64,000 bases of DNA. Source: Rheinheimera sp. 1928-s (GTDB taxonomy: Bacteria > Pseudomonadota > Gammaproteobacteria > Enterobacterales > Alteromonadaceae). A program made the position numbers and the translations under genes. The notes beneath the pieces were generated by a model that searched no databases, was not told the origin of the DNA, and saw only the letters and a program-made list of their open reading frames with translations. Within the stretch, counting starts at the first letter, position 1. Each line of letters begins with the position of its first letter. The DNA lies in the NCBI RefSeq assembly GCF_029269265.1, contig NZ_JARIXP010000008.1, positions 1-64,000 of the forward strand, given 5' to 3'. Below are positions 1 through 64,000 of this stretch, in pieces.

Positions 1-297
1 TGTGGCTGATCATCCTCTCAAACCAGCTAGAGATCGTCGCCTTGGTGAGCCATTACCTCACCAACTAGCTAATCCCACGTAGGCGCATCCGATAGCATGT
101 GGCCCGAAGGTCCCACACTTTGGTCCGTAGACATTATGCGGTATTAACAGTCGTTTCCAACTGGTATCCCCCTCTATCGGGCAGCTTCCTACGCATTACT
201 CACCCGTCCGCCGCTAGGTCCGAAAACCCCGCTCGACTTGCATGTGTTAGGCCTGCCGCCAGCGTTCAATCTGAGCCATGATCAAACTCTTCAATTA
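1..297 (-). rRNA. rrs: 16S ribosomal RNA, 5' end (partial)
   Basis: The reverse strand reads the universal 16S 5' region: the AGAGTTTGATCATGGCTCAG primer site lies at 271-290 and the mature 5' end falls near 296-298. About 297 nt are present and the rest of the gene lies left of the window. The sequence continues with typical bacterial helices. Open frames on either strand here are antisense shadows. Confidence 0.98.
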
Positions 298-430
298 AGT
301 TTAATTTGCCACCGAAATGGCTGCTCAGTATCACTGACTTAAAACATCCATCCTTTCGGACAGAGTATCTGTTAGTCACTTCACTGATATATATTCTTTG
401 TGCGATTGCTCGCTGCAGAATCTAAACCGT

Positions 431-472
431 GAGTGCCCACACAGATGATTGATTGCTTATTGTTAAAGAGCA
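431..472 (-). promoter_or_regulatory. rRNA leader antitermination region (boxA and downstream conserved element)
   Basis: On the minus strand TGCTCTTTAACA (461-472) is an exact match to the E. coli rrn boxA, which recruits NusB/S10 for rRNA antitermination. It is followed by GTGTGGGCACTC (431-442), which matches the E. coli 16S leader. Both lie between the promoters and the 16S 5' end, as expected. Confidence 0.85.
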
Positions 473-510
473 GTGCTGAACCGGTTATTACCTTGTTCAG
501 CGGGAGGCGT

Positions 511-538
511 ATCTTACACTTCCCAGAATTTGTGTCAA
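511..538 (-). promoter_or_regulatory. rrn promoter, proximal
   Basis: Minus-strand TTGACA (533-538), a 16-bp spacer, then TAAGAT (511-516), followed by a GC-rich discriminator. It is the nearest of three promoter-like elements upstream of the rRNA leader. Confidence 0.65.
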
Positions 539-631
539 GCCAGCGATTTGAATTTATTTATCAAACCCACCTACTTAACTCACTTCGCTTCACTTTTGAG
601 CCTTTCGACTCCACCGCGCTGCGAGGCGGCC

Positions 632-659
632 ATTTTAGTGATTTTCAACTCCGTGTCAA
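632..659 (-). promoter_or_regulatory. rrn promoter, middle
   Basis: Minus-strand TTGACA (654-659), 16-bp spacer, TAAAAT (632-637), followed by a GGCCGCC discriminator. GC-rich discriminators are typical of stringently controlled stable-RNA promoters. Confidence 0.65.
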
Positions 660-739
660 GCGATGTTTTGCATCATTTTTCACTTCATCTCAAAACCACC
701 CCAGAGCTGCTTTCGCACCACCCCGTTGGCATGGCGCGC

Positions 740-767
740 ATTATAGGGAGTTTTTGGCAGCGTGCAA
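740..767 (-). promoter_or_regulatory. rrn promoter, distal (P1-like)
   Basis: Minus-strand TTGCAC (762-767), 16-bp spacer, consensus TATAAT (740-745) and a GCGCGCC discriminator. The DNA upstream (768-800) is A/T rich on this strand and could serve as an UP element. This is the best rRNA P1-type promoter of the three. Confidence 0.7.
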
Positions 768-968
768 TACCAAATCTTAGTTTTTTAGGGCTTTGGTGAT
801 CGTTTGCTGGTTAAACCGTCAATATGAGCAAAATAGCCCCAAAAACAATATCAGTAAGCATGCATTTAATAGTTGGCTGCTTAAGAACTAGTCGCTAATA
901 TGAAAGAGCTTTAAGTATTTATATGTATTTACTCTGACTCTTTCATCTTTATTACTTAGGAAATCTTT

Positions 969-1460
969 ATGTTAGCTAATTTACAACGATCCTTACCTTT
1001 TACTCTGGCGTTAGCCATCATCGTTTATCTGCTTTTATTGTTAATCCCTGATCTTGCTTTAAGTGCTTCTGTCTCAGTAGCCATTGGTATAGTGCTGGGT
1101 GGTGTGTTGGTACCTATTCTGGTTGAAGTAAAAGGTGCCTCACTGGATAGCACTGGTTCTGCTGCAGCAGCGAAAACAAACTACGACGGCGAAACGGCCA
1201 CTTTATATGTAGGTAACCTACCTTACCGTGCAAATGAAGATGCAGTACGTGAGTTGTTCCAAAAGTTTGGTGTAGTCGTCAACGTACGTTTGATGAAGGA
1301 TCGCCAAACGGGTCGCCGCCGCGGTTTTGGTTTTGTTGAAGTGGCAGCGAAAGATGCCAACAAGATGATCCAGAAGTTAAACGACTTTGCGTTTCAGGAG
1401 CGTACTTTAAAAGTGCGTGAAGCCAAAGAGCGTCAGGACGGTGACGATAACGACGAATAA
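969..1460 (+). CDS. Membrane-anchored RRM-type RNA-binding protein
   Basis: A 163-residue protein with two hydrophobic segments (about residues 10-28 and 32-52) followed by a single RNA recognition motif (about 76-152). The RRM signature elements are clear: RNP2 LYVGNL at 79-84 and RNP1 RGFGFVEV at 118-125. The tail is acidic (DGDDNDE). RRM proteins bind single-stranded RNA; the two helices suggest the domain is held at the inner membrane facing the cytoplasm. The RNA target is unknown. It is a single gene, convergent with murI seven bases downstream, preceded by an AT-rich stretch and an AGGAA-type ribosome site. Confidence 0.85.
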   Translation: MLANLQRSLPFTLALAIIVYLLLLLIPDLALSASVSVAIGIVLGGVLVPILVEVKGASLDSTGSAAAAKTNYDGETATLYVGNLPYRANEDAVRELFQKFGVVVNVRLMKDRQTGRRRGFGFVEVAAKDANKMIQKLNDFAFQERTLKVREAKERQDGDDNDE

Positions 1461-1466
1461 AATGTA

Positions 1467-2255
1467 TTAGTCCTGATATAAATCTGGCCAGCAGCTCTGC
1501 TGGCCAAATCCCATTTGTGTGACTCTTCGTTTTTGCAGTTCCGTCAGTTCTTGTGTTGCAATAAAACAATCCTGACTCTGCTCTTTATATAGAGAAGTGA
1601 TTTCTGCCACTAAATGTTGCACTCGTCTGGCTATCGCATCGGCAGTATCAAATAACTTTGGCGAATCCTTAAAAGCAGAACGGATCTCTTCAGCCAAAAA
1701 CGGGAAATGCGTGCAACCCAGAATAATAGCTTTAGGTGCGAACTCATTTAAACCACAGCCTTTAATAACTTGAGCCACTTCAGCTTTTACATCAGCATCT
1801 GCCCAGACTTTTTGTTCTGCCAGCATCACCAGTTCACTGCTGCCAACCAATTGTACCTTGCTCTCACCAGCATAATCAGAGACCAACTTCTGTATATAGT
1901 GGCCTTTGACTGTGGCTGGAGTGGCCAGCAATGCCATTTTTTCGCCAGCACAATATAAAGCAGCAGGTTTTATCGCTGGTACTACACCAACAAAAGGTAA
2001 ATCAAACTGCTGGCGTAACCAATCAACCGCCTGAGTAGTAGCTGTATTGCAGGCAATGACAATCAGATCCACCTGATGAGTCAGCAGATGTTCGGTTAGT
2101 TGTTTTAAGCGCTGGCGGATAAACAACTCCGACTTAGTACCATAAGGCAGGTATCTGTTATCCATCATATAGAAGTAGTCAGCAGGCACTAAAGCACGTA
2201 CTGCTCCCAGTATAGAAAGACCACCCACTCCACTATCGATAAAACCTATACGCAT
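1467..2255 (-). CDS. murI: Glutamate racemase
   Basis: Interconverts L- and D-glutamate for peptidoglycan precursor synthesis in the cytoplasm. The 262 residues contain the N-terminal DSGVGGLS motif (Asp7, Ser8) and the two catalytic cysteines, in the ACNTAT motif (Cys69) and GCTHFP (Cys181, followed by His183). The length is normal for the family. It is transcribed away from trmA. A perfect 10-bp inverted repeat lies in its last codons. Confidence 0.96.
   Translation of the reverse strand: MRIGFIDSGVGGLSILGAVRALVPADYFYMMDNRYLPYGTKSELFIRQRLKQLTEHLLTHQVDLIVIACNTATTQAVDWLRQQFDLPFVGVVPAIKPAALYCAGEKMALLATPATVKGHYIQKLVSDYAGESKVQLVGSSELVMLAEQKVWADADVKAEVAQVIKGCGLNEFAPKAIILGCTHFPFLAEEIRSAFKDSPKLFDTADAIARRVQHLVAEITSLYKEQSQDCFIATQELTELQKRRVTQMGFGQQSCWPDLYQD
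1485..1506. other. Perfect 10-bp inverted repeat in the 3' end of murI
   Basis: TGGCCAGCAG (1485-1494) and CTGCTGGCCA (1497-1506) form a perfect stem with a two-base gap, just inside the murI stop. No T-run follows on either strand, so it is not a standard intrinsic terminator, though it could stabilise 3' ends of the convergent transcripts. Confidence 0.4.
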
Positions 2256-2364
2256 GCCATATCTTCTGAAAAAACCTGCTGAAAAGCTCTGATGCTATTT
2301 TGCCAGACATTCGCCCGCTAAGGCAGTTGCTCTGCTACTTTTATCTGCAGTCTGCTTTTGCTGA

Positions 2365-2392
2365 TAGACATTCAGGCAAAAGCCCTTAGAAT
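2365..2392 (+). promoter_or_regulatory. Possible trmA promoter
   Basis: TAGACA (2365-2370), 16-bp spacer, TAGAAT (2387-2392), about 30 bases before the trmA start in the murI/trmA divergent interval. Chosen by eye; alternatives exist. Confidence 0.35.
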
Positions 2393-2423
2393 AGGCCGCT
2401 TTTTCGACAACAGGTGACAGGCA

Positions 2424-3518
2424 ATGGCTTTAGGGCAAGTATTTCCGGATTTATATGAAACTCAACTGGCAGAAAAGCAAACTGGCATACAGCAGCTGTT
2501 TGCATCCTATGCGTTGCCAGAGTTGGAGTTGTTCCGCTCCGAACCCAGCCACTACCGTCAACGTGCTGAATTTCGGGTCTGGCATGAAGGGGACGATTTG
2601 TTCCACATTATGTTTGACTCTGAAACCAAACAAAAACAGCGTATTGATTACTTCCCTGTAGCCTGTAAGCAAATAGCCGACTTTATGCCTGTACTGCTGG
2701 AAGAGCTGAAGAAGCGTCCGGCGCTGCGTAACAAGTTATACCAGATTGATTACCTGAGTGGCTTAAGTGGCGAGCTGTTGGTTTCTCTTATTTATAAGAA
2801 GCCGCTGAGCGACGACTGGGCAGAACAAGCGGCCTTATTAAAAGCTGATTTAGCAGAGCAATGGCCACTGGACTTTATTGGCCGCTCGCGCAAACAAAAA
2901 GTCTTGGTGCATCGCGATCATATTATTGAAAAACTGACAGTCAAAGATCGCACTTTAAGTTACCAGCAAATTGAAAACAGCTTTACCCAACCCAATGCTA
3001 AAGTGAATCAGCAGATGCTGGAGTGGGCTTGTAATATTTCAAGCCAACTCAAAGGTGACTTACTGGAACTTTATTGTGGTAACGGCAACTTCTCACTGGC
3101 ACTGACGCCTTATTTCCGCCAAGTGGTCGCCACAGAGATTGCCCGCAGTTCGATTAAATCAGCCCAGCTGAATATTGAAATGAACCAGGTAACCAATTTG
3201 CAAGTGCTGCAAATGTCGGCTGAAGATGTCAGCGCGGCCATGGCCACAGGTAAACAATTAAAGACGTTGGATTTATCAGAGTTGCAACTTGACACTATTC
3301 TGGTCGACCCGCCACGTGCTGGTTTAGATCCAGCGACTGAGGCTTTTGTCAGCCAGTTTAACGATATTATTTATATTTCCTGTAATCCTGTAACTTTAGA
3401 GCAGAACTTACAGCAGTTGAGCAAAACCCACGAAATCAAAGCTTTTGCTTTGTTTGATCAGTTCCCTTACACCCACCATATCGAATCTGGTGTCTGGTTA
3501 CGCAAACTTACTCCCTAG
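2424..3518 (+). CDS. trmA: tRNA (uracil-5-)-methyltransferase
   Basis: Forms 5-methyluridine at position 54 of tRNA (and in tmRNA) using S-adenosylmethionine. The 364 residues match the TrmA length. Visible motifs are the SAM-binding [11 protein letters not shown] (about 213-223), DPPRAGLD (295-302) and ISCNP with the nucleophilic Cys320. The last codons overlap the 3' end of the convergent fabR by 4 bases. Confidence 0.96.
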
Positions 3519-4132
3519 TTTTGCGATAACTGGGTTTTGCGGCCATAACTGGCAGCGCCATGAGCCATCCAGCGTAACTGCATAATAGTGCGCTGGGTGA
3601 TTTGTTTACGCTGCTCTGCCGTTGCGTCCAGTGCATCAGCTCCGGCATGAAACACTAAGATCACCATAGCTTCTGCCTGCATCTGTGCCCGCTCTGCCGG
3701 GCAATCTGTTTCTTTACGCAAATAATCCGCCAGCTCGGCACCGAAATGATAAATCTCCCGGGCTACTGCACTACGAAAAGCCGCTGATGTGCCTGAACGT
3801 TCGCGCAGCAGCAAGCGGAATACGTTGCTGTGTCCTGTGACAAATTCCATAAAGGTTTCAATTGAGGTGCGGATCACGCTGCCATTGCTTTCAATACGAT
3901 GCCGGGCCTGGCGTAATAACTGACGAAGCATCAGGCCAGCTTCATCGACCAGGGTTAGCCCTAATTCATCCATATCGGTAAAATGGCGATAAAACGAAGT
4001 TGGAGCAATACCTGCTTCACGGGCTACTTCACGTAAACTTAAACTTGAGTAGCCCTTATCAGCACTAAGCTGTTGAAAAGCTGCGTCTATAATAGCGCGT
4101 CTGGTTTTTTCTTTTTGTTGGGCGCGGGTCAC
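3515..4132 (-). CDS. fabR: TetR-family repressor of unsaturated fatty acid synthesis
   Basis: A 205-residue TetR-type regulator with the N-terminal helix-turn-helix (about residues 10-55, including [19 protein letters not shown]). FabR/DesT family members repress unsaturated fatty-acid genes in response to acyl chain composition. The assignment is backed by context: it diverges from a fatty-acid desaturase, and an exact 18-bp palindrome lies at that gene's promoter. The name is by family resemblance; DesT would be an equally fair label. Confidence 0.88.
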
Positions 4133-4168
4133 GGCTCACTCCTTTTTGCTTCTGGCTCATTTTAACGC

Positions 4169-4197
4169 TTGACCCTGCAACTTTGCACGGCTAAATT
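4169..4197 (+). promoter_or_regulatory. Desaturase promoter
   Basis: TTGACC (4169-4174), 17-bp spacer, TAAATT (4192-4197). The -35 box coincides with a TTG that would otherwise extend the desaturase frame, so that longer start is unlikely. Confidence 0.6.
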
Positions 4198-4215
4198 AGC
4201 TTACAGTTGTAAGCT
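4198..4215. promoter_or_regulatory. FabR/DesT-type operator, perfect 18-bp palindrome
   Basis: AGCTTACAGTTGTAAGCT is an exact inverted repeat with arms AGCTTACA/TGTAAGCT and a 2-bp centre. It begins at the base after the -10 box and ends 13 bases before the desaturase start, an ideal repressor position. The arm form (AGC-TACA/TGTA-GCT) resembles the FabR sites known upstream of enterobacterial fabA and fabB. Confidence 0.7.
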
Positions 4216-4228
4216 TAAAGTTCCCAAA

Positions 4229-5347
4229 ATGAATAAACCCCCTATTATCTGGACCAACGTGATTTTGTTTGCGTCCACTTTTCTTGTCGCCGCCATACTG
4301 GTGCCTTGGTATGCCATAGCTGTTGGTTTTACCTGGACAGAGATTATTGCCACTATCTTATGCTTGGGTTATTGCGGTATGTCGATCACTGCCGGTTACC
4401 ACAGACTCTGGGCGCACAAAACTTATGATGCGCATCCTGCTTTGCAATGGTTCTATGCCATAGGTGGCGCTTTTGCTCTGCAAAACAGCGCTCTGCATTG
4501 GTCTTCCGATCACCGGGTTCACCATAAATTTGTTGATCAAAACGACAAAGACCCCTACTCAGCACAGCGTGGGTTTTGGTTCAGCCATATTGGTTGGATG
4601 TTACGCGAGTATCAAAGCAACACCTATGAGGATTACAGCAACGCCCGCGACTTACAGAACAATAAAATAGTCATGTGGCAGCACAAAAACTATCTGGTAC
4701 TGACTGTAGCAACCAACTTTGGTATCCCGCTGTTTTTAGGCTGGTTAACCGATAGCTATATCGGCATGTTATTAAGCGTTGGGGTTTTACGTTTAGTGCT
4801 GAGCCACCATTTTACGTTTTTTATTAACTCTTTAGCTCATATCTGGGGTAGCCAGCCTTACACCGATCAGAATAGCGCACGGGATAACGGCATACTGGCA
4901 TTTGTAACTTATGGCGAGGGTTACCACAACTTTCATCATATTTTTGAATACGATTACCGCAATGGCATTAAATGGTGGCAGTTTGACCCAACCAAATGGC
5001 TGATTAAAAGCTGCTCCTGGTTAGGTTTAACCCGTAACTTACGCGTTTGCCCGCCGGACCGTATCGAAAAAGCCAAAGTACAAATGCAGCTTAAACGTGC
5101 GCAGGCCAAAGTATCGCATTTACCAGATGCTGAGCTGGTGATGCAACGCCTTGAGCATGAATACGAGCTGCTGATGGAAAAAATGCATGCGTATTACGAT
5201 GTGAAAAAGGTATTGCTGCAACAGAAAAAACAACAGTTGATGCAGCAGTACAATGAATTTGATTTAAAACAGCAAATGCTGGAAGTACGGCGTAATCTGC
5301 AGCTGCAGCAAAAACGCTGGCGGCAGTTAACAGCACAATTTGCCTAA
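4229..5347 (+). CDS. Membrane acyl (delta-9 type) fatty-acid desaturase with coiled-coil tail
   Basis: An oxygen-dependent di-iron desaturase that introduces a double bond into acyl chains at the inner membrane. From the ATG at 4229 it has 372 residues. The three histidine boxes are present: HRLWAH (58-63), HRVHH (95-99) and HNFHH (233-237), among several hydrophobic segments (about 10-50, 155-200). After about residue 270 comes an unusual Q/K/L-rich, probably coiled-coil extension of about 100 residues. An upstream TTG at 4169 is in frame but is the promoter -35 box. Likely repressed by the divergent fabR product. Confidence 0.93.
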   Translation: MNKPPIIWTNVILFASTFLVAAILVPWYAIAVGFTWTEIIATILCLGYCGMSITAGYHRLWAHKTYDAHPALQWFYAIGGAFALQNSALHWSSDHRVHHKFVDQNDKDPYSAQRGFWFSHIGWMLREYQSNTYEDYSNARDLQNNKIVMWQHKNYLVLTVATNFGIPLFLGWLTDSYIGMLLSVGVLRLVLSHHFTFFINSLAHIWGSQPYTDQNSARDNGILAFVTYGEGYHNFHHIFEYDYRNGIKWWQFDPTKWLIKSCSWLGLTRNLRVCPPDRIEKAKVQMQLKRAQAKVSHLPDAELVMQRLEHEYELLMEKMHAYYDVKKVLLQQKKQQLMQQYNEFDLKQQMLEVRRNLQLQQKRWRQLTAQFA

Positions 5348-5367
5348 GCATTTGATAAAAACTTACA

Positions 5368-5392
5368 AAAGGTGGCATTTGCCGCCTTTTTT
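5368..5392 (+). terminator. Intrinsic terminator after the desaturase
   Basis: AAAGGTGGC (5368-5376), ATTT loop, GCCGCCTTT (5381-5389) with one G-U pair, followed by T residues. Confidence 0.75.
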
Positions 5393-5454
5393 ATCGCCTT
5401 TAATTCAGGATTTCTGATTAAATATAAAGAGTGCATTCAGCGAAGGAAAAACCC

Positions 5455-6870
5455 GTGGTCAAAGCAACTCAAAGCAAAACATATGATTTTGATGCAATTA
5501 TTATAGGCACAGGTCCAGGCGGCGAAGGTGCAGCCATGAATCTGGCGAAAAGTGGCAAAACTGTGGCGGTAATAGAGCGCCACCAGCAAGTCGGCGGCGG
5601 TTGCACACACTGGGGCACTATTCCTTCCAAAGCATTACGTCATTCTGTTAGCCGTTATATTGAATACAAAGAAAACCCGCTGTTTCAGATGGATGATCAA
5701 TCGTCCAACCTCACCTTTCCGCACATTTTAAAACACGCTGCGGGAGTGATTCGTAAGCAGGTGCAACTGCGTAGCAGTTTTTACGAACGCAACAGAGTCA
5801 AAATGCTGCAAGGTAATGCTTCTTTTGTCGATGCTCATCATATTCGTATTGAGCAGGATGGCTCACCGGATCAGATTATTTCAGCACAACATATTATTCT
5901 GGCGACAGGTTCCCGCCCTTATCGTCCGCAAAATGTGGACTTTACTCACAGCCGTATTTTTGACAGCGACACTATTTTGTCGTTAACAGACGATGTGCGG
6001 CATATCATCATTTTTGGGGCAGGCGTGATTGGCTGTGAATACGCGTCGATTTTCCGGGGTTTAGGTGTACGGGTGGATTTGGTCAATACCAGAGATCGGC
6101 TGTTGTCTTTTATGGACGCTGAAATATCAGATGCCTTGAGTTATCACTTCTGGAATTCTGGGGTAACTATTCGCCATGGTGAAGAATTTGATCGGATTGA
6201 AGGCTGTGACGATGGCGTTATTTTGCATCTGCAATCCGGCAAAAAAATGAAAGCTGACTGTATTCTGTTTGCCAACGGCCGCACCGGCAACACCGACAAA
6301 CTCAACCTGAATGCCATTGGCTTAAAAGCAGATAGCCGCGGCCAGTTAAAAGTGAATGATAACTACCAGACTGAAATCCCTAATGTGTATGCCGTAGGAG
6401 ATGTGATTGGTTACCCTAGCCTTGCCAGTGCCGCTTATGATCAAGGGCGTATTGCCGCAAACTCTATTATTCATGGCAACTGCAGTACCTACCTGATTGA
6501 CGATATTCCGGTGGGCATTTACACCATACCTGAGATGAGTTCTGTGGGTAAAAACGAGCAGGAGCTCACTGCAGCCCGTGTTCCTTATGAAGTAGGCCGG
6601 GCTCAATTTAAACACTTAGCAAGGGCGCAGATTGCCAATACCAGTGTAGGCAGCCTCAAATTGCTGTTTCACCGCGATACCAAAGAGATCCTGGGCATTC
6701 ATTGCTTTGGTGAAAGAGCGGCAGAAATTGTGCACATAGGCCAGGCTATTATGATGCAAAAAAATGGCGGCAATACCATAGAGTATTTTGTTCACACCAC
6801 TTTTAACTACCCAACAATGGCCGAAGCCTACAGGGTGGCAGCCATGAATGGGTTAAACCGTTTGTTTTGA
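5455..6870 (+). CDS. sthA: Soluble pyridine nucleotide transhydrogenase
   Basis: A cytoplasmic flavoprotein that transfers hydride from NADPH to NAD+. It has the N-terminal FAD fold ([10 protein letters not shown]), an NAD(P)-binding fold in mid protein ([14 protein letters not shown]) and a C-terminal dimerisation domain. The redox site reads [13 protein letters not shown]: the second cysteine of dihydrolipoamide dehydrogenases is replaced by Thr, as in SthA. I prefer the GTG at 5455 (471 residues) because AAGGA lies 8 bases upstream and the N-terminus then matches the E. coli protein. An in-frame GTG at 5431 has no good ribosome site. Confidence 0.94.
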
Positions 6871-6881
6871 TCTGCCAGCTA

Positions 6882-6918
6882 AAACAACAACGCCAGCATG
6901 AAGCTGGCGTTGTTGTTT
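6882..6918. terminator. Bidirectional terminator between sthA and hemE
   Basis: A perfect 16-bp stem, 6882-6897 pairing with 6903-6918, around an ATGAA loop. Runs of A on one side and T on the other serve both convergent genes. Confidence 0.85.
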
Positions 6919-6935
6919 CTCAGAACTGGAAAATT

Positions 6936-8024
6936 CTACTCGTCGTCTTCAGCAATCTCGGTATTCATATGATAAGTGCGGCTGAACGAATGCACTGCAT
7001 CAATAAAGACACCGGCTTTTTCCGGATCCACATCAGGGGTAATACCGTGGCCCAGGTTAAACACATGACCTGAACCCATACCATAACCATCTAAGATAGC
7101 CTGAACTTCCTGCCGGATGCGCTCTGGCGTGCCTAACAGGATAGAAGGATCCATATTGCCTTGTAATGCCACTTTGTCACCGATACGGGCGCGGGCATGA
7201 CGAATATCAATGGTCCAGTCTAAACCCACACCATCACAGCCAGTGGCAGCGATTTCTTCCAACCATAAACCACCGTTTTTGGTAAACAGCGTGACAGGCA
7301 CAGGACGGCCATCCGCAAAACGGGTTAAGCCTGAAACAATTTGCTGCATATAGCTTAACGAAAATTCACGGTAATCATGAGGCGTTAACACACCACCCCA
7401 GGTATCGAAAATCATTACAGACTGAGCACCAGCGGCAATTTGCGCGTTCAGATACAAAATGACACTTTGCGTCAGTTTATCCAGCAGGATATGCACCACT
7501 TCTGGCTCTGTGTACATCAGCTTTTTGATTTTAGAGAACGTCTTGCTGCTGCCGCCTTCAAACATATAGGTGGCTAAAGTCCATGGGCTGCCGGAGAAAC
7601 CGATCAAAGGCACTTCGCCATTCAGTTCGCGACGAATAGTACGCACAGCATCCATGACATAACGCAGCTCAACTTCCGGATCCGGCACAGGCAACTGCAT
7701 CACATCCATAAAGTCGGTCAGTTGCTTTGTAAAGCGTGGGCCTTCACCTTCGCCAAAATACAACCCCATACCCATGGCGTCCGGTATAGTTAAAATATCA
7801 CTGAATAAGATGGCAGCATCTAAAGGATAACGTTTTAACGGTTGCAGAGTGACTTCACAAGCCAACTCAGGGTTTTTGCACAACGACATAAAATCGCCGG
7901 CAATAGCTCGCGTCGCTCTGTATTCAGGAAGATAACGACCCGCCTGACGCATCATCCAAATTGGAGTGCGGTCGACTGGTTGTTTCATCAAGGCCCTTAA
8001 ATAACGATCATTTTTTAGTTGCAT
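6936..8024 (-). CDS. hemE: Uroporphyrinogen decarboxylase
   Basis: Decarboxylates the four acetate side chains of uroporphyrinogen III to give coproporphyrinogen III in heme synthesis. The 362 residues carry the N-terminal signature [16 protein letters not shown] (about 21-36) and the [13 protein letters not shown] motif in mid sequence. The last residues are acidic. It lies next to nudC and rsd, as in enterobacteria. Confidence 0.96.
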
Positions 8025-8124
8025 CTATCATCTGCCATCTTTTGATTTATCCCTAGTTTATCACTGATGTCCGATCAGTCACCATTTTTTACCAAAAGCT
8101 ATTTGCCCACAACGAAAAAAGCTG

Positions 8125-8153
8125 TTGCCCTGCAAAAATACATCTGTTATAAA
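8125..8153 (+). promoter_or_regulatory. Promoter of a candidate small RNA
   Basis: TTGCCC (8125-8130), exactly 17 bp, TATAAA (8148-8153), in the interval between hemE and nudC. It faces the nudC 3' end, and no plus-strand protein gene follows. Confidence 0.5.
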
Positions 8154-8159
8154 CTACCT

Positions 8160-8252
8160 GCGCTAGTAAAGAACAAGAATAAAGAAACTCGTTTTAACGA
8201 GTCCTCGTAACGCAAGTTACATCTCATTTAAGCCACGTTAGTGGCTTTTTAT
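8160..8252 (+). ncRNA. Candidate small RNA, about 90 nt
   Basis: About seven bases after a sigma70-type promoter, the sequence folds as three consecutive hairpins: ACTCGTT/AACGAGT (8187-8202), GTAAC-GCAA-GTTAC with a GNRA tetraloop (8207-8220), and AAGCCAC-GTTA-GTGGCTT (8230-8247). The last is followed by a T-run and so forms an intrinsic terminator. There is no good open frame. I do not recognise the family. The 3' T-run is also the edge of a dispersed repeat. Confidence 0.5.
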
Positions 8253-8274
8253 TTGCCTGCCATCCATGGCGCAA
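8246..8274. repeat. 29-bp direct repeat, copy 1
   Basis: Twenty-nine bases (T-rich start, then TTGCCTGCCATCCATGGCGC) recur exactly at 8320-8348, 74 bp away. Contains the palindromic CCATGG. Confidence 0.8.
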
Positions 8275-8319
8275 ACCCTTACGGGCCAGCTAAAGCTGTT
8301 AAAAATCATTCCAGATAAT

Positions 8320-8348
8320 TTTTTATTTGCCTGCCATCCATGGCGCAA
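8320..8348. repeat. 29-bp direct repeat, copy 2
   Basis: Exact second copy of 8246-8274, ending a few bases from the nudC stop. The two copies have a 74-bp period, the same as the gspL/gspM array, although the sequences differ. Confidence 0.8.
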
Positions 8349-8354
8349 CACTCA

Positions 8355-9155
8355 TTATCTTCCACCCTTAGCAATATACTGAATCACCTGACCTGATAAG
8401 GTTGCCACCATTGGTACTTCCGGTAACTGATCCAGATCATACCAATGGGCTTCCTCAATTTCGTCCGGCTGACATACCAGCTCGCCTGACTTATAGTCGG
8501 CGATAAAAGCGGTCATCAGTGAATGCGGGAAAGGCCAGGGTTGGCTGCCCATATAACGTAAATTAGTGATCTCAATCCCTACTTCTTCTTTTACTTCACG
8601 CACCGCGGCCTGCTCCAGCGTCTCGGCAGACTCAACAAAACCAGCCAGAATGGAAAAGAAGCCTGTTTTATGTCGGGCCGAGCGGGCCAGCAGCAATTGA
8701 TTTTTGTCATTAACCACAGCTATCAGCACACAAGGATTAATTCTGGGGTAACAGCGATGACCACACTTGTGACAAAGCGCTGCGAGCTCCCAGTTCACCA
8801 GATGCATGGAGCTGCCACATTGACCACAGTATCGGTGCGTTTGTAAAAACAAGGCCACCTGACAGGCTCTGGCAGCATGTTCAAAAATAGCGGCGGACTG
8901 TAGCAATAAAACTCGTGCGTTATGCCACTGTTCTTCTGCTTCGGGTCTGTCGGTGTAATTGAGCAGATAACAATCCATCCCATCAATAGCACCGAGCAAA
9001 CACAGAGGTTCACTGCCATCTAAAAAGTCAGGCAACTGGTCATAACGACACAGGGGGGGCGGCGCATCAACAGAATACAGCCAGATTTTGCCCTGACTGA
9101 CAATAAACCAGTGACCATACAAGCCAGCGGTAGCAGGCACATTGTGCTTGATCAT
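8355..9155 (-). CDS. nudC: NADH pyrophosphatase / NAD-capped RNA hydrolase
   Basis: A Nudix hydrolase that splits NAD(H) and removes NAD caps from RNA. From the ATG at 9155 it has 266 residues, close to E. coli NudC. The four zinc ligands are Cys110, Cys113, Cys128 and Cys131. The Nudix box G-x5-E-x7-REVKEEVG lies at about 172-194. The frame is open to 9224, but the added residues do not fit the family and GGAG precedes the 9155 start. Confidence 0.93.
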   Translation of the reverse strand: MIKHNVPATAGLYGHWFIVSQGKIWLYSVDAPPPLCRYDQLPDFLDGSEPLCLLGAIDGMDCYLLNYTDRPEAEEQWHNARVLLLQSAAIFEHAARACQVALFLQTHRYCGQCGSSMHLVNWELAALCHKCGHRCYPRINPCVLIAVVNDKNQLLLARSARHKTGFFSILAGFVESAETLEQAAVREVKEEVGIEITNLRYMGSQPWPFPHSLMTAFIADYKSGELVCQPDEIEEAHWYDLDQLPEVPMVATLSGQVIQYIAKGGR

Positions 9156-9305
9156 TTTTTGTTTTACTCCACCACTTATTCGTGTAAACAGGCGTATGAT
9201 AGAGCCAAAGACTGAACCGACCAATAAAAAAGTAGTTGATCTTTATCCGAGAATTCTTTTAATTAGAGGTTCTGAGCAGTAAGTCACTTGAGTAAGGGGA
9301 AGTAT

Positions 9306-9791
9306 ATGTACACCCGTTTAGAGTCAGCACAGCAAAAATGGGGTGGCAGCCTGACAGCTATAGATAACTGGCTGGATGAAAGGCAGCGCCTGATTGTCCG
9401 TTATTGTGAGCTGGCCGCATTGCCTCCTTTTGACAAGAAAAGTGGGAATTCTTTGCCTGATTTGGCCGATATCCAGCACTTTTGCCAATTGCTGATGGAT
9501 TATATATCCGCTGGTCATTTTGAAGTTTATGAACAAATTGTGTCGCAATGTGCAGTCAATGGCCATGATAGCCGCAAGCTGGCTGATGCCTTGTATCCAA
9601 AAATAGCAAAGTCTACTGATATGGCACTTGAGTTTAATGACAAATATGCTGAGGCTGATAGTCAAACTTTGTCAAAGAACTTTGATCGTGATTTGTCTAT
9701 TTTAGGCCAGGCTTTGGTAGAGCGTTTTGATTTCGAAGATGAGCTTATTCAGACGTTACATAACAAGCATTCCAACGCTGTATCTGCCTGA
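9306..9791 (+). CDS. rsd: Anti-sigma70 factor Rsd/AlgQ family
   Basis: About 161 residues, largely helical, with Rsd/AlgQ motifs: DNWLDERQRLIVRY near the N-terminus and a DYISAGHFEVYE block at about residues 72-83. Rsd binds region 4 of sigma70 and favours alternative sigma factors in stationary phase. The ATG at 9306 has AAGGGGA 6 bases upstream; an in-frame TTG at 9288 is less likely. It diverges from nudC, as in E. coli. Confidence 0.9.
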   Translation: MYTRLESAQQKWGGSLTAIDNWLDERQRLIVRYCELAALPPFDKKSGNSLPDLADIQHFCQLLMDYISAGHFEVYEQIVSQCAVNGHDSRKLADALYPKIAKSTDMALEFNDKYAEADSQTLSKNFDRDLSILGQALVERFDFEDELIQTLHNKHSNAVSA

Positions 9792-9834
9792 GTTAGTCCT
9801 GAGTTAGTTTAGTTGCTGTCGTCGTAACAAAAGC

Positions 9835-9863
9835 AAAAAAGCGACCATCAGGTCGCTTTTTTT
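9835..9863. terminator. Bidirectional terminator between rsd and fkpA
   Basis: AAAAAAGCGACC (9835-9846), ATCA loop, GGTCGCTTTTTT (9851-9862): a 12-bp perfect stem with A/T tails on both sides. Confidence 0.88.
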
Positions 9864-9876
9864 ATCGGGCTACGTA

Positions 9877-10635
9877 TTACTTAGCTTCAGCCGGAGCTTC
9901 TTCTGCAGGGGCTTCTTCGCCAATGCCTAATAATTCAACGTCAAATACTAAAACGCTGTTTGCAGGGATAGTACCCATGTCACGCTCACCGTAGGCTAAA
10001 TCGCTAGGGATAGTGAATTTGAACTTAGAACCAACGCTCATCAACTGAACGCCTTCAGTCCAGCCTTTGATCACCTGGTTTAACGGGAACTGAGCAGGAC
10101 CACGCTCTTTTGAGCTGTCAAATTCAGTGCCATCGACCAAAGTACCAGTGTAGTGCACACGAACTACGTCTGTTGCAGCTGGTTTTGGACCATCAGCAGC
10201 CTGAACCACTTCATACTGCAAACCTGACTCAGTCACTTTCACGCCTTCTTTTTTAGCGTTAGTTTCTAAGAATGCTTTACCAGCAGCCACGTTTTGTTCA
10301 GCCTGAGCTTTGGCCACTTCAACTTGTTTTTCACGGGCTGTTTGTTCCAGCGCCATCATCACTTTCTGAACTTCTTCTTCAGTCAGCTGAGCTTTACCAG
10401 CTAACTGATCCTGAATACCACGTACTATAGTTTCAGAAACTAAAGGTAAACCTAATTTTTCATGTTCCTGAATGGTAGTGTCGATAAAACGACCAGCAGA
10501 TACACCTAAGCTGTAAGATTGTTTTGCAGTGTCAGTATCTAAAACCAGAGGTTTTGGCTGCTCAGCTTCTTTATTACAAGCAGACAAAGTTAAAACGGTA
10601 GCCGCAATCAGCGACACCTTAGTTAATAAACGCAT
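9877..10635 (-). CDS. fkpA: FKBP-type peptidyl-prolyl isomerase, FkpA-like lipoprotein
   Basis: A periplasmic prolyl isomerase and chaperone. From the ATG at 10635 (GGAG 6 bases upstream) it has 252 residues. The N-terminus is a lipoprotein signal with an LSAC lipobox (Cys20), so it is probably membrane-tethered, unlike soluble E. coli FkpA. A helical dimerisation region (about 30-130) precedes the FKBP domain (about 140-240, VRVHYTGTLVDGTEFDSS). The C-terminus is an Ala/Glu-rich tail with EEAPAE repeats. It is next to slyX and yheV, as in E. coli. Confidence 0.92.
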   Translation of the reverse strand: MRLLTKVSLIAATVLTLSACNKEAEQPKPLVLDTDTAKQSYSLGVSAGRFIDTTIQEHEKLGLPLVSETIVRGIQDQLAGKAQLTEEEVQKVMMALEQTAREKQVEVAKAQAEQNVAAGKAFLETNAKKEGVKVTESGLQYEVVQAADGPKPAATDVVRVHYTGTLVDGTEFDSSKERGPAQFPLNQVIKGWTEGVQLMSVGSKFKFTIPSDLAYGERDMGTIPANSVLVFDVELLGIGEEAPAEEAPAEAK

Positions 10636-10731
10636 GTATTTCTCCAATAAATAAGCAGGTTTGGCTGCAAAATTGTGTTTTAATAAGTTTAAAGGTTTTA
10701 TGCAACGTCCCTATACTAACGGTTTGTGCTA

Positions 10732-11715
10732 ATGACGTTAACCCATAGCTGTAAATATCTGATAATTTTTCTGGCAATTGGTCTCTTTGCCTGCTCAGAA
10801 GTTCAACCAAAATCTGTGCGACAAGTGCTGCATAGCGAAACGCCCTCTTATGGCGCTGCTATTAACGACAAAACAACACTGGTTGCTGTCTCTGCTTTAG
10901 ACGCAGGCGTCACGGTCTGGGACCTGCAAAAAGATACAGCTTTGTATTCGCTGGGTCATCAGGAAAAAACCAATAATCAGATTTTATCTTTATCACTGAG
11001 CCCGGATGGCAGTCATTTATTAACAGGTGACAGCAAAGATTTTGCCTTATGGCAAATGAATGATGGCCGCAACATCGGTTTTTGGTCGGTAAAAGACGCC
11101 ACGATCCGTGATTTAGCTGTGTCTGATTTTGGCCGCCATCTACTGGTAGGCCAAAGCGACGGTAAAGTGCAACATATCACCTTAAGTTCAGGCCGTCGCA
11201 TTGAGTTTTTAGGCCACACCGAAAATGTGAATTCTGTCGATATGTCGGCCAATGGCCGCTTTGCTTTGACAGGCTCTAACGATCATTATGCCTATTTATG
11301 GGATACAGAAACGGCGCAGATTATTCATAGTTTCCCGCATCCAAACCGGGTGACTAAGGTAACGCTGGATCAGCAAGGTCGTTATGCCTTTAGTGCAGGC
11401 AGCGAACTGCAAGGTTTTATCTGGGATTTAAAAACAGGTAAACAACTCAGCCAGCTTGAATTAGCCAGAGCACAAATTATTACCGCCGCCCGCTTTAGTC
11501 CAAACGGAAAGTGGCTGGTGACAGGTTCTCCATCCAGAGCCTTAATTTTATGGGATGTGGCAACAGGGAAAAAAGTACAGCAGTGGCAGGTCAGAGCTAT
11601 TCTCAATAGCAGGCCAGCCAGTGCGGTGATCCATGCGGTGGCATTTTTAAATGACAGCCAGATTATCAGTGAAAGCTCCAGTGGCGTAGCCGAAGTATGG
11701 GAGATTAAACAATGA
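10732..11715 (+). CDS. WD40-repeat lipoprotein
   Basis: About 327 residues from the ATG at 10732 (a GTG at 10726 is possible). The N-terminus is a lipoprotein signal ending LFAC. The rest is about seven WD40-like units, with recurring GH...D, SPDG and LWD/VWD elements (LTGDSKDFALW, LTGSNDHYAYLWD, VTGSPSRALILWD), so a beta-propeller is expected. Such propellers act as protein-binding platforms; the partner is unknown. The stop overlaps slyX by ATGA, so the two are co-translated. Confidence 0.85.
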   Translation: MTLTHSCKYLIIFLAIGLFACSEVQPKSVRQVLHSETPSYGAAINDKTTLVAVSALDAGVTVWDLQKDTALYSLGHQEKTNNQILSLSLSPDGSHLLTGDSKDFALWQMNDGRNIGFWSVKDATIRDLAVSDFGRHLLVGQSDGKVQHITLSSGRRIEFLGHTENVNSVDMSANGRFALTGSNDHYAYLWDTETAQIIHSFPHPNRVTKVTLDQQGRYAFSAGSELQGFIWDLKTGKQLSQLELARAQIITAARFSPNGKWLVTGSPSRALILWDVATGKKVQQWQVRAILNSRPASAVIHAVAFLNDSQIISESSSGVAEVWEIKQ

Positions 11716-11936
11716 CAGAAAAAGTAGTGGAGTTGCAGCAACAACTCATTGATCTGGAGAGCAAACTTGCATTCCAGGAAGATATGGTGCAAACGCTGAA
11801 TGACGAGTTACATGAACATCAGAAAAGCATCGAAAAACTGCAACGGCAAGTGATGATGCTGGCGGAAAAAATCAGTAAGGGCAACGACAGTGGCATTTTA
11901 CGTGTAGATGAAGAGCCGCCACCGCCGCATTATTAA
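11712..11936 (+). CDS. slyX: SlyX family protein
   Basis: Seventy-four residues, mostly one heptad-like coiled coil (VVELQQQLIDLESKLAFQED...), ending in the characteristic PPPPHY tail of SlyX. Its biochemical role is unknown. The start overlaps the WD40 gene stop by four bases. It sits between fkpA and yheV, as in E. coli. Confidence 0.93.
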   Translation: MTEKVVELQQQLIDLESKLAFQEDMVQTLNDELHEHQKSIEKLQRQVMMLAEKISKGNDSGILRVDEEPPPPHY

Positions 11937-11956
11937 CACCCATTCGCTTACTAACT

Positions 11957-12163
11957 TTATTCGGGTTTGAACACGCCTATCACCTGTTCAGCAGCACGCG
12001 AAGCTTTTGCCACCTGCTGTTCAGGTTGTGCCATATGATGGCCACATTGCACGCATTCTACTTTTTCCACGTTGTTTTCAATAAACAACATCAAGGTGTC
12101 TACAGCTTTACATTGTGGGCAGGTTGCACCGGCGATAAAGCGTTTTTTCTTTCTTTCCGTCAT
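11957..12163 (-). CDS. yheV: YheV-type zinc-ribbon protein
   Basis: Sixty-eight residues with a basic start (TERKKKRF) and paired cysteines CPQC...CVQCGHH, the expected zinc ribbon of the YheV/DUF2387 family. Function unknown. Convergent with slyX and divergent from yheS. Confidence 0.9.
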   Translation of the reverse strand: MTERKKKRFIAGATCPQCKAVDTLMLFIENNVEKVECVQCGHHMAQPEQQVAKASRAAEQVIGVFKPE

Positions 12164-12273
12164 GTTTTTACTCTCTTCAGTCTGCTTTTATCGCATCAAT
12201 ACCGCTTGTGCTCTTGGTTTGTCGCCACTTTGCGATTAGAGTAGCAACCAATTTTCGTCCGGGCTAAAACACT

Positions 12274-14187
12274 ATGATCCAACTGCAAAACGTCGAACTG
12301 CGACGCGGTATTAATTGCTTACTGCAACAGGCCGATCTTACCGTATTTCCAGGCCAAAAGGTCGGAATAATTGGCGCCAACGGTTGCGGCAAATCCAGTC
12401 TTTTTGCTTTGTTGCAACAAAAACTGCAACCAGACGCTGGTTCTGTCTCTATTCCAGCCAGCTGGACTATCTCCACTGTGGCGCAGGAAACGCCAGCTTT
12501 GGATATGTCGGCCATGGACTACGTATTGCAAGGTGACGAAAAACTTTATCCATTGCTTCAACAGTTAAAAATTACTGATGGCAGTGTTGATTTAGCAGCA
12601 GTACATCATCAGATTGACGCTTTAGATGGCTACAGAGCCGAAGCCAAAGCTGGTGTTTTATTAGATGGTCTGGGTTTTAGTGGTGCAGCGCAGCAGCAAA
12701 GTGTGAAGTCGTTTTCAGGTGGCTGGCGTATGCGCTTAAACCTGGCCAAAGCCCTGATGCAACCTGCAGAATTGTTGTTATTGGACGAACCCACCAACCA
12801 CTTAGATTTAGACGCCGTATTGTGGCTGGAAAAATACCTGGCTTCCTATACTGGTACTTTGTTGCTGATCAGTCACGACCGCGACTTCCTGGATGCCGTG
12901 ATTGACAATACGGTGCATATCGACAATCAGACTTTAACTTTATACAAAGGCAACTACAGCCAGTTTGAACGTCAGCGAGCTGAACATTTATCACAACACC
13001 AGTCGATGTTTGAAAAACAACAGCGTCAGGTGGCGCATCTGCAAAAGTATATTGACCGATTCCGCGCTCAGGCCACAAAAGCCAAACAAGCGCAAAGCCG
13101 GATCAAAGCACTGGAACGTATGACGTTGTTGGCTCCTGCTCATGCTGACTCGCCTTTTCAGTTTGAGTTTTTAGATCCACGCTCTTTACCTAACCCTTTA
13201 CTGAAGATGGAAAACGTCAAAGCAGGTTATGGTGATACGCCTATTCTGCAGCAGATTAACTTTCAGTTGCTGCCAGGCAGCCGCATAGGTTTGTTAGGTC
13301 GCAACGGCGCTGGTAAATCGACGCTGATCAAAATGTTATCCGGCTCTTTAACACCACAAGCCGGTGAAATTTGGTACGCCAATGGTGTCAGTATTGGTTA
13401 TTTTGCTCAGCACCAGTTGGAAACCTTAAGACCACAGGATTCGCCTTTACAGCATTTAGTACGTTTAGCCCCGGATGCCACTGAGCAACAGTTGCGCGAT
13501 TATATTGGTGGTTTTGGTTTTCATGGTGACAAAGCACTGGCCGCCTGCGCGCCTTTTTCCGGTGGTGAAAAAGCCCGTTTAGTTCTGGCGTTACTGGTGT
13601 ATCAGCGCCCTAACCTGCTGCTGCTGGATGAACCGACCAACCACTTAGACCTGGATATGCGTGAAGCTATCGTAATGGCATTACAAAGCTTCGAAGGCGC
13701 TATTGTGGTGGTATCGCACGACAGGCATTTACTTAGCAGCACTACAGATGAGTTTTATCTGGTGGCGCATGGCAAAGTTGCACCTTTTGCCGGTGATTTG
13801 TCAGATTATTATCAGTGGTTGCAACAGGATCAACGCGCCAGTAATGCCGCTGCAGTATCCGACGACACTGTGACCGCAAACAGCGCCCAAAATCGTAAAG
13901 ATCAAAAACGGCTGGAAGCTGAGCTACGTGCTTTACAGCGGCCGTTAAAGCAAAAAATTGAAAAGCTGGAGCTGCAACAAGAAAAGCTGCACCAGCAACA
14001 ACAGCAGATTGAAACGGCTTTGGCTGATGCCGGTATTTACGACGCGGTTCGTAAAACTGAGCTGACCAAAACATTGGCCGAGCAAACAAAAGTCCAAAAG
14101 GAATTATCTGAAGTGGAAGAACAATGGTTCGAAGCTCAGGAAGCATGGGAGCAACAAAGTGCAGAATTCTGGCAAAAAAATTCTTAA
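12274..14187 (+). CDS. yheS: ABC-F ATPase YheS
   Basis: A cytoplasmic ABC-F protein with two ATPase cassettes and no membrane segments, expected to act on ribosomes. The 637 residues equal the E. coli length. Walker A motifs are GANGCGKS (about 34-41) and GRNGAGKS (about 348-355). Signature motifs are SFSGGWRMRL and FSGGEKARL, each followed by LLLDEPTNHLDL. The C-terminal 100 residues form a Q/K/E-rich coiled coil. Its 3' end overlaps the next gene by about 29 bases. Confidence 0.94.
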   Translation: MIQLQNVELRRGINCLLQQADLTVFPGQKVGIIGANGCGKSSLFALLQQKLQPDAGSVSIPASWTISTVAQETPALDMSAMDYVLQGDEKLYPLLQQLKITDGSVDLAAVHHQIDALDGYRAEAKAGVLLDGLGFSGAAQQQSVKSFSGGWRMRLNLAKALMQPAELLLLDEPTNHLDLDAVLWLEKYLASYTGTLLLISHDRDFLDAVIDNTVHIDNQTLTLYKGNYSQFERQRAEHLSQHQSMFEKQQRQVAHLQKYIDRFRAQATKAKQAQSRIKALERMTLLAPAHADSPFQFEFLDPRSLPNPLLKMENVKAGYGDTPILQQINFQLLPGSRIGLLGRNGAGKSTLIKMLSGSLTPQAGEIWYANGVSIGYFAQHQLETLRPQDSPLQHLVRLAPDATEQQLRDYIGGFGFHGDKALAACAPFSGGEKARLVLALLVYQRPNLLLLDEPTNHLDLDMREAIVMALQSFEGAIVVVSHDRHLLSSTTDEFYLVAHGKVAPFAGDLSDYYQWLQQDQRASNAAAVSDDTVTANSAQNRKDQKRLEAELRALQRPLKQKIEKLELQQEKLHQQQQQIETALADAGIYDAVRKTELTKTLAEQTKVQKELSEVEEQWFEAQEAWEQQSAEFWQKNS

Positions 14188-14668
14188 TTCTGAGCAGTTC
14201 TGGCAGTACAGCCTGAGTTTGTATCCGGCCATTAAAGATGTATGCCTGCAATGGCAGGACAACTATGGTGTGAATATTAACCTGCTGCTGTTTTTGCTCT
14301 ATCTGGACAAGCAACAGCAAAGTGTCAGCGAAGCTCAACTGCAACAGCTGGAAGATTTACTGAAGCATTTCAGCACCGAAGTGACTCAGTCGATCCGCGC
14401 CTTACGCCGCACTTTGCCATCTCCATGGCTAGAGTCTGATATGCAGCAGCCTCTGCGTCAGCAATTATTGAGCACTGAACTTGCTGCAGAAAAACTGGAA
14501 CAGCAGTTATTGGTGCAGCAGTTTAATCAGTTAAGTCTGAATGATGAGCTGTTGCCTTACAGTCAGCTACTGGATCACTATTTGGTGTTGGTCCAAGCTC
14601 CTGTTGAGCAATTGGACGCTGAAATTCTTGATCTGTATCAACAAAGCCAGCAGTTGGAAGGCATCTAA
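14159..14668 (+). CDS. TIGR02444 family protein
   Basis: A helical protein of up to 169 residues starting from GTG within the yheS 3' end. FWQYSLSLYPAIKDVCLQWQ followed by INLLLFLLYLD is characteristic of the TIGR02444/DUF2390 family, often encoded beside yheS. No enzyme motif is seen and the function is unknown. The exact start is uncertain because the reading frame is open through the overlap; translational coupling with yheS is likely. Confidence 0.8.
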   Translation: MQNSGKKILNSEQFWQYSLSLYPAIKDVCLQWQDNYGVNINLLLFLLYLDKQQQSVSEAQLQQLEDLLKHFSTEVTQSIRALRRTLPSPWLESDMQQPLRQQLLSTELAAEKLEQQLLVQQFNQLSLNDELLPYSQLLDHYLVLVQAPVEQLDAEILDLYQQSQQLEGI

Positions 14669-14702
14669 AGTCCAACTTTGATCTATATCAGACTTTGCTT
14701 CC

Positions 14703-14731
14703 ACTGATGCTTCTACTCTACAAGCATCAGT
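14703..14731. repeat. Perfect 10-bp inverted repeat upstream of the small DUF3149 gene
   Basis: ACTGATGCTT (14703-14712) and AAGCATCAGT (14722-14731) are exact inverted copies 9 bases apart. They lie just before the ribosome site of the next small gene. No T-run follows, so an operator or leader hairpin is more likely than a terminator. Confidence 0.5.
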
Positions 14732-14750
14732 AAATAGCGAGGATATGATC

Positions 14751-14879
14751 ATGAATATATGGCAAGAGTTTCTGAACGATCCGGTGATCTTTATCTCTTT
14801 TACCGGGCTGGCTTTAGTGATTGGCTTATGCGTATTTTACGCTGGCTACTTCTTATATAAAACTTCGCATGCAGAGTAA
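14751..14879 (+). CDS. DUF3149-type single-pass membrane protein, 42 residues
   Basis: A small gene: the ATG at 14751 is preceded by AGGA with 7-base spacing and the stop is TAA at 14877-14879. The protein starts MNIWQEFLNDPVIFISF and has one hydrophobic span (about residues 11-35) ending in Lys/His/Glu. A short N-terminal W-x-D/N-P segment plus one helix is the pattern of DUF3149 small membrane proteins. Function unknown. Confidence 0.7.
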   Translation: MNIWQEFLNDPVIFISFTGLALVIGLCVFYAGYFLYKTSHAE

Positions 14880-14925
14880 TATGGTGAACAGACAAGCGCA
14901 GTCAGTTCAGCTGCGCTTTGATCCT

Positions 14926-16500
14926 TTACTTTAAATTTTTCACTAAAGCTGCTGTATTTCGCAAGGTTAAAGCATAAATAGTTAACTGTGGATTAGCGCC
15001 TAAGCTTGAGGGTAATACCGAGCCATCAAATACAGACAAATTTTCCAGGTGATGATGACGACCTTCCAGGTTTACCACTCCTTTGGCAGGCTCTGCACTC
15101 ATATTACAACCCCCCATCACATGAGCTGACACCAAGGTAGCGCGGTATTTTTGTAGCGGCAGCGCTTTAATTGCCTCGCGAGCCTGCTTCCAACTGGAGT
15201 AAAGCTGAGCATCCTGATGAATAGGCAATACCGACTTAGCTCCGGCTGCGAATTGTAGTTCAGCCATCGCCAGATAAGCGTCCTGTACGCCTTGCCATAA
15301 ATAATCTGAAAGAGGGTAATCCACCATTGGCTCACCCTGATCAGACAACAACACAGTGCCGCCCTGACTATCAGCATGAAAACCATCCCGTAGTAACGCA
15401 ATAACCACCTGCAACTGATTAAACTGCTGCATTAACGCAGCATGTGACTGTGCCAGGCTTGTTAATTTGGTTGCCATTAACACAGGATGCAGTGGCGGTA
15501 CCTCCAGCTTAAAGCCGATCTGCCCATGGCCTGGCCAAACAAATTGATCAGAATAAATCGACTGAGGCGCCCCACTGTGGCCAGCTATAGTCTCTTCAAA
15601 TAAAGCACCTGAAATCACACTGGGGTGCAGGTAAGTGTGTTTACCTAACCGACCTGAAGGATTGGGTACTTTAGAGCGCAGCAGCAAAGCGGGCGAGCCT
15701 ATAGCACCAGCAGCCACTATGTAATGTTTTGCTTTAAAGCTAAGTTTTACTCTGAAATCAGGCTGAAAATGCGGGTCTACTGGCACAGCAACCAAAGATT
15801 GCACTTGCCCATTTTGCCATTTCAGCTCACGGGCAGATACCCGGCTAATCAGCATGGCGCCGGCTTGCATAGCCGATGGAATAGTACTGACCAGCATCGA
15901 CTGCTTGGCGTTAATAGGGCAACCCATGCCGCAGTAGCCCAGATTAGCGCAGCCGCTGACATTGCGGTTAATTACAGTGTACTGCCAACCTAAAGCTTCA
16001 CAGCCTTGTCGTAATTTATCGTTATTGGCATTAGGTGGCACTGGCCATGGATGGATATTCAGCCGCTGTTCGGCCTGTTGGAAATATGGCGCTAAATTGT
16101 CGGAGTTAAAATCACAACCAAATTCGGCGCGCCAGTACTCCAGTGTTTTGTCGGGTGTGCGAATCGAAGTAGTCCAGTTGACCGTAGTAGAGCCTCCTAC
16201 GGTGCGGCCTTGTAGTATACCTATACTTTGATCCAGGGTTTTACGGCCTGCGCCATCCTGATACAAAGCAGGATAAGCCCAGCGCTCTTGCTGCTGAAAG
16301 TCTTTGCCTTCATACAAAGCGCCCATTTCCAGAATAATCACTTTAAAGCCGGCTAAACTCAGCTGTTCAGCAGCCATAGCGCCACCGGCACCAGAACCTA
16401 CTATCACCACATCCGCTTCAAACTGCTTATCTTCAGTTAAAGTGGAAGCATCCAGATAAGACCAGCCCGCAGAGACACCATCAGCAATCAGATTCTTCAT
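14926..16500 (-). CDS. GMC-family FAD oxidoreductase
   Basis: A flavin-dependent alcohol/sterol-type oxidoreductase of 524 residues. The FAD site VVIVGSGAGGAMAAEQL is at about 31-47, and the GMC signature GRTVGGSTTVNW at about 97-108. A cysteine cluster CANLGYCGMGCP at about 194-205 is of the kind seen in long-chain alcohol oxidases and 2-keto-gluconate-type dehydrogenases. The C-terminal block HVMGGCNM...SLGANPQLT holds the catalytic His region. It is cytoplasmic by itself, but its upstream partner gene has a Tat signal, so the pair may be exported together. Its start overlaps that gene's stop by ATGA. Confidence 0.88.
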   Translation of the reverse strand: MKNLIADGVSAGWSYLDASTLTEDKQFEADVVIVGSGAGGAMAAEQLSLAGFKVIILEMGALYEGKDFQQQERWAYPALYQDGAGRKTLDQSIGILQGRTVGGSTTVNWTTSIRTPDKTLEYWRAEFGCDFNSDNLAPYFQQAEQRLNIHPWPVPPNANNDKLRQGCEALGWQYTVINRNVSGCANLGYCGMGCPINAKQSMLVSTIPSAMQAGAMLISRVSARELKWQNGQVQSLVAVPVDPHFQPDFRVKLSFKAKHYIVAAGAIGSPALLLRSKVPNPSGRLGKHTYLHPSVISGALFEETIAGHSGAPQSIYSDQFVWPGHGQIGFKLEVPPLHPVLMATKLTSLAQSHAALMQQFNQLQVVIALLRDGFHADSQGGTVLLSDQGEPMVDYPLSDYLWQGVQDAYLAMAELQFAAGAKSVLPIHQDAQLYSSWKQAREAIKALPLQKYRATLVSAHVMGGCNMSAEPAKGVVNLEGRHHHLENLSVFDGSVLPSSLGANPQLTIYALTLRNTAALVKNLK

Positions 16501-16994
16501 GAATTAAACTCCGGCGCGCTGTAATCCAAGGCAAACCAATGCTGTGGCTGACCATAAAAAGCGCCGTAGATCAGTTCACGCAAACCGCTAAAGGCTTGCT
16601 GTAACAAAGAAAAGTAACTGTCGCGCCAGCTTACTAACAAATCCAGACGCTGTGGCAGCGGCAGCTCTGCCAGTTGCAACCACTGCCCTGTTAATGCCAG
16701 CCGGGCTAAATCCTGTTGCAGCAACTGAAATAGCTGTTCGAGTTGTTGTTGCTGATGTTGAGGTAAATAGACCAGAAAATCTAACACCGCATCCCGGGTT
16801 TGCTCTAAGGATAATTGTTGCGATCTGGCATCGGCAGGTAAAGCCCCCAAAAGCACTGCGGGTAATAACGCATCCAATACCAGAACAGCCGCATTGTCAC
16901 TGCCTTGCAGACTTTGATACTGATATACTGCGTACCCTGTGCTGGCAGCTACTGTCAGCGCAAGAGAGCGCAAAATAAACTGGCGTCTGTTCAT
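16497..16994 (-). CDS. Tat-signal small protein, probable GMC dehydrogenase partner subunit
   Basis: From the ATG at 16994 the protein has 165 residues and begins MNRRQFILRSLALTVAAS, a clear twin-arginine signal. The mature part is helical and rich in Leu/Gln (DALLPAVLLGALPAD, LDFLVYLPQHQQQQLEQLFQLL), resembling the small subunit 3 type of gluconate dehydrogenases. The frame is open to 17408, but that extension overlaps yheT and the Tat motif would be internal. The 4-base overlap with the GMC gene suggests a two-subunit Tat-hitchhiking oxidoreductase; substrate unknown. Confidence 0.75.
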   Translation of the reverse strand: MNRRQFILRSLALTVAASTGYAVYQYQSLQGSDNAAVLVLDALLPAVLLGALPADARSQQLSLEQTRDAVLDFLVYLPQHQQQQLEQLFQLLQQDLARLALTGQWLQLAELPLPQRLDLLVSWRDSYFSLLQQAFSGLRELIYGAFYGQPQHWFALDYSAPEFNS

Positions 16995-17042
16995 TGTTAT
17001 TGTGGTCCGGCCAGAGAAAGTGACTTTGATTGTTAAGTAGGA

Positions 17043-18059
17043 TTGTTGATTTTGCAAGCCCCTGAAATTGTAAAACTTCCCCCGGTTTTTAAACCAGCCT
17101 GGTGGCTGCGTAACTGCCATCTGCAAACCATAGTGGCTAAGTATCTGGCGCCTCGTCGCGCTTTGACGACAGAAGCAGAAATGCTGGCCTTGCCAGATGG
17201 CGATCATATCCAACTGAACTGGACAGAAAACCCTGAGCAGGCCGACGATAAACCTATAGTGCTGGTGTTGCATGGTCTGGAAGGTAATATCCATAGCCAC
17301 TATGCTGCAGGCATGCTGCACGCTTTGCAAAAACAGGGCTTTATAGCAGTACTGATGCATTTTCGCGGCTGTAACGGTGTCGCCAACCGCTTGCCACGAG
17401 CTTATCATTCAGGAGACACCGCTGATCTGGCCTATTTGATTGCCCAGCTTCAACTGCGTTATCCGGGCCGTCAACTGGCCGCTGTTGGTTTTTCTTTAGG
17501 TGGTAATGTGTTGGTGAAGTACTGTGGCGAACAAGGAGCACAGTGCGTGCTGAAAGCTGCGGTGGCTGTGTCAGCGCCTTTGGCTTTAGCTCCCAGTGCA
17601 CAGCGTATCAATCAAGGTGGCAGTAAAGTCTATCAGCAGTATTTATTGGGCCGTTTAAAAGCTACTATGCTGCGCAAACTGGAACGACACAGAGATTTTC
17701 CTTTGCCTGTCAGCAAAGCGCAAATTCTGGCGTTAAAAACCATTCGCGACTTTGACGACTTACTGACAGCGCCGCTGCACGGTTTTCAAAATGCAGATGA
17801 CTATTACCAGAAATCCAGTGGCAAAGCCTTTTTAAAACAAGTGCGTGTGCCTTTGTTGCTGGTACATGCCAAAGATGATCCATTTTTATCACCAGCTGTG
17901 TTACCTAAGGCTGATGAAATGCCACCTTATGTGCAGTTATTGTTATCGCGCCATGGTGGCCATGTTGGTTTTGTTACAGGTAATACGCCTTTTAAAGCGG
18001 AATATTATCTGGAACAACAGCTGCCGCCTTACCTTGCTCAATTTTTAGGAAAACACTGA
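17043..18059 (+). CDS. yheT: YheT-type alpha/beta hydrolase
   Basis: A 338-residue hydrolase closely matching E. coli YheT: LHGLEGNIHSHYAAGML near residue 77, MHFRGCNG at 105-112, nucleophile in GFSLGGN (Ser151), IHAKDDP-like VHAKDDPF with the Asp, and HGGHVGF with the His. All starts near the N-terminus are TTG (17043, 17046, 17052), after AGTAGGA; I could not decide between them. It overlaps yheU by one base. Physiological substrate unknown. Confidence 0.9.
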   Translation: MLILQAPEIVKLPPVFKPAWWLRNCHLQTIVAKYLAPRRALTTEAEMLALPDGDHIQLNWTENPEQADDKPIVLVLHGLEGNIHSHYAAGMLHALQKQGFIAVLMHFRGCNGVANRLPRAYHSGDTADLAYLIAQLQLRYPGRQLAAVGFSLGGNVLVKYCGEQGAQCVLKAAVAVSAPLALAPSAQRINQGGSKVYQQYLLGRLKATMLRKLERHRDFPLPVSKAQILALKTIRDFDDLLTAPLHGFQNADDYYQKSSGKAFLKQVRVPLLLVHAKDDPFLSPAVLPKADEMPPYVQLLLSRHGGHVGFVTGNTPFKAEYYLEQQLPPYLAQFLGKH

Positions 18060-18310
18060 TGCTACTTATTCCATATGAGCAATTATCAACAGATACGCTG
18101 GAAAGCCTGATCGAAGCTTTTGTATTACGCGAAGGCACTGAATATGGTGAGCAGGACATTAGCCTGAGCGATAAAGTCGCGCAGGTGAAACATCAGCTCC
18201 AAGCCGACCAACTGGTAATTTTGTATTCAGAGTTACACGAAAGTGTAGATATCATCACCAAACAGCAGTGGCGACAATTGGTAAAACAAGGCGAGATCGA
18301 GAATGAGTAG
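18059..18310 (+). CDS. yheU: YheU family (UPF0270) protein
   Basis: Eighty-three residues starting MLLIPYEQLSTDTLESLIE and containing FVLREGTEYGEQDISLSDKV, the hallmark of UPF0270/YheU. Function unknown. Its stop/start junction with yheT overlaps by one base. In E. coli prkB follows; here a degraded Rhs fragment begins instead, so the conserved cluster is interrupted after this gene. Confidence 0.92.
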   Translation: MLLIPYEQLSTDTLESLIEAFVLREGTEYGEQDISLSDKVAQVKHQLQADQLVILYSELHESVDIITKQQWRQLVKQGEIENE

Positions 18311-18337
18311 ATTTAACACCCCTCTGGCCTTAGAGTA

Positions 18338-18541
18338 TTGTACTGCCATCAAGACGTTTTTCACTGGTGACATTACCGTTAGCAACATAACCAAAAATTT
18401 GGGTTTGACCGCCTTTGGTCACGGTTCGAGTTAGCCACTATGCTGTAAGTCTCGGCAATGGCTCCACTGCGGCTGGTTCTGTTACCCAACGCATCATAGC
18501 CAAAACTATGATTGCCCAAACCACTGCTGGTAATGCCTGTT
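18338..18541 (-). pseudogene. Degraded Rhs core fragment (oldest remnant)
   Basis: On the minus strand about 200 bases match the intact Rhs gene at about 20785-20990. It reads [20 protein letters not shown] onward through GAIAETYSI, then loses frame by a short deletion after the N-S-N-R residues and ends at a stop after a shifted KRLDGSTIL. It has no start, no ribosome site and no surviving toxin tip. It begins at exactly the same core position as the second fragment at 19487. Confidence 0.85.
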
Positions 18542-18560
18542 TAGGGCAAATCGAAAAAGA

Positions 18561-18585
18561 GGGGTAAGGTAGAAGTCCTTACCCC
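18561..18585. terminator. Terminator after the second putative immunity gene
   Basis: GGGGTAAGG (18561-18569), 7-base loop, CCTTACCCC (18577-18585). T-runs lie on both sides, so it works on the minus strand for the gene ending at 18593 and could also stop plus-strand transcription. Confidence 0.75.
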
Positions 18586-18592
18586 ATGTTTT

Positions 18593-18805
18593 TTAGCTTT
18601 TATCTTTGTTGTTTAGCTTGACCCAATAAGCTATAACTACAAAAAAGCAAAACATATACAAATAGCCTAAAAACTTCTTTAATGCCGCTATTTGATGCTC
18701 TTCATAAGGTAGTGCTTCTATTTGTTCTGTCGCAAAAGGTAGAAGCAATAACGACAGACAAGCAAACGCTATCATTGCTCCTGATGCTTTCCATTTATTG
18801 TTCAT
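18593..18805 (-). CDS. Small two-helix membrane protein, putative immunity to the orphan Rhs tip
   Basis: From the ATG at 18805 there are 70 residues with two hydrophobic helices (about 8-27 and 46-64) and a short charged end. Its start overlaps the stop of the orphan toxin tip (TGATG), the usual arrangement of toxin and immunity genes. The region is visibly richer in A/T than the Rhs core. I do not recognise the family; the immunity role is inferred from position and topology. An inner-membrane protein would fit a toxin acting at the membrane or in the periplasm. Confidence 0.6.
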   Translation of the reverse strand: MNNKWKASGAMIAFACLSLLLLPFATEQIEALPYEEHQIAALKKFLGYLYMFCFFVVIAYWVKLNNKDKS

Positions 18806-19085
18806 CACTTTTTACATCCACAATCATCAAAGCTTTCCACGAAATCCATACCGACATCCGCCAGATCTCTGCCAAATCCAGATAGTGCACCAAGCCCAGC
18901 CCCCTTTGTTAGATTTCGCAAGAAACCATAGCCTTTTCCTCCAGAGGTATACCCACCTAAGAAGCCTGACACTGCACCATTCAAAGTATCATCTAACGCT
19001 ATTTTAGGTGTACTACTTGCCGTTACCAAAGTGGCAATTCCAGCTGCTGTAAAATTACCTCCGTTTACAAGTGCAGTAGCTCCAC
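18805..19085 (-). pseudogene. Orphan Rhs C-terminal toxin tip (glycine-rich, hydrophobic)
   Basis: A frame open from 19092 reads SGATALVNGGNFTAAG, then ALDDTLNGAVSGFLGGYTSG, then GLRNLTKGAGLGALSGFG-like glycine-rich sequence and ends in FDDCGCKK. The part from about 19030 down could be translated from a TTG, but no ribosome site is seen. It joins the core fragment at about 19083-19085 out of frame, so the distal core was deleted and the tip can no longer be made as an Rhs fusion. The composition suggests a membrane-active or small structured tip; no catalytic motif is recognised. Confidence 0.6.
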
Positions 19086-19487
19086 TTGCCCATTAAAGTA
19101 AATGTACTGTTTGGTGGTGCCTTCGGCTAACAACTGACCTTGTGGGCTATAGATAAACCTCGTTTCAACACTGCCGACTGCTTTATACACCCGCTGGCCC
19201 AGCGCGTTGTATCTGTACTGTGCTGAACCTGCGCTCGCCATTCGGTTATCGTTGTTATAGCTGTAGCTGATAACACTGCCATCAAAACGTTTTTCACTGC
19301 TGACATTACCGTTAGCGTCATAACCAAAAATTCGCGTTTGGCCGCCTTTAGTCACTGAAGATAAACGGTTTGAATTGGGAGCTATAGCGTAGGTTTCATT
19401 GACAGCTCCACTGCGGCTGGTTCTGTTGCCCAACGCATCATAGCCAAAACTATGATTACCCAGGCCACTGCTGGTGATGCCTGTTAA
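19083..19487 (-). pseudogene. Displaced Rhs core fragment
   Basis: About 400 bases nearly identical to the intact rhs gene, reading [20 protein letters not shown] through YIYFNGQV, then a jump to VELLHL and a stop at 19065. The open frame continues upstream to 19559 only because it runs through the terminator of the preceding immunity gene; there is no ribosome site. It is the residue of a former 3' end of the Rhs gene left behind when a new tip was acquired. Confidence 0.85.
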
Positions 19488-19512
19488 GCAGTTGAGTTCA
19501 AATCGAAGATTG

Positions 19513-19537
19513 GGGGCCAAGGTACAACACCGGCCCC
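19513..19537 (-). terminator. Hairpin after the Rhs immunity gene
   Basis: GGGGCC (19513-19518) pairs with GGCCCC (19532-19537), about 15 bases past the stop at 19552. The T-tract is weak. Position and shape parallel the hairpin after the second immunity gene. Confidence 0.45.
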
Positions 19538-19551
19538 ACAACATAAACATC

Positions 19552-19812
19552 CTATTCAATGAAACATAAATGATTAGAGTTAGTCACATATAGTTCAATA
19601 TTTTTGGCCTGAAACAACATTTTCTCATCGGCCCTGTTTTCAGAATTGCATTTTGATAGATGCGGTTTCATTTTATAGAAAATGTCCAACTTAGCATTCA
19701 GCTCCCCGTCTGCAATGCCCCTCTGAAGATAAGATTCCTTTGTCTCATAATGTGTAACAAAAACCACCACAACAAATGAGATTACTACAACAAAGTTCTT
19801 GATCAGTTGCAT
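19552..19812 (-). CDS. Putative immunity protein for the Rhs toxin, membrane-anchored
   Basis: From the ATG at 19812 there are 86 residues: an N-terminal hydrophobic anchor or signal ([16 protein letters not shown], residues 5-20), then a polar domain with two cysteines. The ribosome site GGAGG lies in the last codons of rhs, 5 bases before this ATG, and the genes overlap by 10 bases, so translation is coupled. A domain held on the periplasmic side fits protection from a peptidoglycan-directed toxin. No family recognised; role inferred. Confidence 0.65.
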
Positions 19813-22800
19813 GAGCACCTCCGAATAACTGAATTTTGGCCAGTTCTAAACCCCCAGTTATTTTCAACAACTCCGCTGGGTGATGCGGATATAGTTGAAC
19901 TACTGCTAGTTGCAATACCCACATGACCACCATGGGCTACCAAATCTCCCGCTTGCGCAGGACCTTGCGTCACGACTGGCCAGCCTACAACAGAATAACT
20001 AGCACTGGATAGACTCTGTGCACCAGGAGGATAAAGGCCCAATAATTGAGACATCAAGCTGCCACCAACGTTGGGTAAGTTATAACCAGAAGATTCATAG
20101 GATGTATCCGCATAGAGATTACATTTATATGTATTCTCTCCAAAACCTCTGTTTATATCTGTTCTGTCGGCCGATTTACTCCAATCTCTCTTATCATTTC
20201 TGGCTGCGCTGATTACATCTTGTGGCAACCCACATGGGCACAATCCAAATTCATCAACCAATATCAGAGGATTTCCCCCCACATACCCATAAGTATTCAA
20301 CCCACCCGCCAAACCAATAGGGTCACTCTGCAAATAGCGCCCTAAAGTCGCATCGTAATCCCTGAAATAGTTATACCAGCTTTGTTTTTCAGAGTCCCAA
20401 TATTGGCCAGGGAAGCCGATATTAAAGTCACCAATAGAAGTAGTCAGTACAGAACGGTCAAAGGCCTCCAGCTTAGCCCGCCAGACTATCGCTTTGCTGG
20501 CATTGGTTATCACTTCAGGACGCCCCAAATGGTCGTTGTGCACATAATACAGCTGGTTGTTCAGAATATAACCCACCACTTGTCCATTAAAATAAATGTA
20601 CTGTTTAGTGGTACCTTCGGCTAACAACTGACCATCCGGGCTGTAAATAAAGCGGGTTTCAACACTGCCGACTTTTTTATACACCCGCTGGCCCAAGGCA
20701 TTGTATCTGTACTGCGCCGAGCCTGCGCTCGCCATTCGGTTATCGTTGTTATAGCTGTAGCTAATCACACTGCCGTCAAAACGTTTTTCACTGGTGACAT
20801 TACCACTAGCGTCATAACCAAAAATTCGGGTTTGACCGCCTTTGGTCACTGAAGATAAACGGTTTGAATTGGGTGCTATAGCGTAGCTCTCATTCACAGC
20901 ACCACTGCGGCTGGTTCTGTTGCCCAACGCATCATAGCCAAAACTATGATTGCCCAAACCACTGCTGGTGATGCCTGTTAAACGTTTTAACGCATCGTAG
21001 CTGAAATTCTGGCTATAACTACTGGTAATGCCGTGAGTGATTGCACTGATGGTGTTATCCAGGTTGTAACTAAAACCAAGGCTTTGTACCCCAGGCGTGC
21101 TGATGCCTGTTAAGCGGTAACTCTGGTCGTAACTCAGGTTGCGTTTTAAACCATTGCCATAAGTCCATTCATCCACTGGCCCGCCCGGAAATTGTTTGAT
21201 CCCTGTCAGCACCGACCGGCTGACACCGTTGATAGTCACTGTCATGGAGGCTAAATCACCATTCACGGCATAAGAGTAATTGACCCTGTTGCCACCAGGA
21301 TAGGTTTGGCTGATGACACGGCCCATCGCGTCGTAACCCCAGGTGGTCACATCATTCCAGCTGCCGACATAGTTGGCTGCCAGAGTGGTTTGAGTTTGGC
21401 TGCTTAATAAACCCCATTCATTAAACTGGTAGCTGGTGGAGCCACTGTCGTTGCCCACCTTATTCAGTTTACCTTTTGCATAAGAACCTTCGTCATAAGT
21501 CCAGAGCGCCTGGCTACCATTACTTTTGTATTGAATTCGCCCAACAGCATCATAGTCATAAGTGGTGGTGATACCTCTGGCGTCTGTGCTGTTTGACAAT
21601 AAGCCCATTTCATCATAGTTAAAACTACTTTGGCCGCTATCCGGGCTGAGCAGTTGTTCAAGCTGAGCTCTGTCGTTTTTACTATTGATAGTGCTATTAA
21701 AGCGCGCATCCTGAACCTGCTTTAAGCCTCTAGCATCATGGCTGAAGGTAGTCACTTTTCCTGCAGCGTCTGTTTGCCGGATAAGACGACCCAAGGCATC
21801 GTAGGCAAACTGAGTGGTTGTATTGGTCTGCGCATCTGCATCCGTTAAACGATTTCCATTGCCATCATAGGTAAAAGTGCGCATGACCTGACCTGCATGG
21901 TTCTTAGCTTTTACCAGATGGCCCATGCTGTCATATTCATAACTTAGAGCCCATCGTGTTGCACTGGTATAATAAGAACCACAGTCAGGTTGTGTCGGCT
22001 GCACTGGCTGTGAGACATCCGGGGCGTCAGGATCTGGTCTGGGTAAGATGATGATTGGTTCTTCGATCAGCCCTGAGCTAAAAGATGTGATTGGAGGAGC
22101 CTCTGGAATTGACATCGGGTCACCACAATCGACAAAACGACTGAAAAACTGATCTGCTAAGCTCATACGTGTTACATTCCCAGCTTTGTCATAAGAATAA
22201 GTTTTGAATGACCTAACATGACTTCCTGGCACTCGTCCTGAGCTTGGAGGGATGATACTGTAATATTCATGGATCAATTGCTCAGCGGCATTATAGTGAT
22301 AACCAGTTCCTGCCCCTGTGCTTTGTTTGACTGAAGACAAATTCCCAGCCCAGTTATAAGTATAAATAGTTGCATTACTAGCACCGAAAGCCGACAGTTT
22401 CTCTTCTTTAGTGACCCGCCCCATTTTGTCGTAAACATATTTTGTAACTGTACCATCAGGGTATGTTATTTGCCCCACATGACCTAAAGCATCATAACCG
22501 CTGTATAAAGTGACAAGCCCGGATGCATCTGTTGATCTGATGACATTTCCTGATGAGTCATACTGGAATGTAGAAACCCGCTGATTGGGTGTGGTGACAG
22601 TGATCTGACTAAATAAATGGTTACTATGATACGTATAAGTGTATGTGGTGGTATAGGTTTGACCATTAGCTAAGGTCTCATAAGTCAGCAGGTTTTGTTT
22701 TTCATCGTAGCTAAAGCGCTCAGTTAGCCATCCGGTGGTTTTTCTCGTTAACTTATTCAGGTTGTCATGCCAACTGAGCAAAGTTGTGATCGCTTCCGGT

Positions 22801-24173
22801 TCGCCATAAGCATTTATTTGCTGAATGACCTGATTTTTGCCATTGTAGCTGTAACGAGTGACCTTATCGTTCCAGTCTGTTTCTGTCACTTTGCGTCCAC
22901 TAGTATCATAAGTGGTCGCCTGAGCACTGGCGGCACAATAGGCAGAACCTTCTTTTTCAACCCGCATCAGTTTTGATCTAAGAGCGCTGTCGTAAAAATA
23001 AGTGGTTTTATGACCTAAGGGATTCGTAACTGTGGTGGTATCTGCTGTAAAAGAGAAATTATGCTTTTCCGTCTCATTAGCGTGCTTAGACTCTATTGCC
23101 CGCCCTGTTGAGTCATATTGAAAGTAGGAGAATCTGGTGTTTCCTTTAGCTACTCCGGTTAATAAAGTAGGAAACCTGCTGTCTTCATAATAATAGGTTT
23201 TACTATTTCCATCAGGAAACACCACTCTACCCAACATACCGTTGGTTTTATAGCTGTATTGATATTCATATCCAGCATTGTTTTTAACCGACGAAATACG
23301 TTCGCCCTGCCAATCAAAGGTTAGTTTACGGCCGTTAGAATGGGTAATGGCTGACAGCTTACCGCTGCTATTGTAACTATAGCTGTGGCTGATACCGTAA
23401 GACTGGATCTGCAGGGCTCCGGAAAAGGTTAGTGTGTCAGGCTTTTCAGAAAATGAAACATTAATTAACCGGCCCAGGCTGTCGTAAATTTCGTTCTGAT
23501 CGCTTTCGTTACGGAATATCCAACTGTTGCCAGCCCCCTGATAGAGATAATTCTTGCCGGAGGCCGTTTTATAGCCCGACTTAGAGCCCACACCAGGAAC
23601 GTCAAAGGTTGCGGCGGAAAGCTTTACCGACTTACCATCACCCCGGTATAAGGTTTTCGTGCTGACATCCAGGCGTTTATCAAAGCTGCTGCTCCAGCCT
23701 TTCCCAAAAGCGCCCTCGTAGTTATTATGACTGGAATAGTGGCGGCTGATTTCAAGGGGATATTGCTCTTTACCAACAAAATCGGTTTCAAACTCTACTT
23801 TTTCGCCATTGGCAACCATAATCGGATTACCGTCGCACTTGTCATCGTCTGGGTTATTTTCTGGAGCACTACCTCCACCACCCCCCCCGCCACTTCCGGA
23901 AAGACTGCGATTTCTCCAGTCGGTCATAAAAAAATGGATATCCCACATTTGAGAGGGCAGTCTGGTACCAACAACAGCTATTCTTTCTGTCGGTTCTTCT
24001 GGTTCTTTAGCATTAGCTTTATTAACACCAACAGACCAGCCTGTACCGGGTAACCACTGGCTAAATGTGGTGTTTGCCGTATCAGATTTGTTGCCATCTG
24101 CTGTATTACAGATATTTATACCTCCCATTGCCAGAAAAGTATAAAACGCCACCCTGCTGTATTTATTGAGCAC
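19803..24173 (-). CDS. Rhs/YD-repeat polymorphic toxin with NlpC/P60-like C-terminal domain
   Basis: A 1456-residue protein starting at GTG with AAGGAG 6 bases upstream. Order of parts: a hydrophobic N-terminus (1-25), an [10 protein letters not shown] motif and Gly7 linker (64-101), a DUF6531-like domain (about 114-190), many YD repeats forming a shell (about 230-1200), and the Rhs core ([13 protein letters not shown]... to [24 protein letters not shown]). The tip runs from about 1312 to 1456. In the tip, [19 protein letters not shown] (Cys1351) and [15 protein letters not shown] (His1414/His1417) resemble the Cys and His motifs of NlpC/P60 peptidases, so a peptidoglycan amidase or peptidase toxin is inferred. 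No vgrG, hcp or PAAR gene is nearby. Confidence 0.88.
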
Positions 24174-24748
24174 CTTATTCTCCTTTACTCATTATAAAAA
24201 CATCCCTGAAACATCAACATGCCATGACATAGAAAGTTTTCAGATTATTTTAAAAACAAAGATAGAAAGTACCGACCGCCCTGAATAAAATCAACAAAAA
24301 AAGATCCAAAAAAGAAACAAATAAATCATAAATGTTTATTTTGTAAATTCATCAATGGGTAAATAGGGATTTCCATTAACCTTCTCTGAGCCATTAGCTC
24401 TGCTTGCGATTACTGGCGAGGGCATTACAGTGATAACCACTTATGTCATCTGTACAGCGAATGTTCCAGCCTGTTGTAACCTCAGCTTATCGCTGGTGAA
24501 AACTCTTTGTGGAGCGCTGGAACCAGATCATGCCGAGCGTGGTTCTTTCAATTGAAAGACTAAGCATTGCGTTACCAGCAGGTTGGCACAACAAATCAAC
24601 GGATTAGAGGAAAATATCTAATGCCAGCTAGTAACAGATTGCATATATTGAGCGAATAAACCATGGGGCTGCAAAGTGACTTTCTTTGGCTAAACAATGT
24701 TTAAAGCGAAGCGATGTAAAAAGTTTACTGCTGGGTCAAGACTCTTTT
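24174..24748. other. Long interval between rhs and cysQ without a recognisable gene
   Basis: About 575 bases, A/T rich near rhs. No frame with a ribosome site stands out. It contains the minus-strand TATAAT at 24191-24196 near the rhs start, a 16-bp perfect palindrome TCTTTCAATTGAAAGA (24544-24559), and an 8-bp inverted repeat GTTCCAGC (24463-24470)/GCTGGAAC (24516-24523) enclosing a smaller hairpin. It may be the outer edge of the Rhs island. Confidence 0.5.
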
Positions 24749-25576
24749 TTACCCTAAAGTCCGGGTGGCGCTATGAGCACGGATCAGTTCGGTCCATGGC
24801 ACTTCAGAGCGGCCTATCACCATAAAATCGGGGTTCGACAAGGTTTCACGCTGGTTGTAACTTAAAGGTGCAAACTGACTGTCGAGAATTTTGCCACCTG
24901 CTTCTTCAACTATCACATGCACAGCGGCAGTGTCCCATTCGCCTGTTGGGCCTAAACGCAGGTAACAATCAGCACCACCTTCAGCCACTAAACAGCTTTT
25001 TAATGAACAGCTGCCCAAGGCAATAAATTCTGAACTGGCCGGAGTGTTGAGCAACTGATGAATATGCTCAATGGGTTGACGGCGGCTGACGGCTATTTTA
25101 AGGACGTCACCAGGTTGATGCTGATTGACCTGAATTCGATTGATGAAATGGTGCTGCTGTTTAAAAGCACCATTACCACGGGTAGCGTAATACCAGATTT
25201 GTTCTTTCGGCCAATAAATCACCCCCAATACAGGCCAGCCATGTTCCACCAGCGCTATGCTGACGGCGAAATCTCCACTGCGGGCAATAAATTCCTGGGT
25301 GCCATCCATAGGGTCAATCAGCCAGTAGCGTGGCCAATCCTGGCGCTGGCGCAGCGGCAGTAAATGCATTTCTTCAGAGACAACAGGAATTTCCGGAGCG
25401 AGTTCGGTTAAAGCATGCAAAATCAGTGCATTGGCTGCTAAATCTGCACTGGTGACTGGGCTCTCATCCGCTTTATTTTTGGACTCAAAATCACCACTCT
25501 GGTACATAGACCACAGTGTATCCCCAGCTGCACGAGCTGCGTCTTTGACAGGTTCCAGTAACCTACTTAAAAACAT
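24749..25576 (-). CDS. cysQ: 3'(2'),5'-bisphosphate nucleotidase CysQ
   Basis: Hydrolyses 3'-phosphoadenosine 5'-phosphate to AMP, clearing a by-product of sulfate assimilation. The 275 residues show the inositol-phosphatase fold motifs: SEEM (67-70), WLIDPMDGT (about 85-93) with the metal-binding Asp residues, and WDTAAVHVIVEEAGG near 215. It overlaps nudE by 14 bases, and the nudE-cysQ pairing next to gsp genes is known from Vibrio and Shewanella. Confidence 0.93.
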   Translation of the reverse strand: MFLSRLLEPVKDAARAAGDTLWSMYQSGDFESKNKADESPVTSADLAANALILHALTELAPEIPVVSEEMHLLPLRQRQDWPRYWLIDPMDGTQEFIARSGDFAVSIALVEHGWPVLGVIYWPKEQIWYYATRGNGAFKQQHHFINRIQVNQHQPGDVLKIAVSRRQPIEHIHQLLNTPASSEFIALGSCSLKSCLVAEGGADCYLRLGPTGEWDTAAVHVIVEEAGGKILDSQFAPLSYNQRETLSNPDFMVIGRSEVPWTELIRAHSATRTLG

Positions 25577-26141
25577 CCTGATGCTTGTCCAGATAATCTC
25601 GGGCTAAAAACAAGGCCGCTACACTGCGGGCCTCAGTGAAATCGCTTTGATCTAATAACTCAAACTGCTGTTGCCACTGCCATGGTACCAGTTCCAAAGG
25701 TTCGGGTTCATCCCCTGGCAGGCTGGACGCTGTTAAATCCAACGCCAAGACAATATGCATTGTAGCACTAAAGTAACCTGGAGCTAAGGCCACGGTTTTT
25801 AACGGAATTAAACGTCCGGCTTTAAAACCTATTTCTTCCTGCAATTCACGGTTGGCTGCTTCGGCTGCAGTTTCCCCAGGATCGATCAGACCTTTGGGGA
25901 AGCCTAACTGGTAATCATGGGTACCGGCACAATACTCACGGATCAGATAAAAATGCTGTGGATCAGGGCAAGCCACCACCATCACTGCACCACGGCCGCT
26001 GCCTTTCATCCGCTCGTACGTACGTTTTTCGCCGTTGCTAAATTGCAGATCCAGTTGTTCAATCTTAAACAGCCGACTTTGTGCGACCAGTTTTTGTTCT
26101 AAAATCTGCGGTTTTTCTTTGTCGCTGTCGCGCTGCGCCAT
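25563..26141 (-). CDS. nudE: ADP compounds hydrolase NudE
   Basis: A Nudix hydrolase acting on ADP-ribose and related dinucleotides. From the ATG at 26141 it has 192 residues, aligning with E. coli NudE from EQKLVAQSRLF onward. The Nudix box starts GLIDPGETAAEAANRELQEE (about 94-113), followed by IGF. The frame is open to 26168, but GAGG precedes the 26141 ATG. It diverges from yrfG. Confidence 0.92.
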   Translation of the reverse strand: MAQRDSDKEKPQILEQKLVAQSRLFKIEQLDLQFSNGEKRTYERMKGSGRGAVMVVACPDPQHFYLIREYCAGTHDYQLGFPKGLIDPGETAAEAANRELQEEIGFKAGRLIPLKTVALAPGYFSATMHIVLALDLTASSLPGDEPEPLELVPWQWQQQFELLDQSDFTEARSVAALFLARDYLDKHQDVFK

Positions 26142-26202
26142 AAAACTGCCTCTGCTACAATGGGCCATCGCCTTACTATAAATGGATTAGCTGGAAAAAC
26201 CT

Positions 26203-26892
26203 ATGCTGGATTGGAGACAAATTGATACCATTTTGCTGGATATGGACGGTACTTTGCTGGATTTACACTTTGATAACTACTTTTGGCTGGAGCATTTACC
26301 AAAACGCTGGGCAGAGCTGAGTGGTATCAGTCTGACGGACGCCAAACAACAGCTTGAAGCTGAATACCATGAACTCAACGGTAAAATTGAATGGTATTGC
26401 CTGGATTATTGGACAAAAAGACTGGCACTTCCTATCACCGAATTAAAACGTGAAGTGATGGACAAAATTCAAATGCGCGCTGACTCACCGGCTTTTTTAA
26501 CTGCATTAAAAAACTCTGGCCGCAAAGTGATACTGGTAACCAATGCCCACCCGGATTCATTGTCACTAAAAATCGAGCGCACTGAGCTTGCCAGCTACAT
26601 TGATACGCTGGTGTCGACTCATGAATTTGGTGTGACTAAAGAACAGCAGGAACTCTGGCAGCAGTTGCAACAACGTTTTGGTTTTGACCCGAAGCGCACT
26701 TTGTTTGTCGACGACAGCTTGCCTATTTTGCAGTCCGCTCAACGTTTTGGTATTGGGCATTTATTGGCAGTCGCCAACCCGGACAGCCAAAAACCCAGCA
26801 GAGCGATCACTGAGTTTCCAGCTATAGAAGATTATTCTGTGTTACTGGCAGCTATTAACGGGTCGGTTAACGGCTCTGTAACTTCAGAGTAA
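26203..26892 (+). CDS. yrfG: GMP/IMP 5'-nucleotidase, HAD family
   Basis: A 229-residue haloacid dehalogenase-like phosphatase. Motif I is DMDGTLLDL (13-21), motif II VTNAH, and motif III and IV VDDSLPIL. The DNYFWLEHLPKRWAE segment matches E. coli YrfG, a purine mononucleotidase. Its 3' end overlaps gspN convergently by 26 bases. Confidence 0.9.
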   Translation: MLDWRQIDTILLDMDGTLLDLHFDNYFWLEHLPKRWAELSGISLTDAKQQLEAEYHELNGKIEWYCLDYWTKRLALPITELKREVMDKIQMRADSPAFLTALKNSGRKVILVTNAHPDSLSLKIERTELASYIDTLVSTHEFGVTKEQQELWQQLQQRFGFDPKRTLFVDDSLPILQSAQRFGIGHLLAVANPDSQKPSRAITEFPAIEDYSVLLAAINGSVNGSVTSE

Positions 26893-27625
26893 ACCGCCCT
26901 TCAGCGTCCGGCTGGCCAACAAACTGCATCGCCTGATGCACTTCTTTTGGCATGCTGGCGTCTGGTTTCATAGTGCCATTGAGCTGGTACTTGCCCTGCT
27001 CACCTATTAAAGCCGTGACATTCAGCGCCAGCGGATTACCGGGTTCAGTCACCAGTTGAAGCTGGCCTTGTTCACAACTTAAGTTGGCATCTATGGCTTT
27101 TAAGTCGATCCAGCCCGATGGTGCCTGAAACTTGGCTTCCAGCCAGCTGGCTTTGCCTGCCAGTTGTTCACACCAAGGCTGCCCCATACTGAAATGCTGA
27201 ATATTCAGCAACATATTACCACTGGCCGCTACCTGAAATGGTAAACGTAATTTAAGTAAAGGCACTATGGGCTCTACCGGTAAACGTAACTGGCTTGATT
27301 GCAGCTGCAGACCTGAAAAACCATAAGACAACTGAGCTTTGGCATAAGGCAAAGTGGTCTGCCGGATTTGGCCTATGTCCAGGTCCAACGCCACTTTTCC
27401 AATCAAGAATGTCCAGGGTTTTAACTGCCAGTTGACCTGTGGTAACACATAGCCATTCAGCGACACCGCCTGCACCTGACCTTGCCATAAAGTGCCGGTC
27501 ACCGGGCCCAATTGCACTTGTGCAGGTAAAGACACTAATTTTAACCACCAGGCCGCAGGTGCCAGCAGCACTAAAAACACCAGATAAAAGCCAATAGCGG
27601 CAGGTATTATTTTTTTATAATTCAT
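26867..27625 (-). CDS. gspN: Type II secretion protein N
   Basis: A 252-residue inner-membrane protein with one N-terminal helix (residues 5-30) and a periplasmic domain with GspN features (GTLWQGQ near 45, WQLKPW, GQWDL-type repeats). GspN is the accessory last gene of many gsp operons and is not always essential for secretion. The stop overlaps the convergent yrfG. Confidence 0.88.
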   Translation of the reverse strand: MNYKKIIPAAIGFYLVFLVLLAPAAWWLKLVSLPAQVQLGPVTGTLWQGQVQAVSLNGYVLPQVNWQLKPWTFLIGKVALDLDIGQIRQTTLPYAKAQLSYGFSGLQLQSSQLRLPVEPIVPLLKLRLPFQVAASGNMLLNIQHFSMGQPWCEQLAGKASWLEAKFQAPSGWIDLKAIDANLSCEQGQLQLVTEPGNPLALNVTALIGEQGKYQLNGTMKPDASMPKEVHQAMQFVGQPDAEGRFTLKLQSR

Positions 27626-28084
27626 TTACGACTCAACTAATAAACGACGGACACGCACCATGCCCGGGGCATCGGCCACTGCCAGATCCAGTTGCACTAT
27701 GCTGACGTTATGCTGGTACTGCAAAGCATGCAGCCAGGTCAGCAGTTGATCAAAACTAATATCGTTCAGCATCACCTGCATCTGATCATTTTGTGGTTGC
27801 ATCCGGCTGACCTGAATTTTGTGGGTCCGTGCGCTGGAGCTAATGATATCGGTCAGACTACCCTGCACTTTGGTTTGCGTGGACACCACAGGAAAATTGC
27901 TGACTTGCAACAACTGCTGACTGACTTGTTGCAACTGCACTTGTTGGCTCTGGTAATTGAGATGTAACGGTGCCCACAGCAGCCAATAAAAAGCTGCTAC
28001 CGCTAAAGTGACGCCAGCCCCCAGCACCAACTGTTGTTCACGTTTTTGCAGTGATTGCCACCAGCTTTGTAGTTGTTTCATCAT
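27626..28084 (-). CDS. gspM: Type II secretion protein M
   Basis: A 152-residue bitopic inner-membrane protein: cytoplasmic start (MKQLQSWWQSLQKREQQLV), one helix (about 19-37), then a coiled-coil and ferredoxin-like periplasmic domain. It pairs with GspL in the assembly platform. The start can be either of two adjacent ATGs (28084, 28081). The first overlaps the stop of the last micro-ORF by ATGA, and no strong ribosome site of its own is seen. Confidence 0.9.
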   Translation of the reverse strand: MMKQLQSWWQSLQKREQQLVLGAGVTLAVAAFYWLLWAPLHLNYQSQQVQLQQVSQQLLQVSNFPVVSTQTKVQGSLTDIISSSARTHKIQVSRMQPQNDQMQVMLNDISFDQLLTWLHALQYQHNVSIVQLDLAVADAPGMVRVRRLLVES

Positions 28085-28146
28085 ACAACACCGTGTGTAT
28101 TAGCAGCCTGCGGCTGTGAAAATTGTCTATCCTGCCAATTTTTCAT
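28081..28146 (-). CDS. Tandem micro-ORF 3, 21 residues
   Basis: Starts MKNWQDRQFSQPQAA and ends NTHGVV. GGAGG lies 6 bases before its ATG, which overlaps the stop of micro-ORF 2. Its own TGA overlaps the gspM start. The first 15 residues are identical to those of the two upstream copies, and the tail differs. Whether it is translated is unknown. Confidence 0.45.
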   Translation of the reverse strand: MKNWQDRQFSQPQAANTHGVV

Positions 28147-28220
28147 ACGGCACCTCCATGTGCCGTACACTGACGGGCAGCCTGTGGCTGTGAAAATTGT
28201 CTATCCTGCCAATTTTTCAT
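28143..28220 (-). CDS. Tandem micro-ORF 2, 25 residues
   Basis: MKNWQDRQFSQPQAA followed by RQCTAHGGAV and TGA. It has GGAGG 6 bases before its ATG and ATGA overlaps at both ends. The GGAGG of the next copy lies inside its last codons (AHGGA), so ribosome site and coding sequence are interlocked. Confidence 0.45.
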   Translation of the reverse strand: MKNWQDRQFSQPQAARQCTAHGGAV

Positions 28221-28294
28221 TTGGCACCTCCGTGTGCCGCACCTTGAATGGCAGCCTGCGGCTGTGAAAATTGTCTATCCTGCCAATTTTTCAT
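28217..28294 (-). CDS. Tandem micro-ORF 1, 25 residues
   Basis: First copy in the direction of transcription: MKNWQDRQFSQPQAA then IQGAAHGGAK and TGA. Its ATG overlaps the gspL stop (ATGA). AAGGTG in the gspL 3' end, 5 bases upstream, can act as ribosome site. No hydrophobic segment; the peptide is Gln/Ala rich. No family recognised. Confidence 0.45.
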   Translation of the reverse strand: MKNWQDRQFSQPQAAIQGAAHGGAK

Positions 28295-29484
28295 ACTTTC
28301 ACCTTCATCGCCACAGTACCTTGTACTTTGCCGCCTTCGTTACTTAAAGCCCCTTGTTTCACTTCAAAACCTTTTTGTTCCAGTCGGGTTTTTAAATGAT
28401 CAAAACGCTGGAAGCTGTCCGCTTCGGCCTGAAAACGCAATTCACTGTTTTTTTGATCGTACCTTAAGTTGTCTAAACGCACATTGGTGGTCGCCGCCAG
28501 TTCTTGTTGCAACTGATTCAGCAAACTAAACAAACTCGCGTCCTGCCCACTGCCTGCACCTTGTAATTTACGGGCCAACTGACGGGAAATATCCCGGGTT
28601 GATTCAGCGGGGAAGCGACTTTTATACAGAGTCACAAGCTCTGCTCTTTGTTGCTGCAGCAATTGCCCTTGCTGCCACACTTGCGCGCCTAAGGCGAGTA
28701 GATACAAAGCTAAACAACTGGCGCCCAGCACAATAGAGGTTTGCCATAATGACCAGACTTTATTCTGCGCTTTTTTCGGCGCGTACTGCCCCTGCAGCAA
28801 ACTAAAGCGTTGCTCTGGCAGTTGCTGCGCTAACAAAGCCAGAGGCAGCTCTGGTTCAGCCGCCTGCACGTTTTGCAATATCTCTGCTGGCCACGGACTG
28901 TAGCTGTGGATCAATTCGATATTCGCCAGACTTAAAAAGTCCGGCCACCAGTTCGGCTCAATACTGGACGCCTGCCATGGGCCCTGACGCAATAACCACT
29001 GACCCGCCAACTCAATAGCTGAAGCACCGTCCTGATGTTCTGGTAATAACAACGCATCAGGCACTAACTGTATTGGCTGAAAACCAGCGACAACCAATGA
29101 GCCGACCCATTGTTCCAATTGAGTTTTTTTACATAGAGCCACTTGCTGCCAATACTCTTTGCCACGTTGCTGACATACACCCAAAGCCAGATACAACTGC
29201 TCAATATCCTCTGCATGCTCTTCTTCGAGCATATAAGGCAAAGCCTGTATAATTTGCCGGTTGGGTTTAGCAGGCAGCAACACTTCGCTTAACACCACAT
29301 CAGCTGCAGGCACTAAAGCCACTACAGGACGACGGCCTAAACGCTCTGACAACGCAGCAAGCTCGTCGGCAGACGCCAACTGACCGCTGGCGATAATCTC
29401 TTGATTGATGGCGGACCATACCAACCAACTGATTGGCTGCTGTGGCTGACTACCCAGTCTTATTATTAATTGTTCGTTCACCAC
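28291..29484 (-). CDS. gspL: Type II secretion protein L
   Basis: A 397-residue bitopic protein: a cytoplasmic actin-like domain (1-240) that binds GspE, one transmembrane helix (about 249-270) and a periplasmic ferredoxin-like domain ending VQGTVAMKVKV. It overlaps gspK by 7 bases. Its stop codon is also the start of the micro-ORF array, so the usual direct gspL-gspM junction is interrupted by about 200 bases. Confidence 0.92.
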   Translation of the reverse strand: MVNEQLIIRLGSQPQQPISWLVWSAINQEIIASGQLASADELAALSERLGRRPVVALVPAADVVLSEVLLPAKPNRQIIQALPYMLEEEHAEDIEQLYLALGVCQQRGKEYWQQVALCKKTQLEQWVGSLVVAGFQPIQLVPDALLLPEHQDGASAIELAGQWLLRQGPWQASSIEPNWWPDFLSLANIELIHSYSPWPAEILQNVQAAEPELPLALLAQQLPEQRFSLLQGQYAPKKAQNKVWSLWQTSIVLGASCLALYLLALGAQVWQQGQLLQQQRAELVTLYKSRFPAESTRDISRQLARKLQGAGSGQDASLFSLLNQLQQELAATTNVRLDNLRYDQKNSELRFQAEADSFQRFDHLKTRLEQKGFEVKQGALSNEGGKVQGTVAMKVKV

Positions 29485-30458
29485 TGGCCTCCAAACCGCC
29501 GCGCTATCACTTTTACTTTTTGTTGCTCGTCAATCACCAATACAGAAGCCAGATTAAAGATGGTATCCATATAAGTGACTGTGGTTTCGAGCACAAAATA
29601 ATTAGAATTTGTTGTCATCATGGCTTTGACCTCATCCGTGACGCTGATATTCGCCAACTGAGGACTGGCCCATACTTCATCTATTGTGGCAAAACCTTCT
29701 TCTGGTCTGCTGCCTATTAAATCTGACGCCGCCCCTTCATCCAGTTCAGGAATATAAGCTGCTAATAAGGCCGCATTTTCTACCGTAATAGTATTCAGGT
29801 TCAACTTACTGGTACTGTTTTTAGGGATCACACAGACCCAGGGCCGCACCAGCTCATAATCAGCAGGAGTTAAATCCAGCATCACCCGCAATTCTGAGGT
29901 CGAACCCATTAAACTATTGGCGGTATAAAATGGCATTTGCAAACCGGCATAGTCATCCTGCTCAGCGCCCCCTGCCGTTTGCAACAAACTGTCTGCATCC
30001 AGCCAGTCGCTGATCCGGGCAGTTAAATACTCAGCTGGCATCGACAAATCAGTCGCTTTTAACTCCAGCAAACGCTGAAAGGCTTTTTGATTTGTCGTCT
30101 GGCCTGTGCCAATTTGCCGCTGCTCGGCAGGCCGCTGTAAGTTATTTAAGTTAAAGCAACTTTGTAAATCAATCAGCTTACCGGTAATACTGCCATTATC
30201 GACAGGAAAGGTTGCCCCCAACAAGGCCCAGTCCTGTGACAGATTCACGTTGTCTTTACCCGCTACTGTGCTTTTTAATAACTGAATACTGGCCTGCTCT
30301 GCCGCTATACCATACCAATAAGCTTGTTGTTGTTGCTGCAAGTTCAGTTGGCGCTGCAACTGCAGTTGCAAACGTCCACTCATACCTACAGCAATAACCA
30401 CCACAAGGGCGACAATCATCATCACAACTACTAAAGCCACACCAGCTTGACGACGCAT
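29478..30458 (-). CDS. gspK: Type II secretion minor pseudopilin K
   Basis: A 326-residue pseudopilin that caps the pseudopilus. It has a short basic leader (RRQAG), then the hydrophobic stretch VALVVVMMIVALVVVIAVGM without the Glu5 of other pseudopilins, as normal for GspK. The large globular domain follows, with DLQSCFNLNNL and KLNLNTI motifs. It overlaps gspJ by one base. Confidence 0.93.
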   Translation of the reverse strand: MRRQAGVALVVVMMIVALVVVIAVGMSGRLQLQLQRQLNLQQQQQAYWYGIAAEQASIQLLKSTVAGKDNVNLSQDWALLGATFPVDNGSITGKLIDLQSCFNLNNLQRPAEQRQIGTGQTTNQKAFQRLLELKATDLSMPAEYLTARISDWLDADSLLQTAGGAEQDDYAGLQMPFYTANSLMGSTSELRVMLDLTPADYELVRPWVCVIPKNSTSKLNLNTITVENAALLAAYIPELDEGAASDLIGSRPEEGFATIDEVWASPQLANISVTDEVKAMMTTNSNYFVLETTVTYMDTIFNLASVLVIDEQQKVKVIARRFGGQW

Positions 30459-31069
30459 CAGGTCAACCCATTCATCAATGTATAAAAGCGCTGCATCTCA
30501 CCCAGTTGCTCGTGGCTGATGGTTAAACGAATAGCTTTAGGTAACTTTTCTTCATTCCAGTTTTCCTGCCACTCTTCGTCTTTTAAAAACTCCACTTTAA
30601 AGCCAGTCACTCTGTCCAGCAAAGGCTGTACTTTGGGTTCACTGCCCGTTACTGCATCAGGAAATAAACTGAAAAGCCGCTCAATTTTGCCTTCACGTAA
30701 ACGATAAGCCACCGCCTGAATTTCACTGCGCGGTAATACCATACCGGGGTTACGCCAGCCGCTGTGAACAAAAGCAAAACCGCCTTCATCACTTTCCAGC
30801 ATCAACTTTTCACCTAATAAAGGCGAACGTAACGGTTCTTCCCCTTCTACCCGGATTTGCCGTGCACTGATTTGTGCCAAATCCCGCTCTAAAATCAGGA
30901 AAAAACGTTGTATTTGTGCCAGCCGTTCAGCCGCTTTTTGTGAGGCTGCATCGGATTCAGTCACGCTGGATAATACGCTGGCTGAGGCTAAGCCTACTAA
31001 GGCAAAAATTGCCATCGCCAGTAACATTTCAATAAAGGTAAAACCACGGCCTCTGTTAACGTTCTGCAT
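30458..31069 (-). CDS. gspJ: Type II secretion minor pseudopilin J
   Basis: A 203-residue prepilin-like protein with the cleavage motif RGFTFIEMLLAMAIFALVG at residues 8-26 (Glu5 present). The globular part has the GspJ pattern of ERDLAQ and a YRL...LFSLFPD segment. It overlaps gspI by 14 bases. Confidence 0.92.
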   Translation of the reverse strand: MQNVNRGRGFTFIEMLLAMAIFALVGLASASVLSSVTESDAASQKAAERLAQIQRFFLILERDLAQISARQIRVEGEEPLRSPLLGEKLMLESDEGGFAFVHSGWRNPGMVLPRSEIQAVAYRLREGKIERLFSLFPDAVTGSEPKVQPLLDRVTGFKVEFLKDEEWQENWNEEKLPKAIRLTISHEQLGEMQRFYTLMNGLT

Positions 31070-31427
31070 CAGGTTTACCTACATAGGTTTGCAACTGATA
31101 CACCACTTTTTCCGGATTATCGGCCAGGCTGACTTTGACCACTACAGCACTAAAATTAGCGTCAGGTGTTTTGTTTATTTGCTGCTGCCATAACCAGTTA
31201 CGGTTGGCGAACTCGACCGTTTTCTGTTCGTTTTTTAATGGCCAGGTTTTCTCCAGAAACACAGCATTTAACTGGTTTTCTGCCACATAAGATGCAAAGG
31301 TCAAATTTTCCAGGTGAGAGATAGAATTCATATGCTCAGATGCTGTTTTCATCACAGCAGCGCCAGCTGTGGCAAATACCGCCATTGCAATTAACAACTC
31401 TATCAGCGTAAAGCCTTTGCTTCTCAT
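31056..31427 (-). CDS. gspI: Type II secretion minor pseudopilin I
   Basis: A 123-residue prepilin-like protein with KGFTLIELLIAMAVFATAG at residues 4-22. It includes the conserved YVAENQLNAV block of GspI. It overlaps gspH by 4 bases. Confidence 0.92.
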   Translation of the reverse strand: MRSKGFTLIELLIAMAVFATAGAAVMKTASEHMNSISHLENLTFASYVAENQLNAVFLEKTWPLKNEQKTVEFANRNWLWQQQINKTPDANFSAVVVKVSLADNPEKVVYQLQTYVGKPDAER

Positions 31428-32050
31428 GGTCTGCTGTTTTCCACTTCAGACTTGGTCAGCGGAATACTGTATTCGCCTATCAGTGTCTGATACCAAAAAG
31501 GACGCTCAGTTTCATCCGCCAGCACCAACTGAAAAGGGCTGATGTCACCTGAGGATAAAATATAGACATTTGGCAACAAAGGCCTTTCACGCGCTTTGTT
31601 CGGGTCTTTGGCTTTACCGTCTTTACTGTCGTCTTCAGCCGCTTCGGCGAGCTGTTCCTGCAATTCTTCCTGCAGTTTGCGGAATTCTTCCTGACCTAAA
31701 ATACTGTCTTCTGCCCAGCTTAAACCTTCCAGCTCCAGTTCGGCCTGCACTGCTTCTGGCCAAGGGTGAAACTGCATAAATTTAGGTTCCCCCACTTCCA
31801 GCCACTGCACTCCGTTATGCACCAGAAACTGATAGCCTTTGTCATTCAGCACTAAGCCAAAATCCTGCTGCTTTAAAATGGCCGTTTCGGACACCACCTG
31901 CACCAGTTGCTGCAGGCGGTTGGTTTCTTTCTGAATACGGGCAGTGCGGGACTCGCTGACAAAATTCACCACCACGTAAGATGCCATTAACCCCAATAAC
32001 AGCATCACTAACATGATTTCAAGCAAGGTAAAACCGCGGTGGTGTTTCAT
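31424..32050 (-). CDS. gspH: Type II secretion minor pseudopilin H with a charged insert
   Basis: A 208-residue pseudopilin with RGFTLLEIMLVMLLLGLMASY at residues 5-25. It is longer than the usual GspH (about 150-190). A strongly charged, probably helical insert (FRKLQEELQEQLAEAAEDDS... to KARERPLLP, about residues 121-155) separates the two halves of the globular domain. The C-terminus SSGDISPFQLVL matches the family. Confidence 0.9.
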   Translation of the reverse strand: MKHHRGFTLLEIMLVMLLLGLMASYVVVNFVSESRTARIQKETNRLQQLVQVVSETAILKQQDFGLVLNDKGYQFLVHNGVQWLEVGEPKFMQFHPWPEAVQAELELEGLSWAEDSILGQEEFRKLQEELQEQLAEAAEDDSKDGKAKDPNKARERPLLPNVYILSSGDISPFQLVLADETERPFWYQTLIGEYSIPLTKSEVENSRP

Positions 32051-32053
32051 GTT

Positions 32054-32491
32054 TTAGTTTTGCTGCGCGTCCGGCGCATCGAGGTTCCAGTTGCCGATGT
32101 CGTCGTCTGTACCGGCAACACGGTCTGGCCCCATCGAATACACATCAATACGGCCCATTTCGCCCGGGCTGACTAACTGATATTCGTTATCCCATGGGTC
32201 TCTTTGCAGACGTTTAATAAAGCCACCTTCAGGGAAAGAACGTGGCATAGGTTCAGAGGTAGGCTGAGTCACTAAAGCCTGTAAACCTTGTTCTGTGGTT
32301 GGATAGAAGCCGTTGTCCAGCTTGTATAAATCCAGCGCGTTTTCCAGCTGCTGAATATCCACTACCACTTTTTGTCGTGCGGCTTTTTCCTGATTGCCCA
32401 TTAAGTTAGGCACAACCATACTGGCGATAACACCCAAAATAACAATAACCACCATCACTTCTAATAAGGTAAAACCTTTTTGTTGTTGCAT
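32054..32491 (-). CDS. gspG: Type II secretion major pseudopilin G
   Basis: The 145-residue major subunit of the pseudopilus. Prepilin motif KGFTLLEVMVVIVILGVIAS at residues 5-24. The body shows the GspG features DIQQLENALDLYKLDNGFYP (about 41-60), LQRDPWDNEYQ and the C-terminal D-x-GxDDDIGNW calcium-binding loop. Confidence 0.97.
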   Translation of the reverse strand: MQQQKGFTLLEVMVVIVILGVIASMVVPNLMGNQEKAARQKVVVDIQQLENALDLYKLDNGFYPTTEQGLQALVTQPTSEPMPRSFPEGGFIKRLQRDPWDNEYQLVSPGEMGRIDVYSMGPDRVAGTDDDIGNWNLDAPDAQQN

Positions 32492-32494
32492 TTT

Positions 32495-33715
32495 TTAACC
32501 TCCGACTAAATTGTTTAATGCCAAAATAGGCTGCAGAATCGCCATTACAATAAATAAAACTATGCCAGCCATCACGGCAACTAAAACAGGTTCAAATACT
32601 TTCAGTGAGACAGTCACCAGGGTTTCAAATTCCCTGTCCTGCGTATTGGCAGCGCGCTCTAACATGCCATCGAGTTGTCCACTTTTTTCGCCGGAAGCAA
32701 TCATATGCAGCATCATAGGCGGAAATAATTTAGTTTGCTCCAGCGCATTTTTCAGTGAAGAACCTTCGCGGACTTTTAGCGTCGCTTCGGCTATGGATTG
32801 GCGCATAAAGCTGTTATCAAGCACGTCAGCACTGATCCGCATGGCTTCGAGCAAGGGCACTGCGCTGGCATTTAAAATGCTTAAAGTACGGGCAAAGCGA
32901 GCCGTGTTTAAACCGCGACTGACTTTACCAATCAGGCCCATCTTTAATTGCTGAGTATCTATTTTCAGTTTAAAGGCCGGTTTTTTCAGCGCACGCTTAA
33001 AAGCAGCAATAGCCAGGAAAATAGCCAACAGCACCAGCAAACCGTAGGAACGTAAAAACTCACTGGCGGCAATTAAAAACAAAGTAGAGCCGGGTAAACT
33101 TTGCCCCATATGTTCAAACTGCCCTACTATTTGCGGCACCACGGCGGCCAGTAAAATACTGATCACTGCTACGGCAAAAAAGGTCAAAATAGCTGGGTAA
33201 AGCAGCGCCTGCATAATCTGGCTGCGCATATGTTGACGCTGTTCGGTGTAATCAGCCAGCCGGTTTAATACCGCATCCAAATGGCCTGACTTTTCGCCGG
33301 CAGCCACCATAGAAGTAAACAGATGGTCAAACACATAAGGAAATTCAGCCAGGCCTTCAGCCAGACTATAACCTTCGACTACTTTAGAGCGCACTGACAT
33401 CATCATGCTTTGTAAACGGGCTTTATCACATTGCTCAGACACCGCCAGCAAAGCACTTTCTATTGGTAAACCTGCTTCAATCAGAGTTGACATCTGACGG
33501 GTGATCAACGCCAGTTCACTGGCACTGATGCCGGACTGAAACCACTTTTTACCAGACGCCAACAGTTTTTCCTGCCGCGAAGCCAGCTCTAAACTCAGCG
33601 GCGTCAGCTTTTGCTCACGCAATAACTGGCGGGCCTGACGGGCATTATCGGCTTCCAGTACACCTTTACTACGACGCCCTTTGGCGTCCATGGCCTGGTA
33701 TTCAAAAGCTGGCAC
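32495..33715 (-). CDS. gspF: Type II secretion inner-membrane platform protein F
   Basis: The 406-residue polytopic platform protein with two T2SSF domains (about 70-195 and 270-395) and three hydrophobic helices (around 165-190, 215-240, 375-400). The start MPAFEYQAMDAKGRR is canonical. Its first base is the last base of gspE (one-base overlap). Confidence 0.96.
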   Translation of the reverse strand: MPAFEYQAMDAKGRRSKGVLEADNARQARQLLREQKLTPLSLELASRQEKLLASGKKWFQSGISASELALITRQMSTLIEAGLPIESALLAVSEQCDKARLQSMMMSVRSKVVEGYSLAEGLAEFPYVFDHLFTSMVAAGEKSGHLDAVLNRLADYTEQRQHMRSQIMQALLYPAILTFFAVAVISILLAAVVPQIVGQFEHMGQSLPGSTLFLIAASEFLRSYGLLVLLAIFLAIAAFKRALKKPAFKLKIDTQQLKMGLIGKVSRGLNTARFARTLSILNASAVPLLEAMRISADVLDNSFMRQSIAEATLKVREGSSLKNALEQTKLFPPMMLHMIASGEKSGQLDGMLERAANTQDREFETLVTVSLKVFEPVLVAVMAGIVLFIVMAILQPILALNNLVGG

Positions 33716-35223
33716 TACGCATCCTCTCGGGTCACACGCAACACTTCTTCCAGCGTGGTTTCACCTGTTAATACTTTACTGAAACCGTCCTGGCGGATAC
33801 TGGGGCTTTGAGTTCGAATGTATTTCTCAATCGACTGCTCACCTTTGCCATTGTGAATGAGCTCGCGGGTATGTTCATCGACCACCAGTAACTCATGAAT
33901 ACCGGTTCGGCCACGATACCCTGTCTGATTACAGTGCTCACAACCTACAGCACGATAAATTAATGTTCCGTCTTTTTTTGTAACGCCAAGTAAAGCCCGC
34001 TCTTCTTTGTCCGGCTCGTGTGCATGTTTACAGTGCACACATAAAGTACGGACCAGGCGCTGAGCTAATACTCCCAACAAACTGGAGGATAATAAAAAGG
34101 GTTCAACCCCCATATCTTCCAGACGGGTAATAGCACCTGAAGCGGTATTGGTGTGCAGTGTACTGAGTACTAAGTGGCCTGTTAAACTAGCCTGTACCGC
34201 AATTTGTGCTGTTTCTAAGTCGCGGATTTCACCCACCATCACCACATCAGGATCCTGACGCAAAATGGCGCGTAAACCACGGGCAAAGGTCATATTGACC
34301 TTGGTGTTGACTTGCGTCTGGCCTATGCCTTCCAGTTCATATTCAACAGGATCTTCGACCGTCAGAATATTACGATCTTTGGTGTTAATCTCCGTTAAGC
34401 CCGCATACAAGGTGGTACTTTTACCTGAACCTGTAGGGCCTGTAACCAGAATAATGCCATGAGGTTTTAAAATAAGTTGTGAGAACATCTTCTGCACGGC
34501 AGGCGTCATACCCAACTTATTTAAATCCAGATGCGAGTTATTTTTGTCGAGTAAACGCATAACCACCCGCTCACCATGACTGGATGGCATAGTCGATACC
34601 CGCACATCCACAGCCCGACCAGCAATACGTAAGCTGATACGGCCATCTTGTGGTACGCGTTTTTCGGCAATGTCCAACTTGGCCATTACTTTGATACGGG
34701 ACACCAGCAAGCTGGATAATTTACGGTTAGGTTTTAATACTTCCCGTAATACGCCATCGACCCGAAAACGCACCACCAGATTTTTTTCAAAAGTTTCAAC
34801 GTGTATATCCGAAGCACCCAGCTTTATAGCTTCACCGAGCATGGCGTTAATCAGTTTGATGATCGGCGCATCGTCTTCGTTTTCCAACAAATCTTCAGTT
34901 TCAGGAATTTCATCAGCTAAAGAAGCTAAATCCACTTCGTTGCCAATGTCCTGCATAATTTGCTGAGCTTCAGACGAATCACGCTGATAAGAGGCTTCTA
35001 ATAGCGCATCAAATTCAGTTTGTTGCAGTTTCTGCACTTTAAAAGAAACAGACAATAAGCGCCGCACTTCCAGCAAGGCGGCAGGTGGAGTCTGAGGATT
35101 GACATACAACAACCAGCCATCCGGCTGAGCCTGCAACAAGACACCAAAACGTTTGGCAAAACCAAAAGGCAAACGCACTTTGGCCGCCACTGGCTGCATC
35201 TCGTTCAGATCAACAGCAGACAT
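33715..35223 (-). CDS. gspE: Type II secretion ATPase E
   Basis: The 502-residue cytoplasmic ATPase that drives pseudopilus assembly. Walker [10 protein letters not shown] is at 262-270, followed by an Asp box and a Walker B-like block ([12 protein letters not shown]), and a His box (LSTLHTNTA). A zinc-binding set CVHC...CEHC lies in the C-terminal third, as in GspE. It overlaps gspD and gspF by single bases. Confidence 0.97.
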
Positions 35224-37298
35224 TAGTTAGCTCCCTGCTCTGCAGGTTTCACAACCTCTTTATCCTGAGCCTCTTTTTTCTGCAGATACTCATCAAAAGT
35301 CGGTGGAATAATTAAGGTATCGTCAAATTCCGGCATAGCTGGTGTTTCAGCGCCCGGCATCAGACTGATGCCTTTTTCGCCCTGAGCCAGTTGCTGCGCC
35401 CGTACATAGTTGTATTTACGCTGGCTGAGTTCGTTTAACAAACTATCGTCACGTATGATGGTCGCTCTGATAAAAATCATCAGATTACGTTTACGTTTGC
35501 TCGACGACGTAGAACGGAATAATGCACCTAACACAGGAATGTCACCCAAAAGCGGCACTTTAGATTCACTTTGTTGCACGTCTTCGTCAATCAAACCACC
35601 TAAAACTACAGTAGCGCCATTGTCAGCTAACACAGTAGTTTTAATTTCTCTTTTGGCAATGATAGGGTTGCCTTCAATGTCACCATTACGGCCAGACACT
35701 TCCTGCTCTATATTTAATTTAACCGCTGTGCCTTCATTAATCTGAGGCGTGACTTTTAACTTAATACCTACTTCAATCCGGTCTAAAGTGGTAAAAGGGT
35801 TGGTGCCACCAGAGCCTGGGCTAGTTGTGGTTTTTACCGGGACTTCTTCACCCACAATAAAAGATGCTTCCTGGTTGTCCATGGTCGTGATAGACGGGGT
35901 AGCCAGAATATTGGAGTTACTGTCGGTGCTGACGGCCTGTAAAATAGCGCCCCAGTCGTTTTTCACCACACCCAGCATCATACCTGTTACGCCACCCAGC
36001 GCGTCGCTCAATAAATCATAGTTACCAGGAACTTCTGGATTCACTGTAGTACCGTTTTCTGTAGTGACAGTTGTACCAGGTACAGGCCTTGCAGCAGCAG
36101 CACCAGCAGCTATAGCACTGACTGGTACTACACCATTATTAAACTGCTGCATACCGCCTGTCGCACTAATCCATTGCACCCCCAGGTTAGCACCTGAGTT
36201 ATCGGCCACTTCAACAATAATAGCTTCAACCAAAACCTGAGCCCGGCGCACATCAATCTGGCGAATCACATCTTCCAGCGAACGCATTACATCGGGCTGG
36301 GCGGTAATAACCAATGAATTACTTTCCGCATGAGCTTCAATACTGATATCACGGCCTTTGCCTGCTGTACGGGCGCCCTGAGCCTGAGTGGCAGCGCCCT
36401 GAGTTTCAGCCACTATGCTGGCACTGACCCCTTGCAGCACTTTGACTAAATCTTCGGCTTTGGCGTATTTCAGGTAATACACTCTGGTATTGCCCTGACT
36501 TTCCAGCTCAGCATCTAAGCGCTGCACTAAAGCCACAACACGTTCACGCGCCTGACGCTCACCACTAACAATCACGCTGTTGGTGCGCTCGTCGGCAACA
36601 ATTTTTGGAATTAAAAACTCAGGTTGTTCAGCTTTGCCCTGATTTTTATAAATATTTTCCAGAATTCTCACTACTTCAGCAGATGAAGCGTAACTGAGTT
36701 TGATGATTTCTAAATCCTGATCACCGGCTTTATCGACGCGGGAAATAATGTCGACTAAACGGTTCACTGTCTCAGCCTGGCCCGTCATCATAATGACGTT
36801 GGACGGATCGTAGTTGACTACACTGCCGCCGCCACTTTGATCAACAAACTGGCGTAACAAAGGTGCCAATTCACGTACAGAAACGTTTTTCACCTGTACC
36901 ACGCGGGTCACCATTTCATCACCAATGGCGCCAGCATTGTCACTGACCACAGGAATGTTTGAGGTTTTGGCATCTTTTTGCCGAACCACTTTCAGCACGC
37001 CACTTTTCATTTCAACCACTGAGAAGTCATAAACTTCCAGTACGTTTAAGAAAAACTGGTAATACTGTTTTTCGTTTAGCATTTCATAACTGCGCACGTT
37101 AATGCGACCACGGACCTGAGGGTCAACAATGATGGTTTTGTTCAGATTTTTACCAACGATATTAATAAATTCGTTGATATCTGTGCCTTTAAAATTTGGC
37201 TGATATTCAGTTGCAGTTGCAAAAAAACTCAGCAGCGTGATAGCGCCCACACCAAACCAACGGGAAATATTCAAACGAGAAGATGTCACTGACTTCAT
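35223..37298 (-). CDS. gspD: Type II secretion outer-membrane secretin D
   Basis: The 691-residue outer-membrane pore. Signal peptide 1-29, N0 domain ([20 protein letters not shown]), N1-N3 domains (repeated [17 protein letters not shown] patterns), then the secretin domain with [16 protein letters not shown]. The variable linker in N3 ([17 protein letters not shown]) is Gln/Ala rich. No pilotin gene is seen nearby. Confidence 0.97.
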
Positions 37299-37324
37299 TA
37301 GAGTTTAACCATCTTAATTAATTA

Positions 37325-38236
37325 TTATTGTGACAGACTAAAGACAATGTCTCTGGTCTGGCCGTCACGTTCAACTTTAATCGAAGCCTGAGTCGCTTCA
37401 CGTAATTCATTCATCACCATCATGGCCTGCTGCATATCATTTAACGGAGTACCGTTAATTTCAACAGCCACATCATTGGCTCTTAAACCCATGCGTTCAA
37501 ATAAGGCGGGGTCTTTACCCGGCATTACACGGTACCCATACAACTGGCCGTTGCGGTATTGCGGCGAAGCACGAATATAGTCAAAAAACTTCATCGGCTC
37601 CGACAACATTTCCTGACGTACATCAGCTAACTCTTCAAGAGCCGGAGGCTGAGGCCCATCCATCATAGGCTCAGGTTGTGGCTGGTAATCCACTTCCTGC
37701 AGTGAACCATTGTCAGCTGCCATTTGTTGAAACTCTATACCATCCAGCATCAGGGTTTCAAAACGGGACGAGACTTTCAACAGCACTCTGTCTTCAAAAA
37801 CCTGACTTAAACTGGCACTGGTGCCCTCAATTTTGTCATCCACACCATAAGTTTGCTCTGACCCCTGACTTTCTATCACAGCAGAACCTTGTTCGGGTTT
37901 GCCACCAATGGCCACTACCCCGGTCAGTTTGACATTTAAAGTTGTTTTAGGTGCTGTGGTTGGCGCAACAACAGGAGCTGCTTCTGCTTGTTCTGATGCT
38001 TTGCCAAACAAACTGGCGTCTAGCAAGGCTTTCAGATCAGGAGCGGCCTGGCCCGTTACAGAAGCAGCCGCTGTAATAGGCTGGGCCTGCGGAACAGGTA
38101 ATAGTTGCCAACTTAAGGTTGCCAATAACCAGCACAACAGCACAACAAAAATCCAGGACAACCAGAAATTCAGGCGCTGCTGCGGCAAACGGTTCAGCCA
38201 TTCAATGGCAGGTTGGGTGGAAGCGGACCAGTTCAT
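37325..38236 (-). CDS. gspC: Type II secretion protein C with PDZ domain
   Basis: The 303-residue link between inner-membrane platform and secretin. One helix (about 27-48), a homology region (LNVKLTGVVAIGGKPEQGSAVIE, about 99-121) and a C-terminal PDZ domain (about 215-303, GLRANDVAVEINGTPLND). It is the first gene of the gspC-N transcript; the 144-base interval to hslR holds the divergent promoters. Confidence 0.94.
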   Translation of the reverse strand: MNWSASTQPAIEWLNRLPQQRLNFWLSWIFVVLLCWLLATLSWQLLPVPQAQPITAAASVTGQAAPDLKALLDASLFGKASEQAEAAPVVAPTTAPKTTLNVKLTGVVAIGGKPEQGSAVIESQGSEQTYGVDDKIEGTSASLSQVFEDRVLLKVSSRFETLMLDGIEFQQMAADNGSLQEVDYQPQPEPMMDGPQPPALEELADVRQEMLSEPMKFFDYIRASPQYRNGQLYGYRVMPGKDPALFERMGLRANDVAVEINGTPLNDMQQAMMVMNELREATQASIKVERDGQTRDIVFSLSQ

Positions 38237-38380
38237 TCTTTAATAATTCTGTTACATAACTCATTGCATCTTACCCAGTTGTTTTGTCCTCAACAAGCCT
38301 ACATATCAGAATTCAGAACCCTCACTGTGTTCAAAGGGTCTCAGACTATACTTAATGCGCAACAGCAGCGGAGAACAGGC

Positions 38381-38791
38381 ATGGATAAATCGGTAAACCA
38401 GCCTACCACACTTATATTACGTTTAGATAAATGGCTATGGGCTTGTCGCTTTTATAAAACGAGAGCGCTGGCAAAAGACATGATCGAAGGCGGAAAAGTT
38501 CATTATAATGGCCAGCGCTGTAAAGCCAGCAGGACGGTGGAGGTCGGTGCCACCATAAAACTGACGCAAGGCACAGACGAAAGAACAGTGATAATTCAGG
38601 CCTTGTCTGAAAAAAGGCTGGCTGCGCCTTTGGCACAAGCCCTGTATCAGGAAACAGAAGAGAGCCAGAAGTTGAAGCTGGAGCGCGCTGAATTGCGCAA
38701 AATGAATTTGCTGTTTGCGCCTCACCCTGAAACCAAACCTGACAAAAAAATGCGTCGTCAGTTGTTGTTGATCAAGTCGCAGCAATCTTAA
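38381..38791 (+). CDS. hslR: Ribosome-associated heat shock protein 15
   Basis: Binds stalled 50S subunits carrying nascent peptidyl-tRNA. From the ATG at 38381 it has 136 residues, close to E. coli Hsp15. The S4 RNA-binding fold starts LRLDKWLWACRFYKTRALAKD and includes GGKVHYNG. The C-terminus is basic. The frame is open from 38213, but GGAG upstream of 38381 and the family length set the start. Confidence 0.93.
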   Translation: MDKSVNQPTTLILRLDKWLWACRFYKTRALAKDMIEGGKVHYNGQRCKASRTVEVGATIKLTQGTDERTVIIQALSEKRLAAPLAQALYQETEESQKLKLERAELRKMNLLFAPHPETKPDKKMRRQLLLIKSQQS

Positions 38792-38800
38792 GGTAATGTT

Positions 38801-39649
38801 ATGAATCAAGATGTTTTAGTACGTTTTTTATTTAATCAACGCGATATGCGCGGCGAAATCGCTTATGTCTCCGATAGTTTGCAGCAAATGCTGCAAAATC
38901 ATGACTATCCATACCCGGTAAAGCAATTGCTGGCCGAACTGGTGGTTGCGACCAGTTTACTGACTGCCACTTTAAAGCTGGACGGCGATATAGCTGTGCA
39001 GTTGCAAGGTGATGGCCCTGTGCGTTTTGCTGCGGTCAATGGCACAGCAGAGCAGGAATTCCGAGGCGTAGCCCGACTGCAAGCGGAAATTGGTGCCACA
39101 GGTTTTCGTGATCTGATTGGTGAAGGTTATATGCTGGTAACCATTACGCCTAAACAAGGCGAACGTTATCAGGGCATTATCCCTCTGACCGGCGATAGCC
39201 TGACCGATACCTTAGAAGCTTATTTTGCGCAGTCGGAACAACTGCCCACCCGTTTGTATATGTTTACCGACCTGACTGAAAATCAAAGCCGTGCCGCTGG
39301 TTTATTGCTGCAGGTGTTGCCTGTCGATCCGGAAAAAGCCAAGCAGGATTTTAGTGATTTAGTGATAGTGACCGATACCATCACAGCCAACGAATTACTG
39401 AATTTACCGACGGAACAAATGCTGCACCGCTTGTACCATGATGAAGAAGTTGAGGTATTTCCGCATCAGGCTATACGTTTTGTCTGTGGTTGCTCACGCG
39501 AAAAATGTGAATCGGCCATCATCAGTCTGGGCAAAACGGCCATTGAAGAGCATATAGCGGAAGGCAAACTGGAAATCAGCTGTGACTATTGCAACAGTAC
39601 TTATCAGTTCGATAGCGCTGAATTGTCCTTATTATTGAATAAGTTTTAA
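38801..39649 (+). CDS. hslO: Redox-regulated chaperone Hsp33
   Basis: A 282-residue holdase activated by oxidation. The four zinc cysteines are present as C-x-C (229, 231) and C-x2-C (261, 264). The N-terminal domain VRFLFNQRDMRGEIAYV is typical. It follows hslR by 9 bases in the same transcript, as in E. coli. Confidence 0.96.
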   Translation: MNQDVLVRFLFNQRDMRGEIAYVSDSLQQMLQNHDYPYPVKQLLAELVVATSLLTATLKLDGDIAVQLQGDGPVRFAAVNGTAEQEFRGVARLQAEIGATGFRDLIGEGYMLVTITPKQGERYQGIIPLTGDSLTDTLEAYFAQSEQLPTRLYMFTDLTENQSRAAGLLLQVLPVDPEKAKQDFSDLVIVTDTITANELLNLPTEQMLHRLYHDEEVEVFPHQAIRFVCGCSREKCESAIISLGKTAIEEHIAEGKLEISCDYCNSTYQFDSAELSLLLNKF

Positions 39650-39656
39650 GCACGAT

Positions 39657-39695
39657 CTCCTTGAGAGAGTAAGCAGATATTGCTCTCTCAGGGAG
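39657..39695. other. Long hairpin between hslO and pckA
   Basis: CTCCTTGAGAGAG (39657-39669) pairs with CTCTCTCAGGGAG (39683-39695), 13 pairs with one G-U. No clear T-run follows, so it is either a weak terminator of hslRO or a leader element. Confidence 0.5.
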
Positions 39696-39862
39696 CTAAA
39701 CAATTATGTAACCCACCTTGTAAGTTTTCATTTTTCCTCTAAATTTCCAACAAAACCCGCGTTCCCTGGATGTTTTGGCCATCCAAATGGAGTACAATCG
39801 GGCCGAACCCTATTAAAAACCATAAATTTACTGACCTACGTACCTCAAGGAGTCACCCTACA

Positions 39863-41404
39863 ATGACCTCTACAATCACCCGCCACATTGATTTAACAGT
39901 GGCTGATTTAGTTGAACACGCTATTCGTCGCAACGAAGGTGTATTAGCGGATAACGGCGCTTTGGTGGTTAAAACCGGTCACAGAACTGGTCGCTCACCT
40001 ACGGATCGTTTTATCGTCAAAGAAGCCAGCACAGAGCAGGATATTCAATGGGGCAACGTGAATCGTCCTTTTGATCCGGTGAAGTTTTCTGCACTTTGGG
40101 CTCGTGTCAGCGATTTTATTGCGACCAAAGAACATTTTGTCTCTCACCTGGAAGTAGGTGCAGATCCGGAACACTACATTCCGATGACAGTGACCACTGA
40201 AACCGCATGGCAGCATATTTTTGCCAAAAACCTCTTTATCACTCCGGCTCAGTGGAACACATCAGGCAAAGAGACCTGGCAAATCCTGAACGTGCCTTCG
40301 TTCGAATGTAACCCTGAACGTGATGGTACCAACAGCGACGGCACTGTGATGATCAACTTTGCCGAGCGCAAAGTATTATTAGCAGGCATGCGTTATGCCG
40401 GTGAAATGAAAAAAGCCATGTTCTCAGTGCAAAACTTCCTGTTGCCAGCCAAAGGTGTATTGCCAATGCACTGCTCGGCCAACGTCGGTGAAGCAGGCGA
40501 CACCACCTTATTCTTCGGTTTGTCAGGTACTGGTAAAACAACCTTGTCTGCCGACCCGAAACGTTTCCTGATTGGTGATGACGAACACGGTTGGGCACCA
40601 AACTCAGTGTTTAATATCGAAGGCGGTTGCTACGCCAAATGTATCGACCTGTCGAAGAAAAACGAACCTGTGATTTGGGATGCGATCCGCTTCGGTACCA
40701 TTCTGGAAAACGTGGTATTGGATGATAACCGTACGCCAGACTACAAAGACGCCAGCCTGACGCAAAACAGCCGCGCAGCTTATCCGTTAGCCCACGTGGA
40801 AAAACGTGTACTGGAAAACCGTGCTGGTGAACCTAAAGCTGTGGTGTTTTTGACCTGTGATGTCAGTGGTGTTTTACCACCTGTTTCTATCCTGTCAGAA
40901 GAAGCTGCTGCTTACCATTTCTTAAGTGGTTACACCGCCAAAGTAGGTTCAACCGAGATTGGTTCAACATCTGCGATTGAATCCACTTTCTCTACCTGTT
41001 TTGGAGCGCCGTTTTTCCCACGCCCTGCAGGTGTATACGCAGAATTGCTGATCAAACGTGTCCGTGAGTTCGGCAGCAAAGTGTATTTAGTCAACACAGG
41101 CTGGACTGGTGGTCCACACGGTGTGGGTAAACGTTTTGATATCCCAACCACTCGCGGCATTATCGACGCTATAGTATCTGGCGAATTAGCTAGTGCTGAA
41201 ACTGTGCATTTACCAGAGTTAAATCTGAATGTACCGCTGAAAGTGACAGGTGTGGACAGCAACTTACTGAACCCAAGAGACACCTGGGCTGACAAAGCTG
41301 CTTATGATGAGTACGCCACTAAACTGGCCACTGAGTTTGCCAGTAACTTTAAGAAATACGATGTATCTGATGCGATCCGCAATGCAGGTCCAAAAGTAGC
41401 TTAA
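39863..41404 (+). CDS. pckA: Phosphoenolpyruvate carboxykinase (ATP)
   Basis: Converts oxaloacetate and ATP to phosphoenolpyruvate, the first step of gluconeogenesis. From the ATG at 39863 (AAGGAG upstream) it has 513 residues. The P-loop GLSGTGKTT is at 219-227, and [10 protein letters not shown] is near 41-50. The frame is open from 39770, but the added residues are not family-like. The ~210-base upstream interval holds a 6-bp inverted repeat (TGGATG...CATCCA) near 39767. Confidence 0.96.
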
Positions 41405-41422
41405 TGCTTTGATTTAATGAAT

Positions 41423-41448
41423 AAAGGCTCCGTATTGGAGCCTTTTTT
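41423..41448. terminator. Bidirectional terminator between pckA and envZ
   Basis: AAAGGCTCC (41423-41431), GTATT loop, GGAGCCTTT (41437-41445) with T-run. It overlaps the envZ stop by two bases. Confidence 0.85.
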
Positions 41449-42763
41449 ATGCTGTTTTGGTTGGGCTCACTGGCAAATAGACCGTCACCACTAATCCGCC
41501 ATAAGCATGGTTATGCATACTGATTTGCCCATGATGCATATCAACAATCTTTTTGATAATAGCCAAACCTAAACCCGAACCTCCGCTGCCCCGGGCTGTA
41601 TCACCCTGAGCAAAAGGCTCAAACATACGCTGCATTTCATGTTCAGGAATGCCAGGGCCATGATCCCGCACCTGCACATAGACCTTACGACTGGCGCGTT
41701 CTACACCTGTACTGACTTCAATCACACCTTCTGAATACTTCAGTGCGTTTTCTATCAGGTTATTCAATACGCGTTTGATCGCAATGCGGCGCAAAGGCAC
41801 CAGCGGTAATGGTTCAGCCAGACTGGCAATAATTTCACGTTTTTGCAGTCGGTCGGCACTGATTTGCTCCTGCACCAACAGGTTTAAATCCTCTTCATAC
41901 AGCGCTTCTTCTTTGTGATGGCGAATGTAGTCAATGAACTGGTCGATGATGGCGTTCATATCTTCGATATCACTGACAATACCATCTTTAATCCAGCTGT
42001 CCTGTTCACTGACCATTTCGCTGGCCAGCCGAATACGGGTCAAAGGAGTACGCAGATCGTGCGATACACCAGCCATTAACAAAGCCCGGTCTTTCTCCAG
42101 TTGACTGATACCCTTGGCCATACGGTTAAAGGCGCGGGTTACAGCCACTATTTCAGTGGAACCATGCTCAGGCAGAGGATCAGGCATTTCGCCCCGCCCT
42201 ACTTTTAACGCAGCTTGTTGCAAGCCTTGCAGAGGCCTGTTCAGTTGCCGTGCAAATAACCAGCCTCCTGCCACACTTAAAAACCCTATCACCAGAACAT
42301 AAATTTTCAGCGGCGAGAAATCAGTTTCGTCCAGCCCGTTTAAAGGCACTTTCACCCAATAGTGTGGTGCTTGCGGTGGCTTCACCCAAAAGGCATAACT
42401 GCTTTGCTGAGCAATACGCACTTCGGCTGGTCCACCCAGCTCTTGTGACATTTCAGACGAGAAATACGGGTAATAGCTGGCTTCATTTAAGCCATGTAAA
42501 GGTGCTGTCGCATCGGTATAAACTTCAATGCCTGTGGCTTGCTGGAATCTTTTGGTCAGCTCTTCCGACAGCAGCACTTCGTTGTGCTCCACATCGATAA
42601 AGACCACTTTGATTTGCTTAGCGATCAGATGGTTAATTTGTTGATAGCTGGGCTTAATCACGTAATAGACCACGGATAAATAAGACACCAGCTGATTGAT
42701 CAACAACAAAATACCAATCAGAAATACCGTCTGACCAAAAGCGCTGCGCGGAAACAATCGCAT
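41447..42763 (-). CDS. envZ: Sensor histidine kinase EnvZ
   Basis: A 438-residue inner-membrane kinase: helices at about 12-34 and 152-170, a periplasmic domain between them, HAMP (about 171-222), the phosphoacceptor H-box [13 protein letters not shown] (His235) and the ATPase domain with N box ([11 protein letters not shown]) and [11 protein letters not shown]. It abuts ompR directly and is transcribed after it. Confidence 0.95.
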
Positions 42764-43489
42764 TTAGTTGACTGCACCATCAGGCACAAACACATAACCC
42801 AAACCCCATACGGTTTGAATATAACGTGGGTTAGTCGGGTCGTCTTCCAGCATACGACGCAGACGCGACACCTGAACATCTATACTGCGCTCCATGGCTG
42901 AATAATCGCGGCCCCGGGCCATATTCATTAACTTATCGCGCGACAAAGGTTCACGGGCATGAGTCACCAGCACTTTCAGTACCGCAAATTCACCACTGGT
43001 TAAAGGCATCAGCTCGTCGCCTTTACGCATTTCACGGGTGGCGAGGTTAAATACAAAAGGCCCAAACTTCACCTGGCTTTCTTCAACCGCAGGTGCACCA
43101 GGTAACTCTTTGGATTTACGACGTAATACAGCGCGGATACGGGCTAATAATTCACGCGGGTTAAAAGGCTTAGGCAAATAATCGTCAGCCCCCATTTCCA
43201 AACCAATAATACGATCGACTTCATCGCCTTTGGCCGTCAGCATAATGATAGGAATTTCGTTTTCCTGCTGGCGCAGCTTGCGGCAAATGGATAAACCATC
43301 TTCGCCTGGCAGCATTAGATCCAGTACCACCAGATGGAAATTTTCGCGTTCCATTAAACGCTGCATTTGCTCGAAGTTGGCGGAGGTGCGGACAATATAA
43401 CCTTGTTCTACCAGATAACGTTCTAATAAAGAACGTAATCTCATGTCATCGTCGACTACTAAAATTTTTGTTGTTTCTTGTCCGAGCAT
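42764..43489 (-). CDS. ompR: Response regulator OmpR
   Basis: A receiver plus winged-helix regulator for osmotic and porin control. From the ATG at 43489 (GGAGGG 6 bases upstream) it has 241 residues: receiver Asp57 in VVLDLMLPGEDG and a C-terminal DNA-binding domain ending YIQTVWGLGYVFVPDG. A frame extension to 43516 is not supported. Confidence 0.96.
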   Translation of the reverse strand: MLGQETTKILVVDDDMRLRSLLERYLVEQGYIVRTSANFEQMQRLMERENFHLVVLDLMLPGEDGLSICRKLRQQENEIPIIMLTAKGDEVDRIIGLEMGADDYLPKPFNPRELLARIRAVLRRKSKELPGAPAVEESQVKFGPFVFNLATREMRKGDELMPLTSGEFAVLKVLVTHAREPLSRDKLMNMARGRDYSAMERSIDVQVSRLRRMLEDDPTNPRYIQTVWGLGYVFVPDGAVN

Positions 43490-43524
43490 ACAAATCCCTC
43501 CGCAAATGAAGCTCACTATAAACG

Positions 43525-43558
43525 AAAAACCCGGAGCATGGAGGGCATGCGCCGGGTT
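43525..43558 (-). terminator. Terminator upstream of ompR
   Basis: On the minus strand AACCCGG and CCGGGTT (43552-43558/43528-43534) enclose an inner GCATG/CATGC stem, followed by TTTTT. It ends the small lipoprotein transcript just before the ompR leader. Confidence 0.7.
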
Positions 43559-43596
43559 CAGTTGTTACAAAGTTTGTCTGCTTCTGCTTGGGCAAC

Positions 43597-43800
43597 TTAT
43601 TCAGGTTGCACCTTCTCTACTTTACGCAGCGGCGGATTCATCCAAACCACATGACCGGTATGAGCACTCAGTCGCGTGGAGTTTTCCTGTTTCTCTAAGG
43701 TCTTTTGATCAATCACATAAGCGTAATCTGGCGCTGAGCTGCACCCTGTCATCACAAGAGCCGTAGCAAGGACTATCAGACCTGTTAATTTTGCTTTCAT
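43597..43800 (-). CDS. Small lipoprotein, 67 residues
   Basis: Begins with a lipoprotein signal ending LVMTGC (Cys20), followed by a short polar domain (SAPDYAYVIDQKTLEKQ...WMNPPLRKVEKV). The PPLRKV-type end recalls small outer-membrane lipoproteins, but I do not recognise the family. It is preceded by GGAGG and followed by a hairpin terminator. Confidence 0.75.
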   Translation of the reverse strand: MKAKLTGLIVLATALVMTGCSSAPDYAYVIDQKTLEKQENSTRLSAHTGHVVWMNPPLRKVEKVQPE

Positions 43801-43977
43801 TGTTGGCCTCCTTTATTAAGCACATTTTCACTATAGTTGGCTTAGCCAAAATCGCCTAACATATTTTTGTTACATCTAAATGACAGTGAATAAATATTTT
43901 AGATTATTTTTAAATCTGCACGTAAACCACTAATTGTTAAGTATTTTTATTTGTTGTTTTATTGCAAAGGAGAAATA

Positions 43978-44052
43978 GTGTTTTTTAAGTATCTGACTTA
44001 TCTGTTGAAATTCATGACCTTCTCTTTCCACTTCGTCTTGAAATGGTTATAA
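43978..44052 (+). CDS. Candidate 24-residue hydrophobic small protein
   Basis: A GTG start with AAGGAG 5 bases upstream opens a 24-codon frame ending TAA. It begins MFFKYLTYLLKFMTFSF and ends LKWL: alternating hydrophobic blocks and Lys residues, an amphipathic or membrane-inserting helix. A short hairpin AGAAC/GTTCT (44062-44075) followed by T residues lies 10 bases downstream, before greB. It could be a leader peptide or a stand-alone small gene. Coding is supported only by the ribosome site and composition. Confidence 0.4.
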   Translation: MFFKYLTYLLKFMTFSFHFVLKWL

Positions 44053-44061
44053 AGTCAGACC

Positions 44062-44084
44062 AGAACAGCAGTTCTTTCTTTTTT
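44062..44084 (+). terminator. Weak hairpin with T-tract before greB
   Basis: AGAAC-AGCA-GTTCT followed by a T/C tract through 44084. The 5-bp stem is short; it could be an attenuator between the 24-residue frame and greB. Confidence 0.4.
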
Positions 44085-44103
44085 CAAATCAACACCGGAT
44101 AGC

Positions 44104-44589
44104 ATGAGTAAAACAGAGTTAGTCACCCGCGAAGGTTATGAAGCCTTGCAACAGGAATTAAACCATTTATGGCGGGAAAAACGCCCTGATACCACGGCCA
44201 AAGTGGCATGGGCGGTCAGCCTCGGCGATAGATCCGAGAACGCGGACTACAAATACAACAAACAGCTTCTTCGAGAAATAGACCGAAGGATCAGATACTT
44301 AAGAAAGCGTCTTGAGGTTATTAAAGTAGTGGATTACGCGCCCCAGCAGGAAGGGCGTGTGTTTTTTGGTGCCTGGGTAGCCATTGAAAACAGCGAAGGT
44401 GAACAGCTAACCTTTCGCATTGTTGGGCCTGACGAAATTTACGGCCGCAATGATTACATTTCGATAGATGCTCCTATGGCCCGTGCTTTGATCAAAAAAC
44501 AAATAGATGATGAAGTGCAAGTGCCTACTCCCACTGGCATCAAAGAATGGTGGATTAATAAAATCTGGTATCCGCAAGCCAAAGGCTAA
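44104..44589 (+). CDS. greB: Transcription elongation factor GreB
   Basis: Rescues backtracked RNA polymerase by stimulating transcript cleavage. The 161 residues have the N-terminal coiled coil with the acidic tip (SLGDRSENADYKYNKQLLREIDRRIRYL, about 39-67) and a C-terminal FKBP-like domain ending GIKEWWINKIWYP, which distinguishes GreB from GreA. Followed by an aldehyde dehydrogenase after 8 bases. Confidence 0.95.
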   Translation: MSKTELVTREGYEALQQELNHLWREKRPDTTAKVAWAVSLGDRSENADYKYNKQLLREIDRRIRYLRKRLEVIKVVDYAPQQEGRVFFGAWVAIENSEGEQLTFRIVGPDEIYGRNDYISIDAPMARALIKKQIDDEVQVPTPTGIKEWWINKIWYPQAKG

Positions 44590-44597
44590 GGTGTGTT

Positions 44598-45962
44598 ATG
44601 TATCAACAGCTATTAAGTCAACAACAAGAGTTTTTTTCCAGAGGCGTCACCAAAAGCCTGAGTTGGCGTAAGCAGCAATTAAAACAGCTGCAGTTGTTAC
44701 TGACCGCCCACGAAACTGAGTTATTGCAGGCGTTGCAGCAGGATTTAGCCAAGCCGGCTTTTGAAGCGCTGTTGAGTGAAATTAACTATTTGCACAGCGA
44801 TATTAAACATTGCCTGAAAAAACTGAATAGTTGGGCTAAGCCACGCCGGGTCAGCACAGGATTGCGAACCTTTCCTTCTATGGCTTTTGTTCAGCCTGAA
44901 CCTTATGGTTCTGTACTAATTATCAGCGCCTGGAATTATCCGCTGCAACTGACCTTAGCCCCTTTAGTGGCGGTGTTATCAGCTGGTAATTGCGCTGTGC
45001 TGAAGCCCTCTGAATTGGCCCCTGCCACATCGGCAATTATGGCCCGCTTGCTGCCTTTGTACTTAGATAAAGAAGCTGTGGTTGTAGTGGAAGGTGGCGT
45101 GCCTGAAACCACGGAACTGTTGAAGCTGCCTTTTGATCATATTATGTACACAGGCAACGGCCAGGTCGGCAAAATTGTGCTGCGCGCTGCTGCGGAACAT
45201 TTAACGCCTGTGACTTTAGAACTGGGTGGGAAAAGCCCGGTTTATGTCGACAGCAGTGCAGATTTAAAGCTAACAGCCCAGCGCATTGCCTGGGGCAAGT
45301 GGCTAAATGCAGGCCAAACCTGTATAGCGCCGGATTATATTCTGGCGCACAAAGATATCTGTCAGGCCTTAGCTGAAGAAATTAAAACGCAGCTGCACCA
45401 GATGTATGGCGCGGATCCGAAGCTCAGCCCGGATTATGGCCGTATCATTAACTCCCGTCATTTGCAGCGGGTGCAAAGTTACCTTGAAGGCATTGAAGTC
45501 TATTGTGGTGCTGTAGTGGATGTAGAACAGCTGTATTTCAGCCCTACTCTGGTGTTGGAGCCACAGCTCGATAGCCGCCTGATGACAGAGGAAATTTTTG
45601 GCCCTGTGTTGCCGATACTTTCTATCAATAGCTTTGACGCTGCAGTGCGTTTTGTGCAAAAACGTGATAAGCCACTGTCTGCCTATTTGTTTAGTAATAA
45701 CAGCTCACAGCAACAGCAGTGGGTAGAGCAAATCAGCAGTGGTAGTCAGTGTATCAACGATGTGCTGATGTTTATGGCGGTGTCTGAACTTCCCTTTGGT
45801 GGCGTGGGTCCGAGTGGCATGGGCCAGTATTCAGGCAAAGCAGGCTTCGAGCAGTTCAGTCATTTGAAGTCTGTACTAAAACGGCCACTCTGGCCTGAAC
45901 CGCCTGTACGTTTTGCCCCTTATGCCGAGTGGAAACGTAAGGTGCTGGGCTGGTTGAGCTAG
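44598..45962 (+). CDS. Aldehyde dehydrogenase (class 3 / coniferyl aldehyde type)
   Basis: A 454-residue NAD(P)-dependent aldehyde dehydrogenase. The general base is in LELGGKSP (Glu208) and the nucleophile in NAGQTCIAPDY (Cys242). Short N-terminal domain and absent oligomerisation extension fit the class 3 / fatty or coniferyl aldehyde group. Substrate cannot be told from sequence. Likely co-transcribed with greB. Confidence 0.88.
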   Translation: MYQQLLSQQQEFFSRGVTKSLSWRKQQLKQLQLLLTAHETELLQALQQDLAKPAFEALLSEINYLHSDIKHCLKKLNSWAKPRRVSTGLRTFPSMAFVQPEPYGSVLIISAWNYPLQLTLAPLVAVLSAGNCAVLKPSELAPATSAIMARLLPLYLDKEAVVVVEGGVPETTELLKLPFDHIMYTGNGQVGKIVLRAAAEHLTPVTLELGGKSPVYVDSSADLKLTAQRIAWGKWLNAGQTCIAPDYILAHKDICQALAEEIKTQLHQMYGADPKLSPDYGRIINSRHLQRVQSYLEGIEVYCGAVVDVEQLYFSPTLVLEPQLDSRLMTEEIFGPVLPILSINSFDAAVRFVQKRDKPLSAYLFSNNSSQQQQWVEQISSGSQCINDVLMFMAVSELPFGGVGPSGMGQYSGKAGFEQFSHLKSVLKRPLWPEPPVRFAPYAEWKRKVLGWLS

Positions 45963-46104
45963 TCATTCAGTGCAGAGTACGGACGCTTCAGCGTTTTGCT
46001 ATTGGATTTTTTAGCCTTAACAGTGGACAATTGTGGCAGTTGATAAGAACCAGTCTGGCTTTTACTTGATGTAAAGTCGCCAGCTGCTAAGGAAGCTTTA
46101 AGTT

Positions 46105-48426
46105 ATGTCTATGATTATTAAACAAATTGCTCTGGAAATTTCCGCACGACCAGAGCAGGTTGCTGCAGCTATTCAGCTGATGGATGAAGGCGCTACTGTG
46201 CCTTTTATCGCCCGTTATCGTAAAGAAGTGACAGGTGGCCTGGATGATACCCAACTGCGTAACCTGGATGTACGTTTAACTTATTTACGTGAGCTGGAAG
46301 ACAGACGTCAGGTCATTATCAAAACCATAGATGAACAAGGCAAACTGACGCCGGAACTGAAGCAAGAACTATTGGCAGCGGACAATAAAACCCGTTTAGA
46401 AGATTTGTATTTGCCTTACAAAGCCAAACGCCGCACCAAAGGTCAGATTGCTATTGAAGCAGGTTTAGAACCTTTAGCAGACGCCTTATTTAACGACCCA
46501 ACTTTAGTGCCTGAGCAACAAGCTGCCAGCTACTTCAATGCGGAAGCGGGTTTCGCCGATACCAAAGCAGTGCTGGATGGCGTGAAATACATTCTGATGG
46601 AGCGTTTTGCAGAAGATGCAGCTTTGCTGGCGAAATTACGCCGTCATTTAAGCCAAAACGCTGTACTCAAAAGCAGCATGGTGGCAGGAAAAGAGCAAGA
46701 AGGCGCCAAGTTCCGCGATTATTTTGAGCATAAAGAAGCCTTTAAAACTGTGCCGTCACACCGCGCTTTGGCGATGTTCCGCGGCCGTAACGAAGGCATT
46801 TTAAACCTGCAATTACAACCAGACGCTGACGATACTTCTGCTCATGCAGTCTGCGAGCAAATGATTGCCAATCATTTTGATGTGCGCCAGCAAGGTCGCG
46901 CTGCCGATGATTTCCTGCGTACCGCGGTGCAGTGGACCTGGAAAGTGAAGTTACACCTGCATTTAGAAAACGATTTATTAGGCGAATTACGTGAACAGGC
47001 CGAAGAAGAAGCCATTAAAGTATTTGCCCGTAACTTAAAAGACTTATTAATGGCCGCCCCAGCTGGTATGCGCGCGACCCTGGCGCTCGACCCTGGCCTG
47101 CGCACTGGTGTGAAAGTCACGGCTATTGATGAAACCGGCAAGCTGGTGGATCAAACCACCATATTCCCGCATGCGCCACAAAATCACTGGGACAAATCAG
47201 TCCGCACTTTAGCGGCTTTGGCTAAACAACATAAAATTGAGCTGATTGCTATTGGTAACGGTACGGCTTCGCGCGAAACCGACAAGTTAGCGGCCGATGT
47301 GATCAAACTACTGCCAGAGCAAAACATCAGCAAAATTATGGTGTCTGAAGCCGGTGCTTCGGTGTACTCAGCTTCTGAGCTGGCTTCACAGGAATTCCCG
47401 GATCTGGATGTGTCCTTACGTGGTGCAGTGTCTATAGGCCGTCGTTTGCAAGACCCGTTGGCCGAACTGGTGAAAGTGGAGCCTAAAGCCATAGGTGTTG
47501 GGCAGTATCAGCACGACGTCAACCAAAGCTTGTTGGCTAAGTCATTGGACGCCGTCGTCGAAGACTGTGTAAACGCCGTAGGTGTGGATTTAAATATGGC
47601 CTCAGTGCCTTTATTGGCTCGTGTTGCTGGTTTAAACAAAACGCTGGCACAAAACATTGTGGTGTACCGAGATACTCATGGTCGTTTCCAGCAGCGTAAA
47701 GACTTACTCAAAGTCACGCGTTTAGGCCCTAAAGCCTATGAACAGGCCGCTGGTTTCCTGCGTATCAACAAAGGTTCGGACCCATTGGATTCCTCTTCAG
47801 TTCACCCTGAAGCTTACCCTTTAGTAGAAAAAATTCTGGCTAAATTTGGCCAGCCGATCGAGCAATTGCTTGGCAACAGCGCTTTCTTAAAAAGCCTGAA
47901 CCCTGCTGATTTTGTTGATGAACATTTTGGTTTGCCGACAGTAGAAGACGTGATTAAAGAGCTGGATAAACCTGGTCGTGACCCTCGCCCTGAATTTAAA
48001 ACCGCTGTGTTTAAAGACGGCGTAGAAACTATGGCCGACTTAAAGCCAGGCATGTTACTGGAAGGTGTAGTCACCAACGTCACCAACTTTGGTGCTTTTG
48101 TGGATATAGGTGTGCATCAGGACGGCTTAGTGCATATTTCATCTTTAACCGACAAGTTTGTCTCTGACCCGCATCAGGTGGTCAAAGCAGGCGATATCGT
48201 CAAAGTGAAAGTACTGGAAGTAGAACTGGACCGCAAACGTATTGCTCTGACGATGCGCATGGATGAGCAACCTGCAGTGAAAGGAGCTGGTGGTGCGGGT
48301 AAAGACTCGTCACGTTCTTCAGGCTCATCTCAGTCTAAAGCGAGCAAGCCAGCTAAAACAGCTGAAGTGCCGAATGCAGCTATGGGTGATGCTTTTGCTC
48401 AGGCTTTCGCTAAGTTTAAAAAGTAA
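46105..48426 (+). CDS. tex: RNA-binding transcription accessory protein Tex
   Basis: A 773-residue cytoplasmic protein. N-terminal Tex domain ([17 protein letters not shown], about 31-47), YqgF-like domain ([16 protein letters not shown], about 326-341), helix-hairpin-helix region and a C-terminal S1 RNA-binding domain (about 653-725, [21 protein letters not shown]). The Ser-rich tail ends KFKK. It corresponds to E. coli YhgF next to greB. Confidence 0.95.
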
Positions 48427-48444
48427 TATCTTAGCCAGATAAAC

Positions 48445-48477
48445 AAATGCCGGGAATTTCCCGGCATTTATTTTTTT
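48445..48477. terminator. Terminator after tex
   Basis: AAATGCCGGG (48445-48454), AATTT, CCCGGCATTT (48460-48469) followed by a T-run. It serves tex; on the minus strand it could also end the next gene. Confidence 0.88.
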
Positions 48478-48490
48478 CAGAACCTGTGCT

Positions 48491-49369
48491 TTAGGCCATT
48501 TGCAATAAAGGCCGCTCTGCCGGCGTCGTGGCTTTGGCATAAAAACCTGAGATTACATCCGATCTTAATGTCATCAGTGGATCACGTTGCAAAGACTCAA
48601 ACTGAGGCACTGCAAAATCATTGGCTTCATTATTTGCCAACGCCTCGTAAGGTTCCCATTCACCACCAGACAACACTGAAGTTTGAGATGTTTGCTCTGA
48701 TCGGGATCTGACCATTTCCGCGATTTCTGCGGTCAAATCAGCCTGAGCTTCCATTAAGGTTCTGCTGGCCTGCGCTGCTACCGAGCGATCTGCACCTGAA
48801 GGTTCAGCTGGTGCCAAGGCTGCAGCTTTGACTTGCTGCATTTTCTGGATGGTAGCGCGGGGGTCATTCGGAATTTCAGAGATATCAATACGAACTTCAC
48901 CACCCACTGCATACTGTTGACCATCAGGACCTGTTTCGTATTCGTAGCTTGGAGCACTGGCATACTGACCACCAATAGCAGCATGCGCCTGTTCATGAAT
49001 TTTCACTTCCCGATCACGGGCTTTTAATTCAGCAATACGTTTTTGCTCAGCCTGCTCTTCTTTTTGCTGCTGCGGGTCATCTTTTTGCTGACCGGAGGAA
49101 TTTTGCTTGTCTTGCTCTGAATCAGACTGGGATTCTTTTTCCACTACCGCCTGGCGGTATTCCAGACCTTTGGTTTTAACATCTTCATAAGTAGAGGCGT
49201 TGCCATTGCGGCTTTTTTCATCCGCCATCAGGCCTTTTTCAGCAGCGGATCGTTCCATAGCCGCTACAGGTTCTATCACTTCACGGCGCAGGTTATCGCG
49301 CCGGGCCATATCCATGGCCGGATTACCAGTGTGCAGTGGCACATTTGGATAATTTGAAGTGAGTAACAT
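48491..49369 (-). CDS. SprA-type putative metalloprotease
   Basis: A 292-residue protein with a Q/E/K-rich low-complexity region (about 76-115) and then a zinc-type motif EVKIHEQAHAAIGG (HEQAH at 125-129), followed by AGGEV-like VGGEVRIDISEIPNDP. This is the pattern of the SprA-related (PF12118) putative metalloproteases. Its substrate is not established. No signal peptide is evident. It follows the next upstream small gene by 9 bases in the same direction. Confidence 0.82.
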   Translation of the reverse strand: MLLTSNYPNVPLHTGNPAMDMARRDNLRREVIEPVAAMERSAAEKGLMADEKSRNGNASTYEDVKTKGLEYRQAVVEKESQSDSEQDKQNSSGQQKDDPQQQKEEQAEQKRIAELKARDREVKIHEQAHAAIGGQYASAPSYEYETGPDGQQYAVGGEVRIDISEIPNDPRATIQKMQQVKAAALAPAEPSGADRSVAAQASRTLMEAQADLTAEIAEMVRSRSEQTSQTSVLSGGEWEPYEALANNEANDFAVPQFESLQRDPLMTLRSDVISGFYAKATTPAERPLLQMA

Positions 49370-49378
49370 AAAAGCTTT

Positions 49379-49648
49379 TTACACCCTTAAATCAATAACA
49401 GAACCCAACATTTCATCGGCGGTTTTTACCGACTTCAGGTTGGCTTCAGCGTTAATTTGTTCATTACTTAAAGTCACCAGACTTTGCTCCATCGATGGGC
49501 CAACACTTGGCTCGACCGGAGTTTCCAGTGCCCGCTGATTGCTGCTTTGGGCAGCTTGCTGATTTATATTGACGGTTGCTTCAGTCACAGCGTCAGATGC
49601 ACGCTGAAAGCCCTGAAAACCGCTCGTAAAGGCTGAACTGATTTCCAT
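49379..49648 (-). CDS. Small protein with a flagellar-rod-like C-terminus
   Basis: About 89 residues from the ATG at 49648 (GAGG 5 bases upstream). The C-terminus (NEQINAEANLKSVKTADEMLG...) resembles the terminal helix of axial flagellar proteins such as FlgC/FlgG (pattern N-A-x-x-K-x-x-K-T-x-D-E-M-L). The N-terminus (ISSAFTSGFQGFQRASDAV) also looks like an axial-protein start. It is far shorter than real rod proteins. Probably co-transcribed with the SprA-type gene. Confidence 0.6.
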   Translation of the reverse strand: MEISSAFTSGFQGFQRASDAVTEATVNINQQAAQSSNQRALETPVEPSVGPSMEQSLVTLSNEQINAEANLKSVKTADEMLGSVIDLRV

Positions 49649-49775
49649 CATGACCTCGTTGACTAATTAAACTGACCAATTGAACTGGGTAATTATTAGC
49701 CATTTTTCGGCAAAACGAAAGCTCGGCGGCAATTATTTGCCGCCAAAATGCAGGTTTTTCTAATTTAGTTAAGAA

Positions 49776-50531
49776 TTATGCCGCTATATGTGGGGATAAC
49801 AGGGAAATAAACTCGTCCTGATGCGAAATAAAAGGCGCATGTGAGGATTTTTGCAGTATCTCCACCTGCAGTTCAGGTTGCAAACTTTGGAGTAAAGGCG
49901 CAATAGCAACGGGCACTAAAGAGTCTAAACGGCCCAAAAGGATAAAAACAGATTGAGTTAGAGCGGCAAACTCCTGCCGCAAATCTAAGGTCGCCAATAA
50001 TTCCAATCCACCTTGCAAAGCGAAAGCTGAAGGCAGGGGCAAACTCAAAACGGCTTGTTTTAGCAGTTTAATGTCCTGACGTGCCGTGCTGCTGCCCATC
50101 GCCTGAATCGCCAAAAAACGCTCTACTGTTAGAGCCAGATCCTGCTGCAGCTGTCCGGCAAACTGCTGCATCACCGCACCTTGCATACCAGGCCAGTTAT
50201 CTTTGGCCATAAAACAGGGTGAACTGGCAATTAAACCCAGCTTTTTCACTTTATGCGGGTATCTACTGGCTAAAGCTATAGCCAACAGGCCACCTAAAGA
50301 CCAGCCGATCACTACACTTTGATCCGGAATTTGCTCAGCCAGCAGGGCTAAAACACTGTCAACATCATAAGAAGCAGGGCAAGGTGACCCACCAAAACCG
50401 GGTAAATCCGGCGTAAAAATATCAAGATCTTTTGGCAAAGCCTGCAACAGCTGAGACCAAACCTGATGGTTTAAACCCCAGCCATGCAATAACACCAGCG
50501 GATTTTGGCTAAATTTTGTTTGTTCTGTCAT
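49776..50531 (-). CDS. bioH: Pimeloyl-ACP methyl ester carboxylesterase BioH
   Basis: Removes the methyl group from pimeloyl-ACP methyl ester in biotin synthesis. From the ATG at 50531 it has 251 residues, close to E. coli BioH. Alpha/beta hydrolase triad: Ser78 in GWSLGG, Asp in GRLDSLVP and His in SHAPFISH. The frame extends to 50618 but would overlap comF. It lies next to comF and nfuA, as in E. coli. Confidence 0.93.
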   Translation of the reverse strand: MTEQTKFSQNPLVLLHGWGLNHQVWSQLLQALPKDLDIFTPDLPGFGGSPCPASYDVDSVLALLAEQIPDQSVVIGWSLGGLLAIALASRYPHKVKKLGLIASSPCFMAKDNWPGMQGAVMQQFAGQLQQDLALTVERFLAIQAMGSSTARQDIKLLKQAVLSLPLPSAFALQGGLELLATLDLRQEFAALTQSVFILLGRLDSLVPVAIAPLLQSLQPELQVEILQKSSHAPFISHQDEFISLLSPHIAA

Positions 50532-50585
50532 CAGCTCGACCATACTTATTGTTATGTCTGGCCTTTTATCAAAGCAGGGATGCGG

Positions 50586-51287
50586 ATGCAAGCGACTTTG
50601 CTGCAGCAGCTGGTACATTTGCTGGCTCCCAACTGTTGTTTATGGTGCCAAATGCAGGTGCAGCAGCCACAAACTCAGCTTTGTGACTATTGCTACAGCC
50701 ATTTACCCCGTCTGGATTTAAGCTGGGTGGATCACAATGCGTTGTTATTGCCTGATGTGGCCAAAGGTTTGCCCAGAGTGAAGTTTGACAGACTGCATAG
50801 CCTCAGCTGGTACAGCCAGCCTTACAGGCACTGGATCAGCAGCTGGAAATTTCAGCAACAGCATGCTGCGGGCGAATTGTTACGCCAGCTGTTTTACCAA
50901 CAAGCACTGCTTTATAACCAACAAGGTGGGGAATTGCCGGATTGCATTAGCTATACCCCTATCTCGGTAAACAGGCTGCAGGAGCGGGGCTTTAATCAGG
51001 CTAAGTTATTGGCGTTACAACTGGCTAAAGCCTGGCAGAAACCTTGTGTCAGCTTATTTCAAAGCCCGGATTTAGTGCCTCATCAGATAGGATTAAACCG
51101 CAGGCAACGACTGGATAACTTAAAAGGAAAAATTCAACTGAAGGAAGGTATTTTACCCAGTCATATCGTACTGGTGGACGATGTGATCACCACAGGAGCC
51201 ACTTTGGATTATCTAACCAGTTTGCTCAAAGCCAAAGGAGTCCAGACTGTCAGTGTCTGGACTTTGGCTATTACCAGAGTACTTTAG
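50586..51287 (+). CDS. gntX: ComF/GntX family phosphoribosyltransferase-like protein
   Basis: About 233 residues. An N-terminal zinc-binding cysteine set (CCLWCQ...CDYC) and a C-terminal phosphoribosyltransferase domain with VLVDDVITTGAT (about 196-207). The family includes ComF, required for DNA uptake in some bacteria, and GntX. The 50586 ATG follows AGGGA with 6-base spacing. The stop overlaps the M14 peptidase stop by 4 bases convergently. Confidence 0.88.
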   Translation: MQATLLQQLVHLLAPNCCLWCQMQVQQPQTQLCDYCYSHLPRLDLSWVDHNALLLPDVAKGLPRVKFDRLHSLSWYSQPYRHWISSWKFQQQHAAGELLRQLFYQQALLYNQQGGELPDCISYTPISVNRLQERGFNQAKLLALQLAKAWQKPCVSLFQSPDLVPHQIGLNRRQRLDNLKGKIQLKEGILPSHIVLVDDVITTGATLDYLTSLLKAKGVQTVSVWTLAITRVL

Positions 51288-53839
51288 TGGGCTTCTTCTT
51301 CGTCGGCTTCTTCGCTTTCACCATCGGACGATTCAGCACTGAACATTTTGCCAAAATACATAGCATTCACTAGCAGACGGCTGGAGCCGACAAAATAACC
51401 ACGGAATACCGGATTATCTGTCATGGCAATAACCCGGCCATTGCCATGGTTATGCGCCATTAATGCTGCACCTTCAGCGATACGACTGACGTATTCAGGC
51501 GCTGTGTAACCAGCCAGTTGAGGTTTATCTGTATACAAAGCCACGTTGATAAATGGATCTTCACTGGGGGCCAGTAAAAAGGTGCCATTTTTAAACACAG
51601 CTAAGTCTTTGCGGTTGATACCAAAAGTTAAAGGATGGCTTAAATCCAGTTCGGTCTGGTAAATAGCACCGGCAATACGGCGCTGACCAGCCAGACTTTC
51701 TTTATCGGCATAACTTAATTGCTGATCTGAAATCAGCATCGCCATATCAGCCGCTGTCCAGGCTTTTGCTTTGAGTAAACCAGAACGCACCAGGAATGCA
51801 GCTCCGCCTTTATGGCCCCACAACACACCACCTTGTTTTGCCCACTGATTGAGCTGTTGTTGCTCTTTTTGCTGCAGGCTGTTGTAGCTGCCGTCCGGCA
51901 AAATAATATGAGTGTAACGGGATAAGTCGACCCGGCCTAAACGCTGAGGTTCAATCAAGCTAGGGGAAATGCCCGCCAGCTTTTCAAGGTTAAACCAGAC
52001 TTCACCTGCCTCTGTAGAATTCACATCAGGACCGGCCACCAACAATACATTCGGCTTAGTCACTGGCACAAAACCATTGCTGCCTAAATCCTGGCCCTTA
52101 GCGGTTAAACCTGAAGTTAAAGCTGTGATGGTTAAACCGACCTGTTGCTGGGCTTTACCCAGTCGTTCAAACCAGTTGTTGTGTTGTTGCAAACCAGCAG
52201 CAATAACAATAGCTCCGGCATTAAAAGCCTGCTCACCATCCACAGTTTTGGCGAAAAAGGCTTTACTGGCTGCACGTAATACCACGCCTTGCTCTAACAG
52301 CGCTTGCGTTAACAAAGGTGCCTTTTGATCGCTCCAGTCAAAAGCGTAAGCATAAGCACCAGCGGATGGCATCAGCGCTGTTTCGGATTGAGGCCGCCAT
52401 GGTTCTTCAGCTACACCAGCAGGTTTACGCGCTACGGCACTGAATTCAATATTAAAAGCATAAGGTAAAGTCCAGGCAGAAACGTCATAAAAAGTATTGT
52501 CCTGGAAGTTGGTCTGGGTGCTGAACGCCGCTTTTAATAACAGATACTGGCTCTGTTGCAGCGGAATATAATAAGCCTGACCTTTTTGGTAGGTCTGGCC
52601 TTTATGCTGCCAGCGTTCATTGATCGGGTAGGCTTTGATCTGATGCTGTTTTAACAAGTTCAGTAAGCTGGCTAATCTGGTTTTATCTTCAGTCTCAGCA
52701 ATCACATAACCAGCTACAGACTCATCCGCAGCCAGACGCTCTGACTCTAATACAAAAGCTTTCTGGTAGCTTTGCAGTGCTTTTTTTTGCGCTACCGAAC
52801 CGCGCAAGGTCGATAACGACACTATGTACTGATTTTCAATGGTTTTACTGAAAGACAGAGGACCATTGATACTGTCCTGCAGGTGACCACGACTACTGGC
52901 CTGTTCAAATAAAATCCCCACACTGGCGTTTACGTCTGGGTAAGTAGAGCCTTTACCTACATAAAAATCATCAAAACTTTCTTCGGTGTAGTACAAACGG
53001 CCTTTTTTATCCAAAGCTGCTGCATGGTAATCGGCAATTTTGGCGGTCAGTTGCTGATTGGCTTTTGGCGTTAAAGGATAAGTACGGGTGGGAATGCCCG
53101 GTTGAAAGAAAAAAGTAGTGTTAGGCCCCATCTCATGAAAATCACCTACCACGGCCGGACGCCATTTATAAAACTGGCTGATGCGGGCCTGGCTTTCCGG
53201 GTGTTCCAGTGGCAACCAGTCCCGGTTTAAATCAAACCAATAATGATTAGGGCGACCATTCGGCCAGGGTTCTATATGCTCACGGCTTTGTGGATCGGCT
53301 ACAGGCGTTTTGCCTTTGTGCATATTGGCCCAATTGGCAAAACGATCTAATCCATCTGGGTTTAAGCTGGGTTGGATTAGTATCACTGTATTTTTCAGCC
53401 AGTCTTGTACTTCGGCATCTGTGCTTGTCAGTAAATGATGGGCAACCTGCACTGAAGCATTAGGGCCGCTGGATTCATTGCCATGTACGCCATAACCCAG
53501 CCAGACAATCAGTGGCAAATCATTGGCCAGTTCAGTACCTGTAGATAACTGAGCCAGATGCTGTACTCGGATTTGTTCCAGTTTTTTTAAGTTTTCAGCA
53601 GAAGAAACAATAAGCTGCAATACAGGTTTCTGTTCATGGGTATAACCTATCACTTCCAGTTGGGCTTTATCTGACGCCGTGGCCAGTTGCTGGAAATACA
53701 TTTGAATTTGATCATGGCGCAAATGCCATTCGCCCACTGGATAACCAAAAAATTGTTGCGGGCTTTGTGGTGCAGCCATTGAGAACTGGCTACTAAATCC
53801 CAATAATAAAGCACTGATAATAGTTGTTATTTTATACAT
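51284..53839 (-). CDS. Exported M14-family zinc carboxypeptidase
   Basis: An 851-residue protein with a signal peptide (1-22, cleavage near SMA-AP). The zinc ligands are H-x2-E in HGNES (His119, Glu122) and His235 in GDFHEMG; the catalytic Glu is Glu313 in LFEQASSRG. After about residue 360 comes a long second part with a glutamine-amidotransferase-like fold region (LPDGSYNSLQQ...WGHKGGAAF). The very acidic C-terminus (ESSDGESEEADEEEAH) is unusual. Substrate unknown; periplasmic or secreted. Confidence 0.88.
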   Translation of the reverse strand: MYKITTIISALLLGFSSQFSMAAPQSPQQFFGYPVGEWHLRHDQIQMYFQQLATASDKAQLEVIGYTHEQKPVLQLIVSSAENLKKLEQIRVQHLAQLSTGTELANDLPLIVWLGYGVHGNESSGPNASVQVAHHLLTSTDAEVQDWLKNTVILIQPSLNPDGLDRFANWANMHKGKTPVADPQSREHIEPWPNGRPNHYWFDLNRDWLPLEHPESQARISQFYKWRPAVVGDFHEMGPNTTFFFQPGIPTRTYPLTPKANQQLTAKIADYHAAALDKKGRLYYTEESFDDFYVGKGSTYPDVNASVGILFEQASSRGHLQDSINGPLSFSKTIENQYIVSLSTLRGSVAQKKALQSYQKAFVLESERLAADESVAGYVIAETEDKTRLASLLNLLKQHQIKAYPINERWQHKGQTYQKGQAYYIPLQQSQYLLLKAAFSTQTNFQDNTFYDVSAWTLPYAFNIEFSAVARKPAGVAEEPWRPQSETALMPSAGAYAYAFDWSDQKAPLLTQALLEQGVVLRAASKAFFAKTVDGEQAFNAGAIVIAAGLQQHNNWFERLGKAQQQVGLTITALTSGLTAKGQDLGSNGFVPVTKPNVLLVAGPDVNSTEAGEVWFNLEKLAGISPSLIEPQRLGRVDLSRYTHIILPDGSYNSLQQKEQQQLNQWAKQGGVLWGHKGGAAFLVRSGLLKAKAWTAADMAMLISDQQLSYADKESLAGQRRIAGAIYQTELDLSHPLTFGINRKDLAVFKNGTFLLAPSEDPFINVALYTDKPQLAGYTAPEYVSRIAEGAALMAHNHGNGRVIAMTDNPVFRGYFVGSSRLLVNAMYFGKMFSAESSDGESEEADEEEAH

Positions 53840-53965
53840 TGTTTTTCTCCCTTTCTGGGCGCTACCTTAGCAATAAAAAGTCAGGCCCGACAAGCGGGGC
53901 TGGCAAGGTACAGGAAGTCAGAGTATCATAGCCATTAACCTAGTAATTTAGTCAGGTACTACCAC

Positions 53966-54544
53966 ATGATTACCATTTCAGAACAGGCGCAGAGCCATTT
54001 TCGTAAACTGCTGGAAAAACAGGCCGCTGGTACTCATATCCGCGTATTTGTGGTCAACCCGGGCACTGTTTCTGCGGAATGTGGCGTGTCTTACTGCCCT
54101 GCCGATGCGGTAGAAAGCACAGATTTACAGCTACCATTTGAAGGTTTTATGGCGATAGTAGATGCCGAAAGCAAACCTTTTTTAGTGGACGCTGAAATTG
54201 ATTTTGTCACCGATCAGATGGGTTCTCAGCTGACATTAAAAGCGCCAAACGCCAAAGTACGTAAGGTGAACGACGACGCTTCACTGAAGGAAAAAGTGCA
54301 ATACGTGATTGATGCAGAAATTAACCCTCAGTTGGCTAACCATGGTGGTCGTGTTTCTGTGGTTGAACTGACGGATGATGGTATTGCTGTACTGCAATTT
54401 GGCGGTGGTTGTAATGGCTGCTCACAAGTCGATTTAACCTTAAAAGAAGGCATCGAAAAAGAACTGCTGCAACGTTTTGCCGGTGAATTAACTGCAGTAC
54501 GTGATGTGACTGACCACCAGCGTGGTGAGCATTCTTATTACTGA
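53966..54544 (+). CDS. nfuA: Iron-sulfur cluster carrier NfuA
   Basis: A 192-residue scaffold/carrier for [4Fe-4S] clusters. N-terminal degenerate A-type domain (1-95) and C-terminal Nfu domain with C-x2-C in GGCNGCSQ (Cys149, Cys152). It is the third member of the bioH-gntX-nfuA neighbourhood. Confidence 0.96.
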
Positions 54545-54616
54545 TTTATGCTATCTATAAAATACAGAGGCCACTTGATGTGGCCTTTATTGTATTGATT
54601 CAAAAGGAGTTCACAA

Positions 54617-55624
54617 ATGAAATTGCTGGCCTGTTTGTTGGTTTTACTGAGCTTTCCAAGCTATGCCGCTGTTATTTTGCAGTACCACCACGTCAGCACT
54701 CAGACTCCCCGTTCTACCAGCGTGACACCACAAGAATTCCGCACTCATTTGCAGTATTTGAAAGACCACAACTATCAGGTGATTGGGCTCGATACCTTGT
54801 TAGAGCAGCTTCAAAACGGTAAAGAGCCGGCCGACAATGCCATAGTGATCACTTTTGACGATGGTTTTGACAATATTTACCATCAGGCTCACCCTATTTT
54901 GCAGGAGTTTGATTTTCCTTATACGGTGTTTTTAAGCCCGGCTTTAATAGACCGCAAAGAAGGGCCGGTATTAAGTTGGGATCAAATCAAACAGCTGCAA
55001 AAAGACGGCGTTATTATTGCGAACCACAGCTCTTACCATGCACATCTGGCGAAACCCAATAAAGGCGAAAGCAAAGCAGACTGGTTGAAACGGGTGAAAA
55101 CCGATATTTTGCTGGCGCAAACTCAGTTAGAACAACAGTTGGGTATCAAACATAAGTGGCTGGCTTACCCTTATGGCGAATTTAGTGTTGAACTGGAGCA
55201 TATGGTGCAAGAGTTGGGTTTTATTGGCATAGGCCAACAATCCGGTGCTGTCGGCCTGAACAGTCTGATGACCCGCCTGCCTCGTTATCCTTCGTCCAGT
55301 CAATATGCAGCCTTAAAACACTTTACACCTAAACTGAAAACTCTGGCCTTGCCAGTCAAAAACTATATAGCAGCCGATCCGGTTAAAGGCCCAAACCCAC
55401 CTACTTTAACTTTGCAAATCGATAGCTCAGATTTTAAAACCAGCCAGCTCAACTGTTTTAGCAATGGCGAGCCTATTAAAGTCACCTGGCTAAAACCCGA
55501 TACCTTTAGCGCTCAGGCGGGCCAAAAGCTAAAAACCAGCCATAAACGCTACAACTGCACAGCCCCTTCGTTGAGTAAAAAGGGCTATTTCTACTGGTAT
55601 TCCCAGCCTTGGGTGATGGATTAA
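54617..55624 (+). CDS. Exported polysaccharide deacetylase
   Basis: A 335-residue protein with a signal peptide (1-17) and a NodB-type deacetylase domain: ITFDDGFDN (Asp81, Asp82) and the metal ligands HSSYH (His137, His141). A beta-rich C-terminal part (about 255-335) carries paired cysteines. The AGGAG lies 7 bases before the ATG. Likely acts on a periplasmic or surface glycan. Confidence 0.88.
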   Translation: MKLLACLLVLLSFPSYAAVILQYHHVSTQTPRSTSVTPQEFRTHLQYLKDHNYQVIGLDTLLEQLQNGKEPADNAIVITFDDGFDNIYHQAHPILQEFDFPYTVFLSPALIDRKEGPVLSWDQIKQLQKDGVIIANHSSYHAHLAKPNKGESKADWLKRVKTDILLAQTQLEQQLGIKHKWLAYPYGEFSVELEHMVQELGFIGIGQQSGAVGLNSLMTRLPRYPSSSQYAALKHFTPKLKTLALPVKNYIAADPVKGPNPPTLTLQIDSSDFKTSQLNCFSNGEPIKVTWLKPDTFSAQAGQKLKTSHKRYNCTAPSLSKKGYFYWYSQPWVMD

Positions 55625-55699
55625 CGACCCAATACATGGAATCTAGCTGTGGCTTAAGAGTTCGCTTCTTTCAAATGACCTGCCGACCGACAACTTTGC

Positions 55700-55849
55700 A
55701 TGCTTGAAACAGAAAAAGCACTCTTGGAAGGACGTCTTTGTGAGCAACTAGATACAGGAGAGAGCAAGGATGTACTTATTTTGCAGTTAAATAGGAACCG
55801 CAACAGCAGCGGTCCTCAGATTAACAATTTACATCCAGCTAATTTCTAG
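55700..55849 (+). CDS. Possible 49-residue ORF
   Basis: An ATG frame of 49 codons starting MLETEKALLEGRLCEQLD, with acidic helical character, ending TAG just inside the convergent neighbour. No good ribosome site; an in-frame stop lies 24 bases upstream. It may be a remnant or chance frame in an otherwise empty 220-base gap. Confidence 0.25.
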   Translation: MLETEKALLEGRLCEQLDTGESKDVLILQLNRNRNSSGPQINNLHPANF

Positions 55850-56199
55850 CATTTACCAAATGATTTACTAACAATTTCAATACCTGCAATACTGACAGAA
55901 ACTTTTACACCTGTAGGTATGCCCCAAGTGGTGCAAATGCTCAGACAAGCCTGCGCCACCTTGCCATCGTATGAAATAGGAACAGGTATGCATACACTAC
56001 CAATACCTAAAGGTAAATTCAGGCACACTTTTCCATCACCTATGGTTACAGTGATGCATTCAGCAAGCAATGCGACATGACCATCGTCTGCAGTAATGCC
56101 AACGTTAGCAGTGGTCAACGATTTGCTTGAGTAGTGTTGCTGTGCTGAATCTATTGCACTTTGTACTGCCTGATCGGAAAAAGATGGGTACTTTGCCAT
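55846..56199 (-). CDS. Hypothetical cysteine-containing protein, 117 residues
   Basis: From the ATG at 56199 (AAGGA 8 bases upstream) the protein begins MAKYPSFSDQAVQSAID and continues as alternating short strands with cysteines (LAECITV, KVCLNLPLGIGSVCIPVPIS, AQACLSIC) and a final KC. No signal peptide. It looks like a compact beta protein; I recognise no family. It stands alone between A/T-rich gaps. Confidence 0.6.
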   Translation of the reverse strand: MAKYPSFSDQAVQSAIDSAQQHYSSKSLTTANVGITADDGHVALLAECITVTIGDGKVCLNLPLGIGSVCIPVPISYDGKVAQACLSICTTWGIPTGVKVSVSIAGIEIVSKSFGKC

Positions 56200-56205
56200 G
56201 ATCAA

Positions 56206-56396
56206 CTATCCTTCTGTTGCTTTAAATTGGTTTTACAGGTTTTCCTGCATTGGAAACATAGCCGATGACGGCTTGTTGTCAATTTATGGACAAGAAATTT
56301 AATCTATCAATCAGGGGCACATTAATTAAAAATCTCAATAAGCCGAAGAATTAATGTATTTAGGCCCCTTTGGCAGCAAAGTTTTGGATTAGAAGA
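56206..56396. other. A/T-rich gap without recognised genes
   Basis: About 190 bases between two minus-strand orphan genes. No frame with a ribosome site, no repeat and no terminator-like hairpin stands out. Confidence 0.4.
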
Positions 56397-56846
56397 TTAA
56401 GTTCTGAATAGCTTTTTCAAATGAACAGCCGAAAATATAACCATGCCTACACAAGCCAACCATAAAACATAAGTGACTAAGTGTACCCCTGTGACTAAGT
56501 AAGAATTTTGGGGGTTATTAGGATCGTAATGAACCTTCACACTACTATCAGTGGAGTATCGCTTTAAAGCGCTGTCTTTTTCTGAGCTGTCCAGCAAGGC
56601 ATTTAAGTTCGATAATCTATTACCGATGAAGTTTTTATGCCCTACTGAATACTTATACTCAACTTCAATGATATACCGCTCTTTGCTGTGATCGATACGC
56701 TTTGCACTGCCAGAGGTAATAACACCATCAACGCTTGGCCAGCCACTAGCCTTTAAACCCTCTATTGCTATGTGGCCTAAGTAAAGGCACCAGATTGAAG
56801 CCCCAACAAACATGACTATAAAAAAGGTTTTGCTGTTATTAAACAT
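56397..56846 (-). CDS. DUF3592-type membrane protein
   Basis: A 149-residue protein with helices at both ends (about 6-29 and 119-140). Between them is a soluble beta domain whose VKVHYDPNNPQNSYLV is characteristic of DUF3592. Function unknown. The gene ends near an A/T-rich stretch and follows the nucleosidase gene by 12 bases in the same direction. Confidence 0.8.
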   Translation of the reverse strand: MFNNSKTFFIVMFVGASIWCLYLGHIAIEGLKASGWPSVDGVITSGSAKRIDHSKERYIIEVEYKYSVGHKNFIGNRLSNLNALLDSSEKDSALKRYSTDSSVKVHYDPNNPQNSYLVTGVHLVTYVLWLACVGMVIFSAVHLKKLFRT

Positions 56847-56858
56847 CGATATCCCCCA

Positions 56859-57875
56859 TCAGGGCTTCGCCAACACTATCTGATCCAACAACCCCAGCAG
56901 CAATTTAGTGCCTGTGCCTGAGGCTATAGCGTCAAACACATTTTCTTCGTTTTTACCTTGTTGGCCGCCGGCTAAATCACTGACGGAGCGTATTACTATC
57001 CAGTCGACTTCATTAACAAAACACACCTGAGCCACAGCGGCCGATTCCATTTCCGTGACTTCTGCCTGAAATACTTTTTGCAGCCATTGGCGGTACTGCG
57101 CGTTATCTAAAAATACCGAGCCTGTTACCCCGTTACCGCCCACTTTGATTTGTATTGGGTGGCCGGATGGCATTTTGATTGGATCTATAGTGGCAACCGC
57201 TTTTTTTGTCAGCTCGATTAATTCTGTTGTGGCGGTGAAATAAGGCATTTGTTGCGGGCTGTCCCAGCCTTGTTTAATCACAGCCATTTCTTCGGGATGG
57301 ATATAACCAAAGTTTTCGTAGGCTGGTGAATGTGGGTCCTGCTTTTTACGTTCCCGATAGCTTGCCAAGGCCTGTTCATAATAATCGGGCAGAATAAATT
57401 TGCCGGCTTTGGCCGGATCAGGGTTCACATAAACAGATTCGTCGTGAAAGTACCAGCGTTCAGGAATAGCGATATCGCCCGGCTGGAATTGTGGATTCAC
57501 AGCACCAGCAATACCCATCATCACGACCCGCTCAATAGGGAAATAGTCCAGCGCCATTTGCATCGTCATGGCAGCATTTGGCACACTAACACCCGTAGTG
57601 AAAATGACGATGGGTTCGCCTTTATAGTGGCCCAGTTGATACTTTACGCCACGGATGGTCAGTGTTTTTTCTATTTTTGCGTCTTTAAGCCCTGCAAACG
57701 CCTCGTCAATAGCCTTAATTTCCGGCTCATAGGCGGCTACTATCGCTGTCCATTTATTGGGGGTGGTAAATTCTTTTGGACCATACTGACTAAAATCTTC
57801 GGCACTGACCTTAAGGCTCAATATCGCCGATAAAATCAACAGTGGAAATAAGACATTCAGTACAAATTTTTTCAT
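56859..57875 (-). CDS. Exported nucleoside phosphorylase/nucleosidase family protein
   Basis: A 338-residue protein with a signal peptide (1-25, ending KVSA-ED) and a PNP/UDP phosphorylase (MTA/SAH nucleosidase) fold. Signatures are IFTTGVSVPNAAMTMQ (about 91-106), MMGIAGAVNPQFQPGDI (about 119-135), and VTEMESAAVAQV and IRSVSDLAGGQ with the catalytic Asp near the C-terminus. Export is unusual for this mostly cytoplasmic family and suggests use of external nucleosides. Confidence 0.85.
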   Translation of the reverse strand: MKKFVLNVLFPLLILSAILSLKVSAEDFSQYGPKEFTTPNKWTAIVAAYEPEIKAIDEAFAGLKDAKIEKTLTIRGVKYQLGHYKGEPIVIFTTGVSVPNAAMTMQMALDYFPIERVVMMGIAGAVNPQFQPGDIAIPERWYFHDESVYVNPDPAKAGKFILPDYYEQALASYRERKKQDPHSPAYENFGYIHPEEMAVIKQGWDSPQQMPYFTATTELIELTKKAVATIDPIKMPSGHPIQIKVGGNGVTGSVFLDNAQYRQWLQKVFQAEVTEMESAAVAQVCFVNEVDWIVIRSVSDLAGGQQGKNEENVFDAIASGTGTKLLLGLLDQIVLAKP

Positions 57876-58009
57876 AAGGCTCTGCTTCAGTGGTGGAGTT
57901 TGTCTGATAACTGCTTGTTATGCATAGATCTCTACCATAGGGCCTTTGCCAAGAGCTTGTAAAGCCTGTGGGTGGAATAGTCACGAGATATGTTCTGTAA
58001 TTACACAAC

Positions 58010-58035
58010 GTTGCAATGCCTCCGGCGATTGCAAC
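58010..58035. repeat. 8-bp inverted repeat in the nucleosidase-sco gap
   Basis: GTTGCAAT (58010-58017) and ATTGCAAC (58028-58035) flank GCCTCCGGCG. A second imperfect hairpin (GATGC...GCATC around CGCCCGACGGGC, about 58048-58074) follows. The gap 57876-58079 otherwise shows no gene; the paired hairpins are REP-like. Confidence 0.45.
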
Positions 58036-58079
58036 CTACAAAGGTAGGATGCTGTCGCCCGACGGGCACTGCATCAAAG

Positions 58080-58730
58080 TTAGCGAGTTGCTGCAGCTAT
58101 CACCAAAGGATAATCGGCTAAAAACTGCTGGTTATTAATCAGTGGTACTGCACCTGGTTTCATTTCTGGTTTAAACATAGCCACTACTGCGCCTTGTGGA
58201 TTGAGCAGCGCTAAGCTGGCGCTGTGATCGACAGTGTAACGTTCGCTATTACTGGCATCGCTACCATCATTAATGGCATACATAAGCCCGAGTTGGCGGA
58301 TAAAAGGGAATAGGTCTTTGTGTTCGGCTGTTCTGGCTTTAATAGGAGCCTGGTTGAAATACCTGATGTACTGGGCTAATTGCTCAGGCGTGTCCCGCTT
58401 TGGGTCGACTGATACAAACCAAATTTCTAATGGCTCTGGTGTCAGCTTGACTAAATCCTGATACATACCAGCCAACTTCGCCATCGTCATGGGGCAAATA
58501 TCCGGGCAATGGGTGTAGCCGACAAAAATCAGCGTCCAGTGCCCCTGCAAATCCTTTACGCCCACTGGCTGATTTTGTTCATCCAGCAAGTGAAAATCAG
58601 TTAAGGCTCTTGGGGTTGGGTAGACCAAAGCAGCCACAGGATCCGCTGTAGTGGATTTAAAACTGGCAGATAACCACAGACCCGCCGCCAATGCGATTAC
58701 CGCTACCAGACCCCATAACCACTTCTGCAT
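58080..58730 (-). CDS. SCO1/SenC/PrrC copper chaperone
   Basis: A 216-residue membrane-anchored thioredoxin-fold protein that delivers copper to the CuA centre of cytochrome oxidase subunit II. N-terminal helix (1-22), then the copper motif C-x3-C in THCPDICPM (Cys75, Cys79) and the distal His169 in VDHSASL. Last gene of the oxidase biogenesis run. Confidence 0.94.
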   Translation of the reverse strand: MQKWLWGLVAVIALAAGLWLSASFKSTTADPVAALVYPTPRALTDFHLLDEQNQPVGVKDLQGHWTLIFVGYTHCPDICPMTMAKLAGMYQDLVKLTPEPLEIWFVSVDPKRDTPEQLAQYIRYFNQAPIKARTAEHKDLFPFIRQLGLMYAINDGSDASNSERYTVDHSASLALLNPQGAVVAMFKPEMKPGAVPLINNQQFLADYPLVIAAATR

Positions 58731-58745
58731 ACAATCCTCTTTCTG

Positions 58746-59651
58746 TTAAAGCGCTGATATAAACCAATAATGATCCAGCAACAATACCAAAAATAACACC
58801 ATCAGATGCCAAATCGAAAATTTAAAAGTGGCCATAGCGGTTTCAGGTTTAGCGTTAAACTTCAGTTGCCAGGCATACCAGATAAAACCTAAATTCAGCA
58901 CTGTACTGCCGACCAGATACACAGCGCCCGTCATACCGACCAGATAAGGCAGTAAACACACCAGAAACAGCACCAGGGTATAAAGGAAAATGGCACTTTT
59001 GGTGAATTCGATGCCGTGGGTCACAGGCAACATCGGCATATTTACTTTGGCGTAGTCGTCGCGGCGATGAATGGCAAGGGCCCAGAAATGCGGTGGGGTC
59101 CAGGTGAAGATAATCATCACCAACAACAGCGCATGCGCATGCACTTCGGCTGTCATAGCTGTCCAGCCCAGCAGCGGTGGCATAGCACCAGCTAAACCAC
59201 CAATGACGATGTTCTGCGGTGTCGCTCTTTTTAAAAACATGGTGTAGACCACTGCATAACCAAACAAACTGGCGAGAGTTAACCAGGCTGTCAGTGGATT
59301 CACTGCAATAAACAACAACAGAAACCCTGCCCCAGCCAGCAGTACTGAAAACTTAACGGCTTGCGTTGTCGATAAACGGCCGCGGGCTACTGGTCTGTTG
59401 TAGGTGCGGGCCATTTGCGCATCAATACGCTGATCCACTATATGATTCATGGCTGCAGCTGCCGCTGACAATAAGCCTATGCCTATAGTTGCGGCTATCA
59501 TCAGGCCTAATTTAGGCAAACCGGGCTGCGCCAGCATCATACCCACCCAGGCTGTCAGCACTAACAGCGCCACCACTTTAGGTTTGGTCAGTTGATAATA
59601 ATCGCGCCATTGCTGGCTATAGTGTTGGGGTAACGCCAGAACTTTAAGCAT
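58746..59651 (-). CDS. ctaB: Protoheme IX farnesyltransferase (heme O synthase)
   Basis: Adds a farnesyl group to heme B. From the ATG at 59651 (AAGGAG upstream) it has 301 residues, with about nine hydrophobic helices. The polyprenyl-diphosphate motif [19 protein letters not shown] is near residues 68-86. An open frame to 59687 is not supported. It overlaps ctaA by 8 bases. Confidence 0.95.
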
Positions 59652-60624
59652 AAGCAGACTCCTTGTTTCTGTGCAGTTGATACCCAATGACCACCAGACA
59701 CATCACTAAATTGGCCGCCACAAAATTATGTGCCACCGCATTGCCCAAAGGCAAATGCAGTACTACATTGGCAAGCCCCAAACTAAATTGCAGCAGCAAA
59801 AGTGCCAGTACAGTTAAAGCTAATTTTTTCAGCACACCTGAACTGTTGCGCAACAAGGCTATGGCGTAGGCAGCCACTACCACTAAAGTAATCACAGCTC
59901 CTATGCGGTGCATCACATGCACTGTAGCGCGTGCACTTTGGCTCATCACACCGTATTCGTAGTTGTCATAGCCCAAATGCAACGAAAAGGCTTCATCAAA
60001 ATTGAGCTGATTGGCCCAGCCGGCTTCACAAACCGGCAACTGAATACAAGCTAAAGCGGCATAATTGGCTGCAGTCCAGCCACCCAACGCAATTTGTGCT
60101 GCCAGCACCAGCAATACCGGCCAAAACAACAGCTTCAGACTTTGTTTCACTGCAATGACAGGAGCTGGTTGCAGTTGCCACCAGTACAAAGCCAATAAAG
60201 AAAGCAGCGTAAAACCACCCAATAAATGCCCCATCACTATCACAGGATGCAAAGCCAAAGTGACGGTCCACATGCCTAAAGCCGCCTGGAAGATCACCAG
60301 ACCTAACAATAAGGACGGCAACAACAGTCGTTTTTGTTTCAGGCTAAACAGGAAAATAGCCAGAATAAGTAAGCCCAAAGTACCGGCAAAATAACGGTGG
60401 ATCATTTCATTCCAGGCTTTATGACTCTCCAGCGGCCTGTCCGGGTACAACGCCTGAGCTTGTTCTATATGATGAGCCTGCTGTGGCACCTTTAAGAAGC
60501 CGTAACAACCTGGCCAGTCCGGACAACCTAAACCTGCATCGGTCAGGCGGGTATAAGCGCCAAGGATAATAACCAGCATGGTCAGAACTATAGAGCCAGT
60601 AACAAGACGTTTCAGGGTTTTCAT
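59644..60624 (-). CDS. ctaA: Heme A synthase (COX15/CtaA)
   Basis: Oxidises heme O to heme A for aa3-type oxidase. The 326-residue polytopic protein has the N-terminal [22 protein letters not shown] (about 22-43), [17 protein letters not shown] and a C-terminal NFVAANLV region with the heme-ligating histidines. It overlaps the next gene upstream by one base. Confidence 0.95.
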
Positions 60625-61121
60625 TACAGCCCCCTGTCGTATTTCAGCAGCTTGTTTAAATCGGTCAGAATGGCTTTACCTGTTTGCACCATCTGCGTTT
60701 TATCTTCCGCTACCGGATAAGTCATTAATGCCAAACCGTGCATGTCGACCAGTACCAGCTTTTGCTGCAGGCTATCTACACCAGCAGGCAGAGGCTGCCA
60801 CTGCAACACTTGAGGTTTGTTACCTCCTGTTTGCCATAAATCCAGATGCTGCTGCTTACGGCCAAGGGCTGTATACACTTGCTGCATGCCATAATGGGCA
60901 TTCTGGCAAAGCGTTGTGCATTCAGCTTCATTGGTGACATACACTAGTCGCCAGTGCACATCGCCGCTGGCTGCCGGTAACAGTATGATTTCTTCCTTCA
61001 GCCACTGGCCTTTGTTGGTTGTCGCGCTGCCAAACCAGCCCAAAGATAAAAATGCCTGAGCAAACGCCAAAGGCAATAAAGAACACAACAAAAACAGCAC
61101 TAAAAACTTCTTCTTGGCCAT
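60624..61121 (-). CDS. Small membrane-anchored protein of the oxidase cluster
   Basis: A 165-residue protein with an N-terminal helix (5-25), then a polar domain with CTTLCQNAHYGMQQVYTALG (about 75-94), resembling a thioredoxin-like SCO-type site. It belongs to the hypothetical proteins found between surf1 and ctaA in gammaproteobacteria; an assembly role is likely but unproven. Confidence 0.8.
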   Translation of the reverse strand: MAKKKFLVLFLLCSLLPLAFAQAFLSLGWFGSATTNKGQWLKEEIILLPAASGDVHWRLVYVTNEAECTTLCQNAHYGMQQVYTALGRKQQHLDLWQTGGNKPQVLQWQPLPAGVDSLQQKLVLVDMHGLALMTYPVAEDKTQMVQTGKAILTDLNKLLKYDRGL

Positions 61122-61832
61122 TTAAAGCTCCTTTTTCGACATAAACCAGGCCACAACTACGACAGCAACAGCCAGTAATAACCATTGCAGAGCATAAGCC
61201 CGGTGTTTTTCCGGTGGCATCACTACAGCTTTGTAGTGATATAAATAAGGGGATTTGTATTGATACAGCAAAGCCGGATAAAGCTCCTGGCCTAATACTC
61301 TGGATAATTCAGTGGGTTCAACTTGTTGCATACGCTGAGGCCAAAGCCCGGTTTCTTCCAGATTCAAGCCTAACCTGAAACCTTTTAATTCGGTGCGTAA
61401 CAAGCCCGCCATCTCAAATTCGGCAGGAATATCCAGTTCAGGTAACTGATCGCGGCTCATCGGGGCTTCAATCCAACCTAAATTTACTAATAAGGCCGGC
61501 CCCTGATTGGATACCAGCACAGGGATCACCACGTCATAACCAGGTTTGCCCTGGATCAGTTGATTATCCAACAACCAGACTGCAGGTTTTAACCACACCG
61601 CTTTGCCTTGTAATTCCAGACCATCCAGTTGTTCGACGGGCGTTGCAGGTACATCAGTCCAACGAACCGGACCTTGCTGCTGTGCGCTATGCAGTTGATC
61701 CAATTGAGCTTGTTTATATTCGGCTCGTTGCCACTGCCAGTAACTTAACTTGATCAATAAGACAAAAGCAGCCAGAGTACACAGAGCCAGCAGCCAGTGT
61801 CTGGATAAATGGGCAAACGGCTGAGCTTGCAT
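61122..61832 (-). CDS. SURF1 family cytochrome oxidase assembly protein
   Basis: A 236-residue protein with two membrane helices (about 12-30 and 213-231) and a periplasmic domain between them, the SURF1 plan. WQWQRAEYKQAQLDQL after the first helix and YALQWLLLAVAVV at the end are typical. SURF1 helps insert heme A into subunit I. Confidence 0.9.
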   Translation of the reverse strand: MQAQPFAHLSRHWLLALCTLAAFVLLIKLSYWQWQRAEYKQAQLDQLHSAQQQGPVRWTDVPATPVEQLDGLELQGKAVWLKPAVWLLDNQLIQGKPGYDVVIPVLVSNQGPALLVNLGWIEAPMSRDQLPELDIPAEFEMAGLLRTELKGFRLGLNLEETGLWPQRMQQVEPTELSRVLGQELYPALLYQYKSPYLYHYKAVVMPPEKHRAYALQWLLLAVAVVVVAWFMSKKEL

Positions 61833-61858
61833 CTTATAACCAGCCGTCGTGAGGTTTT

Positions 61859-62068
61859 ATGTGGATTAAACTTTTACTCATTGCACTACTGCTCTTTATT
61901 GTTTTTAATTTATTTCGTGCTTTATATCTGATGCTGAAAAATGATGAAAATCAGCCCAGTATGTCGAAATTTTTAGGCCGCCGCGTGATGTGGTCAGCCG
62001 TTGTATTAATAGCTGTGATCCTTGCACTACAGTTTGGCTTCATCACCCCTCACCACAGACCCTATTGA
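61859..62068 (+). CDS. DUF2909-type small membrane protein
   Basis: Sixty-nine residues with two hydrophobic helices (4-26 and 44-64) and a short SKFLGRRVMWS loop, as in DUF2909. It lies on the plus strand, between minus-strand surf1 and ctaE, and diverges from surf1. Function unknown; the location in oxidase clusters hints at a role in assembly. Confidence 0.85.
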   Translation: MWIKLLLIALLLFIVFNLFRALYLMLKNDENQPSMSKFLGRRVMWSAVVLIAVILALQFGFITPHHRPY

Positions 62069-62073
62069 ATAAG

Positions 62074-62093
62074 GCGGGTCGTTTCAGACCCGC
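62074..62093. terminator. Hairpin after the DUF2909 gene
   Basis: GCGGGTC (62074-62080), GTTTCA, GACCCGC (62087-62093). The T-tract is poor, so termination is likely weak or protein-dependent. Confidence 0.45.
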
Positions 62094-62100
62094 TTCGCTT

Positions 62101-62982
62101 CTAAAGCACGTAAACAAACACAAACAAACATAACCAGACTACATCGACAAAGTGCCAGTACCAGGCCGCTGCCTGAAAGGCAAAATGCTTATGCGCCGTA
62201 AAATGATTTTTCAGCACAATTCTCAGGAACATCACCAGTAAAAACACTGCCCCTAAAGTCACATGCAAACCATGGAAACCCGTTAGTAAAAAGAAGGTAT
62301 TGCCGTAAATGCCTGAGTCCAGTTTTAATCCCAAATCCTGATAAGCGTGGATGTATTCAACGACCTGCAAATACAGAAATCCAGCGCCCAACAAGATGGT
62401 AAGTCCTAACATCAGCTTCAGCTGACCTCTTTTGTTTTGCTCTAAACCTGTATGAGCAAAATGCAAAGTGACGGAAGAAATTAATAAGATAATGGTGTTG
62501 TATAAAGGTAAACCCTGCCATGGCATGGCCTGAGTTTCAGTGCCTCCTGGTGTCTTCAGTAAAGGCCAGGCTGCTTCAAATGCCGGCCATAACACTGCAG
62601 CTGTACTGGCGTTATTGCTTGCACCATCCAGCCATGGAATAGCAATAATTCGGGCATAAAACAAAGCGCCAAAAAAGGCGGCAAAAAACATCACTTCGGA
62701 AAAGATAAACCAGCTCATACATTGCCGGAACGACCTGTCCATTTGTTTGCTGTATAAGCCATTCATCGATTCATCAATCACATTACGAAACCAGCCCACC
62801 AGCATAAAAATTAAGGTAGCTATGCCAGCCAGTAATAAATAACCGCCATAACCCGGCTGATCTTTGGTCACTTCATTGACATAATTGCCTGCCCCAAAAG
62901 CAATCATAAAAAGTGCTACAGCCCCCACTATTGGCCAGGGGCTTTGCTCTGGCACATAATAATGTTCATATTTGTCACTCAT
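62101..62982 (-). CDS. ctaE: Cytochrome c oxidase subunit III
   Basis: A 293-residue polytopic subunit of the aa3-type terminal oxidase with about seven helices. HYYVPEQSPWPIVGA at the start, SEVMFFAAFFGALF in the middle, LLTGFHGLHVTLG and WYWHFVDVVWLCLFVFVYV at the end are diagnostic. Overlaps ctaG by 8 bases. Confidence 0.96.
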   Translation of the reverse strand: MSDKYEHYYVPEQSPWPIVGAVALFMIAFGAGNYVNEVTKDQPGYGGYLLLAGIATLIFMLVGWFRNVIDESMNGLYSKQMDRSFRQCMSWFIFSEVMFFAAFFGALFYARIIAIPWLDGASNNASTAAVLWPAFEAAWPLLKTPGGTETQAMPWQGLPLYNTIILLISSVTLHFAHTGLEQNKRGQLKLMLGLTILLGAGFLYLQVVEYIHAYQDLGLKLDSGIYGNTFFLLTGFHGLHVTLGAVFLLVMFLRIVLKNHFTAHKHFAFQAAAWYWHFVDVVWLCLFVFVYVL

Positions 62983-63538
62983 TGTTGTCCCCTGTTGCTG
63001 TCTCTGCAGTGACCGGGGCTACAGCATCCACTTCATACAGGGTGTATGACAAAGTGATGGTGCTGAATTGTTCCGGTAATGCGGGATCGACATAAAATTG
63101 CAACGGCATCAATAACTGCTGACCTGCCGTCAGATGTTGTTGGGTAAAACAGAAACATTCCATTTTATTAAAATACAAAGCAGCCTGACCCGGTGATACC
63201 GAAGGCACAGCCTGCGCTGTCATAGAACGCCCTGTAATATTATGGGCAAGATAATCTATACGATGGATTTCGCCCGGATGAACCCGGATTTTATGTACCA
63301 CAGGCTCAAAAACCCATGGCATGTTGTTATTTGGACGGGCAATAAACTCGACCAGCACTTCACGTTGTTTATCCGGAATTGCGGCTTCTGCTGTGGCTGC
63401 CATGGTGGAGGTTTTGCCATTGAGGCCCGTTAAATCACAAAATACATCGTACAAAGGCACCAAGGCATAACCAAAGCCAAACATGGCTGCGGTCAGCAGG
63501 CAAAGTTTAATCACAACAGGTTGATGCTTCAGTGCCAT
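62975..63538 (-). CDS. ctaG: Cytochrome c oxidase assembly protein CtaG (Cox11 family)
   Basis: A 187-residue protein with one N-terminal helix (about 9-29) and a periplasmic copper-binding domain. The motif MECFCFTQQ (C-x-C-F) binds copper for CuB of subunit I. YDVFCDLTGLNGKT near the N-terminus is typical. It follows ctaD by 8 bases. Confidence 0.95.
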   Translation of the reverse strand: MALKHQPVVIKLCLLTAAMFGFGYALVPLYDVFCDLTGLNGKTSTMAATAEAAIPDKQREVLVEFIARPNNNMPWVFEPVVHKIRVHPGEIHRIDYLAHNITGRSMTAQAVPSVSPGQAALYFNKMECFCFTQQHLTAGQQLLMPLQFYVDPALPEQFSTITLSYTLYEVDAVAPVTAETATGDNNE

Positions 63539-63546
63539 ACCAGCTC

Positions 63547-64000
63547 CTACTTAATTTCGGGTGGAGTAGTAAAGCTGTGATAAGGCGCAGGAGAAGCAAT
63601 AGTCCACTCCAGCCCTTCAGCCCCTTCCCACACCTGATCTGTAGCTTTTTCGCCACCTTTAATGCATTTCACCACCAGCCAGACAAACAACAACTGGGAT
63701 AAACCAAAGGCAAAACCACCAATGCTTATCAAGGCATTAAAGTCGGCAAATTGCAGGGCGTAGTCCGGGATCCGTCGTGGCATACCAGCTAAGCCGACAA
63801 AATGCATAGGGAAAAACAGCACATTGACCGAAATCAGCGAACACCAGAAATGCCACTGGCCTAAGGTTTCGTCGTACATATGGCCTGTCCACTTCGGCAG
63901 CCAGTAATAAGCAGCAGCCATAATGGAGAAGATGGCACCTGTCACCAGTACATAGTGGAAATGAGCGACAACAAAGTAGGTGTCATGGTATTGGAAATCG
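63547..64000 (-). CDS. ctaD: Cytochrome c oxidase subunit I, C-terminal part (5' end outside window)
   Basis: The catalytic subunit of the aa3 oxidase, cut by the window edge. The visible part starts within DFQYHDTYFVVAHFHYV, where the paired histidines ligate heme a3 and heme a. It continues through GAIFSIMAAAYYWLPKWTG and the last helices to a C-terminus rich in Thr and Pro. Transcribed first in the ctaD-ctaG-ctaE order. Confidence 0.96.
   Translation of the reverse strand, partial: DFQYHDTYFVVAHFHYVLVTGAIFSIMAAAYYWLPKWTGHMYDETLGQWHFWCSLISVNVLFFPMHFVGLAGMPRRIPDYALQFADFNALISIGGFAFGLSQLLFVWLVVKCIKGGEKATDQVWEGAEGLEWTIASPAPYHSFTTPPEIK

Follow-up and report, generated by a model that had tools for sequence, protein, structure and literature searches.

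A dispersed start-codon repeat in Rheinheimera and Sedimenticola that probably relays ribosomes into the gene it interrupts

We asked why the genes gspL and gspM of Rheinheimera sp. 1928-s are separated by three tandem micro-ORFs, and what kind of element such an array represents. The locus lies in the 64,000-nucleotide stretch of contig NZ_JARIXP010000008.1 that we analysed as a whole (the window). The micro-ORF starts are spaced by 74 and 74 nt, and all four junctions (gspL-ORF1, ORF1-ORF2, ORF2-ORF3 and ORF3-gspM) are ATGA overlaps. GGAGG stands 6 nt ahead of the ATG in ORF2 and ORF3 and AAGGTG ahead of ORF1, while the 44-base cores differ at a single base, a change from CCG to CCA that leaves proline in place. 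The original prediction had described exactly this arrangement, including its ribosome sites and its one synonymous core difference, and the coordinates agree with it. We read the array as tandem copies of a dispersed 74-nt repeat, seemingly mobile, whose insertion site is the start-codon ATGA and which relays ribosomes into the gene behind it, a reading to which we assign a probability of roughly 80%. At the level of sequence, it draws on dispersal, exact insertion with empty sites, varying copy number, frame continuity and covarying hairpins.

Table 1. Features of the gspL-gspM locus and of an RHS locus in the window (positions in nt of the window).
Feature	Position	Strand	Remarks
gspL	28291-29484	-	upstream gene; TIGR01709 match, E 2e-91; stops in the ATGA of ORF1
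AAGGTG	28300-28305	-	native Shine-Dalgarno-like sequence within the 3' end of gspL, now preceding unit 1
Micro-ORF array	28294 to 28081	-	three tandem units
Unit 1 micro-ORF	28217-28294	-	25 aa, MKNWQDRQFSQPQAAIQGAAHGGAK; ATGA shared with the gspL stop
Unit 1 GGAGG	28231-28227		serves unit 2
Unit 2 micro-ORF	28143-28220	-	25 aa, MKNWQDRQFSQPQAARQCTAHGGAV
Unit 2 hairpin H1	28216-28193		
Unit 2 hairpin H2	28190-28178		
Unit 2 hairpin H3	28167-28146		stem includes the A of the following ATG
Unit 2 GGAGG	28157-28153		loop and first stem base of H3
Unit 3 micro-ORF	28081-28146	-	21 aa, MKNWQDRQFSQPQAANTHGVV; ATGA shared with the gspM start
gspM	27626-28084	-	downstream gene; the array sits at its start codon
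RHS-repeat protein	19803-24173	-	1456 aa; PF05593, DUF6531, RHS
RHS fragment	19065-19559	-	separate fragment after the RHS protein; repeats part of the RHS core

A full unit can form three hairpins: H1 (loop GCAGGATAGA), H2 (a triloop) and H3, whose loop, for example ATGGAG or AGGGAG, holds the Shine-Dalgarno sequence and whose stem includes the first base of the ATG that follows. Unit 1 has a weakened H3. Unit 3, which adjoins gspM, is 12 nt below full unit length with its frame intact and has lost both GGAGG and H3, so that gspM is preceded by a weak GGTG only; judging by these motifs, its translation start may be poorly served. The original prediction does not note the shortened third unit or its missing GGAGG. 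The best NCBIfam match of gspM is a GspM family model (E 2.5e-18, below the curated cut-off). Elsewhere in the window, the fragment that follows the RHS-repeat protein (Table 1) is one that we take to resemble displaced RHS tips.

Comparison within the genus points to an insertion. The gspM site is filled in 8 of 22 Rheinheimera genomes (with 3, 2, 2, 2, 1, 1, 1 and 1 units) and empty in 14; copy number at this one site thus runs from 0 to 3. Neighbouring empty sites read GTGAAAGC-ATGAGCCAA, the second part beginning ATGAGCC, and a filled one reads GTGAAAGC-ATGAACC...GGAGGTAGCTT-ATGAGCCAA. The filled copy ends ...GCTT before ATGAGCC, which places the insertion exactly at the start-codon ATGA, and because unit and target have ATGA in common, the cut point cannot be fixed. 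Likewise, rsmA is preceded by two units in one Sedimenticola genome and by none within 260 nt upstream in two others. Filled sites hold between 1 and 6 units.

Taken as a whole, the original interpretation is supported in part. Among its options, the dispersed nature of the repeat is well supported. The source genome carries 6 near-identical cores at 3 places, with none for the reversed pattern, and a 35-base core is present at up to 3 mismatches in 10 of the 22 Rheinheimera genomes (reversed pattern, 0). An exact 20-base scan of a species-genome collection returned 23 stretches, belonging to named Rheinheimera, to three MAGs (two filed as Gammaproteobacteria and one as Rheinheimera) and to three Sedimenticola genomes under two species names. 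At E<=0.1, a covariance model built from 13 units (R1) matched those three Sedimenticola genomes 19, 26 and 26 times, with coding and non-coding copies pooled. When a 21-base core with up to 2 mismatches was sought in 196 genomes drawn from the family, 6 had it and the reversed control gave 1 match; two of these 6 lie outside the genus, where the core matched once per genome and inspection by eye showed no repeat structure. Peptide, DNA-word and term searches of the open-access literature found no description of this element.

Among 26 coding-type sites read (5 in Rheinheimera and 21 in Sedimenticola), 24 are gene starts; the sites were grouped by eye, and those of the genus come from among the matches listed, so that decayed copies may be missed. 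The two exceptions are an intergenic site (L166/L176), which we take to be ccm-like by N-terminus, and a truncated copy (L202). Downstream proteins match a family in 23 of 24 cases, several of them starting at or close to residue 1: GspM, RlmM, DUF6691, a YnbE-like lipoprotein, an amidohydrolase, an ABC-2 permease, Cca, SpoVR, PrfA, a TPP enzyme, a PAS protein, HisI, RsmA, a response regulator, an ABC ATPase, Fic, HypD, FlgN, a lipoyl E2, a metallophosphoesterase, a 4Fe-4S protein, an RRM protein and a Crp-like protein. The remaining one, of 130 aa, has no family match. The proposal that the repeat is adapted to operon junctions calls for one refinement: the site is the downstream start codon. 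Scored over 66 arrays for upstream ORFs of at least 60 codons ending in the ATGA of the first unit, an upstream stop overlaps that unit in 24 arrays, which come from the truncated copy L202 and from 9 of the 24 start-codon sites, namely those of gspM, the ABC-2 permease, prfA, the TPP enzyme, the PAS protein, hypD, spoVR, the lipoyl E2 and cca. At the remaining sites, native sequence lies in between, or no long upstream ORF ends at the first unit. Such placement could reflect either target specificity or selection against insertions elsewhere.

The frame was followed through 69 coding-type arrays, some of which share a site in related genomes and so do not count as independent. In 60 of them it leads into the downstream gene, and the suggestion that the unit is built to pass ribosomes on appears well supported in this respect. 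The last junction is a 4-nt overlap in 56 of these arrays, a complete in-frame fusion into the gene in 3 (L019, L063 and L068) and a restart 2 nt past a stop in 1 (L179). Of the 9 arrays without a clear relay, three end at a stop (one in L166, two in L176), two reach a contig end (L171 and L172), L185 has lost its start and its chain is out of frame with the gene, L202 is truncated, and L256 and L258 are cut by another repeat, leaving a remnant with an early stop at cca and a remnant at the ABC-2 permease gene, respectively. These counts combine a script run on 66 distinct arrays (46 reaching the gene, 17 open and 3 stopping, with L171, L172, L185 and L202 reassigned by hand) with 3 arrays added from 7 further matches (six weak ones in Sedimenticola and one in the genus), four of them non-coding; of the added arrays, L260 relays and L256 and L258 are the remnants. 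A stretch resembling the repeat that cuts the latter two (GGTGTCGGAGTCAAACC...) is also present ahead of rsmA in another Sedimenticola locus, L245.

Continuity is retained through variation in unit length. All coding-type multi-unit arrays read in Rheinheimera have a period of 74, while Sedimenticola uses periods of 74 and 80, with ATGA overlap, and of 78 and 75, with no stop between units and a fused peptide. The length changes seen within units (-12, -3, +6, +48, +96 and +162 nt) are each divisible by three and keep the frame. Odd spacings and most internal indels would still give coupling or in-frame fusion, and many decayed copies retain one or the other; L185, L256 and L258 do not. As to whether copies elsewhere keep both ORF and ribosome site, most do, with a site of GGAGG or GGGA type, but L166, L176, L185, L256 and L258 have lost one of the two. 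Some Sedimenticola units appear to host other repeats in turn. L184, L187, L190 and L194 carry a 48-nt in-frame module inside H3 (longer in L194) with further GGA motifs, seemingly another repeat nested in the unit, and L170 has a 162-nt in-frame insertion, apparently also a repeat, with the ATGA overlap still at its end.

Support for the hairpins comes from covariation, counted in alignments that were fitted to, or built with, the structure under test: both sides change in 9 of 20 pairs in alignment A1 (13 units, of which 12 have the coding-type core and one is diverged; 0 of 500 shuffles), in 19 of 20 pairs across 101 Rheinheimera and Sedimenticola matches, coding and non-coding, and in 20 of 20 modelled pairs across 76 sequences, where pairing stands at 94.3%, 0 of 500 shuffles did as well and slid controls scored far lower. 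Unit 2 alone has a z-score of -2.7 as RNA and of -4.5 as DNA (with H1, H2 and H3), and its RNA minimum-energy fold keeps H2 and H3 and lacks H1; unit 1 alone reaches -0.47 as RNA, no better than shuffles, and -2.1 as DNA.

The unit is one member of a larger family of hairpin repeats: of 369 genomes drawn from the Gammaproteobacteria, 70 (from 59 of 272 genera) contain a match at E<=1e-5. At E<=0.001, at least 20 of the 22 Rheinheimera genomes match it, among the matches listed, and the source genome holds at least 18 matches. Most wider-family copies read, in a reading that covered at least one match from 29 of the 69 other element-positive genomes (L103-L131, with more from three of them), are without a micro-ORF and have four hairpins, the extra short one lying between H2 and H3; their consensus, written by eye, is roughly TCGACAAATCGGCAGGATAGCCGATTTGCACAGCCGAAGGCTGCCCGAAGGGCGAGGCACAGGGATGTGCCGAGTAA. 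We considered tRNA-like false matches and rejected them, as the match sequences read form one repeat family with conserved loops. In 10 loci searched with Rfam, no family scored above its gathering threshold on the element; the one above-gathering match was a tRNA beside the element in L128, and sX7 overlapped one L103 copy at 24.1 bits against a gathering score of 55 (E 0.88). Non-coding members of the source genome outside the window include L154 (757-833, minus), L155 (728-801, plus), L156 (758-831, minus) and L157 (803-876, plus). Rheinheimera tangshanensis has three tandem non-coding units spaced by 73 and 75 (L036, 6765-6965, plus). In a further gammaproteobacterial genome, six wide-family matches, some in each orientation, fall within about 1.6 kb (L118), a stretch that also has an ORF that we take to resemble part of a group II intron protein. 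Searches of plasmids by blastn gave no match to the array or to one wide-family copy, those of phages gave none to the wide-family copy, and the coding core had none in viral contigs. Seven viral-contig stretches (L247-L253) carry an exact wide-family H1 pattern and may be prophage or host flank.

Several properties suggest that this structure is kept at the DNA level. Among standard pairs, the G-U share is 1.4% for the wide set and 2.6% for the Rheinheimera and Sedimenticola set, against 6.8% for 15 tRNAs from the loci analysed, and 77 of 98 perfect triloops are GNA, a type typical of stable DNA mini-hairpins. By a crude count that used greedy ORFs instead of a gene finder, the orientation of 76 matches (75 belonging to the wider type) is unbiased relative to neighbouring ORFs, with both neighbours on the same strand in 18, both opposite in 18, mixed in 17 and a neighbour missing in 23; coding-type copies are co-directional with their gene. 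Taken together, low G-U content, GNA triloops and lack of orientation bias favour conservation as DNA, perhaps in a single-stranded intermediate, and an RNA role is also compatible with them. DNA-like hairpins of this kind would suit a palindromic repeat of the REP/RAYT type moved by a Y1 (HUH) transposase, its start-codon copies being the subset that survived. Such a reading concerns the mode of movement and can coexist with our main one. Y1_Tnp genes do occur in 13 of 14 genomes; against it, 30 loci examined out of 77 Y1_Tnp matches from 14 genomes (including G204, not a known carrier; 19 of the 30 with full 1.5-kb flanks) yielded two weak element matches (E 0.0028 and 0.59) and none convincing, and we regard it as rather unlikely. 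We consider it distinctly improbable that the repeat is a CsrA/RsmA control element, in which the GGA loops of H1 and H3 would bind a CsrA dimer across the Shine-Dalgarno sequence and place the downstream gene under Csr/Rsm control. Scored by the CsrA binding consensus, 72 of 76 sequences carry GGA around H1 and 71 carry it around H3, and CANGGANG, the usual H3 loop, lies near the 3' end in 61 of 76. These loops make a Csr role possible, and E. coli iraD offers a published precedent with a matching coupling layout (PMC5574718). The unbiased orientation and the weak co-occurrence with csrA lend it no strong support, however: CsrA was found in 64 of 70 element-positive against 248 of 299 element-negative genomes (P 0.05; G220, G288, G335, G375, G398 and G503 being the positives counted by eye as without it, four of them through absence from the list of CsrA-positive genomes). 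Moreover, some coding-type copies (L003 and L036) have lost the H3 GGA yet kept GAGG.

Two further explanations take the coding capacity or the position of the array as its purpose. If the unit were a small-protein cassette, its 25-aa peptide would be functional and selected as protein. The N-terminal 15 residues are indeed nearly invariant in Rheinheimera, and stops are depleted: 81 distinct unit sequences contain 120 unique substitution types in codons 2-24, of which 2 create a stop against 7.4 expected (P 0.0012), as counted by unique types against the consensus codon rather than by mapped events, and one of the 81 (L179) has an actual in-frame stop. The excess of synonymous types, by contrast, is not significant (33 against 28.7 expected, P 0.10). 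Conservation of the 21-base core is at the DNA level and extends to its synonymous sites; the C-terminal part is variable, Sedimenticola units fuse into concatemers, and decayed copies are fused to unrelated N-termini. The reading frame thus seems to be kept, and the peptide sequence is not clearly selected, which leaves the cassette option of the original prediction weakly supported and, in our judgement, very unlikely. The other explanation, that the locus took up the array as a means of adjusting the GspL:GspM ratio by copy number, could appeal to the 0 to 3 copies at gspM across species and to Shine-Dalgarno sequences that are not alike between units. As the unit also precedes 23 other genes and is missing at gspM in 14 of 22 genomes, such a purpose is unsupported, and we give it scarcely any credence.

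We return to the start-codon relay. In the mechanism that we propose, a unit would enter a gene at the start-codon ATGA, and its micro-ORF, by beginning at the old start codon, would come to lie behind the gene's own ribosome site, which would feed this first micro-ORF. The end of the unit would supply a Shine-Dalgarno sequence of its own together with an ATGA that recreates the start of the gene or of the next unit. Since each unit would recreate its own target, tandem growth would be easy. A ribosome ending one micro-ORF would open H3 and restart on the next ORF, so that one or many copies would be tolerable. A hairpin over a start that is opened by the upstream ribosome is a coupling model set out in the relevant section of a review (PMC12548453); here, both a stop/start overlap and a hairpin across the downstream start are present, although this hairpin, H3, is weaker in unit 1 and missing from unit 3. 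We infer from this arrangement that the micro-ORFs are translated and coupled. The main effect would be to make the insertion nearly harmless to the host gene, by the logic proposed for mycobacterial MIRUs, and the coding form would camouflage itself by carrying ribosomes across. Spread presumably proceeds through a single-stranded DNA hairpin form.

These findings would place the MIRU strategy, that of living in a start codon while the host gene is still translated, in a second bacterial group. The evidence for this is clean and comprises empty sites, chains of up to six units and two alternative ways of keeping translation continuous. Environmental strains that differ in copy number before one gene offer a natural dose series for the frequency of ribosome reinitiation. 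Furthermore, the hairpin-repeat family is widespread, had no Rfam match above threshold in the 10 loci, and gives a basis on which a mobiliser can be sought. More tentatively, and at somewhat short of even odds, a class-wide family of single-stranded DNA hairpins in Gammaproteobacteria gave rise to a coding, ATGA-targeting relay form, at least in Rheinheimera and Sedimenticola, as a separate invention of the MIRU strategy. If this is true, start codons would appear to offer mobile DNA a general refuge.

Known repeats and coupled ORFs help to place the element. REP/BIME and other intergenic hairpin repeats are dispersed, form hairpins and occur in many genomes. The repeat described here differs from them in having coding-type copies that sit in start codons with a reading frame, and in showing no convincing Y1 neighbour in 30 loci. 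Because 74 equals 22 plus 52, we also considered the constant-length tandem repeats of Bacillus, which measure 52 or 20-21 nt and of which the 52-nt ones are transcribed in B. coagulans, according to the portion of PMC8161180 that deals with them. They are likewise tandem and of fixed size; however, their period is another one, they are distinguished there from tandem repeats that code, and neither "start codon" nor "stop codon" appears in the main text of PMC8161180. Fixed-length Bacillus satellites were rejected as relatives, as nothing is shared beyond tandemness. In E. coli iraD, CsrA represses through a 27-aa ORF that ends in a stop overlapping the start of iraD, as excerpted from PMC5574718. 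The likeness lies in a short ORF with its stop over a gene start, a Shine-Dalgarno sequence sequestered by structure and a GGA nearby; the difference is that iraD is one locus, not presented as a repeat in that excerpt, and that CsrA binding is demonstrated there and suggested here.

Mycobacterial MIRUs are the closest precedent. Both are short interspersed repeats found at several places per genome. MIRU-VNTR typing rests on variation in tandem copy number. MIRUs appear mobile, insert at start codons and carry an internal ORF coupled at -4 nt, which likely limits harm, as summarised in the passage of PMC12548453 that cites Supply et al. 1997. Their start-codon insertion and -4 coupling have a counterpart here in 24 of 26 sites and in 56 of 69 arrays with a 4-nt overlap, and their apparent mobility in filled and empty sites and varying copy number. 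There are also differences. The hosts belong to different phyla, being mycobacteria in one case and gammaproteobacteria in the other; the unit described here is part of a wider hairpin-repeat family; fusion in frame, at a period of 78 or 75, is a second route in Sedimenticola arrays; and the MIRU passage in PMC12548453 mentions neither hairpins nor a carried Shine-Dalgarno sequence, both of which are present here. As the two are likened by description and not by sequence, we call the element MIRU-like rather than a MIRU, and by this analogy we read it as a MIRU-like repeat outside the mycobacteria.
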